A stretch of DNA of 64,000 bases from Struthio camelus (lineage: Eukaryota > Chordata > Aves > Struthioniformes > Struthionidae), in the NCBI RefSeq assembly GCF_040807025.1, contig NC_090943.1:125859400-125923399 (forward strand), written 5' to 3'. The position numbers and the translations under genes are program-made. Of the stretch, positions 1 to 64,000 are shown in pieces (positions within the stretch are counted from its first letter, which is position 1; every line of letters starts with the position of its first letter). The notes under the pieces were generated by a model. That model was not told the origin of the DNA and searched no databases. It was given only the letters and a program-made list of their open reading frames with translations.

Positions 1-3000
1 CTTGCAAAGTCAGCAAAAAGCCTGTAATAAATTCAACTGACTTGTTAAAACATGACTTACCGTTTTCTGATCTTAGCCTTTTGGATATTTTCTCTTCATA
101 CTCAGCCACCTTTGCAGCAAAATGCAAGCAGTCGAGCCCAGACGTTTCATAATGCAACCAAATACTCTACCTGCTATGCAATGTGGGAAAAAAATACCTG
201 TGTATTTCCATGAAAAGAGAACATATTTTGACCAGGGTCATGCTTTCGAAAAATTCTAGAAACAGGAATTTTACAAGGGTTCTCACACAGCTGGTTTTCA
301 CAGCTAGTGAGCTGAGATGGTTCAGAACTGCTCAGTAAATAATTGGAGAAGTAAGAACAAACATAACTTGCAAAGTAGGAAATTAACATACGCAGAAATA
401 CAGATACTATATCTGAACTGTGTGACCAATGCCTGCACCAGCATGCTCCACAGATCCTCATCAAGAACATGTTGTGTCTTCTCTCCAGCCACCTGCCAGG
501 TTTCCTTCCTATAAGAGGGAGCAAACAGAAGTAGGAGTGATGGGCACTTGGGTCTCAGCCCAGAATGGAGCTCAAATGTACCAAAGATCCACATCGATAC
601 CAGGCATGTTCACAGAGCGCTGCTCAGAGGCAGCCACACATGGTTTTCTAGTATGCAAAAAAATGGAGGAAAAAAAGAACAAATGTTAATCCGTTCTATA
701 AATTTGCAGAGCTACAACTTCAGCATTAAAAGGTCTGATGTTAAAATTCTGAGAAGCTGTTTTGTCTGTTAATGGTCAAGAACTTGTTCCACAAAGGTAG
801 TGCAGCTCCAGGCAGCAACTCCTTCCTCTTCACTGATCGCCCTGATCTGGGAGACTTCAGAGTCCTGAGATAATACCCACTTGCCTGCTGTCAGCAACCC
901 GTGAGCCAGGTGGCAAAAACAATGCAAGGTGACATTTTGAGGTGTGGAGGTGGCCGATGAGGCAGCTTCTAAGAGATTTCTATAGAAGGCAGTGGTCCTG
1001 CTGAGTGCTGAATGTGCTCAGCAGTAGCGGGAGTCTTTGAGAGGCAGCAATTCACAGCACCTGATGAGTTTCTGTTTGCATATGTCACCTCTAACTTGTG
1101 AAAGAGAAGTACACTCTCCCACACCACTCTTGAAAGGTTGCTGGTTCATACTGTTAAGTGCAGGGGGAAAGGTAAGCCCAGAGGAATGACATCCACAAAA
1201 GCCAGCATATTGAGAGAGGAGTAACTAAGCAAGGGAGGAAGAAGTTCAAAGGCAATGGCAGGGAAGGGAATGGCAGAAGCCCCACGCATCTCAGATTTAC
1301 TTGATTTTCAGGGAAAGGCACATCCTTCCAGTCAAAGTTCCTCTGCAGGAGTCAGATCATTTCATATTCATGCAGGAAAAAAAACTAGAGAGGAATTTGT
1401 TGCCTAGGATCTCCATAATTAGAATAATTTGAAATGGGAAATGCAACTTAAATTACTTTGTACCCCTAATTAGGAATACTCTGGTCTCCTACTCCTCAGC
1501 CTGATGATCTAGCCAGAAAGCCATAGGGTGTTTTGGAAGCCTACTGTCTTAGTCTTGCTTTTTGAAGATGTTCTGCTGTGCATGAGCCACGTTTTCGGCC
1601 AAAAAAAGAGAAAGATTACTGGATAAGATCTTTGGGCCTCTATTAAATCAAGAGATAAGTTTAAAATTCTTTGGGAAAAAAATTGCCCTAAAAATGACAT
1701 CAAAATGTGGTGCTCCTGGCTGCAAACTGGCTCATCACAAGTGGGTGATGTTGAATGTGATGAATGCTCGACAGTATTAGTGCATAAAATGAAGGCAGAA
1801 ATGCAGGCTTATGGGAGTTCCCTGAGCTTAGACCTTTCAATTTCAGGTACTCATAAAACATACTCCAAAAATTTTCAAAAACAGTCACCCAAGTTCACTT
1901 TTAGACATATCTGCTATGCCTAGACTAGGCAGTTGTTGCTCAATTTGATGGTTTTTGTGCAAGCTGTTCTTTGCAGCCTTTCCCTGTTCAGATATTTTAT
2001 AATTTGTCGACAGTGAGCTAAGCCCTTTCTCCAATGCCTTTCATTCTCTTTTGCTTTTTTTTTTTCTGTACAGTTTGAAAATAACATGAATCTTGTTTAT
2101 CAAAAAAAAAAAAAAAGCAACACTCTTTTCCTGCCTAACCCATTCATTTGACAGCGTTGTTTGGCTTCATAAAGAACTGCAGCCTTTCTTTACGGCTGTA
2201 GTACCACTAACTCTGTGTTTTTATTTAATATTATTTTTTTATATTTTAACGCATTTGTGCATGATGCTTTTTGATTTTTGAGAGTTTTTTTGGAGACTAT
2301 AGAGTCAGGAGCCAAGAAATTGCACAAGACTTTCAGCTTCTGTCTGACAAGTGTGTTTATCAATCTCCCAGATGCAGAGAAATTCAGACTACTGTGAAGG
2401 CCTAGAGATAAATGGAAAGAAACCAAACCATATTATTCAGATCACATTGATTTGTAAGAGAGTCTCATTTTAGGGGAGACTGATAGAGATGAGACGGCAA
2501 GGAACAGGCAAACTTTTTTTTTCTCTATTTGTTAAATTGCCTGCCTCAGTTATCTCTGTAACACAAGAATTCCTCTTCCTTTATTAGACAAAGTTACAAA
2601 GCAGTAGCTTGGGCTCTGTAGTTTTACTTTTCGTTCAGGAACAGAAGGTCAACTTTAATGAACGTGGGATGCATTTTTCAAATAATCCACCGAACCACCT
2701 GTGTATGTGTATGTGTGCACAATGTATAAGGGCGAGCAAGACCCATTTGGATCTGTTATGACACTGATATCAGAAGAATGTCACTATATCACCAATACCT
2801 TTAAACTTTCTTGAATGATGGGTCAATGCGATGGTAGGTCCTTTGGGTGGAGGCATGCCATATGCTCAGCTAGTTCCTGTTACCTGGCATTACCCAGCCA
2901 ATCCAACCTGACAATGGAGCTGAGACCTGTCCTTGGGAGACCTCACTCCATGGTGGAGGCTGCAACATGACACAGTGATGGGAGATGGGAGCAGGACACC

Positions 3001-5557
3001 ATGCACAGCAGATGCAACCTGCTGGGCAACCTTGCAGAGGACAGAAGACAGTTTGTGAGGACCATGGCCATGCTACAGATGCCCAATACTTCTGCCACCG
3101 CTGAGCACCGCAACTGTTCACAGTCACAGTGGCCAGGGTGCTACCCAACACTGGGCACCTGACCGAGGCCATGACTGAGCACTGAACTCCGCAGCATGAG
3201 CCATTCCTGTGTGCCCTGCTCGGCTTTGAGTATACCCAGCCTTGAGGAACGGAAACCAGCCCTAATGCTCTGACAGGGAAGTCATCCAAAAACAAGTGAG
3301 CAATGCAGCTCACCAGGATCTCACTGCAGCTTGCAGAACTCCTAGACAAATGAGAGACGTCTGTGCAAGTTTTGGGATGCTGTCAGTGGAGTTTGGGTGA
3401 TTTTAGGCAGAGGATGACCACATATGTCTTTTGCCTGATGAGCAGCAGCCCACAGGGACTGATGCACCTGTCAGTTCTACATACATAAAAGGCAGAAGGG
3501 CAGACTGCACCTTGGAAGAGCTGATGGGCTCAAAATCTTGTCCATTTTTCTCCTACCAGATCAGCTGGTCTACAAATAACTGTTACTGTGCTTACAAACC
3601 CTGCCACTCTCTCAGACACCTTTGTATTTTTGGGTGAGTGAAAATTAACAGTCTCCTGACGGTACAAGACACGGGACACTGGGCCTCCTCTTTAGCTGGT
3701 GCTATCACACATCTGATGTTAGTGAAGACACAGTTGCTGCTGGTCCATCATCCTCTAGCTCAGGCTGATCATCTTCCGTGTTTTAAGCCCTATTTTCAGA
3801 CACAGGGACTGGCCTAAGTGCTCATTAGTGCATAACATCTATACAATCTCTGTTTTATCTACTATTATACTGTATGTTATACTGTTGTTGTGTACTATGA
3901 TATTGTGTGTGCATATGTGTGTGTGAACATATACTTACATACCATATATAAACAAACATAATTGAGAAAATTCAGTGCAGTTAGTCCCCAGCATTAAAAA
4001 AAACACGGAGCTCATGTGGCTAATTAAAAATACATATATACTTGAATTAGTAAAATAGATGCCATTTAATTTCTTTTTAAGTACACATTTTCAGGATTTT
4101 TCTCACAGTCATTAAAGCTAGGCACCAACTTAAGTTTTAAATGAAAGCTCACATGTCACATGGGGCCTGGAAGGAAGCTGCTAAATACTGAGACGTGCAG
4201 GAAAACCTTTCAGAACAGATGCAGAACATCCTAGCAGGGCAGAAATAGTCTGTGCGCACACTCTGGGGTATACTACCAAAACTGACAGGATCACAAAACA
4301 GCCACATTGTTTCGAAAAAGTTATTTTAAGGAGAGCTATAAGAAAGATTAGGTTTATTATAGCATTTTGACTACTTTTGGATGCTTTGTAAAACCTGTTT
4401 ATGACACCACAGAATAACTGATATTGAGCAAAATAAAGTGAACAGCAGAAAACATCAGCTTCTGTGTTATAACAGAATTGCATGTCCCAGTCTGGGTAGC
4501 CAAGGAAGTGCTTGCTCTACTGTTGTTAACAGCATGACAACTCATGTTTTGCTAGGAAAGATAAATGGTGTGGTACTTATTTTCTTTTTTTTTTTTTAAT
4601 TCAGATCTTGTCGGTCTTATCTGATCAGTGACAAGCCTTCGAGAGCACAGTAATGATCTCCGAAGGAGAAGACACCCAGAAACTGGCTATTTTCACTATC
4701 AGCTCCTGCCAGGACTTTGGCACATAGCTTGAATTACTTATTTTAGTAAGGCACCTGCTACATTTTAGGAGAACTTCATTTCCCTTCCCCCCCCTCCCCA
4801 AAATGCTGTGGCAGCAAGTCTGGCAGTCTTGCCTGCACATGTGACTTTTATCAGGCATTGCACTTTTATCAGACAAAATGCACACATTTTGTCTCACAAG
4901 CAAACTGTACATGTCTCCTGAAAGAGTAGGCAGCAGTATTTGGACTGTTATGCCTAGCAGTGATGAAATTGTTGCTTAGAGAGTGTCTCCTCGAATGGTG
5001 AGTTTTCACAGCATCTCAAAACCTTATCTATCACTGGGCAACATTCAGTGAGTTATGTACTCAAACCTCACGACTCACTCTCTCCTCAGTAAAAGGATTT
5101 TAAAACTTCAGATCTGGAGAAGTCTTGAAATACTTCCTCCTGTTATGTGTATGCCCTGAGTGCTGGGGCAGGAAAGTCTTAGGTGAAACACTGGCAGGTT
5201 GTCATATTCTTTTTAATCCAATTCAGCAAAAGTAAACCTAAGCCCTAATGACTTTTGCATTTGTGAGATACCTTCATTTTCCTGAGTCTTACCTCATTGA
5301 TAAAGTCAATATGTTAATCCTGCTCTACCCAGTGCCATTTTCTTTCTTAAGTAATTGTTTGGTACAGGATTTAGTGAAAAGAAGATTAGAGAAATTTTTA
5401 GGTCATGGAGGACTGCCACACCAGAAATGATACACTGGTAGCTGGTCTTAGGGACACTTAGGGACAGATTGCAAATGAGTCCCTCATTCTTTGGGTTATG
5501 CCAGTAGAACAGTTGTTTCTTTCTCTCCAGAAGCAGCACTGCACCACATCCAAAAAG
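1..5557. other. Left flank, no gene recognised
   Basis: About 5.5 kb of AT-rich DNA upstream of the FABP12 relic. In human the neighbour on this side is IMPA1, transcribed in the same direction, so its 3' end would be expected to the left. I looked for the conserved C-terminal IMPA1 exons and found none. The interval holds short A and T runs (for example an A-run near 2101-2115), a T-run near 4586-4598 and a more GC-rich patch at about 2870-3360, open for 160 codons on the minus strand, that I cannot assign to any family. Confidence 0.6.
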
Positions 5558-5630
5558 ATGATTGATCATCTTTGAAATCAGCCCCCTGTGAAATGCATGA
5601 ATAGAATACATTAATACATGAAAGAATTAC
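5558..5630 (+). pseudogene. FABP12: FABP12 pseudogene exon 1
   Basis: The span is 73 bases, the canonical FABP first coding exon length, starting ATG ATT GAT CAT CTT (MIDHL). A TGA follows immediately, where the QGTW segment is degraded. After a shift come KSAPCE, corresponding to KSISCE of mammalian FABP12, and YMKEL at the end. The donor is damaged, reading TTAC-TGAGAT where a working copy has a G then GTGAG. A pyrimidine tract ending in AG at 5529-5530 lies upstream, as if this exon was once spliced to a 5' untranslated exon (inference). Confidence 0.7.
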
Positions 5631-5650
5631 TGAGATGTGGTTTTTTATAT

Positions 5651-5678
5651 TCTCTCTCTCTCTTTCTCTCTCTCTCTG
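5651..5678. repeat. (TC)n microsatellite
   Basis: Short dinucleotide TC tract with one TTT interruption, just downstream of FABP12 relic exon 1. Confidence 0.9.
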
Positions 5679-6725
5679 TGCGTATATCTAACAGACTATA
5701 TTTTAATTGAAATACTTTTTCTCTGGTATCTATACTAGTCTAAAGTCAAAACAGAGGTAAAGATAGGAGAGAGGGCTGCAGTAATTTTTTTTCTTTGCTA
5801 CATTTGCAAGTATAAGAAGGCAATAATTATGAAGGCATAGAACGTCGTGTAGGGAAAGAAGGAATAATAGACTAGGCAAAGACTGGAAATGAAACTGCGG
5901 GGAGCATCCTATATTGTAAGGAAACTGCCTGTGTAATCTGTTTCGCTTGGAAGAAAGTGTCAAATCTCTGCTGTTAAATATACTTACTAATAACCCATCT
6001 GTAAATGTTCTAACTCAAGCAGTTCTGCTAAAGAAATCTTTATCACAAAGATAACGTTAAAAGGTAAGCCTAGTTTTAATAGTTTAATGATTGTTTTTAC
6101 TTTTCCATGAGAAAAATTAATTGAGGAGTCTAATCAAAAGGATGAAATTTTGTATCCAGAAAGCAAAGAAGTAATGTTTTAATGAAAATCCGTTTACATG
6201 TCAATACTATTTTCAAGTGAGATGGAAGCTCACAAGTTCATACAATTTGGAAGAAACTGTAGAAGATAAGAGCGGAGGCATTTTTTCTTCAGCTACCAGA
6301 ACAAAGTAGATAAAAATCTCCTGGTCTTTTTTTTTTTTTCCCCAATGTCCCTACAATCTAATAACAGGACATTAACAGCTTGTTTCAAACACCTCTTCTA
6401 CCTTGAGCAATAATAATTCCCTGAATGCAGCTGATTCTGGCAGGTGTTCCCTGGACTCTGACCTGCCCTATCTTACTGCTTTCCACTAGCCATTCTTGAA
6501 AAACATGATCAGAATCAAAGTCTAAATGAAATGTGATGATTCAGGTATCGTGTGAAAGACAGAGTTTGGTAAACCATGTTTCTAAAATCTTCAGTGTCTC
6601 AAAATATATACCAGTTATGTGTTCAACTTTGTTTTCTAGAGGTGTGACAGAACTTTCCTGGGGGACTTCTGATAAGATTTTCTTGTAACGGTTCTTCTTC
6701 AGGCTTATCTTTCTAAGGCATGAAC

Positions 6726-6763
6726 TCTGAAGAGATCATTTTGTTCTGAAGAGATCATTTTGT
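6726..6763. repeat. 19-bp exact tandem duplication
   Basis: The unit TCTGAAGAGATCATTTTGT occurs twice head-to-tail (6726-6744 and 6745-6763). It is a local replication-slippage product inside intron 1 of the FABP12 relic, with no coding role visible. Confidence 0.95.
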
Positions 6764-8320
6764 CTCAGTTTTTATGGGAATGAACTGTAGAATTATTGAT
6801 GTTTGCATAAAAATTACTTGCACAGCTATGTTCTCCATAAAATATCTTACCCAGCACTCAGCAAGCCAGCCCGGTTCAGAACATGCCAGCAATGCTCAGG
6901 AAAAGAAATCACAAAATCACAGCCATAAGGACATCTGCCTAGGGGAATGTACTCATCTTATTTCACACTTCTCACCTTTGAAAAGACAAAGCTGGAAAGA
7001 AATAAAATGTGGTTTTGGCAGTGCGGTCTCTGGAGAAGGTTCTAAACAGCTTCCTACAAAGGGTGCAGAACTACAAGCGCTGCAATTATTTCTCCTGAGG
7101 CCGATAAGGTAGGACTGTTTCAGCTTGGTCAGTTCCAGCAGCCCTGGAAATTTCTGGATTTTTCCTTCAGGCTTGCAGTTTATTCTCATTCAGCTTGGGA
7201 GAAGTTTTGGTTGTGCAGAGGTCTTGCCAGGTAGATGCAAGCATGCGTTGCACAACATCCTGCTGATCTGTAGGGACTTCTTTGCAGGTGTGAATACCTT
7301 CCAAACTGCAGGCAGAGCTGTCGCATGCAGCATCCTTGCCAGGCAACATTCACAGATCTGTGACATGCGTCTAGACCAGATGCCAATAATGATTTTTGCT
7401 GTTTTTAGCTTTGGAACTCACAGGCAGCCTGCATGCAAGCTCAAGATTAAGATTCCTACTCCTTTTAACATCAAGCAATCTGGAAATAACACGGTTGGTA
7501 TCACCTCAGGAATCAATAGGACACTATTTTGCTACTTCTTGACACTTTTGGCTTCTGCAGCCGCTGTCATTTATTCTGAGCATCAAATTCATGTCAAACT
7601 CTGGCTTCGCTAATATAAGACAGACCTTTATACTAACCTTTCACGATCCCTTTTTTTTGCATTATGAAACTGGTTGGTGCAATTGTAATGTACAGCAAAA
7701 TACCAGGGGAGTATTTGTCTCGTTACCACCAGCTTTAGCAGTAAATGTAGCTGCTAGGCTGAAACTCTAGAGTTTACACCTGATTTTCTTCACAGTACTA
7801 GTATTCATGCTAAAACCACATAGCCCCATTTGTGTTCAGCTTCCCATTTAGTGCTCAGTTACTACTCATGCTCTATCCAACAAGGAAAGCTGAAGAAAAG
7901 GAATGCACTCTTGGCCTTCCTCTTATGAAGCTTGATTAACGTGTACCCTTATTCTTATATCATGAAGTGTGTTCTGCACAGAAGTGCAGGGTGCATGTGA
8001 GGGTTTAACATTCTTATAGAACACCCCGCAAAGTATTTATAAGGTAGTTATAAAAGATAACAGTGGACTGCAGTGACCTGACAGTGATGGAAAATACCCT
8101 TCCTACTTGGCAAAGATATTGAGCCATTGACTTTAATAGCTGATACAACACATGCTGTCCTCAGTAGGAATTAAGTACTGTGGATGCTAAGAGCCCTTAA
8201 GGACCACATGTTGTGAAATGTTTGCATTTACAGTCACTGCTATTTTTCTCTTTCCAAGACATTCAGTTCCCCAAGAGTTTGCTTAGGTTTCTGACAGAGA
8301 TTACACGATATTTTTTTTTT

Positions 8321-8490
8321 GAGTGAGACTATCCTTCATGAAACTGGGCTGCCTGGCCAAACTCACCATGACAATCAGTGCAGAAGAGAATGTGATCACC
8401 ATCAAAAAAAAGTGCTTTTAAAACAACAAAATTTCCTTCACACTGGCTGAGGGAATTAAAGAAACCACACTAGATGACTGTAAAACTAAG
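8321..8490 (+). pseudogene. FABP12: FABP12 pseudogene exon 2
   Basis: This reads in the FABP exon 2 frame after a split Gly codon: GVRLSFMKLGCLAK, then TMTIS, NVITIK, an in-frame stop (TAA at 8419-8421) replacing the Lys of the FKN motif, then NNKISFTLAE and ending DDCKTK. It is 170 bases, one codon short of the canonical 173. The acceptor AG is gone (a T-run directly abuts the exon) and the donor is GC instead of GT. The NNKISF and VITIK segments are nearest to FABP12; FABP4 and PMP2 here have KNTEISF. Confidence 0.85.
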
Positions 8491-8675
8491 GCAAGAATGA
8501 AAATTTTCCTTTAGATTGCCCATATGTTCTGAAGAACATGAAAAGACCTGCATATTATCAGCAAGACTAATTGTGATACCCAGCTGCTTTTGGAAATGAT
8601 GAAATTGAAATGGAAATTCCATACTCAAGAATACAGAGGAGCCAGGTATTTTAAGAATTCTCCTAACTTGCTTTT

Positions 8676-9600
8676 TCTCCATCAGATTCATAGAAGTTAA
8701 AATACTAATCTAGCCTGACTTCTGTATTTTGTAAGTCACTCTAGTTCACACAGTAGTGCCTGTAAGTGGAAAAGACAATTTGGATTTGACTAGAGAACAC
8801 ATCTTCTACACACATAGTGCTGAAAAATAACTAGTCCCAATTGGTAGCCAAGATTCCAAATGCAGAGAATTCCTATCCTATTTTATTAATTTCATTCACT
8901 CAGTGAATTTACCTCACTGTACTTCACTTCTATTTTGAAATTGTCCAGTTTCAGCTTCCAGAAGCAGGCCGTTGTTATGCCTTTCTTTTTAGAATAAGGA
9001 GCTCTTTCAAACCTAATATTATCTTTCTGCTGTGTGCCTGCAATGAAGGGGAGATGATTATACTGTGTTCTGCTCACTTCTCAATCTTTGTTTCTATATA
9101 CAGCTCAAGCTGTACACAGCTCTCACTGCAAGACATTTTTTTGGCCCTCAGAAAATCTGTGCAGCTCTTTACTGAATCCACTCTAGATCCGTCACAGGAA
9201 ATACAACAGATTCATACTCTGCATCCAGTCTCCTTAGCACAGGGAAAATACCCTCCTGACTCAAAACTCTCAAGAATCACAATAGCCCCATTTGTCACTG
9301 CTGGATTGAAGTCGATACTATACAGTTTGGTTAAAATCCTTTTCAAATTCACAGTTTTCCACTGTCTTATTTTATATGCATATTATAACACTTTTTTTTT
9401 TGTTACCAAGGCATCCAGCTCATGCTGAATTATCAGTCCTTAGTCTGTCACTGTTTATCATTCTGGCAGTCTTTGTATCATCCACAGGTTTTATTTGGCA
9501 GGGATTTTATACCTACTTCCATCATCAGTAAAGACATTAAATTGTGCCAGTGCAAACTACTGCCCACCTGTTTTTTGAAAAACTTATTAAGCTAATGAGC
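8676..9600 (-). mobile_element. Old CR1-type LINE fragment, antisense in FABP12 intron 2
   Basis: Read on the minus strand, this carries degraded reverse-transcriptase segments (an LFNVF-TDD-like stretch near 9540-9500, then a GDDTK-like stretch near 9490). Further on comes the typical CR1 C-terminal motif CFWKLKLDNFKIEV at about 8950-8910. It ends with a CR1-like 3' tail containing TCAGGCTAGATTAGT and TTCTATGAATCTGATGG at about 8720-8680. Stops and indels are frequent, so it is an old, 5'-truncated copy. Matches are to remembered amniote CR1 consensus sequence, and the boundaries are approximate. Confidence 0.75.
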
Positions 9601-10027
9601 TGCAGCAAGAAACCCCAAGACAGGATGTGGGCATTTCTGAGCGTGGAATAATCACTCCTTGATTCTGCTAGACCAAAACCTGTTCAGGGCAGGAGGTTTA
9701 ATTTTCAGCTACTCATCTCTGTTCTCTTTGTAGTAAATGGAAAGAGAAATTCACTTCCAGATGCATCCCATCATAAAATAAATTAAACTAACATCTGATC
9801 TGGATCTGCCTCTCTCATTTCACCTTGTCTCTAGCTGGAGCCTAGCTGACTAACCTCGGTAAGTTGACTAATTAATTATTGAATGACTGAAGTTAATGTA
9901 GTAAAGCCAAATCTATGCTTCTGTAGTATAATAGAAACACCATCCTGATGAGAGATATCACCGTAATCTAGAGTACAACTGTAGTAGGACTAGGAGGCTC
10001 ATGACTGTGTTCTTCATATTTCCTCAG

Positions 10028-10125
10028 AGCATTGTGACTTTAGACTGCGGGTAGCTGAATGAGGTCCAGAAACGGGCAAACGGCACATAATCGAGAGACA
10101 AGCAACGGATGGGAATATGGTGGTG
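10028..10125 (+). pseudogene. FABP12: FABP12 pseudogene exon 3
   Basis: A good acceptor (TTTCCTCAG) precedes codons reading SIVTLDCG, then a TAG stop (10052-10054), then LNEVQK. About three bases are inserted before the conserved Asn-Gly and about seven deleted after it, giving a net four-base loss from the canonical 102 and a frameshift. The end resumes with ERQATDGNMVV. The donor is GCGAGT where GTGAGT is expected. The match to the FABP exon 3 pattern VTL..G.L..VQ(K/D)W.GK...DGKMVV is unambiguous. Confidence 0.85.
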
Positions 10126-11052
10126 GCGAGTATCCTGTGTCTCAGTATCCAGTCAAGTGAGAGATTGGCTCAGCTTATCTTCTTACATGTCCCATATCCT
10201 CTGCATATCCAGGTCCCACACTAGGAACATGATCAATTAAAGAAGGAGTTTGAGGTAAGTTATGGACGCTAGGAAGGTTACATGCATATTATGAGCAATA
10301 GCTTCTGAGTAACAGCATAACCTTTATCTTGTCAAGTTGTTAACACTATTTAGTTACTATTGATGCACCCGAAGCTCTCTCCTGCAGATGGAGGAGTTAG
10401 GGACCCTAAGTTTCTTATGGTTGGCAGGGCTCTGACCTCGGGGTTCCTGCTATCCTGCCACAAGACACCCTCCTGACTGCCACTTAACTCAAGAAAGAGG
10501 CGTTCAGCTTAACGTCCTTCTCATGTTTGGGCACATGAGCTAGGATTAGCCTCCTAGGAGCTGCTTTTTTCTTCACTCTCTCATTCCTGGCTAGCTTAAG
10601 CAGGTCCCGCTCAGGATGTACAGACCCTTTCCTACACACAGGGTAGACACCTATCTCGGGGTGAGGGTTCAATACACCACTGCTTGGCACAACCTTGTGA
10701 GTGTCTAAGCCTCACTCTCTATACCCTTATAAAATTGACATAATTGAGTATTCCTACTCTTTCCAGGGGCAAATAGATTAAAGTTAATGAGGAATCTAGA
10801 TAGAATGGCTTTTGCATCCTTAGAAACTGAAATGGAGAAACCAGTAGATGGCTGTTTATTTTTTTCACTGTCAGTCATTAAGACAAAAAAATCTGATTAT
10901 ATGCTGCAAGTCTGCAGTGGTTTTTAATATATGTTAGTCTCACAAAACTTGTAATGGAATTTTCTTTCTCTATTTTAAGTGCACTAATCTATTATCATTA
11001 CAGTTTTTCTGTCACTAGGGATGTCATTTTCAGTGTAGGTTTTTTTTTTAAG

Positions 11053-11110
11053 AGAAAGAAAAAGCCCCACGAATGATTGCACTCGCACTAGGATATATGA
11101 GAAAGCAGAG
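11053..11110 (+). pseudogene. FABP12: Probable FABP12 pseudogene exon 4
   Basis: A T-run ending in AAG is followed by a stretch whose end reads CTRTRIYEKA in one frame. This resembles the FABP terminal motif CTR(I/T)YEK with about six extra bases inserted. The upstream half of the exon is hardly recognisable. It lies 0.9 kb beyond relic exon 3, a normal FABP intron 3 distance. It could be coincidence; position and the CTR..YEK match are the only support. Confidence 0.5.
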
Positions 11111-14100
11111 GAACAACTATCACTGCAGTATTGGATCAGAGCTCATCACAGAACATTGGGTGTTCTGGGTGATTATTAAAAAGCATGTAAATGCGATAAG
11201 CTTTATAGTTTTCCCTTTGAAGTTTATCATCATCAATAGTTACAGTGTTCATTGTATTGTTCTAATATATTTGCCCCATTTAAGTACGGTGCATCTAACA
11301 GTGGTTCTGCACATTTCACCATCTACTTAAACAAATAACTTTCAGAATCAGTTTGAAGAGTTTTGTTGAAGCCCAAGCGCACTTTCTTGACATTTTGCAG
11401 CTGCTAGCACAGATTCATTGCAGCGAGTACTGAAGATTCCAGACACATACTAATGTACATATTTCACGTAAGCTGATGGCAACACCCTGGAAAGCAACAT
11501 TTTTTTCCTTCTAACTCCCTTCTCCCTCCTTTTCCTGCTTCACATCATGATCACTTTGCTTCTGCAAGTGAGACTGAAGATGAGGAGGTGTTTCAGATCG
11601 CTGACAAGACTTTCTTACCTAGTATTATTATTTTCTTTACGCGAACATTGATGGCTGGAGGGCAAGGATGAAGAGCTTTTAGGAAAAAAAAGTCAACTTC
11701 AAGATAAAAGGACTGAAGGCTCTTAAAACCCATTTCACAAGAAATGAATTTAAGAGAAGAAACTCTTAACGTCTCTTCTATTCCACTGTGTGAGATCTGA
11801 TGCTTAGAAGATTAAGGATGTATGCTCAGAAATAATTTAGGACAGGAGAAAAAAAGAGTCCACTACCCTGAATTTAGTTCCTCTCAGAAGCAAGCCTGGA
11901 CACAGAACAGAAGCTTTCTTCTCAACCCATATAAGAAACATATCAAACACTAAGTTGTTTCATGGGGCTAAGGAGCATGACATGAAATCACAGATATTTT
12001 TGGAGGAGGCTGAAAATCAACAGCATTAAATCAGAAATACCAAGTGTGTTTTAGAAGTGGTTCTGTCAAACTCCAAAGACAAAATTAGGCCTTAAAGTCT
12101 TTCAGCGGAGCAAAACATCTACAGTTTCTATTTAGTTAACATAATCTAGCGGATATCTCATGAAATCAGTTCACATCAGTCAATAAAAACAATTAGCAGA
12201 GAAACTGAAATTCATTCTGCAAAGATATGCATGTCAGGCCAGAAAAATAAATCAGCAGCAAGCAAGTTCAGATTTTGCATGGCATGTTATTACTTATCAT
12301 TTAGTAAATTCAATCAAGGAGTCATATACTACAACATTTATCTTTGCATCATCAAGTACGTAGTCATCCAGTCAAATTTATGTGTGTTGGTCATATAGGA
12401 CCTCTGTACATTTCATGGAAAGAGTTAGGTACGTACAAAAAAAACTACAAGTGATAAACCTCCTGCTTTCACCAAAGGCAGCATGAGTTCTGTCAATTTG
12501 AAAACTATTTTTCCCTTCAACGTTATCAGAACATTATGAGCTTTTGGTAAGAAATAAAGACAGGTAGATTTTAAAAGCACCACTTCTCTATCTAGGATTA
12601 TGTCTTCTCTCCCAAAGTTGTATAAGTTTATTACAAACAGAATTTAGAGTCTTTGCAATACAGTTTTAAAAAAAGAAAGACAGAAAGTCAAATTGGGAGT
12701 TTAAAGACTATACCTTGGAGATTATTTCATCTCCTGTGCTCTATTAGCTCCTGCTTATTACAGCGTTGTGGTGTAACAGTTACTTAGGGTCAAGGTGTCA
12801 TCAGGATTAGAACTACAAAGACAGAAATGACCTTAAAGACCAGGGAAGTAATGCATGTCTTTGTCCTGAAAGCATGAAATCAAATGCTGACCAGTGTTCC
12901 AAGTTATGGCTGGATAGTTATAGTTGGTGGCCTATAAATTATATAAATTTTAATCCAAGAGAACATTGTGCTGAAAAGTGCTAATTACCAGAGGCAGGGA
13001 CAACTACAGGTTTATAATCCCTCAGCTACTCAAGTTCAGTTTATGCAAATGGATAAAAGTCTTGAGTGCAAACACACATATCAGGAGTAGGACGTATCTC
13101 ACCTGAGTTTCGACATGAAGATACAGACACCCACATTGCAGACACATGTAGGAACACTCTTTTCCCAAGATATTAATGCAATTAACAAAACAATTCCTCT
13201 AGCATAGACAGCTACCTTAAAACGAGAGGATGCGCACTCTGAGATCTACGATTAGATAGCTTTCTTTTGAGTATAAAGGGAAATCATTCCCATATTTTAG
13301 ACATTGACATTTATTCAGGTCCCTTCCATCCAGAAAATGATTCAACTTGCCACAGTAGCCAGAAAATGATTTAGCTTGCCTTAATTGCTCAAAAATTGCT
13401 CAAAAATTGAAAAGAGTGAAACTGAATCTAAGCATCCCGTATTTGCCATAGGCTGGAACCACAGGGACATAATGCTGACACAGATTCCTCTCTTAATGGC
13501 CACAGAGCAGCTGCTGAATAGTCCTTACTGTGGCTTAGCAAATTGCAACTTTTATGATTGAACAAAAGTTATCTGCCCTTAATTCTCATAACTGCAGTAC
13601 AAAATCCAAGCTAACAACTTCTGATTTACAGGTGCGTGCTACCACTCGAAGACTGGAACGTACAGAAATAGCCCACATACAGTGACACTTATTTCAGTGT
13701 TTTGAAGAATGGATTACTGAAAGGGTCCAGGCACTCTTAGAGATTGAGTATTGAGCTTAATTTGTGATAATTGCCATCTTTTGTATATGCTGGCTTATTG
13801 CAGCAGTATCACAACACATACTTTCCAGTAAGAATGTTAAATATGTGCAAATAGCTCAACCTCTCTCAGATTCCAGAGACTAAACCCTGCTTTGAAGTAA
13901 ATCCATAGATAATCCCCAAAAACTCTTATATTATAAAATTTAAGGAGTAATAAATTTCTTCCTTGTGCTTTAGGAAGAGCCATTCCTGGGAACGGAAAAA
14001 GGGCTGGGTAAGTTGCGTGGTCTGTATAGCTGGTAAACACTTATTTTCCATGATATATCTGCTTCATTCCTCACTTAGCTGGGCAAGTCTGGGTCCTTCC

Positions 14101-17100
14101 TTTTACTTTCCTGGCCCTAGAAAGCTCACCTCATACTCAGGTTATCCTGACAGGGAAAGTTGCTGCTGCTTCACACATATCCTACTGAAAGAATGCTATA
14201 TGAGTCAGGAAAAGGATTAAAGCAAGCTGACATTAAAGCTTATTTTATACCAAGTTGGTAAAAATCTTAATTTTACCATCCTGATAAGGAAAATAGAGTA
14301 TTCATGAGTTTTTCCCTTGTCTCTTCTCTCACCTATTCACCAGAGTAGGCTCTCCTTAGGCCTTTGCCTGGAAGGGCTGAAATGTTGGCCTATCAAGGCA
14401 CAGCTTGAGGCACAGCACTGGCAGCTTGCTTACTTCTTCTGCTCATAAGGATGCTGTGCAGAGAGAAGTATAATCAGTCAAGAATTATCCACCATATGCC
14501 TTTGCTTATTCCTTTTGGCAGCAGGCAATATACATGCTTGCAAGCATTTGTTAGTAAAAAGTGATTGTAAGAATTAAATGTCTCCTGGAGACTGAACTGC
14601 TCAAATAATCCCAGCTGGGGTGGTTGTAGAGGAAGAAAAAATTTGGCTCAGTACTTGAGAGGAAGATCTGAATAGCTGGGCCTCAAGAGAGGCAAGACAA
14701 AGACTCCCAAAGGAAAGGGCTTGAGTCTGGAGAGTAGGAAGTGGGTGTAAGCAGTCTTGTAGCATGAAGGGTTACTAATATGCACAGAGAAGAATAAGTG
14801 GAGCAACGACCCTTTTCTGTTTTCGTTTTGCCTTTCCACAAGTCTGAATGACGTATGATTTTGCTCAGTTTTCAATAGGCTCATTGAAGTGGCTATTTGG
14901 ACTCAGTTCTTGCCTTTTGTATTCATCCTGACTGCATTAGCAAGCTCTCCTTTAAGAGAAAGAGAGGCACTTTCCTCTCCAAACAACTGCTGTTTGAGAG
15001 TATGTGCCTGTGCTCTGGTTCTTGGCAGTGCTGGCCTCGGCCTGCTTGTTCACACTTGAAAGCAGGTCAGAGATCTCAGACAGACACATTTCAAGCTCTC
15101 TGACTGCTCTTTTTGCAAAAGAGAAAGGTTTTGTCCGTCTGTTTGGTGGGGGAAGTGGAAGAAAAAGAGAAGAGAGAAAGAGTATTTGAACAAGCATATC
15201 ATCTTGTGTATATTCCTCTCCCCAAAGAAGCTCACAACTATAGTGCCTTGGCAAGCAGCAGAAACTCCATTCCCTCAAGGTGTGAGGGACACACTTAAGC
15301 CCCCATTCTGCAGAAAGGTGTGTTAGGAATTAGCTTAGTCCAGGTTCCCCACGCACAGATCACCCTCTTGCTTACAAGCAGACTGAGAATTTGACCACCA
15401 AGCCAAAAACTTGAAAACGCACAGATTTAAGTCACTGTGATTTTGGATAGTGACAATCCAAATAACACAACAAATGAATAGATTAAATTTATTTTTCAGT
15501 CACTCATAGTGTTCAACATAGCCTTCTCTTTTCAGATGTGTTACTTTTAACAACAACATGAAATTTTAAGATAAAGGCAAAATTTAAGACAGGAAAAAAA
15601 GTTTCAGGCATGCTAATGAAAGTCACAAGAGATACGTCCAAGATTCAAGTGATCTAGTTGCACTTGACGTTCTCTCAGAATTAATGGGGAGTTGCCATTT
15701 CAGGAGAAAGACAAGATTATGCAGTTGGTACCAGCGCTTGACGTTGTTACACCAGAGCACTCAAGGAGGAATTTTGCCAGATTATTTGGGTCATTCAAGT
15801 CATATTCATTCTTCAGACCCCAGCTGGCAGACAACATAACAGCCTCAAGGGTCTAAAAATTACTCTTTCTGTTCACTTGTAAAGCAGGCCTTTAATCTCA
15901 GATCCTGGAATTATCCTGGTGTGGGTGCTTGCGGACCACAGCTTCAGTTATCTCCTAGTTATGAAGTTAAGTGATTATTTTAGAATTAAATGATTCTTTT
16001 AGCATGCAATGTTAATAATCTTGTGTTTGTCTTCATACTAGAAATATGAGTACAAACAGAAGAAACTAATCAGCATGATGTTAGTTATAGAACATTAAAA
16101 TAATACTCTATTAGCCTGAAGTATTGATATATTTAGCATACTGATTTTTGTCATGTTCACCAGAAGGGTAAGGAATCTTCCAAAACTCCATGTAAGTAGA
16201 CATGTATCCTATGGCCACTGCTTCCGACTTCTTCAGGTTGATTCTGTATGCAGAAATTTTAATCAAGATTTCAAACTAGCCCAAGTGTTTATGAAAGATA
16301 CAGGGACCCTTCTGGGCAAGATTTCCTAGAGTATGTTCCTTAAGATTGTGCCCAAGAGGATCTTCCAGCTGTTACTCTATTTTAAATATAGAGTTTCACT
16401 AAGAAGGTCAGGTGTCTGGCAAAAAATTTGACCTGGAACTAGAAGACTTATTTTACAGACTTTATGCTTATCTCCATAGCGCTGAGACGTGATAGACATA
16501 ACTTTTAAGGAACTCTGCAGTTTTATCAAGTTCGGTGAGAATATTAGGTTAAACTTATTCTTTTTTGATCCTAGAACAGGCTACATTATTGGTCATCAGA
16601 TAGAAAGATTTTTTTTTAACAGCACACAGCTACTGTACTTAAGTCCTGTAACATATTCTACCAAGACATGTCTAGGAAAAATGGATAATTTGCACTACCA
16701 GTTGAGAAAGCTGTCTCTAATATTTTCTGCTCATTCACAGAGCGGAAGATGTTGCACAGCTGGATTAGATCATACTAGGCACACAGTTTTTCTGTGGTGC
16801 CAACTGATTCCATTTGCTCTTTGGCTGTAAAGAGTCATGCTCTTCCAAGTAGGAGCCAATATTTTGTGCTGGCCAGACTAATTACAGGGATGTTTTCCAT
16901 GCACTTTGAGCTTTGCTCTTTCTCTTATAAAAATGTGACAGTATAGCTCAGATGTAATCAGATCAGTCCATTACAAGAAGTTCTGATACCACATGGAGAT
17001 ATTCCTCATAGATTCTTATGCAGGTAGCTTTATATTGTATTCCCAAAAACCAATAGGAAGATCTACTGAAACTCATAAAGAACAATTATCATTTAGAAGT

Positions 17101-20100
17101 ACTAGTGAACAAAATTCCTCTCCCTTCATATCTGCATATCTGTGCGGAACTTTACCTCTATGAACTGAATTACCAAGCACTTACCCTGATAACTTCCAAG
17201 CTCCGGAAGGATCTTGGTCTTCTTGACCATCACACTTGGTCCCTTGGGTTAGAGCTCTGTGGTAGTCTAGTGTTTCTAAAATTTTTAATTAAAAAGGGTC
17301 AGTGGAGCATTAAAAAGCTTTCCTGCACTTCATCATATTAATAGCAGATGTTTAATTCATTAACATTTGATCACCTTCTATTACCATTTCAGGGATCAGG
17401 TATGGGTTTAAAACATGGCACTCACCACAGTGAGACTCCTTTCCACCAGTTTCCTATTATTGTAGCATCTGCTACCACATGTGCACACACCTCATCACTG
17501 ATCACTACTATGTGTCGAGTACCACCAAGAGATGGAAGCAATTCATTTAAGTCACAGCGATCCACTGAGCTCTCTCATTGCTTAACGATAATCTGCAGAG
17601 AAAAGTTCTTCACAGGCAGTTTGCCTTGGTGTTGTCAAGATTTTGCAGTTTACCAGAGCAGAATATAAGAAGATCCTAGTGACCTGAAACTCTTAGAATC
17701 CATCTGAGGTGGGGTTAGGGGCATCAAGGTGATCATTTGTGCCCTTCCCTCAACTTATTCTGCAGAAAGGAGAACCAAGGAAACAGTAGGGGGCGGGATT
17801 TGAACCTAGACTAATTCTTGTGCCTTCTTTTTGTCTTGGCATTAGTCAATCTATTCATTTTATTGCTTGCAGTGTTAATCACGAGGGCAAAATACCATAT
17901 TCTGTCAAGATAAAATGGTCAGGTAGGATAAAAGGCCACAGATCAAAAATCTCTTAGAAGAAATTTCCATCTTAACATTCCTGTCATTCACTTTTGCTTC
18001 TCTCAAGTTCTTCTCCTGGACTGCAGAAGGACTACAGTGTTGTAAAGACACTTTTTGTCTCAGTTGCAGCTGTATTTCCATTAATGCTGATAGTCATTCT
18101 GGGTTTTGCTGAGCTGAACTTCATATTCGCAAAATCCACTCAAAGAAAAGGGGAAAAATGATCAAATTATACTTTTTCCTGTTGACATCCTCAGTCAGTA
18201 GCTAGCTGTAGACAGAACACCTAGTTTTTCAGGGCTTTCTTTCACTCTTACCTTCACTTACCCTTCCTCTTTAACAGGATATCTCTGCCATTACAAGATA
18301 ACAGAGAGAATGAGATTACACAACAGACATGCTGTTTAAAGAGTCATTTTGGAAGCTCAATTACTAGTTTGCACGTGCTGTGCATTTAGCTGTCTTCTAG
18401 AATAAACCCTAATCCAAACTTTCTTGAACGTCAGTGCTTTAGTCCAGCACCAGCTACATAGTTATCTCAGAGCTCTAATTTTTGCTTAAGGAGAAGTTAC
18501 AACTAGCCTGCAGGCACACAAGTAATTGATAGGGAACAATTGGATCTTCATTAAGACGCCAGCTCTATAAATATGAGCTATATCCTATTTTTCACCCTCC
18601 TAAATGGCAAAGACATGTACTAAGTATTTTCAGTACACTAATAATAATGAACAACTCAATACAGTCAAAACTCAAAAATATATCTCAGTGAAATAACACA
18701 GAGGAAATATAGTCTTGCTAACTGTTTCAAAATAAAAATGCTTTGAATACAAAGTCCTTACCTAGGTCTTTCCCTATGGCCATTTAAATTTTCACGAGAA
18801 AGAAGCTTCCAGATTCCTTCACGTTCTTCACACTTCATGCAGACTAGAAATACTAGTACAAAATGAAAATCAATACAACAAAGAAAACGGAAACTCTTAT
18901 GAGAGATAAGAGTGCAAAAGCTTTATTTTACAGATGCTGCTGTTTTTTACTATTCAGGAACAACAAATTGGAAGAAACAATATACGGATTTACATTTCTC
19001 ATTTTTATTTTCAGGCCAAATCTGAGGTATATGTAGACAATGTTACAGGGTAAAAGACAAATAACCGGTGATTAGAGTCCCTGACATAGTCTCTTCTCAT
19101 CGGTCATCTATATGTGTCACAGAACAAGAAAATTTTCAAAATACATGTATTTTCTCTGTTTTGAATATTTCAGCGATTTCCTGTGAAAAATATGAGGAAC
19201 TCTTTTCTACTCCCTCTTTTGCTTAGTAACCTCTATCACTTGTTTAAATATTTGTATCTTTAAAAAAAAATCAATTGTAGAAAAGATTAGATAAGAGATT
19301 ATCCTAATGAGAATCTTAGGATGGATTTTCTCTCAAAATTAGCTAAGCTAAATCTTAAGTTTATAATTGAAATTGGTTTACTTTGAAACGCCATAATTTT
19401 CATGAGCATTAATTAGCTGATGGGTCTACTTTCAGCCGAAACGTGTAAGTTTGTTTATGCTCCCCTAAATTCATACACCATTTCACACTGAAGATGAATT
19501 TTTTGCTACCTTTTTCTCAGGTTAAGAGGAAATTTTTTCTGTATTGATGAATTAACATAAGCAGTTCAAAAATTATTTAAACTTGCTGAGTACAAGTTCT
19601 TATTTAGTGCTTACTTCTTTCTGGAAGAAAAGACCATGTGTATCCTTCTATTATCCACACTTCTGTATCTGTATCAGACTATGCTTTACTTTTTACTTCA
19701 CTGATAGTGAAACTCCAATATTGCTAGTGAAATCTTAGATAATAATGAAACGTTCCCTCAGGAGAAAGGCTAAAAATGCTAAATACAGGCTGATCATGTC
19801 TAGTAATGCAACGATTAAAGTTCAGTCAGTGAAAATGAGAGACCAGCCAGGAACAGAGATCACTCCCTCACACAGGGCCAAAATTTTGAAGAAATTACAA
19901 AGATAGCAGAAAACTAGAAACAACATGTATGTAGTTTTTTAGCAGTTTATTTTAGGGCAAGAGGGACAATTATATTATGATATCGCATTAACATTAGAAA
20001 AGTCATGCATAGAAGGGAAGAGTATCCACATGTGAATCATTGGTAAATATTTGGCAATTGGAAAAGATTGTATTTCTTCTGAGTGCTTGGCTTGCCTCTA

Positions 20101-23100
20101 ATTAGTCACGTCTAGAAATAAGCTAAAACCTCGCACGTAACACATTTGTACTAAGTACTGTGATGGTATGATGAAGGCTGTGGCATGTGCTGTACTGCAA
20201 CTTTCTGAAAGCCAGTAACTTTCAGCAGCATATTAGTCTCAGTTTTTGGCATAGATTAAACTACAGTGATTCAGTCTTAGTAGGCACCTGAGGACGCAGC
20301 ATACCAGCCTTTCTCATCCTTTCCCGTTGCAATTTTGAGTCTTTACTCATTCCGGAAGTGAAAGTGTCACTGACCCTGGAATCTGAACAACTTTGAAGAA
20401 CCTACCATAAATTGTACCTATTGGAACCAGTCTAGTTTCATAAGCAACGCTACCATTCTTGAGTGGCAGTAGTGTTTCGTGCTTTGTCCAAGCTGCTGCC
20501 ATCTTACATTGGCTATTGGTGAAATATTTCCTCTCTGACAGACTAGAGTATCTGGGAAACAGGAGGAGTTCCTGACTTTTCCTCAAGACTTTCACAGTCA
20601 GCACAAGCTTGCAGCTCATCCATTTCTCGGAAGTCAAACACCGAACCTAGGTTTAGCCACTTAATATTTCCTACCCAGACAAAGCACTGAAGTGTGGAGG
20701 TATGCATCAAGAGCACTGCTGCATGAAGTTCTCCAGGGGGCCTATGCAGAGCACACCATCCTTGATGGCTCTCTGGCCACAGCAGGAGCAGGGCCAGAGA
20801 ACTGCTCATCACCACCGCATATGGAAACCCTAGCTTCTTTCCTATAGGAAGACAATATAATTTTCCTTACCCCCTCCCTTTTCCTTCTAGCCCCTCTCCC
20901 ACTGACAGGGCACTATGCTTAGCTTGAGCACCTTCACAGAGCTCTCATCTTGTGCACTGCAGCCGTTTTACTTTTCTTCCACTCTCCCAAAGAACATGAG
21001 TGTTCCTGGCAACAGTTTAATGAGTGCCTAGTGCCCAAGAGGAATAAGCTCTACTAACTAAACATCTGTTGTAATATAGAAGTAGCTCAAATGATTCCCT
21101 GTGCTCCTTCACAAACGCTTAAGTGCTCTTTCTTCAGCAATGCCATTCACTCTTGCTCTGTGGGAAACTCAGTCACTCCCTTGAGTCTAATTACATCTTC
21201 TAATGGGCTCTTGAGTGTGACTTGATCAAAAGATCTCTTTAGAGGGGAAATACTTTTCTCTCTCCACTCCTTAGCTTATATTCTTATATTTTTCTCATTA
21301 AAAGGGAATAAGAGATGTTCTGACTTGTTTCTAGCTTTAGCAGAACCTCTGCTAGTTGATAATGGGGGGGTTCAATGGTCTCTGACCGTGCTAATATCCT
21401 CCCACTTCATAAATCCATCTTCCCATAGGTTCGCTCTTTATAAGTGTCAGTCAATGACAAGGAGTTCCACAGATGAGATGTAGATATGGTGCGAGAAGAA
21501 TGATAGTTTATAATACTGTGCGACATAATATTCTGGTAGCTGGAATAGTAAATGTTAAATCAAAAAATGGACGCTTAATACTTAAGCTGAAGTCTAGGAA
21601 GTAGAAATCTCAGTACTAAGGTAAATGGCAAACTCTCCTCATTCAACAAATAAAGAAGTTTAGCTTTCAAAGTAAAGGACCTACACTATACAACACACTA
21701 AGGGAAGAAATGCCCATGCAAAGAAGGGAAGGAACTTCGCTCTGAAGTTCTCTCCTATGGGAAGGGAGTTTCCACCAGTCAGGAAAACTTTTTACCAGCC
21801 AGAAACATATTTCTGCTCCACACAGATCTGGACAACTTTCTCACTAATAAAAAAAGAAACCAAAACAACTGAAAGAAGCTTACCTCTCTCCCATTGCCTA
21901 AATATCAGGAGACTTAGCTTCAGCAACCATTTCAGCCTGAGGGAACTCAACCCTGCATATCCCACTTCCCAATGACACATTCAAAGTATAAATTAATGTG
22001 GGCAACGGGCACTCTACTCCTACCATTGAAGATGAGCCGCTGCGCAGCCCAGGACGCAAGGCTGGAAGGAGAGCAGGGTCAAATCGTCTCCTATGCTCTC
22101 CATTTCTGAACTCTTCCGGGCTTGAACCTTTCTTCGCTCTTGGTCTCACTCCAGTCCGCACTCAGCTTTCACTATTCAGAGGCGTCTCTCCTGCCTCCAG
22201 AGAGCAAGCCTCAGTGCTTTGCCAGCCTTTCTCCGGGAAGTCTGCACTACTGCTGAGCAGCATACAGCTAGTCTCTCTTGCTTCTTTTCCCTTTCACCTG
22301 CAGAAAGAGAGGTAGCCTTTCAGTGGAAACTACTGCTGACTTCACAGAGAGCTAGTCAGGTCCTCCCAGTGGCTGGTCACAGGGTTAATGCTCAAACTGC
22401 ATCTCTTGACAAACTTAGAAGGTGCAAAAAAAAAAAAAAAGCTACCACCCCCATACCATTTAACTTCCTTACCTAGGTGATGTGGAGTATCATACTAACA
22501 TCCGTTATAATGCTTAGCAGTGTCAGGCTACCACCGTAGCAGAAGTGACATAGAAGACTATATAAATACTGGACTAATTCCAGGAAAAATGGGTGATTTT
22601 TTTTCCCCTTCTAGCTTAACCAGTGCCTGATAGGTAACTAAGCCTTAGTTTTTTAACAGTAAAATGGGGTATGAAATGCAAACCGCCTTTGTCGAGGTTT
22701 TCATATAAATTTATTTACGATTACTTTGAAGCCATATTTTCTGAGAATCGCTATCCTTGGTATTAGCAGTTTAAAGCATTTTAGACCTCCTGCTTTAAAG
22801 TATCAAAGGCTAAACAGTGTAAATTGTTTCCTCATCTGTTTGATCCAAACCTGAAAAAGCCTTAGTTGACTGATCACCATTTCTCAACACAAGGGAATAT
22901 CGCTAGAAAACTGGAAATCAAATACTGCTAGCCCCATTCAATACCTCTGTAACAGGCTTGCAGGAGGCTAAGGAGACAATCTTCAGGCTCATGTCCTTAA
23001 GAGCAGGACTGAAGAGGGCCGGAAGGAAACAGCTTTTTCTGGGTATACACCAAGCACAGTTCAATCATCTCGGAGAATCTGGCAACACCTTAGTTTGTGT

Positions 23101-26100
23101 TGAGTTACATGAAAATAGGCTAAAGGGGTTTCAGTCACTATTTGGAAACTAAACGAACAACAGTACAACACAAACTGTATGAAGTATTCTCTTTGACAGA
23201 GCCAATTTCTGTACTTTGTAGTGAATTGTGCTACATGTTTCTGAAACAACCAATATCACCGACTCAGACTCTATTGACCCAAGAGTCTTTCTCAAAAGTC
23301 AGAGCTAGAATTTCTACCTTTCACATATTCCACTCTTGATGCTGATGATCTTATTCATGTCACACTTATAAGTGGGGAAACAAGCAGAGGTGCAAGAACT
23401 GTGGGTGGCTTTTTCATAGCAGCAATTCTATAGATACCAAGAACGAGACAGCCATACCTTAACTGTGGTGAGCAGTTGAAAGAGCAATAAGCAGGACAGT
23501 AAGTTTTAAATGGCAGGAAGGATTTTCAAATCCTTGAATATGATTCCAGCAAGTTAGCATTGGCTTACCAGAAGTTCATGTTAACAGAACTAACACAGAA
23601 GGTGCTGTTCAAACAGTACCTATGCGTATCCTAAAGACATACTAGAGCATAAAAGCAGTTAAGTTATGTTCAGGTTAGATAATTTGGCAACAAGACTAAA
23701 ACAATATGCAAGAATGAGGAAATCATATCTGGAGGGGCTGAGGAAGAACAGAGTCTATCGTTAAAGAAGAACCTTTGTTTGGCCTAATGGCATATTTGCT
23801 CTCCAGTTCCTTCAGTGCTTATGTGGAAAGATCTGCTTTGGTCTGCTCTTATACCCTCCATTGGCAGTTCCACAAGGTATCTGATGATATCAAAAGTGCT
23901 TACAGAGGACCCTCTGTTCAGGTGGCATAAACTGCTCTACCTTCATCATGGAGCAAACATCTGACCAAGTATTTGCAACAGTCCCCACCAGGAGGAATGC
24001 CAGAACTCAGCGTAGTTTCAATGAAAACCAAACATCAGAAGCTCTGAAAAAAATGAAGGTGGCCGAGTCAGTGAGACTGTTGTCGGGAAAACCAGGCAGC
24101 AATGCTTCTGCAAAAGGCCTTGTGTGCTTCAGGCCTTTGGCGAGCAGCTCAGACAGACGCTGCAGCTTTACCTTGAAAAGACTTTGAAAGTTAGCAAATA
24201 ACAGTAATAGCCAATTCCACAAAGAAATGCTGCGCCAGCATTACGATAGCTAATATGCAAATACAAATAGCTGATGTTAGTGTAAGACAAGACTTCCAGG
24301 TCTGTTTATGCATTGACAGCTTTCTGATAGTTCAAAAGCAGTAGTTTAAGTAGTTACAGGCTGAAGCTGCACTTTGGTCTTTAACAGCTAGATGAGTTTG
24401 GGAAGATGTTTGGGAAGATATATAGAGCACCCCTGTAAAGAACATGGAAGGTAAATGAATAAAACAGTTAATAAGGTGGAGAAGCACATCTGAAGATGTT
24501 CACTCTTCCTGGAAAATCATATTGTCTCTGCTAGAGAGCCCCAACTTCCAAAGTATCCCAGCTATGCTGAGATTCTCCAGGGGGAAAAGGTAGAAGGCAG
24601 AGGGGATTTTAAATTCATTTTTGGGCTGCAGCAATTTCAGGGTTCACTAGGTTCTCTAGCAAGTTTAGAGGCACTGTGTAGACCCAAATTAAGGCTGTGG
24701 TTAGGATCCACCATCAAGAGACAGAGGGAGGTATCTTGTACACTATCCTCCTGAAGGTATCAGCTGTGATGGATGAGGTACGGCAGCTCCCATCTGTGCA
24801 AGAGCACAGCTCCCAGCTGCCCGGGTGACCTGCCCAGCATGTGCCAGCTTTCCGTCTCCTCTACAGCGTCAGCACTGAGGGGCAGATTTATTACCTGAGA
24901 TGAAAAAAGGCACTTTACAGGCACTCCCTGATTCAGGATGTGATTTTTTACATGCCAAACATAAGCATTGCTGACTTGTTTCTGGCAAGACCACTCTTGG
25001 AAGTGGGAAGGGCAGGGGTAATAGCTTGCTTTAGAAAACTCCTTACATTTCTTGCCTTAGTGATTCTTTTGACTCCTAACTTGCTTTATGCAGTATGAGA
25101 TGAAGCTAGATCACTGTGACACAGTGACGTTCAGCGGAGACGCTGCAAGAGGAGGCAGCGGAATGGAGCCATCCTAGCACAGGACTGCCTTTCCAGGCTA
25201 GGTGCACTGCTGGGCAGTGGCCTACAGCCTCTGCAAACCAGTGGCCTTCTCCAGTCCTCCAGCTTCCAGCACCCGGGGGCAGCAGTCAGCTTCACAACAC
25301 TGCAGAGAGCAGGGAGAGCAGCCAGCTTTCACATAGCACACGGCTATTCGGTAGCACTAGAGCGAGAGTGCTGCTTCCTTTAACGTTTGGTCTCCAAAGT
25401 CAGTGCATTTCACACCCCAATTATTTCCTTTCCTTCACGTGGAAATGTAAATTTGGATGTGTTCCAAATTCATCTATAATAAAATACAGCTTTCCGGTAG
25501 ATACAACAGGAGATCTCAGAAAAGTTTCAGAGAAAGTCATCAGATTAGAGCATTGCTAGCAATAAAATGCAGAATGAAGAGATGCAGAGACGAGGAAGGA
25601 AAAAATATGTATGATATTTACTCAAAATGCAGATTCAGCAAAGCTGATGTGCTTTGTAGAGGGTCTTTTTAGTCTTGTTGAAACAGTGTTTCTCATGCTT
25701 TGTGCTTTAGCTTTCTTAGAAAGAGCAGCAAAATTCTGGGAAGGTTCTTGCTCCACAAGAGGTCAACTGTTGCAAGGAAAGGTCAAATTTTCACAGGAAT
25801 AGCTTAAACTTATAAGATACTACATGGTACCAAAATGCGTACGTCTGTTATGATTATTTGAAGATTTTCCTTGGCTTACAAAAAATGTATAGCAATAGAC
25901 CAAAAACAGTGGAAGGATTCTGAATGCAGGTCTTCCATTTATTTTAGCATAATATTGAAAGAAATATCTACGATAATTGTATTAATTTCCAAGACTAGCC
26001 ACTCACTAAGAAAAAAAGCAGTATTTACTTGGGTTGATGTAAGCAGCAAAAGGAAATCTGTACAAGTTACAATAGGCAAAAAGTGATTCAGCATAACCTG

Positions 26101-28563
26101 TAGAGTTTAATATTTTAAATGAATGCTAATAAAAAGAGCTTCTTAGCTAGACAGTGAAGAATTTAGATTCGTTACTGTTTTGTTCAACTCAAAATGCGGC
26201 TTCTATCCCATGCGCTAAGAAGTGATAAGACATTGTCTCATATATTTTGTGGATTCAGAGTTACTATTGACTTAAAAGAGCCTCTGAGACAACTGACCTG
26301 AAGATCTTCCAGGCTTTACAATAGCAAACACACTTTTATTCTCTTCACGTATCTCTTATTGGAACAAAGCACTCAGCTGACCAGTCTGCATTTGTAAAAA
26401 GCATAATGAAGACCTGAAGGCACTCATTCCCAGGAGCTGAGAAGCCTGTGTCCTGTGCTCTGCTCTCAGACAGGCTCTGAAGGGAAAGAACTGTGGCCTG
26501 TGTCATTTACAGCAGATATGAACCATTTAATAGGTGGACAAGTGAAGTCAGATTAATTTATCTTATTTAATTTGAGCCAGTACCTCTGACCTGCAATTTG
26601 ACTTGACTGACCACAGCGAATCTCTGGATATAAGACACAAGCATGGCTCTGTCTAGCAAGTATCACATAAGTCTCAGTAACAAGACAGAAGAGGATACGA
26701 GTCCTACTGGGCAGTCCCGAAGCAGATGTAAGCAAGGGTTTTATCACTTTGATCAGACAGATGTTTCAAGAGATGATTTCAGTTGGATGGTCTGAAATTA
26801 TTCAGAGGAGGTCTGGGAAAATACAGCAGGAGGATTTTTCAGAACAGTACCAGAAAATCTGCAAATTGCTAGAGGAAACCCAAAAGCACTTTAGGAAACA
26901 GATGATTTCTCCATTTGCATGGCTGGTGAAATATATACATCCAGAAAGAAACTGAAAGATAAAGAATCAAGAAAAGAAAAGCTTTTTTTTGGGGGGGGGG
27001 GGGAGAGGGGGGGAAACAGGTAGGATTTATTTGATGAGATGCAAGTCCAACTAAATGAAGTCCACAGAGGACAGAAAGTGGGAGTCAGACCAAGAATGGC
27101 TTTCGTTGTGCACTTGTAAGAGGAAATGTACTGATGTTAGATGTAAGACTGCGACAGTACTTGAAAAAGCTGGACAGATTTAAGCATCAGGAACAGCTGT
27201 TCTTTAGACAACGAAATTTGGTAGATATTTAGAAATATGCAACATAACCTGTGGTGCCCGTATTATAGCCAGCAAAATAAGATCTTCTCTCATGCAGGTC
27301 TTCACAAATCACTGAGTTCACTGTTGTATTTGCTGAACATAACATGCTGGGCGTAGAGCTCCTGCAGTTTGAGTGTTCTTAACCAGAAACGCCCATATTA
27401 TGTTCTGCAAGTCTATCACCTGTATATTTGCAGGACCTACCATACCTCCATCTCTTTTTATTGAAATGAAAGGAAAACTAATTAGCAAATATTCCATTTT
27501 CCTTCTTCTCTAGCATTCCTTATGCCTCATTCACTGCAATTCACAGTATTACTTGATGAGATTCACACCACCAGTTGACTTGCTGCAGGAAACAGAACAA
27601 ACATGCAGGCTAGAGCAGTGTATGAGAAGTCAGTTTTTTGCTTAGGAACAGCCCTCACCTGGCATAAGCCACAACTCTTTGAGTGTGTACTTTATTGCCT
27701 AACAATCTGCAGAGAAAAGCCAGATTCTTGGCTGTCAACATTAGTCTCGTGAAATCCACAGCAAAGGCAGGGTTCCAGAGGCTTGCCGTTTCCTCAGCCG
27801 TAGGTGCATTTTTCCTTTTTCTTTAAAGCAAGTTCAGAAAATGTAACTATGCATATTTTAATTGCAAGTTAATGCTCTTAACGCCAGGTTTTGTTTCAGG
27901 CTTGATCTTACTATGGCTTGAAGTTATGGAATGTCATTTATATTCTTTGCATTACCATAAACTTAGCCCAACGTTTCAGAAACACCTTTTAAATTTTTCT
28001 TCTGTCACAGTACCAACTTCAGATACTGGAAGCCTATTAAAGTATGTTAAGTACTCAGTTTGGTCTGAAGTCCAGGAGGAAATAGAAGTATCCAGCATCA
28101 CTAAAAACAAAAATCTAGTGCTGAGACCCACCAATCTGAGTTCCCCAGATCTCATAGTCCAGCAGCTTAGCTGGATAGAGATGTGCCAGTAGCCACTCAA
28201 GGCAATAATAGACCTATTGTTGCTGCCAGCCAAATTTGACTCCTTCAACAAAGTGACCATTTGTAACAATGCTGTGAGTCCTGAGTCAAACCTGAACTAA
28301 GCCATGAGTGCTTGAGGAGCACCAGCTTGCTGCTGGGGACTGTTCTGCTGAGCAGAGAAAAAGGGATCTACTTGTGCGTCCTGTTCACCTCTCCCGGAAA
28401 AGGGAAGTCAAAAGCTACCAAATACCCATCAGCCTCTTGAATTTTCAAACCAATTACAGCCAGTATTTTGATCAGTCAGTGAGTTACATCATGACTACCG
28501 AAGCTTTAGTTATACCTTTTCCTGAATAAGTAGAAGTCTAAGGAAATGTCTTGAAGCTTAGTC
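11111..28563. other. Gene-poor interval between FABP12 and the inverted FABP relic
   Basis: About 17 kb without a recognisable exon on either strand. All open frames are short and lack known domains or flanking splice patterns. Notable items are an imperfect repeated segment at 13330-13351 and 13359-13380 (CCAGAAAATGATT followed by A and CTTGCC variants), a slightly CpG-richer patch at about 21995-22240, a poly(A) run at 22427-22440, somewhat GC-richer DNA around 24720-25330 and a G-run at 26991-27013. Regulatory elements may be present but cannot be told from the sequence alone. Confidence 0.6.
26991..27013 (+). repeat. Long G-run with quadruplex potential
   Basis: Thirteen consecutive G, a short AGA spacer and seven more G, directly after an eight-T run. 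The sequence alone allows G-quadruplex formation on the plus strand. It is also a place where assemblies commonly miscount bases. Confidence 0.85.
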
Positions 28564-28739
28564 GGAAAGGAAAGGAAAGGAAAGGAAAGGAAAGGAAAGG
28601 AAAGGAAAGGAAAGGAAAGGAAAGGAAAGGAAAGGAAAGGAAAGGAAAGGAAAGGAAAGGAAAGGAAAGGAAAGGAAAGGAAAGGAAAGGAAAGGAAAGG
28701 AAAGGAAAGGAAAGGAAAGGAAAGGAAAGGAAAGGAAAA
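28564..28739. repeat. (GGAAA)n pentanucleotide array, about 35 copies
   Basis: An essentially perfect tandem array of GGAAA over about 176 bases, broken only by one extra A at its right end. It is pure purine on the plus strand and pure pyrimidine on the minus strand. Both strands give artefactual open frames (Lys-Gly-Lys-Glu-Arg repeats and Phe/Leu/Ser/Pro repeats) that are not genes. The low divergence implies recent expansion and probable length polymorphism. Confidence 0.97.
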
Positions 28740-29562
28740 GTACCAAGCTGGAGAGCAGAGTTGGGCTTTTCTTTACCTGTTCCTGTCTGCTCTCCAGCAT
28801 TAGCTCACCCTTTCTGAAACTAGCCTTGAGCCTTAGATCACATTCCCACTCTGATATCTAGTTAGACAGCTAATATAAAAACCTTTCACTAGTTCTAAGT
28901 TACAGCAGTACCAAAATACTGTCACATCATTCCTCCTTCCTGGCACGAGGGAGTCACTATAGCTCATCTTCTTAGCAGATTTTACTGTGTCTGAAAAGTA
29001 AACTTGCCATGAAATCACACTTGCTTCTCTGCCTAGGGGAAAATCTCTATTTTTGACAAAATTTCAGTAATATATATATTTTTTCTTACTATAAATATTG
29101 GCGTGTATGCCAATAGTAACCCTGCACAGGGAGCAAGTTCCTTTTAAGAAAGTTTTCAACAGAAGTCATTATCAACAGGCTAGTAGTCTACTGCAGCATG
29201 AGGGGTGGAACTGAGTACTGATGTCTTTTTACCTTTTAATCCAAGAGGGAAGATGAGCCAGATCTTTCTCCAGAGTAGCAGGACTAGATAGATAACTGCT
29301 TAGGCCCAAAACACTGCTGCTCATTGGTACTCAGGAGTTTGATAGCTATAGTAGTCTAAGGAGTTGTACACAATTGCCCTTGTGAGGCGAGGAGAAACCA
29401 GAGAAAGAAACTTCTATTTAACCAGAGCATTGCTAGTATTCATAACTATGATTTGTTAATTCATGTTTTCACATTTGAGAGGGCCCCTTTATGACGAGTT
29501 TACCTTGCCAGACCTTCCTCACTATGTGGGACCCTCATCAGCTTCCCTTCCCCCATTCTCAC

Positions 29563-29735
29563 CTTGTTTAACCTCTTATTTGCTGTGGTTTCTTCAAACT
29601 CCTCTCTCGTTTTGAAGGAGATGTCTACAGTTCTGAAGATACTCTTGCTTTTGATGGTTATTAGATTCCCATAAGAGCTGATGACACAGCACTGTTTAGC
29701 CAAGCTGCCCAGCTTCCTGCTGGCCAAAGACACTC
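29563..29735 (-). pseudogene. Inverted FABP relic, intact exon 2
   Basis: Exactly 173 bases between a clean acceptor (CTTGCAG) and donor (GTGAGA). It encodes 58 residues, including the split Gly, without a stop: it opens GVSLASRKLGSLAK, continues NLITIKSKSIF and DISFK, and ends with REEFEETTANKR. Odd substitutions for a functional FABP are CC in place of the usual hydrophobic/charged pair after LAKQ, and loss of the DDRK-type turn. Confidence 0.88.
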
Positions 29736-30434
29736 CTGCAAGTCCCATAAATCCCGGTTTGCCTAGGTTTCCAGGCTCACAGGCAGCACTGGTTTCTTCA
29801 TGTCTATTTAGTACTCCAGTTCTTACTAGCAACATTATATTACTCAAGACCTGTGCCTCAAGAGCAGGTGGGGTTTATATCAGATGCTGTCAATGCCACA
29901 AGCTTATCTCTCGTCACAGGAAGTTTATCTCAAGGGAGACGAGACCATAAGTAGAATTCCTAAATATGAGCGAGTCCATGAGCTGGCTCACAGATAAGTG
30001 CTTGCTTTGAACTAAACAAGCAAGTCAGCCCAGAAGCTGGTTTTTTTCAGCTTGCAGTTTTGAGTCAGCATGTTTGCAAGTCATCTCCAAATAGTTCAGA
30101 TTCACTCTAAATAGGTGTAAGTAATTGATTGCCTAGGGAGAGTAGTGAGCTTGTCTGTTCTAAATTGATTTGCATGGAGCAGGTACTTCACCTCTCTCCC
30201 AAGAAACCCTTTCCAGCAGCACAAGAGTTGCAGGCAGCTGTGTACACCAAAGGAAAACCATTTCATGCTTTCAGGCCAAGGTTTTGAATATAAAAACCTT
30301 ATTTCCCCTCCAAAGAAATGAATGCTAATAGCAGTAAACGGCACCCAGTTCCCCAGAGGCAAGAGAAGTAAGTGCAGGAATTGAGCTCAGCAAGATCACA
30401 TCCTTTCTATCTGAGGCACTACCGCATTCCTCAC

Positions 30435-30510
30435 CTAATTCTTTCAAGTAGTCATTGTATTTTTCTGGATTTGAGTTTTCAAATTCCTACAGACTGCTCT
30501 GCTCACACAT
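30435..30510 (-). pseudogene. Inverted FABP relic, exon 1 with stop
   Basis: This is 76 bases, against the canonical 73. It reads MCEQSSL, stop (TAG), then EFENSNPEKYNDYLKEL and the first base of the split Gly codon, with donor GTGAGG. The stop aligns with the conserved Trp of GTW (TGG to TAG is one change). One codon is lost before it and two are gained after it relative to FABP4. The YNDYLKEL end matches the FABP signature region FEDYMKEL. Confidence 0.78.
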
Positions 30511-30591
30511 GGTTCAGTGTTTCTCAAGCCAATAATCCCAAGTAATAAACAAGATAATAACACAAACTTCAGGGCCCCCCCAGAGTTTTCT

Positions 30592-30676
30592 TTTAAAGAG
30601 GACCTCAGCATGTCTCCCTCCTCTTCTCCTCTTACCTCTGAGAAAACCGACAAAGAAAGGCATCAGGGACTCCAAT
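30592..30676 (-). promoter_or_regulatory. Relic promoter of the inverted FABP
   Basis: On the minus strand the ten bases TCTTTAAAAG lie about 87 bases upstream of the relic ATG, and an inverted CCAAT box (ATTGG, 30672-30676) lies further upstream. The same ten bases form the TATA-like box of PMP2 (42281-42290), and FABP4 has TTTAAA at a similar distance from its ATG. The spacing to the CCAAT box is longer here (about 79 bases) than in FABP4 and PMP2 (36-38). Activity is unknown. Confidence 0.4.
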
Positions 30677-30879
30677 AATTACAAAATTATTTTATTTCTT
30701 TTAGGATTAACTCCAAGTCAGTAGATGTATAAAAATCCAAAAAGAATGGACCAAATTTAAGATTTAGCCATTCCAGCAAAAAGTAGAATTGAAAAAGTCA
30801 TTTTCCCCACAAAGAGTCTGTAAACTTAAAGGGATGAGAAGATACCTAGTCATACATATACATACATATTCAGGCCTTG

Positions 30880-31562
30880 TAGCCATACAGGCTGGGAACT
30901 GACTGGATGGGGAGCTGCTCTTCAGAAAAGGCCCTGAAAGTCTTGGTGGACAGCAAGCCAAGCCCTGCCAGAGTAGGAGGCCAACAGCATCCTGGGCTGT
31001 ATGATCAAGACCACAGCCAGTAGGTCAAGGGAAGTGATTACTCCTTTTGCTTGACGCTTATTTGGCCATATGTAAAATACTACATCCAGTTTGGGTCCCC
31101 AATACAGAAAGGCAGTGATAAACTGGAGCAAGTTCAGTGGAGACCACCAAGCCAGTTGGGCTAGAGCACTTGACCTGTGTGGAGAGGCTGCAGAAGCTGG
31201 GCCTGTTCACCCTGGAGAAGAGACGGCTTCAGGGTAACCCAACAGCAGCCTCCCAGTGCCTCAAGAAGTCAGATCCAGGCTCTTCGCAGCAGTGCTTGGT
31301 GGGAGGGTGAGAGACAACAGGCATAAATTGAAACAAGAGAGGTTCAGACTAGCTATAAGGATACCCTTTCCACAACAGTCAGTCAGGCAGTGGCATAGGT
31401 AGCCCCAAGAGGTTGTGCCATCTCCATCTTTGGAAGTTCTCAAGACACAACTGGACAAAGTTGTGAGCAACCTGGTCTGAGCTCAGAGCCGACCATGCTT
31501 GAGCAGGAGGTTGGACTGGAGACTTCTCAAGGTCCCTTCTCACCTGGATTATCATATGAGTC
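30880..31562 (+). mobile_element. CR1 LINE, 5'-truncated, plus strand
   Basis: Contains the characteristic CR1 3' ORF2 and tail phrases: GGCCAACAGCATCCTGG near 31010, GGGAAGTGATTACTCC near 31035, CACCCTGGAGAAGAGACGG near 31210, GGTTCAGACTAGCTATAAGG near 31340, CTTTGGAAGTTCTCAAGACA near 31430, and GGTTGGACTGGAGACTTCTCAAGGTCCCTTCT near 31510 (given here in pieces of one run). It ends near ATTATCATATGAGTCTG, a degraded CR1 terminal repeat. CR1 is the dominant avian LINE, so this supports a bird source. It lies between the inverted FABP relic and FABP4. Confidence 0.88.
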
Positions 31563-31944
31563 TGTATTAATAATTTCTTTAACATTGTTACTTCCAAGGT
31601 CAACAACCCCCCAGATATGTGTACCAACATGATCCACTGAGGAAATCCACTTAAAGGGGAATGCAGGGGTTGGAGTGCGTACTTATTAGCTACTTTTTGC
31701 CAGAATAGCATGTGACAGCCAGAAATAAAGTCCAAGAGACAGCTTCGCTGCTTTCTGGTACAGTTTTTGTGAACTGAGCTATGACATGTCTTAGAGGACC
31801 ACTTAAAGCGGGACCCTGTTATGCTGGGTTTGTCTCAAATAAATAGATTGCTGCCTGAAGAGTGCAAACGGAAAGTAAATGACATGTGCAGAGTCAACAC
31901 CAGTACCTAGCTTGATGACAGAACTAGTCATAATGCTAGTTATT

Positions 31945-31957
31945 GGGACAAAGGTCT
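31945..31957 (+). promoter_or_regulatory. Possible DR1-like (PPAR/RXR) half-site pair
   Basis: GGGACA-A-AGGTCT resembles a direct repeat with one-base spacing (consensus AGGTCA-N-AGGTCA), with three mismatches over twelve positions. It lies about 740 bases upstream of the FABP4 ATG. Mammalian FABP4 is a known PPAR-gamma target, through an enhancer about 5 kb upstream. A match of this quality is expected by chance, so it is only a candidate. Confidence 0.2.
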
Positions 31958-32214
31958 TCAAAAAGCGCACCAGCAAAAGGGAAAGAAATCATCTGTTTTT
32001 TGCTTTATCTAGTTTTTACAGAACCATATATCCCCTCTGCAGCACAGAAAAGCAGAATAAAACCTATTGGTCAATTGGTTCAGCTGGGGTAACACTGAAG
32101 GAGATCCCAGTCAAAGAAACCGCTTTATTCCCTTAATTCTTTCCCACTCCACAGCCTTTCTTCTGAAAACCACTTCTTCCCCTAATGTTGTCCATCTCTA
32201 GATAAAGTCTCTGA

Positions 32215-32285
32215 CTGCAGTGGTGCAGAAAGCAATTTAAATGATTGTCATGATCCCTTCTGGTCTTACAGTCTAGGAATTTAGC
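32215..32285 (+). mobile_element. Short CR1-like 3' fragment upstream of FABP4
   Basis: The stretch ATGATTGTCATGATCCCTT followed by CTGGTCTTACAGTCTAGGAA resembles the 3' end common to older CR1 elements (GATGATCACAATGGTCCCTTCTGGCC then AATCTATGAAT). Only about 70 bases are recognisable. It ends about 280 bases upstream of the FABP4 CCAAT box. Confidence 0.4.
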
Positions 32286-32564
32286 TGCATTCACTTTATA
32301 TAGAGAGAGGAGTGAAATGGAAAGAATGGTATGGGAGAGAACACAACCCTCTGTGGGTTGAGCTTACCTTTTTCTTCCCAAAGGAAATATGACATTAATA
32401 TTTGTCTTCAATGCAGAGTGTTATTGAATGATAAAAATAATTGAATAAAAACAAGAGAGTGATCTTTGTGCTAGTAAGGGCATATGAATAATAACACTAT
32501 GACCTACTGGCAAAGGAGGGGCAGAGAGAGGAAGGAAAACATTGGGCACTGGGACTCCCTCTTC

Positions 32565-32608
32565 ATTGGTCATCCTCGAGCATCATGTGGCCAAGGTTCC
32601 TTTTTAAA
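32565..32608 (+). promoter_or_regulatory. FABP4: FABP4 core promoter elements
   Basis: An inverted CCAAT box (ATTGG, 32565-32569) and a TATA-like TTTTTAAAGA (TTTAAA at 32603-32608) precede the ATG by 133 and 95 bases. Transcription would be expected to start about 30 bases past the TATA-like box, near 32632, leaving a 5' leader of about 65 bases. PMP2 has the same pair with nearly the same spacing. The start site is inferred, not seen. Confidence 0.6.
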
Positions 32609-32697
32609 GATAACTCCTGGTCTCCTGGAGCTCATACTACTCTGCTGTCCTGTAATTCTGCCTGATCCCGTGGAAGACTGCTATCCAGCCTGACAGA

Positions 32698-35508
32698 ATG
32701 TGTGACCAATTTGTGGGCACCTGGAAGCTCCTTTCTAGTGAAAACTTTGAGGACTATATGAAAGAGCTAGGTGAGAAATATTATTTGGAGTTATTCTGGG
32801 CCAGGGAAGGAATGCTGAATATGAACTTTACTTGCTTTTCCTAGCTATTCTTTTTACCAAGAGCTTTTTAGTTCAACTAGTTTAATTAGACAGTCTTAAA
32901 CTGGAGAATTTGGCTGTTTGGACGAGTGGTGTCAAATTCCTATAACAGAAAAACCTTGATTGGGAGGAGTAGTTTCAGGTAAGCCAAGCCTATGCATGCT
33001 TACTTAGCAGTGCTATTAAGGAAGTAAAACACATCACTGCAATATTTTGTATGGATTTACTTTTATCTTTTGGAGATGCAAAGTAGTATAATGCTAAAAT
33101 ACAGCACACTTCACCATGTCTAAACATGTTTGTATTGCTATTGGACTAGGAGACAGACTAATTGTCTTGGCTACTATAGAGAATGAGGCATAGTTGCCTC
33201 CAGTGTATACTAACATAGGAAATTGCATGGATTCCAGAATAGATACCTGGAAAAGACTTCAGGGATAACACTTTTATCTACAGGTGTAGGCTTCTTGTTT
33301 TGAATTAAAACTGAGCCTTAAAGGGTTTCTACTTTCTTGTAGGGTAAGGGAGGTATGGGGAAACTTGCACCAATTGGATCAATACATGCTAAAAAGTTGG
33401 CTTTTTGTTTAGAGATTAAATTCTGCTCACTGAGACTTCTCCAGCATTCAGACAGCTTTCAGTGAGACTCTTGTACTCTTAATCTTTACCCCAGATTTTA
33501 GTCAGGGCACAAGCATTGCCAGTTATTTCTTAATCATTTCTTTTTTTTCAGCCTAGCCAGAGATAAATATATCTGTAATTTAAGTGATGTTTTTGTTTGA
33601 TTGGTTGGTTGGTTTTGTGGCTTAGAAGATCTCATATACTTCTGCTTATTTACTTTTAGATATCACTATAGTGAAAGATAGCGTAAAATTGATTACAGTT
33701 ATTTGGAAGAAGACAATATGCAAATACCAGGCATTAAAATCTTGTCTCAAGCTTCATAATATTACTTTTGTTGTTCTGATAATGATAAAGGGGAGAATAT
33801 CCTCACTTCATCCCACCTGGCTAGGTCCATAAAAGGACCAACAAATTAGATGTTTCAAAGGAACCTCTGCAACACAGATTTAATAAAAATTTAAGAAAGT
33901 AAATGGGAGTTCAGTGTTGGTCCTTTTTTTCCACAAATGAGAGAGAAAAACACTAAATAAATATAAGAATTTCATAATGCCCCGTCTTATTTACAGGTGT
34001 GGGGTTTGCCACCAGAAAAATGGCTGGTGTGGCCAAACCCAATGTAACTATCAGCATCAATGGGGATGTGATAACTCTCAAAACAGAAAGCACCTTCAAA
34101 AATACAGAGATCTCTTTCAAGTTGGGTGAAGAGTTTGATGAAACCACAGCAGATGACAGAAAAACAAAGGTGAGTCCAGAAGCGTCATTCTTTCTCTCAA
34201 AAAGGATGTGGAAGTAGGAGGAAGTAGTTGTGATTTTGACATCCGCTGTAGAAATGCTCCTTTAAAAGGTGGGAGCACCAAGAATGTTCTGTAGACTGTT
34301 TGGTCCCCTGCACTTCAGTGCTGTTTGGACATAGAAACAATCTTCTCTTTAGGCTGAATGGCCCTGACGAAATAGCCACACTTTGATTTTTTTCTTTGGC
34401 AGAACATCATAACCCTAGATAATGGCTCACTGAACCAGGTGCAGAAGTGGGATGGAAAAGAGACTATAATAAAGAGAAAAGTGGTGGATGGGAACCTCGT
34501 GGTGGTGAGTTCATTTTTGTTGTCCAGTCACTGAATCCATTATGCAGAATCCTTTTTCTGGTAAATGTATTCTACCATATTCAAATGGAAAGATTGAAAG
34601 CATCTGAAAAGACTGTGCACTTATTCTGTGCACTTACTCAGCAAGAAGTTTCTCTGAACAAGTCAGGAGCAAGTATTTATACTGAAACAGTGTTAACATT
34701 TACAGGTGGAAAGGCATGAAGATGCCTGTTTTCCTTAGCACGAGATGGTTAGGAAAGAGTTGCAAGGAAAACCAATGTCATTGTGAGGGAAATTCTTACA
34801 CAGCAGAATCTTAAAGTCCATCACAATATGCAGGAAACATTAACAAAGCCTATGGTAAATGTGCCTGCTCTGTGCTGATGCAAAACATTCCTTCTGTTTG
34901 TCTCTGGTAGAGACTCAGCAGCAATCTATGAGAACTGTACTATGGATCACAAATAAATGTGTCAATAATATGATATCATTGCAAAAAAAAAAAAAAAAAA
35001 GAATGCTATGTCTGAGTTGTGTTAGTTGCTATTATCTAGTCAGAAACAGAAGGCAACTAACTGTTGTGCTTGATTTAGTGCCAGCGAGGCCTAGGTACTT
35101 GTTTGGGGTTTCCCAGCACTGCTCTACAGTTTTTGGAAAAGACATGCACACTTTGAAGAATCTGGGAGGGAACTAGCAGAGTGTTCATAATGGTAACTAA
35201 GATTCCTATATGCTACAAAAGGAAAAATGTATATAGAATTCCAAAGAGCGCTACCCTAGAGAAAAAGACGTGCTCACAAATTTAATATTTAAATGTCTTT
35301 GGATAAAGTCCAGAGGAGAACAAAGAGAAATAGTTTTTAATAACAGTTAGGAAAGGCTGAAGAAAATAAGGTTTGATCTAACGGAAAAATAGAGGAGGGT
35401 AGAGCCTAACATGTAGAAGCTGATACCAACAGCTGCAGGCCTGAAAGATCTGTAGGACTCTGTGTGTGCATGCGTGTGTGCGTGCACGTGCGTGTGTGCG
35501 TGTGTGCA

Positions 35509-35550
<42 letters not shown>

Positions 35551-35990
35551 AGTGGGTGCACATGTGAAACAAGCCACAGCTACAAAAAGTAAAAGGAAGA
35601 AAAGGCAAATACCTGGCTCCAGAGTCCAATTACCCCCCACAGAAGTCCTAGAAGCCTTCTTCAGAGGCTTTTAAAAGGAGACTAGGCATTTCCTTGGGAA
35701 TGGGATGACTGAAACAGTGCTTTGATGTTCTTTCAGTCTTGTGTTTCTAGGAAACATTTTTGACTTTTGTTTCTAAAGCTCTCAGACTTGAGTTTCATTG
35801 TTCTGGCAATTGGTTTTAAAGGAGGAGCAATGCAAACACTTTCCAGTACCGGTTGCCAATGGAAAAATAATTCTCTACCTTCTGACTAACAAATACTCAG
35901 TGAGAGTTAAGAGCTGGTTAAATGTACCTTTCTTCCTAGGAATGCACCATGAATAATGTTACCTGCAAAAGAGTTTATGAAAAAGCATGA
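32698..35990 (+). CDS. FABP4: Fatty-acid-binding protein 4 (adipocyte FABP, aP2)
   Basis: Four coding exons: 32698-32770, 33997-34169, 34403-34504 and 35940-35990 (73, 173, 102 and 51 bases; introns 1226, 233 and 1435, all GT-AG; phases 1, 0, 0), giving 132 residues. It starts [20 protein letters not shown], which contains the FABP signature, and ends [12 protein letters not shown]. The fold is a ten-stranded beta-barrel with a helix-turn-helix lid. Fatty-acid carboxylate ligands R107, R127 and Y129 are present, as are the residues assigned in mammals to the conformational nuclear-localisation surface (K22, R31, K32) and nuclear export (L67, L87, L92). The family shuttles long-chain fatty acids in adipocyte and macrophage cytosol and delivers ligand to PPAR-gamma. 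PMP2 lies 6.4 kb downstream on the same strand. Calling FABP4 instead of FABP9 rests on the MCD start, [15 protein letters not shown] and position. No damage was seen. Confidence 0.97.
34952..35000 (+). repeat. A18 tract preceded by AATAAA in FABP4 intron 3
   Basis: AATAAA (34952-34957) is followed 25 bases later by 18 uninterrupted A (34983-35000). That arrangement is the usual 3' end of a retro-inserted transcript. I cannot identify a source transcript upstream or a target-site duplication, so a simple A-run near a chance hexamer is equally possible. Confidence 0.35.
35461..35547. repeat. (GT)n microsatellite in FABP4 intron 3
   Basis: About 87 bases of alternating purine-pyrimidine, with GC steps and CATG interruptions in the left half and a pure GT run on the right. 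It lies about 390 bases before the FABP4 last exon. Such tracts can adopt left-handed DNA and are often length-polymorphic. Confidence 0.95.
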
Positions 35991-36142
35991 AGAAGCCATC
36001 ATCACACTGGACTAATGGTTAAAGCTGTAGGAAAAACATCTTAGCTGAAGGAGAAAAGCTTCATAAATACATTTTAAAGAGAACTATACTTTTTACAGCT
36101 ATATCCCAGAACGATTTTATGTGGTCTAAATTGTGGCTATTC

Positions 36143-36148
36143 AATAAA
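36143..36148 (+). terminator. FABP4: FABP4 polyadenylation signal
   Basis: Canonical AATAAA 152 bases past the FABP4 stop codon, followed by T- and GT-rich sequence (TTGTTTTGC, then TGTGCTTGTGCTGG). Cleavage is expected near 36165. Confidence 0.85.
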
Positions 36149-36169
36149 TTGTTTTGCTTTCTACCTGTG

Positions 36170-39100
36170 CTTGTGCTGGAATTTGTCAGAATGGGTGGGT
36201 GAAACATGGGAACCACACTGTGCAAGAAAGTTAGTATCATACCCAATAGCTATGGCTCCTCTTAACTGTAGAAAGAGGGTCAGAGCAAACCCAGTGAGCG
36301 CTTCAGACCACCAGGCCTGCAGTGAGCGCCAAACCCACGTTCCCTAACTTAGCATGACATTTGTTCTGAAATAGAGGCAGAGGCAGACCTGGATACAAAA
36401 CATCATTTAGTAGCCTCTGTGTACTCCTGACTGCAAGAAATCTATGGCTGAGGAGTATGCAACACAAAATGAATAAAGGACTGCTACTTTTTTGGCTTCA
36501 AAAGATGGGAGTTATCACTGGGGCACGGAGGAGAGAGATTGTCACAGATGAGGCATGCAGCATTGGCTTCCGGCATGAGCAGAGAACTGGGCATCTCATG
36601 CGCAGCTCTCATTTGCTCGATTAGGCAAAAATGCCTAAATGTTAAACCCTCATCATGGTATCATCTGAAGTGACCTGATCTTGTCCAGTTCTACTTGAAC
36701 TGAGAAGATATAGGTGATGTAGCTCTCGCTTATGATTATTTTTAATGCTCCTTTTCTTCTTGTCCTAGATTAGACTAAAAGCCTTGACTTACAAATCATA
36801 ACCTAAAAAGTACTCTCAGGCCTACAAAAAAGTGTATAAAAGTTTATTAGTGTTACTATGTGTCTCCTTTATGAAGGCGACACTTCCAATATGCACTAGC
36901 TCATTAGGTTATATCAGTCTGTATTCTGCATTTTACAGCTGGTAGAGAAAGCTTTTATGGAAACACCAGCCTCTCTAGCTGCAAAACCTTTTGAAGACCA
37001 GATTTTCCAGTTCTTCTTATTCTTAAACTGCCTTCTTCAACTCCCTCTAGGCGTGGCCTGCTGTTTCAAAACTTAGCTTCCATACATGCCATGATTTCTA
37101 CACCTGGGAAGAGCATAAAATCTCAAATAGAGGACAAAAACTTAAGAAGTCTGGGGAAAACCTGGACAAGAAGAATCTGAAAAGATGTATGGTAGCCCCA
37201 AAATGGGGAAAGTGGTGCATCGCAAGCTTAATGATTAAGTTAACCACTTGTGAACCAAATTCCAGATATGCCTGACAGTCCTGAATTCAGCTATCAGAAG
37301 CTATGGTGCTGAGTACTTAGTGCCAGCAGCAAAGATCTCATATGCTTGAACTTTCTCCTACATGACTCAGACTGTTCCCAAGTTCCTGAGCTATTAATAT
37401 AACTACAGGGAGGAAGAGAAAAAGAAAAGCTTCTACCCTCCAAATGAGCTATGGAATAATCTGAGATCAGTTCTAAAAGACTGTTATCGTGTTCTATAGA
37501 AAACATGAAAAAAGCCATGAGCTAACAGGCAACCTGTTTAAAATTCGGCTTCCTTGGTTATGAAACGTCATCAGCTTAAAGAACAGCAGTTGCATAGTGA
37601 AAGGAAACGTGCTTCAGAGTACCCTATAAACATAATATTAAATGTACTTAACATAATGAAAAATAAAATTAATTATGAAAGATTGAGGACAAAATAGCAG
37701 TTTAGTGGCAGAAACATATCAACTTTAGAGATGGTAAACAGTATCCTCAAGAAATCATAGAGGAGATTTGTTCTACCCCTACAAACAAATGACAAAATAT
37801 TCAAAAAAAAATCTTTGTTCTTATAAACCTGAAGAAGAAAATTGCAAAGAGAAAGGATCTTAAGAACTTTTCAAAAGATATTAGTCAGATACCTCCCCTG
37901 TATTTTTAATGTCAACATTTTCAAGTTCGCTTTTTAAAATGGAGAACTTTGAGAGCGGTAGAAACATATGACATGCGAAGAGATTGTTGCTTACTGCTTG
38001 CCTACATAGCACAGATGGTCTTTAGAAACTGCAACACTGACTTAAGTAAGCTGTTTATAAATACTGAAGATCAGGCTGTAGTTAAATATATCCCATTGTC
38101 CACCAGTATGGAGATATTTTATTCCAGAGGTCGAATTTCCATATACGATCCCATTGTTCAGAGAAGGGCCCATATTTTCAAAAAACCTGACATTCACTTA
38201 AGTTTCTAGATAAAGCCTGCAGATACAATTGTAGCATCTGTAGAATGATATTTTGAGAGTCCAGCATCTAAGGAGGTTATTTCTTTCAAAGTATCACCAT
38301 TTATTTTAGTGGTCAAATTCAGATTTTGTGAATGAATCAAGGATCAATTTTTTTTAATGAAAGAAAAGCCATTTAAAGCTTCAGTTGTTAACAGACGTCA
38401 ATAAAGTGACATTCTGTTTATAAACTTTGATTGGGCCAGCACCGTAAGGAAGTATGAGTGATACTTTCTCAGAATATGGACGTGTCTAAAACTTTCTGTA
38501 AGAAAGGTATCAGCCTAGTGATTTTTTGAATAAATAGAGATAAATCTTCTCTGGCAAAGAACAGTCAGGGGTTTATACACTCAGACCTGGATGGAGATCA
38601 CAATATGCATTTCTACATGCATAGGTCAGGGAGTTGTCCTCACCTGCAGAGCAGAAAAGATCTCTCCTTCTGTTGCGATGTGCTGAACTACTCTAAAAAT
38701 CAGAAACAGCATTCTCCAGCGCTCCTCTTTGAAAAACGGAGGTTCTCACCAGACTGCTGCAAACCCTATGGGCTACACGCCTATTGCAGCAGACACCTCT
38801 CAGTGCTACGAGATTTTTATCTAGTTACTGCATTCACTCACTAATCCCTTACATGTTTCTTCAATGACAAGGGGGAAGGGGGATTCACACCCCCAGATTT
38901 GTAACAGCTCAAGAGAAGGATAAAGCAAGGTTTATTCTGCACTTCAAACTTTCTGTCATTTTCTGTGTTTCCTTTAACTCTTGGTTTCCACTGAAAGGAA
39001 CTCGGAGTATTTTTTAAGTGTGCTCTTGGTTTAGCTTGTCAGGTACATCTTCTCTTGTGTTTGATTTTATGGTATAGTGGTGCTATGTAGCAGGTAGGTA

Positions 39101-42100
39101 AGATAGCGTGTGCTGCCTCCAGAGGAGGAAGCTAGGCAGCTGGAGCTCACTGGCAGTGGACCTGGATTCATCTGGTGAGATTCAGCTAGCACTTTGGGAA
39201 TTCGCCCAGTATTGCAGGACAGCCTATCCATCTGGAGTTTACAAATCCCTGAGCTATATGTGTAACCATGAGACTCTGTGTGATCACTTCAGTGACCAAG
39301 CCTGTGTGCTGCCATCTGGATTGTCAAGCCCAGCTCCATGGTCGGCCCCGAACTGCTACGTTTCCATTGGCCTGAGCAATCTTGTCCTTGTCTCAAGGGA
39401 TTCACAATCCAAAGTGACAAAAGGCTAGTTGCACTCTCTAGTATAACTACCGGGAGGAGATAGACTCCTGGCCCCGTGTTCAGAGCTGAGCCTTCGGTGG
39501 CAAGAGCAACAGTGCGGGAACTTCCACGGTGCCCTAAGTGAAAAGGGGTTCAGCCTCTGTTCTCTACTTGCATTTCTGTTTTCTTTATTACTGTCCGAGG
39601 AATTTAATGTAGATTTTTTTGGATGATATTTGTCTATATTCTCTTTCCTTTCAAGAAATTGACAGTAAATTTACCTTTTATATATCTTTAAATATTCCCT
39701 GCATGTTTTTATCTCTATTTTTATCAGCTTTTATCCCTGTCTCTAGTGCTACTTCACAGTCTCCAGCTACATTAATTTTACATCCTCTTTTCTTCTAACC
39801 AGAAAAAGTGAATCGAGGCTACTTCTTATCATTTACATATACTCACAATCTTTTTTGTTTCTTTACACTTGAAGAAAAGATTGGTTTCCACATATACTGT
39901 TTCTACTGAAGATAGAATTCCATGTTCTTGTTCCTTCTAGACTGTAGACCCTTTAAACGGAACTGCTGATTTTTCTTAATGACAAAGAGATAAATGGTAG
40001 CAATGTCAACATTGTTTGAGACTGCTTAAGACTGGGTTTTTGTCTGCATCAATAATTCTCTGTCACTTTTGTTCTTAAGGTTACTGGTACTGCAGTATAG
40101 CTGTTCTATTCTGACTAATTTGATCTTCTTCAGTTTCTTTGGACCTGATTTTACAATGTTCCACTTTATTTTCCACAGACACCAGTCTTGCCTTGTTAAA
40201 GTGTCTTTCTGTGGATAAGACAATTAAATGGAAGAACAAAGAATGCCTGGCAATGGTAGAATACTATCATGTTATTCCTTGAGAAATAATGGCAAGGTTA
40301 ATTTAGGAGGATCCCCCTCATTTCCAGAGACTAGATACAAGAGCTGGCTATTCTTTCACATGAAATATGATGCATCTGTACTTTGGAAAAGTCGTTTCTA
40401 AAGTAGGTAGTGGACCACACCTTCACAGATTGACATTTACTACATTTGACAGACAGAGCCTCTGCTTCCTACTGTGGGGAGAAGGAGTTGCCCTTTTATT
40501 AGTTTTCTTTATCACTTATTCTGGACCTTCTCTTCTTACACTGCACTGTAGTTAGACCAGAGAGGAAATGTGAAATTCTACTGAACTTACCTTGTTGGTG
40601 TTCTGACCAACTAACGGGAAAAAATGTTTTATATGTACAAACAAAATTTGTAATGTAAGACATATCCCTACCACCACAGTACAATCCAGAGATTATAACC
40701 TTTCCCCTGCTCAGATTGCACCATTTTTCTGTTTAAGCATGTTCCCCCCCGCCACATATGGCAGCTCTGGAGAGAGGACCCAAACCTCAGTCTCCTAGGC
40801 CCAGCATCAGCTCCCTCTGACTCTTTCCATCCTAAACATGAGAGATTCTGTCCCACGACTTATCCTCCTAGCTAACCGCCACCCTTACAATGGAGATCTG
40901 AGAAGTTCCTGTACATGGTCACAACCTAGAAAGTTTAATGATGCAAAAAAGAACATGCAGCTGTTGTTCATACAAGTAGGAAATAAGCCATCTATTCCTT
41001 TCATGTAGCAAATAATAGCTTTCTCCTACTAGGAAGGTGGTTTAGGAAAGGGAAGGACAGAATTAGTTGTTGTTGTCTTACACTAAGTAGTTTCAGATAC
41101 TTTGAGGTGTCTTGAATTACAATGCTTTGCATTCCTGCCCTTCAAATATACATATGGTCTATGGATTCGTTCTTTGCTTCCATTTCTTACTAACCACAAT
41201 ACAATAATTCTAAAAGTGCATTGTTTTTGGAGGTTTAGGTTATATATGTAGAAACGGAGGCATACTTACACATTCTAATTCACAATGCCACTGGAAGAAG
41301 AGATTTTTGCAGCAGGTTCTTGCATCTTCTCATATGGAGGTAGAGGAAGGCCTGTCATGAGTGGCCCTCTCTATTTCACATGGCACAGAAGAGACCATGG
41401 CCCTTCATGACAGCAGGGTACCAGAACAAATCTGGGAAAAATAGGATACATTTGAATGCAAGGCCTTATATGCCTGCACTTCCTTAGATCTGCCCCTAAC
41501 TCTTTGACAGACCACTTACCCTGGTGCAGAAAGGCAGAGAGAGAGGAGTATATTCCCTCCTCCCAATCCAATAAACCCGCTCACCTCTCACTAAGTGACT
41601 TTGAACTAAGCACTTTGATGACTCCACCTGCCAAGCACAAAACCTGATCAGAACCTACGCACTGATCTTCTGAATATATTTCTGATTGTGGAAGAAGGAA
41701 GGCAGCAAAGTCTGGCTGTCTCTTCTCTTCATGGTGCTGCTGGGGTACATGCAGGGCAGAACCCACAGTTTGACATCATTACTCTGATGCAAAAGCAGAC
41801 AACAAGACAGAATAATTTAATTTTGTCTTTAAAGGGCAGAATACACACCCCCTTTCCAGGATGGGCCATGAAAGAAAAAAAAAAAAAAGCTTTATGCATA
41901 GGAGCTTCTCACCATCTCTTCCCCACATCCCTGCAGCTTTGATTTAACTGACTAGCATACAGGTGACAGCAGCGATAATGATGATAGCAGGGGTTACAGT
42001 ACTGGGAGGAAAGCCAGAGCTGGGCTTCACAGGGGTACAGTGGTAGCGTGCCTGGTGGCATGTGGCTCAGACCCCACCACCATGTCACTCGCCTGCTCTG

Positions 42101-42240
42101 CCTCACGTCCCCATCCCCATACACTCCTCACTGCCTTGATTTATTCAGTGGAGGAAGCCCTGGCAGGCGTCACCCCGAGCCCTGGTACTAACACAACTGG
42201 CCTTGGACAAGGTACACATTGTCTGGCCCTAGCATTGCCT
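36170..42240. other. Spacer between FABP4 and PMP2, no FABP9 seen
   Basis: About 6 kb. In mammals FABP9 lies here on the same strand. I looked for exon-like FABP segments (the DYMKEL end with donor, the TFKNTEISF block, the QKWDGKE block, the C-terminal CTRIYEK) on the plus strand and saw none. The longest open frame (39108-39428) has no FABP motifs or splice context. The interval otherwise holds AT-rich DNA, an A-run at 41875-41888 and GC-richer sequence approaching PMP2 from about 42000. Confidence 0.6.
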
Positions 42241-42246
42241 CTCCTA

Positions 42247-42288
42247 TTGGCCCCTCCTGCCCGTTATAAGAATGGGGCATCTTTAAAA
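42247..42288 (+). promoter_or_regulatory. PMP2: PMP2 core promoter elements
   Basis: An inverted CCAAT box (ATTGG, 42247-42251) and a TATA-like TCTTTAAAAG (TTTAAA at 42283-42288) stand 150 and 114 bases before the ATG; a second AT-rich candidate, GTTATAAG, begins at 42264. Upstream, ACATTGTC (42217-42224) is one mismatch from a SOX-type site in reverse. SOX10 drives PMP2 in mammalian Schwann cells, but a single short match is weak evidence. Confidence 0.55.
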
Positions 42289-42396
42289 GGAGGCGACTGA
42301 GATCTGAGTCAGTGGCACAGTCCCTCTGCCTCCCTCCAAGAGCTGCTGTTGCCACTGCGTTTCTCTGGAGGACCGCTGCCTTGTAAAGCCAATACA

Positions 42397-45300
42397 ATGT
42401 GTAACCGATTTGTGGGAACCTGGAAGCTCGTCTCCAGTGAAAATTTTGATGATTATATGAAAGAATTGGGTGAGAAATGTTATTCTCTTTTTTTTAATAA
42501 GTTTTCTTTAGCAATGTCTTTTCTTCATCTTATGCTTTGCTCACAGGTAATGTCTTCTTCTTGGCCATAAGCACTTTAATTACCTTCTAGTATGATCTCA
42601 TGTATTACTGTTAGCATCTAAAATGGAAAAGTTACTAGATTATTACAATAAATTTACTTCTGTCTAACTGATCTGAATGATCTATTTTCCTGTAATGAGT
42701 AGGATCTACGGAGATGCAGGACTTCTTTGGTTTCTCTTGATTGCACTATTAAACTCATGACTTGTGATAATTTACAATATATAATGGAGCTGATGTCTCA
42801 TGACACTTGGGTTTCAGAGGTCTAAACTCTATGAATGAATCTATCTGTTACTGAAGAATGCCAGGAATGTAATAAATTGAGCATTGTTTTTTAGTTTAAT
42901 GCTGACTTCATCTCTATATAGCAAGTGCAAAGACAGTCAGTTCCAGCATTTCTTTTGCTATATAAATGATTCACTGAAACATTAATTCTCTTTATTTGAA
43001 AGGTTAAACTGAGTAACAAAAGAACTTCAGTTAATTAATTAAGCAGAGTAAATGTGGGATGAAAATCTAGCTACAGACATTTTTCTGAAGATCTGAACAG
43101 AATTGTTTCAGTATTGAGTAATTACTGCAGCTAGTGTTATACTTTACAGATAACTTTATATCCTTTTGTGTCCATCTTTTCATCTGAGCATACCACAGAA
43201 TTAACAAAGGCATTAACTATAGCTATCCCTGTTCTGCTTTTATAAAATGGGGCTACATCATCAGTGGCCTTTATTCTAATTTTCCTCAGACCTCGTAACT
43301 TGTTGACCATGAATTGAGAAGAATAGCACAAGGTAATATAAAAGACTCTTGACATAGGATTTTTACTGAAGTTTTCTGCACCTCTGCACTCTTATATTTC
43401 AATTTCTTTTTATTTATTGCCTGAACTTTTCACTGAGATTCAGACATTAGGATCTTTAAGCAGTGGTAGTAGTAACCTAGGAATTGCTTGGGCACCAGTA
43501 TATTTTGTGCTTTGAAGAATAAGCACCAGCATACTGGGAGTTCAGTCACTAGTTTCTTCCTTGCAGCTGGTCAGCAAAAGCTCAGATTCCCAAATTTGTC
43601 AAGAATAGCAAAAATAAAAGGATTTTTGCAAGATATATGAGTTATAGTCCTTCTCAATGCATTTTTCTACCCATTCTATCACTGCACAGAAACAATACAG
43701 GTTAGTAACCGTCTAAGTTTCTGCTTAGCTAAATGTACACAGCTGTATACACGTGTATATCTTTATTTCTTGCTGGAGATACATCAGCTGGGGATGCCTG
43801 AACCTCTGAAAGCAATACTGTATGCAGCTTCCACATATGAGGAAGCAGTGTCTCATCTGAATCAGACATTATAGTATTCAAGAAGAAACTTTTCATTATT
43901 TTTTCACAGAAGTTTTATGAAATTATAATGAGTTTCTTGCTTCCTAGGATGTAATGCTATTTTTTTTTTCTAATTTATAGGAGTGGGCTTAGCTGCCAGG
44001 AAACTAGGTGGCTTAGCAAAGCCTGATGTGATCATCAGTATGAAAGGGGACATAGTAACTATCAGAACTGAAAGCACCTTCAAAAACACAGAGATCTCCT
44101 TCAAACTGGGCCAGCAGTTTGATGAAATGACAGCAGATGACCGGAAAGTCAAGGTAAGGTGGCTAACAATCTCTAAACGATCTCTAAGGGATCCTGACGT
44201 CCTAGAATTGAGCCAGGAGGAGTTTTTCCGCTATGAAATTTCCAAGCTATTCAAGAAAGTACCGAAAGAGGAAACAGTATGGTGCTGACATCAATGTTAC
44301 TAAGTGTGTCTTTAGTAGAAAATGTGGATCTTGCTATCCAAAAAGTGAATTGTTACTCTAATCTACGAAGCTTGGATCACATTTTGAAACTCGTCTCTTG
44401 GCCTTTGCAGAGTGTTGTAACCCTCGAGAAAGGGTCATTGCTGCAAGTGCAAAAATGGAACGGCAAAGAGACCACGATAAGGAGAAGACTGGTTGATGGG
44501 AAAATGGTGGTGGTAAGTACCTATGCTCTCCCTCCTTGTAAACTGCCAAATGGTAGAAGGATGAAGCCTTCAGTTTGTTTCAGTCTAAATTATCTATCAA
44601 CTTTGACTTTCTCTTTGGCTTACAAGAGAAATAAAGAGGGAGAAAAGGGAAAACAAGCTTAGGAAACAAGTTGGAAGGAAATAAATCTTATTCCTTACAA
44701 CAAATTGTCTTTAAAGTGATTATATTGGCAGAGCTGCCATGATCTGAGAACGTATTTACTGCTCTCAAAGTTATTATTCTGAAAACAAATGAGCCTCTCA
44801 AGCAATAGGAACCTGTGAAATGCAAAGTTTGCAAGTCATATACATCTAAGCCTGGACTAGCTCTGTCTTTCCTTCTTTCTATATTCAGAATAAAGCACGT
44901 CCACTTTAGGTTTTACAACTTTTCCCATGTCTATTTCCATTAATGCCAATCAGTTCAGAAATGTATGTTTGCTCTGTCCGTGTCAGCATGCCAGGCTCAC
45001 TAAGCGGGTGCCTGAGGTTTTTTGCGTGAAAGCTGCTGTCTCTGGGTCTTCTTGCGATAATAAACTATAGCAGGGACTGACAGGTCCTGACAGCTCCACT
45101 GAAAGCCCTCGGTACTATGAGAGCTGAGTCTCTGAGGAAGGCTAGGGAGTGGTGACTTTCCCTCATTATCTCTTTCTCTCACCAAGGCTAACCTATCTTT
45201 CTCCAACAGACACACAGAAAGCCACAGGAAAGCCAAGCCAGTATAATAATACATTTTAGGGGCCTTAGTTGTAGTACTTCTTAATAGAATTAAAATTTTA

Positions 45301-46238
45301 TCATTGAATAAAGTAAAGTACTTTGTTCGTTAAAGTTTTTAAAGAGAAGAGCAAAATTAGTTTGGTAACTTGTTTGAAAATAGCAGCAATAAGCCTTAAT
45401 ACCTGAGTTCTCACTGCACTTTGTTTTAAACTCTAATACTTTTGGAAGGTTGATTTGATTTTGCATTTTATTGTGGCTGCGTTTCTCTGTAAATCTCTCC
45501 TAATTACTAAAACGTCTTTGAAGAGCTGAGCAGAGAGGCAGGACCCCTCTTCCACCGATGTCCTGCCGTCTGCGGGACAGAAGCCTCCCTAAAGCACCTT
45601 GGCACATTGCACATTGGCGGGGATAAGGCACAGCAAACCTCATCAGTCTGCAGAGGACAAGGTCTCTGTGACGCTCCTCTCTCCCCCGTTGCTCAGGCCC
45701 TGTAGTTGTGAGTCACCAGGAGCCAGGCAAGGGTGAGACAGTCAGCAGAAACGTTTTGTGATTCATAAACCCAAAGTTTTATAGGCCAGAGACCTGACCT
45801 CTGAAATTACATAGCCCACTTTTACTCCCATAAATAAAATTATTTTTTTAAATTGAAAGCGTTCATGGGCTGTAGTATAATAAACCAGGTAAGGCTGATA
45901 TTTCTGTCAGGTCAGGTAAATATGTTTCTGGAAGCTGAGCAAAACTGAAGAAGCTACATTGCTACCACTTCTCCTTGATTTTGCAATGTATTTATCATTA
46001 TATGTCACTTAAGTAAGCCTGATGCTGTTAAAATAGCAACTTTTTCCACAGCTTTGCTGTTTGCTCTAAAAATAACACAGAGGTGTATAATATGAAATCT
46101 GGATTTTCACTGATTTTGGTGGTCACTCAAGCAGAGGCACCTGCCGTCAGTGAGAGTTTTAAATTAATATTTTATTTTGTGTCTTAGGAATGTGCCATGA
46201 AAGGAGTTGTCTGCACCAGAATCTATGAGAGAGTGTGA
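42397..46238 (+). CDS. PMP2: Peripheral myelin protein 2 (FABP8, myelin P2)
   Basis: Four coding exons: 42397-42469, 43981-44153, 44411-44512 and 46188-46238 (73, 173, 102 and 51 bases; introns 1511, 257 and 1675, all GT-AG; phases 1, 0, 0), giving 132 residues. It begins [20 protein letters not shown] and ends [25 protein letters not shown] and [15 protein letters not shown] identify PMP2 and separate it from FABP4. Ligand residues R107, R127 and Y129 are present, and C118 and C125 correspond to the pair able to form a disulphide in mammalian P2. Many Lys and Arg residues (RRR at 106-108) fit the basic character of P2, which binds and stacks myelin membranes and carries fatty acids in Schwann cells. 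Residue 2 is Cys, where human has Ser. It is in tandem with FABP4 and likely arose by duplication. No damage was seen. Confidence 0.97.
45760..45830 (-). mobile_element. Possible CR1 3' scrap in PMP2 intron 3
   Basis: Read on the minus strand, GGGCTATGTAATTTCAGAGG, then TCAGGTCTCTGGCC and TTTATGAATC resemble, with a deletion, the older CR1 3' tail (CTATGGCCTGTGTTATACAG, GAGGTCAGACT, TTCTGGCC, CTATGAATC). Too short and diverged for certainty. Confidence 0.3.
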
Positions 46239-46411
46239 AGAAATTCCTCCTCTGCACCAGACTGGGACTGGCTCTTAAAACTCAGCTTAGTTCAGTGACC
46301 AAAGCCTCACGCTTCTTTATTTTCTTATTTCCTTTTATTGGGAAAATGGCTACATTATAATTTGATATTTCAGAGCCATAGTGCAACTAATCCAAAGTAT
46401 TGTGGTGATTC

Positions 46412-46417
46412 AATAAA
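46412..46417 (+). terminator. PMP2: PMP2 polyadenylation signal
   Basis: Canonical AATAAA 174 bases past the PMP2 stop codon, followed by GTGTTTGCCTCTG about 20 bases later as a plausible GT-rich downstream element. Cleavage is expected near 46435. Confidence 0.85.
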
Positions 46418-46439
46418 AGCTTCTCAACACAGAAAATAG

Positions 46440-49400
46440 TGTTTGCCTCTGCATAAACGATTTAGGTTTTCTTCCTTGGATGCTGTCCATCTTTTCTGTT
46501 GTTCCTGTCTGTATAAGGGGTCAGACTATTTCTGAGTAAAACAGTGAAACACAAGGGATTTGTCTTATGAGGGGGTTAACACTTTTCCCCGATATATGTA
46601 ATAATTCTCATCTCAAGGCTTCAATATTCCTTTCCTGTTAATGACTTTATTGCTAAATAATTCCTAAAGGGAAATCACCCTTACCGTCAGATTTCTTGAC
46701 TTTCAGTAAATTTCTTGCTTCAACCTTATAGTTTTTCCATCCTTGTTGTACCACCTTTCCTTTTAACTAAGGAAAAAACAGACAAACCCTGGACTACTTC
46801 TGGAAACTGATTTAATCAAAAAGAGTTCTAGCAGCTTATTAATTTTTGTCTCCATTAGCCAGTATCCTGTGATACCACAATATTTGTGCTAACCACATAC
46901 AACGGAACCTTTCATCCCTAGGTATGTGGGAAGCTTGCAGTGGCCTCCGTGCTGTTACACTGGACTTTCCATGCCTTTGCTGGGGGACTAGATGCATGTA
47001 TTTATTTTGGCTTGCTGTGAGCTGCAGTGCTGACATGAACCTTTGCTTACTGCTTTTACAGACCAGAACATGAATTCTCAAGGCTAAGAGAGATCCTGAA
47101 TGTCATAAGTTAAATTGATGTGGCCAAGCAGAGAGTTTAAAAACGGATATTGTATGTAAATGCAAAATGTAAAGGTAACCTTTTTTCTCTGTCCATCACT
47201 GGAAAAGCTAGAGACCGGGGTTCAGCTTTGGAGACAGCTGCCAGAAAGCAATCAAAATGGGTCCTAGAAAACATGAGCTGTGGGAAAAGGCTGAACAACT
47301 TATGGAGAGATGTTTTAAAGAATAGTTTATTCTGGCCTCCGACCTAAACAAGGAGGGGCCACAAATTCTCCATGATACCATTAAAACTCACCTCTGTGAG
47401 TATCAGAGGATCTGGGTCTCTAAGTCCTCAGTAACTGTAGCAAGAAATGGAGTCACCAAGGCAAAAATGACACCCATGGTAAAATCTTTTGTGAACAGAT
47501 TGTAGTCATAGATTTTAACTCAAGACCATCCACCAGGCTTCCCTCAAACCAGCCACATGACACGAACTGCTGTTGCAATTAAACCTCTCCAGCTCTTCAC
47601 GTTTATTTTTCTGGATTCCTAACAATGGTCTACAGCACATAATTAAAAATAAATATCCCCCAGTTCAGAATCCGCAGTGTATGTGATGGCCTGAAACTGA
47701 CGGATGAGTTTGGATTTTTGCTCTGTCGTTACTTCACGCTCTCACTTTGCAGTGTAAGACAGTCCCGGTGAGGGTGTCAGAGCAGCCCGCGCTGGCCAGG
47801 CTCCTGGAAGATGGAAGCGGCAAGTACCCCGCCAAGCAGAGCTTGTTGCTCTCTCTCCTGAGTCGTGGGGAAAGGAGCAGTGGCTGCTGCGGAAAGCTCT
47901 TTGTTTCCTTGGCTTTTCTTACAGCAACCTGAAACTGTTCCACTGAGGTTAAATGGCATATTTGCCTCTCCAACAAAACAGCATTCTTCAGATTTTTTTT
48001 ATTTCCTCAAGAAAAGGAAGCAAATATTCACTTTGGTATGAACTATTTTTTCTTTTTTTCCCAGAGCTGGGAACAGAAGAAAGAAAAAGAAAAAGGACTA
48101 TTCACCTAGTCCCCATTCATTTATTTACTGTCTTCTCCTTTTGTGTGCTATAACCCATCACCCTTCTCTTCTCTATATGGAATTTTTAGTTACATTTTTT
48201 TCTAGAGATTTGGGATTAAAATAATTGTTGCTTTGGGCTTTTTAAATTCCTGACTAAATGTAGTTTTGCTATTAGGAGGCTAGTATTTGGCACATTCACT
48301 CTATACAGAGGTCACTTAAAAATGTCATGAGAGCTGGGGACTTTCCGAAACAGGAAAAGTGTAACTGAATTGATAGTGTTGAAGGCAAAAACGATAAAGC
48401 AGGTGGTACAAACTAGCACAGAAATTGAGGGCTTTGGGATACTGGTGTCTGTAAAGCAGTCCTGGGGGGGTTTCCTGGAAAATTTAGGGCATCTGTGAGG
48501 TCTCAAGGCCGTTTTTTTGGCCATTTCCTTGGCTTGCGTGTGCACTCATATAATTCAATGTTAATAACCTGATGCTGACGTGTAAATCTGTTCATTTAAA
48601 CCAGCTGGCATGATCTAGCGCCCGGGTAATGAAGAAACTGGCTGATTTTAGAGGGCTGCAATCACACACACTCCTCCTGGGTGTCACACTTTTTCTGGGT
48701 GTTGCAAGGCTCTGATAGGCCTCCTTTCCCCTACCGTTTGCCTCAGCGGTGGGAGCCAGCCTTCAGTGCCCACATGGGGCATTCGTTGCTACAGAGCGGC
48801 CAGAATCACCCAGCCCTGCGGCAAGCAGGGCACGATGAGAGCCTGCGTTAATCCAATTGCTCCCACAGGGACCACTGAAATCAGGTGTACCCACCGGCCC
48901 GTGAGTCCTGCGACTGTTGCCTTGGACTGGACAGAATTTGGCTGTTTGTGATGGAAAGTGTCTGTTGGAGGCATAGAGCTACATCTGTGATGCTGTACCT
49001 CTGCTCCCTCCTCTATCCGCACCCCAGGGTTTTTCAGGGAAGGGCAGGGCAAGGAAGGGAAGGGAAGGGAAGGGAAGGGAAGGGAAGGGAAGGGAAGGGA
49101 AGGGAAAAATGGAGAGCTGAGGGAGAGAGGGAGGCCACTGACTTTCAAGAAAGGAAATCTTTATCCCTACTGATATCTCACATAGCAAGTTTAAACTTTT
49201 CTTGAATGCTTTCGTAAAGTTAACTTATGTGGCAGATTGGGGAGGGGGCTGTGTTATTAAAGGAATTGTGCTTCGTAAGACGTCGTCACCACTTGCAATA
49301 TTTCCTCTGGAAGAAATAACTTATTGTGCTGATAAACACTGGATGGTACAGAAATTGCTCAACTATGTCTTTTAAGATGATGTTACCTTCACTAATTTTT

Positions 49401-51239
49401 GTTTTGAATTAAAGACGTTATGTCTATGTCCGTGATACAAAGGAGTGAAAGGTTAGCAGAGCTGAAGGGGTAGTCCATGAAGCATTGCCTTCAGGAATCT
49501 AGGAATTTAGATGTAATCAAGTTCTTTGTTAGGGAGGCAATTAGAGCATATCCTTGCTATTTCAATGTGAAACATTGTGATTGGCTATTGGCCATCGTAC
49601 TGCAGATGGAAAACACAATATAGTGATGTTATTTGGACTAAAGGGCACGACAACATTAGAAATGATGCAGGTCCCAAGACACTGCAAAGAGAGGAAACTA
49701 TGTTAAGCAGACGCTGTTCATACAATATTTTCAAAGGAGGCTGTGCTCTTTTTACCTCTCAAGTAGCGAAACGATACTTAAATATACTTTCCTCAAATGT
49801 TATGAATGTTTTTAAAATTAAAGTGAGAAGGAATGCAATGATTTGGGGATTAGGAAGGGTGGAGTGACTGGATTACAGCTGGATATATTTTCAGCTCCTC
49901 AATGGAGTACTAACTAAAAGTAGTCATATTAAAATTATTGATCATATTATTTCTTATAATGTGATCTGAAATGTGCAAGGAGGAAAAAGTATATTCTATT
50001 TACTTCCAGGTGAACATATCTACCTCCTGGCACACTTCCTTGTGGACAAGACATTGTAATAAGCACCTCTTCAAGCAATTGGGTCAAAAACACCATAAGA
50101 GTTGATCTTGTACTTTAAGCTGATAAACACTCCCAATGTCAGGGTAGAAGCTGCAGCAGTAACAGGCTGTAGTGGAGCCGTGTGATACGTCCGCTAACGC
50201 ACAGCCTGTATCAAGTTTGACTGAGTTTAGGGTTTAATTGTGAAATCTGTAGGTGTAATTACTGGAAAGGACAGATATTTACTGTATCTAGCTAATGTAT
50301 AGCGCTAATACTACTGAACATGGCAACAATAATGCTATTTGTCTTTCAGATCCTAGCATGAATTTCCAGACCTGAAAGCTAAAATATATATGTATGTTTT
50401 GCTTGGAAACTCAGGACATTTGTTACGAAAATCTGTGAGACAGTAAATGTGGAGTCATCTTGTGTACAGAATCTCCTAGAGAGGGTAACAGCTTTGTAAG
50501 GCTTTGTTCCACCTTCTTGTATCTTGTACCATATAGTTTGTCCCATATGTTCAGAGTTTTATCGTTTACTGACTCTTATAAATTCGTATAGGCAAAGGCA
50601 TTTCAAAGGAATATTAATTTCTTCTTCTTCTCTTTACTAACTGTGAAAAAATAAAAATCCAAAGTAATTTGAAACTGTAAGCCATAACATTCAAGGCCTC
50701 TAATTACCTAGCTAGCACAAATGCCTTCTTTCTATCTCTAACAAGAGCTAGAGCAGTCAGATTATGAAAGGGTAGGAGTATAAATGTCTCCGCTTTCCAG
50801 ATAGAATCTGAATCCTCTGACCAAGAGCACAGGAACTAACATTAGGTCTCTCCCTGACATTTCTGCTTTCTGAAGAATTCAGTGCAATCAAGGAGCATCA
50901 TCACAGTTTATACTGGCTCTGCCTCCAGTTGGGCAGAAAGCATGTTGTGAAATAAAAATGCAATTGTTATAGTCTGAGATGATGACTTTTGAAGACAGCT
51001 ATCAAGGAAGAGGAATCATTTTAAGATTGCATTCCCTCCTTTTTCTTGTGTCCCTTTTAAAAGCTCGCATATTGTGGATAGTTCCTATTCACATGTAAAA
51101 TTTTTTTTTAATTGCTTCTGGCTTGGAAAATGCAATTCAAAAAGCAAGACCGTTGCTAAAGCCAAAGTTCTGATTAAGATCCATCACATAAACATAATTA
51201 CAGGGAGGGACACAGCTCTGCTATCTCATGCTGAAGAGA
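46440..51239. other. Right flank, first part, no gene recognised
   Basis: Nearly 5 kb beyond PMP2 with no exon that I can assign. FABP5, expected further along on the minus strand, was looked for by its exon 2 and exon 4 motifs and not found. Contents are a GGGAA array at 49051-49107, moderately GC-richer DNA at about 45530-45720 and 48600-49020, and scattered short open frames without domain features. Confidence 0.55.
49051..49107. repeat. (GGGAA)n pentanucleotide array
   Basis: About 11 copies of GGGAA, purine-only on the plus strand, preceded by an imperfect GGGCA lead-in. It differs by one base per unit from the GGAAA array at 28564-28739. Confidence 0.95.
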
Positions 51240-51985
51240 AAGCAGACATCCACCTCTTCACTGGGATAGAACGAAAAGCCAAGGAATTACAGGGCAGCCA
51301 GCTCAACATTCTCAGAAAATTGCAAAGGAATCATGCTACTTACAAAAATCCAGAAGAGAGCAAGGGAATGAATGGAGGCCACTATAAATTGGTCAAGAGC
51401 AAATCACTTCAAAACAATCTCATTTTCTTCTACAACAGAACAACAGGTCTTGTGGGTAGAAGACAAGCGGCAGCAGTCATCTGTGTTGGCTTCAGTAAGA
51501 CCTTGACTGTAACTTGTAAGACATTTTTATAAACAATCTAGGCTAGATTAAGCTGCTACTACAATGAAGGGGTACAAATTGATGCAAAAAGCATATTTGG
51601 ATTGTCAGTGGTTCACTGTCAAAAGGGAAGGCTACATCAAGCGGTCTTGTGCTGGTCCAGGCCTATTCAATCTCTTCAGTAATAACTTGGATGTTATTTA
51701 TAGACTATATAGAGGTGAGGAGGGGAAATGCAAGCACACTGGACGGCAGGATCTGAATTCAGAAGAGCTCAGCAAACTCAGGAAATAGTCTGAAATGGTC
51801 AGGATGACATTTAAGAGGAAAAAATGCACTAGGCAGGATCAGCAGCAGCACAAACACAGGATAGGGAGCAAGCAAGAACTAGGTCAAACACCAGGAGTTT
51901 ATAGCGGATCGCAGACTGAATATGAGCAAAAAATGTGACATTGCTGAAAAAAGACAAACCTCATACGGGGGTGCACACCGAACCA
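51240..51985 (+). mobile_element. Degraded CR1-type LINE, plus strand
   Basis: Internal CR1 reverse-transcriptase region in order: GGAATTACAGGGCAGCCAGC (51281 on), TTGGTCAAGAGCAAATCACTTC, TCATTTTCTTCTACAACAGA and GGTCTTGTGGG (51389-51459), then TTCAATCTCTTCAGTAATAACTTGG (51667 on, in the LFNIFINDL position), CAGGATCTGAATTCA, and the tail GCGGATCGCAGACTGAATATGAGC to about 51985 (fragments given, not one run). It lacks the 3' end. Two adjacent open frames (51074-51532 and 51564-51788) are partly this element. Many indels make it old. Confidence 0.75.
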
Positions 51986-52341
51986 AGTTCCTGTGGCTAC
52001 TTTTCCCAGCCACTGAATGTATCCAGGAAAAAATGTGGCAGAAGCTAACCTCTGCAATTCTTATTATGGGAGTCACAGCTCACAGACTCTTTCCTCAACT
52101 CCCTAAGTACCTGTTCTCATAGGTCAAAAACTCAGCACTTAAAGAAAAAAAGCAATTCTAAGCAAAGAAGTAGATTACCCAGAGCATGAATAGACTTTCT
52201 TGTTTTCCTTCTACTGCTCATATTTTCTAACCAATCTGTCATATGAAACAGGAGACTTAAATTGCTTACACCAGAAAGACGTTATTTTTCTGAAGGTAAG
52301 TAAATAGCTGGATGTTGAATAGTTTGAGAGAACAAAAAAAG

Positions 52342-52342
<1 letters not shown>

Positions 52343-52378
<36 letters not shown>
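52343..52378. repeat. (GA)n microsatellite
   Basis: Pure GA dinucleotide tract of 18 units after a short GGTA lead. Confidence 0.95.
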
Positions 52379-52380
<2 letters not shown>

Positions 52381-53445
52381 CTGAAATGAGTAAAAAAATC
52401 TTAAATCTGGGTAATTTGAATGCAGCATTTTATGAAGAATCCAGCCAGCTTGGCAAAATAGTCAGACTTCTGTTAACACTTCAAAAAATCTAAAGTGTTT
52501 GTAAAGATAACCCCGCATCTTCAGAAAAAAGCTACCCTTGTCACACTTCCACTCTGATGGAAGGAGTCACCATATGGTGATTAAGCACAGTCTTTCCAAA
52601 GCTTTTCTAAGATCAGCAAAGAACTGCTGTCTTGTTCTTTGACATATGTTTCAGGTTATTCACAGGGGGCTGTGAAAACAGTTGAAACATGTGATTTTTT
52701 TTTACTTAACTCCCCTAAAAAAAGTGCTATTCAAGTCAGAGTTCTTCCCTTAAATCCATGTAATAGCACTGGGTCTGGATTCTCAAGGAGGAGATTGCTT
52801 ATACGATACCTGTGACCCGACCCCTCTATTTAAAGACTGGCATTCAAAGATTAAAGACATATGTTGGACGAAAGATATTCTCAAACTCTGCATCAGCAAC
52901 ACCTCCTCCATCTAAAACCAGCCTGGGAAGCCCTGACAGCTGTTGTTATTCAGTAGCTCAGCGCGAATATGATTTACATTTCTGGCTTAAGATTGTGTTA
53001 TCAGAATGAATAGTATCAACCTTAAAAAAAAAATGTTGAAGTGCTAAGGAAAATGGCTGAGACTGTTCCCTGTTGCTCAGACAAAACCATAGTTATCAGC
53101 ACTGCTGTCAAGCGCTGCTGGGTATCTCCTGGGTGCCTGTTGGCTGCAGCGTCTGCTTATGGAAACTGTCCCTCGGTGCTGGGGGACTAAATCATTCCTG
53201 AAAAATATCCAGCATGGCTGATTCCCATTTCACTTGAAAGGTGGCAGTTAGCTCAAACAAAAATGGGATTCTGAAGAATTCTTCGGCCGCTGGAGTTACA
53301 CCTACAGCTCTGTCCATTGCCGCAGGCTGTTACGGGGAGAGGTCACAGCTGCTTTGCTTCCTCTTACAAGGTCTTACCCAGTGCAGCCTTAGTACTTTAC
53401 CTCCTACCGGCAGATGTCTGGGAAGTGCCCCACTCGGGCTGTGAG

Positions 53446-53487
53446 CACAATTTCTGCTGCCTGAATCACAATTTCTGCTGCCTGAAT
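53446..53487. repeat. 21-bp exact tandem duplication
   Basis: Two identical head-to-tail copies of a 21-base unit beginning CACAATTTCTGC and ending CCTGAAT (53446-53466, 53467-53487). Recent slippage product; no function evident. Confidence 0.95.
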
Positions 53488-55834
53488 AAGGTCTATGCCT
53501 AGGCCAGTGAGCGATGGATTCGGCAAAGGTTTCCTCCAGCAGCCTGCAACAGATGGCACTTGCAGAAAAAACATCTTTGATTCAAAGTGATCTATTTTAT
53601 CACTCCCCTCCTTCTAAAACCTCTACACAGCATTTAGGTGTATGGTTTCAAAAAATGAGGGACTAAAGCATCTCTTTTCTCACCTATGCTCCTTTCTGCC
53701 CATGGGTCAAGCTTGTTCCTTGCAGCAGCTCACACTGCTCACAGCACACTATGCTCCTATCTACTTCTCCTCAGGCTCCTGGTCTGTACTAGTTTATCTC
53801 TGCCTCCTCTCCTAACTTCATATTCTCTAGGGCGATTTAAACGTCTAGCTTAACTTTCAGAAGCAAATATTTCTGCCTGAACGGAACCAGCCAAATAGAT
53901 AACTTCTTCCAGTGTGTGCTCCAACCAGTATCTTCTTATTTATATAAGTCCATGATCTTGTGCCTTTTTTCTTTGCCCTATTAGGACATTGTAAGGGTAT
54001 ACGAAAAAAGGCTTGTCTCCACGCACACAAAGGAGTGCAGAGGCACAATGGGGGCAGAGGGTGGGATAAGCAGGGCCAGTCCCATGTAAGCAGGTTACTG
54101 GCCGGTGTGCTTGCCCGGTTGTGCCCTGCACCTCGTCACTGGGACTGGGGATCCAGGGGCCCGTTACTGGGTAGACTCGGTATCTAAATCCAGCTACTGG
54201 AAATCCACATTGTATATATGTCTGTATATATTTCCCACTAATGGATCTTCATCCTGGTCAGTCAGAGGGAGGAACAGGATAAAGCCTGTTTGTGTTTTTC
54301 TGAATGCTGAGTGTTTGTCTATGCTGATCTGTGCAGCCGGCCGTGTGTATATTTATACAAATATAGACATATATATATAGCACGTGTGTGTCTGTGTATA
54401 TGCCTACTGGGAATACGTGTTCAGCCTCACGACTGGCTGGAGCTGGGGGCTTGCTGCTTCAGAAGCTTCACCTCTGTCGGGCTACCGGATTCAGCAATCC
54501 CTAGCAGATGTCCCTTCAAAGACACCTGTGGTTCAGCTATGTCTTTTCCTCCATTTCTATTGCTTAGTCAACCTTGATTTAACAAAGAATTTTAACATGT
54601 ATATAACTTAATCTCGACTGGTGTACATAAATTGCTGAATTTGGGATTACTCTCTTGAATCCTGGCCTCTGATCTGTCTTGTTCTCAGGGAGGTATCACC
54701 TCACCCACCTTAGACCCCTCCATCTGAGATAGCTCCCTATAGAGTCAGTGGAGAATGACAGACACCTTTCAGAAGTATTTTATCTGCTATCTATCTCACT
54801 TTAGGAGATGAATAACAGCTTAGAAGTACCTGCTTTTCTTCACTGACTGGTAAGGGAGTTTGCACGATTAACTTACATATAATTAATACTGCAGAGACCT
54901 ACATGGATCAAATAAATCCTGCCTTCAATGTCCAGACTTCCTTATCCAAACTTTAACATCCAAACATGCTCTTTTTGTTGAAAAACAGAGACTAGACAAT
55001 GTGTTTGCCCTCTGCTGCTCAGAATACAGTTTCCTAGAATATTTGGCTATTTTTAGGGTAGTCTGATATTTGATGGAACAGCTTACTGAGAGGAAGGTTT
55101 AGCAGTACACATCACTCTTCTAGCTAACAGGACTACAGCTGATATTTCTTTGATGATACACCTCCAAGGAGCACCCAGCTGGAGAGTCGTGTTGTTTTGG
55201 TGATACAGTGAAAGCTCTCTTCTGCACTACTGAAACATCGTGACACTAAAATTACATCCAAATTCTCTACTGGTATAAATAGGATTGACTCTGTTAACAT
55301 GACTGAAAATAATCTATTTACATGAACAGAGAAGCTGACCTGCTGCCTTCTACTGAGATGTGCAAGTGTGGTCCTGACCACATATTGACATGTTTCACAA
55401 CTCTGGTTGTTTTAGTTCTTTGCTGCCTGAGTGTGTTTTGCCTGCCTTGCTTCCTGCGTTTTCTTTGGATTTGACAGCCTGCCTCACTTCTTGGGCTAAA
55501 CAGCTGAGCAGCATTGATGGCTGCTCTCCAACTCTCTTCCTATCCTAACTCAAAAGTAGCTTCATCTCTCCAGTAACTTGTATGCATTTGTTGTGTTTGT
55601 AAAATGTGTGGGAACATGGGGGACTGAAAGGTCCTTCATACTAAACGAAACAATATGCTGCTATATTGCTGTAAGCTAGTTTGAACTCCCAGGAGATCCT
55701 CATGAATCTGACAAATGCTCAAATTTCTGGAAGCAAAATTAAGTTTGAATCTTTGCTCCTCATTTGTTTCTAAAAATACTGTGTTTTTTCTACTCAGAAA
55801 ACAGTAACACAAAACAGCAACAAGATTCTTAAGT

Positions 55835-56191
55835 TTTATTTATTAAATCAGGAAATTACTCAGTACTCTACTGAATAGCTTTCTTTTCTTCTTCCTCTTT
55901 TCGTGGTAAGCCTGCAGAGAGGATTTTCGACAGATGGGGAAAGGCTGAAACATACAAAGGATGTTAGAGTTCAACAACAGCATGCTACACATGTTCCAGA
56001 GGAAAGAGAAACATCACCTTAGGGACTTGATCTGAACATCGACATTATAATAACGTGGTGAAACATTCAGATCCAAAGCCAGGAGACAAGAGAATGTGAC
56101 CAGCGTCATTCCCAGGTGTGGTGCAAAGATGTTCGGCAGCCAAGAGGAAGGGAACTCTTTCTTCAGTAGCAGAAAATTCTCAAAGGACCAT
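55835..56191 (-). other. Doubtful minus-strand 3' gene end, unrecognised
   Basis: On the minus strand a 174-base open segment (56191 down to 56018) is bounded by an AG acceptor (AAATCCAG) and a GTGATG donor. It is followed by a TTTCAG acceptor before 55944 and an exon open to TGA at 55862-55860. AATAAA follows (55840-55835), and a GT-rich stretch (TTGTTGCTGTTTTGTG) lies a further 10-20 bases on. The putative product includes LGMTLVTFSCLLALDL, hydrophobic, and a basic tail KRGRRKES. I recognise no family and found no convincing upstream exons. Chance is a serious alternative. Confidence 0.18.
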
Positions 56192-56287
56192 CTGGATTTG
56201 AATAGAGGATACTTATTAAAGGAAATAATGCATAAACTATGACATTTTCCTTTGTAATTTACATGCCTTTACACACACATCCTTTTT

Positions 56288-56288
<1 letters not shown>

Positions 56289-56336
<48 letters not shown>

Positions 56337-56363
56337 GCACACGCACACACACACACACACACA
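56289..56363. repeat. (AC)n microsatellite
   Basis: About 75 bases of AC repeat with two GC interruptions (CGCGCACACGC) towards the right end. Confidence 0.95.
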
Positions 56364-57529
56364 GAGTTTATGTACTCCCAGAACCTAAAAATGCATTCAC
56401 AGTCTACAGCTTTTTTAATCTTGTGAACTGAGAAATTTCTTGAGGAGGAGAGAACATGGCCAAAAGACAGGAAAACAGGAATCTCCCCTTTGGCATCTGA
56501 ATGTGAGACAGGATAATTTTGCTTTCCTTATTTAACCCAACCAATCCATTCGTTTAAAATTCAGTAATTCCTGTGATTGACTCCCATGCAATGAGTTACA
56601 GGGAACAGGTAAGTCTAAAGTCATAACAAGGGTATGACACTAGACATCTTTACCTTTCCGACTGATGCTTCCTTACCGCATCTGTCTGGTGTTTGCTCTT
56701 ATAAAAATCCTACAGGATCTGAAAAAAGTGAAGTCAGAAAGATTCTGTGGAGAAGTAACAAGACTCAAAAGGTTTTATTATAAAAGCTACATTATTGATT
56801 CAAGTGATCTTGTTTTTTTCCTATAGCTTTTATGTAAGTCTACAGAAAGTGAGACAAGTCTTCATTCCTTCTAGAATTTTGTCTACTACTTCTATGTAAA
56901 AGATGCTAAATATGTGACTTTTTTTTTTCTCCTATCATATTTACATTGGCTCTCCTGGATGCGACTAGCACCTCTGTTAATAGGAAATAAATACGGGACG
57001 GTAAGTAATTGAATAGAACATTACTGAAAAGGTTGCTTTATCTGAATTTGTTAATTTTTTTTCTTGCCCACTGTTAGCTAGCAGAAAGAAAATAGAACTA
57101 TTTATCATCAAATCTTCTGCCTGCAGGTGAATGAATCTGTTATCTTGGAAGATTATCGTGTAAAGCAGGTATTTTTGTAAAGTGGCAGTGCATGGAACCA
57201 GCTTAACACAATACTCTCCAGCAATCTTTTCCATTTCTAACTTTCCATTAAGTCTTCCTTCAAGGCAATAACCTTTTGCTCAGCCTTCCATGCCTATAGA
57301 AGAAAAGGGACACATAAATGCTCTCTGCATAGGATTAACTAAGGGCCCTGTTCTCTTGCCACACGTGCACAGGTACACTTGTTCCAAAACACCTGTCTCT
57401 CTGCCACGCTGGGGAGCTGGGCTGATGCGTGGCCCTTCCCCTATCTCACGGGCAAGATATGCATGCTGATCCAGAGGGCACAAGAGGAAGGTATGGGCCA
57501 CTGCCTTCCAGTAAATCCAGGCCTGACCT

Positions 57530-57575
57530 GTGTGTATATATATATATGTGTCTGTGTGTGTGTGTGTGTGTGTGT
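57530..57575. repeat. (TG)n with internal (TA)n microsatellite
   Basis: TG repeat broken by TATATATATA and one TCTG. An open frame reading through it (57379-57663) is repeat-driven and not a gene. Confidence 0.93.
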
Positions 57576-60500
57576 AAGCATATATACAAGCATATTACCT
57601 TTGGTAACAAAGGCTAACAGCCTAATAATACAGCTTTGCCCTAGTTTACACCAAAGACACTGAAGTCAGGACCCTAAACTCTATTTCATGTCATATTTAT
57701 GTTCATATCAATCACAATATTTGTAATCCAAATGCAGTAGCACACTGCAATTAGTAGCCTGTACCAGGGCCCTTGGGGTTAACCTGTACTGACACATAGT
57801 TTCTGCTCTGAGGAGCTTGTGGTACCAGCAACTAGCATCACACGTGTCACTAGGAACACTGATTTCTTGCTTCATAGCAGCTAAATAGAAGCAAAACTGA
57901 AACACGTGGTAGTTTTGAAAGAGGATGTGTCCTCTCCCTACCATCACAGCAGCACAACGTTCTGGCATTCGATGTTCCGTTGTCTTCTTGAGTTGGCCTG
58001 ACTCAACTCGAGAGCAGCCGCAGCAAGACAGACTGCATTTTTCTTTGCCATTTGCACAAGTGAAGACTCACCAAGCAAAGTCTAGTCACGTTCATATGAG
58101 GGAAACTTGAACAGGCTGATGTGGTCACAGCAAGTGAATGGCACCTATGGCAGACAGGTGACAGGAGCCATGTGTCAAGATGTACAGGGGAAAATCATTT
58201 TGCATCTGTTATTTTGCAAAGAACTCATTGCCAAGTTATCATGCACTGCCTTGTTTAGAGTTTGAACACACAGAAAGCCCATTGCTCTTGTTTTTCACCT
58301 CAGTCAGCTCATGCTGTCTCCCAAGATGCTTACTTCGGGAATCTGATCTTAATCACATAAAAAAAGTTGACACCGATCTCAAAGTAGAGGAAGGAAAGGC
58401 TTTCCATAAAAAAAGAGTATTTTCTATTTTTCCACTACTAATCCAAACAGGAGGACATGCTCTGAAGTCTGGCCACTACACGCAGTGGGCCAAAAACCAC
58501 CTTGGACAGTATTGGTTTTCAGTACAGTCACTGAGCATACATAGCCACCTATAACAAACAATAGCAGGAAATCCAGCCCTCAGGCAACAGAAAGCTCAAA
58601 CATATAAAATCCAACACACATACTATTTACTTCCATATTAGGAATGATACTGAAGATGGATGAATGGTGGAACAATAACTCTATGGAATGTTTACAGCCA
58701 GGAAATAAAAGCTATTTTTTTATCAGCACACCTTTACTTATTCTGTACGGCAATAAAAACATTTATTTATGTCCAACACTAAACATGTACACAAAATGGT
58801 CAAACATATCGTTTGTAGAAGAAGAAGGGGGTACTTTTTCTTCTTTTTCCTTTCCTTCCTTTATTGTGGAAAAATACAGAGTGCCAGAAACTGAGAGGAA
58901 AATGGTCTTGTTTTTATATATTCTTTCATATTACTGCTGTTTTTCTCCTATGCATTTCTATAATAGGAAAACAGCAAAATAATAACCAGTAGTGTTTTTG
59001 CCTTTGATAGGAAGCACTTTTGTTTAAACTGAAAATACTCAGAAAAAAAGTTTTATTTAAAAATGTTCTCATTGAACAAGAAAAGATAGAACATTCTTCT
59101 TACAAAGACCACATTTATTTTCAACATTTGTTTTACACTTTCCAATTAACTTCACTTTACAGTTTCATGCCAGACTCTGTCTCTGTCCAAGCTAGGTAGC
59201 TAAGCCCTTTTCTTTTCTTCTGCACTCTGTTGTTGGCTGTGGGTTGCTCCTTGTCTCGGGCTTCCCATCTCACAGGCTCCATAGCTGAAAATTTGGGTAT
59301 ATCTGACTAAGGGCATTTCATTTGGGTAGGACTCAGTGTTTCATTTCCTCATATCTTCTGAATTTTCCCATATAATTCTCAGGTATCTGTTAAAAATGAC
59401 TGTGATGATTTCCTGTGTGGATTTGCCTTTGACTTTGTGCAGGTTTTTTGAGAGAATGGATATTCTAATGTGGTTCTTATACATATGAAAATATAATAAT
59501 GCCCTGTGAACTTGGGAGGGAATATAGCAAAGAAGATGATTCCTTGCTATCAAACTTTTCTGGAAGAAAGTGGCTTAAAATTAATTTGGAGAGGTCACAC
59601 TCTGTCCAGACTATGGCATACTTGAAGATACGGTTCAGTGAGAGGATCAAAGGAACCCTAAGCTACTAATAATTAAAGAAAGTCAAAAAAGTATTGATTA
59701 CAACAAAAATGGCACTTGTAAAAGGCCCATTTTCTTTTTAAGAAACTATTGGCTAGGTCTACTGATAGCAGAGCCTACTGCAGGAATACATATTTTAATA
59801 CGTAAAAATGGTTCTGTGAAGCTGAACAGCTAATAGAGGGGCTAATAAGCCATCTGAGATTTCTGTGTTGTAAAGGATAACCAGGGATTTTAAGGTCTTT
59901 GTTAAAACGGATTTGTCCATTTGTCCATTTGTCCAGGGGATATTTAAAGATGTCAAAAATGACAAGTAAAGCTGAGTAAACCCTACTTTATCAGACAAGG
60001 AAAATAAGAAGAAGCTAGAACTTTCTAAGACCATCTGTTTCCCAAAAGTCTGCGTGGTAACACTTCAGGGAAAGCCTAAGCCTCCAAAAGGAGGGGAGAG
60101 GAGACGAAGAGATATTTTGTCGTATGGCTCGAAAAAGCAAGGAGCTAGCTAAAGCAAAAGATCTATAAATGGCAAAATATATATTTGTCTTTTTTACCTC
60201 AGTAGCTTTTCCCCTTTTGAAATCTACTATATTCAATTCAATTTCAGCTCTACTTCTTTCAGCTGAGATAAAGATATCTTCATTTCATTGCTCTTCCTAG
60301 CAGCACACATTTTAAAGTACTATGGTATATTCACATACACCAGCACTGTGGTATTAGTATTTGTTTGACAGGACCAGCTGTAAGAATTGCATCACTTTGC
60401 TGAATTTTCTGCTGACAGAGTCCTTGTTGGCTATATTTCTTTCACTCATTGATGCTATGCAGTTGATACAGTGCCAGCACGCACATTCAGTTTCAAACCT

Positions 60501-63500
60501 TTGTTTCCCCAAGGCTCGACAATGACACTTTCTGCACTTTCTGAAATTACAGCTTTCCATGTACCGAATTTTGATTATTGTCTTTCATGAGAGAAAAAAA
60601 AAAAGCCAGATCTGGAAATCTAGAGATGCAATTATGAACAGTGATTTAATAATGAAAAGGTTGGTCTTATGGGTTAAACAGAACAGCATGTGGTCTGCTA
60701 TTTATTTCTTAGTTAAGAGAGGCCAGTGAAAAATAAAATTTGATAAACTATTATTTGCATCTGGTTTTAAAATAGGATTTCTTTGTGTCTGCAGAAGTGT
60801 TGATAGTATGTATTTTATGGTTTGCTGACAACTTTCACAAGAAAACTTACGATAATGATCAGACCAGGAACAAAAAGGTTCTTAGGATTTTTCTGGATTT
60901 CTCTGCCTATATAAATGAGTCTCTATATCAGATTTCTGTAGCTATTTTACTTGAATGGCCTACAGTATAACAGGATATAAGCAATGCTAAACCATCCGAG
61001 CCTAACTCACTCACAAACTCAGTTACGATAAGTCTCAGGAAAGATCTCTCGCCTCTCTTACTTACTGGTCTCTTGACTGTGGTGGTCTGCTGTTGAAATA
61101 TTTCGGAATGCTACACCCTGAGGACATGAGAAATAGGAATACTTTACAGAAAATTCTTGATAGAGAGAGATCATCAAAATCAATTTTGGAGAAGGCGAGG
61201 CTAGATTTAACTTGTTGTATCAGAAGTTAATTATCCCTGAGTTTTCTGACCAATATTTGATATCACTTGCTGAAGAAATCAAGACAAGAGGCATTGCATA
61301 TTAGCTAGTAGACTCAGAGCTACTACCTGCTATTACTCTACTACTATTCTATAGTACTCTATTGCTAATAGCGGGCAACACTAGTGGTAGCCTAATGAAG
61401 TTTCTTCATAGCTCCACCTTATCCAGCTAATTAATATTTTCTTCTTCTCTGCACCAAAAAAGTAAGTGCATAAACAGTCTTCAATCATACCCAGCTTTTT
61501 TCTAAAAAATTCATTTCCTCGTTTGTTTTTGATTATTTTCTTTAATTTATCACTTTATTGTGTCTACTGTGTCTACTGGAATTTTTATAAACTCTATTTT
61601 AAAAGAGATCTGAGACTACATGTTGTTGGAGGAAACTGGAATATTGTTCTCTGCCGGATGTTTTAGCGCAGCTAGCTCCCTTTTATGTAGAGATCCTGAA
61701 ACAGAACAGGTTAACTACAGAAATGATGCCGCCACACAGGACATGAGATTTCCTAAAGTGTGGCTGCAATATATTGTACGCATGCACAGGAATCTTGGCT
61801 CTAAGCAATGCTTAACTATGTCTTGCCATTTCAGTACTTTCTAAAGATTTGTGTGCTTTTATTATCACCAGCCCCAGATATGTTTCATCTTCATATTGTC
61901 CTAAAACACACAGCTTTGCACTCCTCTTTTTTTTTTTTGTCTTCTGGTCCTTACATTGCCGCTGACTACACTGTCAAGTTTTCTTTGATAATAATTTATG
62001 GAGGAGGAAGGGGGAATTAATGAAATTGAAGTTCTCAGATATTAACACTACCCCAGGAAACACAGTTTAAAAAATATGGTCAAATTGAATTGAAAACAAT
62101 ACATACAGGGAAATCTGACAGAATCGACAAACAGACAGGCCAGATTTAAAAAAAAAAAAATTCTTAGATTGAGTTAGAGGGTCGTATGACAGTGTCAAAG
62201 GCCCACACAAGGCTCACTGAACCAGAAACTGATTTCAAGTGGCACAGGCGCTCCGACCGTAAAAACAGGCTTTTGTGGATACATTAACCCTACCCTTTAG
62301 CAAGGGGTCAGTCTGGATTGCAAGACTACTCCTGTACCTATGAATTTTCTGTTTGTTGTGCAATTCTCTTTTCCCATCTTACGCCCAAGGAAATCACCCT
62401 CTTGGCTAGCCAGGCTGGCTGCCCCATGGCAGGTAGCTGGTGGCCTCCATGCACAACGCCCCGGGTGTATAATGTCAATGTCCCTTCACTACATGGGAGC
62501 CACTGGCACCAACAGCTCCTTCGTCTTCACTGCTACCCTTTCAAGCTCTTGGCATTGTGATCAGCAGGTCACAAGAAAAATCAACTTGATGCATGCATTC
62601 ATGCAAGCCATCATGCTAAACAATCCATGGTTATCTCCATTACACTATAGCTGATTATGTAGGAAAGATCTAAGCTAGCTTGCACTCTCCAATTTAACAT
62701 CTGCTTGGAGGATACGTTAGATGAAATCAGAAAGAAAAACATTTTGGTAGAAAATAAATCACAGATTATACAATTCATTTCCCATCCAACAGATCACTGT
62801 GTCCCAGAGGAATAGGCAAAGCAGCTGCATGTATAAGATGCTGGGTTTTATGTCCATACATGAGAGAGAAAATAGTAAACGAGAGATCTCACAAAGTCAT
62901 GTTCTTTTTTGGCATTTTAAATATGTGTTAAATAGTCATGTGAATGCTTCCTTGCCCAGGATTAAGGTTTATGTTAAAAAGTCACATGCATCCTAAGCCA
63001 GGGACCACTGCTAGTCATACTTATTCTTTTCCTTTAAAGCTGTTTTGGGGAAGATGCAGTTAACTGAACAGGACTCACAAAGTCTTTGAAGCCAATAAAC
63101 TGTATTAAAGCAGATTTTTTGCTGAATTTGTCTTGGTGGCTGATTAGAGGAACTTATATTCATTAAGAATTGGCTCTTTTGAACATTAATGGCATGACTC
63201 ATTACCATGCAGAAATCCTGGTATAGTGCCGAGGAAGGGGGGAATTTTTAGTATTCGGAAAATGTTTGTAGCTCAGCATCTCACTGAACTCAGCCATTAT
63301 GCGCCATCAAACATGTGGATACTTCACGACCCGGACAATAAATTGACAACATCTAGCTAAAATATTTGCTATTCAGCCTCAGTTCAGAAGGTACCTGGAA
63401 CGAGTCACAATCTTTGGTTGTCTTATGATATACTGTTCATCCTGCACCCTGCCAGTTGCAATACGCAATACAGAGGAACTGTAATGTGGTACAGAGAGTC

Positions 63501-64000
63501 TGACACTGTTTGAGGGGAACCAGTTTTAGCATTTGGTTTATAATTCTTAAAAATTTAAAACTGCATGGGTGGTCTGAAGTCCAACACTAGTACATAGCTT
63601 TATTTTATTCTTCCACTGTTATTTCACTGCATGTAGGTCAAGGGCAGCAGGGCATTGAAATGGCTTCTGAAAGAAATTTGTGGTAGACAAGAGCATTCAG
63701 AAATATGTAAAACTGACAAACAGTTAACAGAAAAAAAGGGTCAAATGTTACGGTCACCTTCTTTATGCATCTCTAACACTTGGTGACCATCCTGAGTTTT
63801 TTCTTCAGTTTAAAAAACACCTCCCGAGTCATTACTCTTGCTGGTGGTGTGCCATTGCTATTCTTAGTCATGGTGTGGGCAGAACGCAGAGTTAGGACAA
63901 ATTTCCCCATGTATTTTCCTGCAAACCTAAGTCATCCTTGCCCTATAAGGGGGAGCTTGATCTCCTTTTGCCTAATGAGGCATTTAATCCCTATCGCCCT
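57576..64000. other. Right flank, last part, no gene recognised
   Basis: AT-rich DNA with only short open frames lacking domains, signal peptides or splice-framed neighbours. It contains a small triple repeat of ATTTGTCC at 59911-59935, an A-run at 62147-62159 and T-runs near 61928. No FABP5 or PAG1 exon was recognised. Confidence 0.55.

Follow-up and report, generated by a model that had tools for sequence, protein, structure and literature searches.

A pseudogene of an old FABP-cluster paralogue, inverted and head-to-head with FABP4, in a bird genome

In mammals, the clustered genes FABP12, FABP4, FABP9 and PMP2 share one orientation, and human FABP5 is inverted relative to FABP4 and PMP2. 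The 64,000-nucleotide stretch of Struthio camelus DNA analysed here, referred to as the window, takes in the greater part of an FABP cluster, avian by the positions of its FABP4 and PMP2 in the trees, and together with its flanks it reads IMPA1(+), FABP12 pseudogene(+), relic C(-), relic B(-), FABP4(+), PMP2(+), FABP5(-), the FABP12 pseudogene being called relic A below. A preliminary description of this DNA had taken the tetrapod cluster members to lie in one orientation, a rule that suits the four mammalian genes named first but leaves out FABP5, which is inverted here at the other end of the cluster. In the literature searched, judged by titles and the openings of abstracts, no description of inverted FABP relics in birds was found.

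The features of the window are given below by window coordinate and strand; HMM scores are set against null maxima of 2.5 bits for exon 1, 4.7 bits for exon 2 and 4.2 bits for exon 4, obtained from the reversed sequence of the window and of four flanking loci.

8320-8493, plus strand: relic A (FABP12 pseudogene), exon 2, with a stop and a missing codon; 62% to crocodile FABP12
10024-10131, plus strand: relic A, exon 3; a stop and a frameshift
11060-11110, plus strand: relic A, exon 4; HMM and PSSM matches
17046-16996, minus strand: relic C, exon 4 trace, ATCIRIYEEY; HMM 8.8 bits (null 4.2); colinear with the other relic C exons
18145-17987, minus strand: relic C, exon 2, degraded by a stop and the loss of one residue; HMM 16.8 bits (null 4.7)
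18838-18762, minus strand: relic C, exon 1, GIWKLLSRENLN, 77 bases with a GTAAGG donor; PSSM z 5.9, HMM 9.2 bits (null 2.5)
27330-27280, minus strand: relic B, candidate exon 4 trace, NTTVNSVICEDLHERRS; PSSM z 5.5, HMM 1.3 bits (null maximum 4.2)
29735-29563, minus strand: relic B, exon 2; 173 bases, open frame, CAG before and GTGAGA after
30510-30435, minus strand: relic B, exon 1 (pseudogene); ATG, in-frame TAG at codon 8, KYNDYLKEL end, GTGAGG donor; supported by emu model P0001
32698-35990, plus strand: FABP4; four intact exons (32698-32772, 33996-34169, 34400-34504, 35940-35990)
42397-46238, plus strand: PMP2 (FABP8); four intact exons (42397-42471, 43980-44153, 44408-44512, 46188-46238)

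On the left flank, IMPA1 is represented by three plus-strand stretches of similarity in flanking locus L008, some 17-20 kb before the window begins, and on the right a minus-strand gene about 47 kb past the window end is taken for FABP5 by its place and resemblance. Since FABP4 lies on the plus strand with its ATG at 32698, relic B and FABP4 stand head-to-head, 2.2 kb apart from ATG to ATG; between them, the minus-strand interval 30900-31500 is presumably a piece of a CR1 retrotransposon. A DR1-like site, AGGTCAGAGGTAC, occurs on the minus strand at 26580-26592, upstream of the ATG of FABP4 by about 6.1 kb. Overall there are 11 PPAR-type DR1 sites with two mismatches, and no site has fewer than two; 10 first-order resamples give an expectation of 5.5.

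Relic A, situated between IMPA1 and FABP4 on the same strand as FABP4, falls in three trees (100/99, 99/99 and 100/99) within a FABP12 clade of crocodile, turtle, marsupial, rat and gorilla sequences, and is the FABP12 orthologue, pseudogenised in this bird. A FABP12 exon 1 considered at 6.2 kb (PSSM z 5.3, 5.9 bits) was rejected, having no donor at the expected place and similar scores elsewhere; comparable scores judged to be chance occur at 60.5 kb (6.3 bits), as an exon-2 match in L008 (6.7 bits), which meets an IMPA1 exon, and as an exon-3 match in flanking locus L010 (7.5 bits). Rat FABP12 is linked to testis and retina in the title of Liu et al. 2008. Two papers limit FABP12 to mammals (PMC7193176; PMC6928644). 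The crocodile and turtle FABP12 proteins together with relic A contradict this mammal-only distribution, and judging from these sequences FABP12 is older than mammals.

Relic B, a pseudogene in this genome, goes back to a real, old gene, as follows from an emu gene model that is its sister and contains both of its exons. The arrangement given in the preliminary description, a minus-strand exon 1 with a GTGAGG donor and, 699 bases away, a 173-base exon 2 that is open and keeps both its splice sites, proves correct to the base. Against FABPs of the PDB, the exon 2 protein finds PMP2 as its top match (E=1.7e-14, aligned over residues 1-57 of the 58), and the exon reaches 71 bits by the exon-2 HMM, where the null maximum is 4.7; among exon-2 matches in the window it ranks third, behind FABP4 and PMP2 (PSSM z 12.5). 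A Pfam scan of the same 58-residue piece returned no FABP family row, its sole row being another family below the cut-off (E 0.0048, 17.1 bits vs 25). The length of exon 2 and its phase 1 start agree exactly with the FABP gene layout, and exon 1, at 25 codons plus one base, is one codon longer than that of FABP4. By itself exon 1 is weak (HMM 4.2 bits vs a null maximum of 2.5; PSSM rank 7, outscored by some unrelated matches), but it becomes convincing because in the emu model P0001 the same end of exon 1 precedes an orthologous exon 2.

FABP similarity is thus clear in relic B, but an intact beta-barrel coding sequence is absent, since exon 1 contains a stop and no convincing exon 3 or exon 4 was found. 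The preliminary description is borne out in seeing here an inverted FABP paralogue that has been lost in this genome; the paralogue has an orthologue in emu and intact-looking relatives in turtles. Of the 'single Trp-to-stop change' described for exon 1, the stop is present, but the damage was understated, the GTWK block being unrecognisable. Exon 3 was not found above the null by six-frame HMM, PSSM or tblastn with the emu protein, and the search at lower coordinates suggested earlier yielded no convincing exon 3 or 4 by HMM or PSSM, the scores of the one exon 4 candidate being in conflict. A perfect 35-copy GGAAA array lies at 28564-28738; read along the strand of the gene, it follows exon 2 at a distance of about 0.8 kb.

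The emu counterpart, UniRef model P0001, was the sole match to relic B among two candidates (E=2.8e-13), and the two are sisters in three trees (96/97, 95/97 and 99/98). At the end of exon 1, 10 of 13 residues within the exon are identical (the tblastn figure of 80% over 15 includes two last residues beyond the donor of the window), and in the second part of exon 2 the count is 29/41. The P0001 exon 2 also includes 11 residues, GSWAAWLNSAV, in a shifted frame and identical to the other frame of the window, which means that the emu exon 2 is frameshifted relative to the window near 29685. Preceding this stretch, the emu model has GEGFSV, which is unlike the exon 2 start and may be sequence read past the exon-1 donor, where the window reads G-E. 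Given this apparent read-through of the exon-1 donor and the change of frame within exon 2, the splicing of P0001 is no proof of a live gene. The two birds share two changes at near-invariant sites, T30S and K35R, and their common branch is long (0.43-0.44 changes per column), which together indicate that divergence began before the split between emu and the window bird; loss would then have followed a relaxation of constraint that predates this split.

Turtles carry several intact-looking cluster paralogues, predicted proteins annotated as 'adipocyte-like' or 'P2-like', which are labelled here as groups T1, T2, T3, T4 and T5 (T3 including P0124 and P0131, T1 including P0076, and T5 being P0201 alone). 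Relic B and its emu sister group with T3 at 89/64 and 81/70 in trees that mask 11 emu residues, and at 95/80 when 16 doubtful emu residues are masked. The AU test does not reject placement of relic B and emu with T1 (0.16), or of relic B with T2 (0.26), T4 (0.23) or FABP12 (0.16 including relic A, 0.09 without it), and it nearly rejects placement with FABP4 or PMP2 (0.07 each). The motif GVSLA of relic B is present in 3/3 T3 proteins and in no other alignment row listed, and in the tblastn of exon 1 T3_Terrapene is the top row among 40 references (E 0.029). In BLASTP of relic B, T1 and T3 tie at 84.0 bits each; by exon, exon 2 favours T1 and T2 over T3, and exon 1 ties T5 with T3. From these comparisons, the nearest intact relatives of relic B are probably the turtle paralogues, with T3 the best candidate and T1 the alternative. 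FABP9 was rejected as the identity of relic B, human FABP9 falling with FABP4.

Seven exon mixtures were flagged among the 211 proteins listed, the turtle cases P0105, P0115, P0122 and P0123 running from T2 to T1 or from T4 to T1 and P0073 being a weak flag within FABP12, and two long fusions read by eye run from T2 to T1 (P0002) and from T3 to T4 (P0069). As the mixtures and fusions of T genes all run one way, these genes appear to be arranged as a series with a single direction, in which T3 stands upstream of T4, and T1 downstream of both T4 and T2. The remaining two flagged mixtures, the bird models P0110 and P0128 (condor and hawfinch), combine exons 1-2 of FABP4 with exons 3-4 of PMP2, either as an annotation chimera or through read-through splicing.

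Relic C, the second inverted relic, is more decayed than relic B and has no exon 3 that could be found in the window. Its exons 1 and 4 count mainly by their order, because seemingly chance matches reach 7.5 bits in real sequence, and it is left unplaced, none of six groupings tried being rejected by the AU test (p 0.20-0.43). By position and strand, relics B and C appear to belong to the same inverted block. On the minus strand relic B lies upstream of relic C, an order that fits a reading in which relic B would be the counterpart of T3 and relic C a downstream member.

Altogether, relic B is probably what remains, as an unprocessed pseudogene, of an ancient FABP-cluster paralogue that was akin to T3 or T1 and lay between FABP12 and FABP4 in the opposite orientation, in a place that held at least two inverted genes (B and C). 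The timing of its loss bears on an improbable alternative, namely that the gene was lost recently or that exon 2 is still used, for example via a promoter inside the former intron 1. Exon 2 is open with both splice sites, a 124-codon open frame runs across it, and a TATA-like ATATAAA lies near 29879, though by estimate such a word within 700 bases is unremarkable. Against this, 9 of 30 near-invariant residues in exon 2 (those at least 90% conserved across 40 intact FABPs) have changed and 21/30 are retained, the corresponding retention being 17/28 in relic A and 12/26 in relic C, with gaps set aside; exon 3 was not found; and in emu, too, part of the modelled exon 2 is out of frame. Counted over the sites that are alike in FABP4 and PMP2, the differences of relic B exon 2 per codon position (13/46, 13/53, 9/31) show no third-position excess, a pattern that resembles the broken FABP12 relic and is unlike the intact FABP3 (8/46, 6/53, 14/31) and FABP7; the test is weak, however, as intact FABP5 also lacks a significant excess (p=0.14) and the direct comparison of relic B with FABP3 or FABP7 gives p=0.07. 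Under simulated neutral drift to about 70% of near-invariant residues, run on FABP4 exon 2, which is less prone to stops than relic B, about 3-15% of cases, according to the indel rate assumed, keep a frame that is open and free of indels. The open frame is therefore mild evidence for later constraint at most. The changed residues, the codon-position pattern, weak as that test is, and the drift simulation favour old decay with a lucky exon over the recent loss put forward in the preliminary description, and on reading the sequence nothing demands the alternative first exon that it also considered.

The orientation of the block admits a further alternative, of real though lesser weight: the B/C block may have been turned by an inversion in the bird lineage or in this genome, the genes from IMPA1 to PMP2 having ancestrally run one way. 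This is a sub-question, which changes the origin of the orientation and leaves the identity of relic B as it is. The shared orientation of the mammalian genes speaks for such an event, and so does the one-directional turtle series, though the latter fits either orientation; on the other side, inverted repeats of at least 40 bases are absent from 5-48 kb, and, as a weak point, no mixture or fusion among the 211 proteins listed joins a T gene to FABP4, FABP12 or PMP2, even though T-T joins and, in birds, FABP4-PMP2 joins do occur. The same absence of inverted repeats makes an assembly misjoin or local inversion error very unlikely, together with a 64-kb stretch free of N inside a 173.7-Mb contig, canonical synteny on both flanks, and the presence of two relics of different decay in one inverted stretch. 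Slightly less credible still is a young inverted duplication of FABP4 or PMP2. Both genes are neighbours of relic B, and AU values of 0.07 fall short of formal rejection, but the exon 2 of relic B shares only 47-49% identity with theirs, its place in the trees is with emu P0001 and the T genes, which already suggests a separate gene, and forcing it together with FABP4 costs 15.9 log units and with PMP2 6.7.

For the preferred reading of relic B as an ancient, inverted cluster paralogue, the following history may be proposed. An inverted FABP block, either inherited or created by inversion, would have stood between FABP12 and FABP4; in early birds it would have become relaxed and then died, FABP12 dying too, with FABP4, PMP2 and FABP5 remaining. 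The living relic B gene presumably had four exons and served, as the related genes do, as a cytosolic carrier of fatty acids, and in the bird lineage it would have evolved fast before it decayed. Its exon 1 would have lost the GTWK block and gained a stop, exons 3 and 4 would have gone or become unrecognisable, and exon 2 would have stayed open, most likely by chance; relic B is now most likely without function. The inverted block of B and C would be the counterpart of the turtle array. Tentatively, and with somewhat less than even confidence, the turtle/archosaur ancestor can be pictured with a cluster larger than that of mammals, comprising FABP12, an inverted T3-T4-T2-T1 array head-to-head with FABP4, then FABP4 and PMP2, from which birds lost the array and FABP12 and kept FABP4, PMP2 and FABP5, relics B and C being the remnants.

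These relics suggest that extra FABP-cluster genes were present in the ancestors of this bird and then lost, rather than being simply absent from birds; relics of this kind can serve to date gene losses and to orient them. Foremost here are relic A and the possibility that birds lost an entire inverted array; if several fatty-acid carrier genes were lost in the bird lineage, this would be relevant to how fat metabolism evolved in birds.

In comparison with known systems, relic B is a pseudogene of the known FABP family, in an orientation that is new as judged by the titles and abstract openings searched. FABP4 and PMP2 of the window are cluster paralogues that share its exon-2 length and phase, yet they are intact, lie on the opposite strand and show the modest exon-2 identity given above. 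FABP5 is, like relic B, inverted relative to FABP4 and PMP2, but it is intact and lies at the other cluster end, convergent with PMP2. FABP12, known from mammals, crocodiles and turtles, is a cluster neighbour, and relic B falls outside it in free trees. In emu P0001 exon 3 is still recognisable, whereas relic B has no detectable exon 3. The best-matching intact relatives are the turtle T3/T1 paralogues, part of an apparently one-directional multi-gene series in which T3 shares the GVSLA motif; the turtle T genes are intact as predicted and relic B is broken, the turtle and emu genes being known here from their proteins alone.
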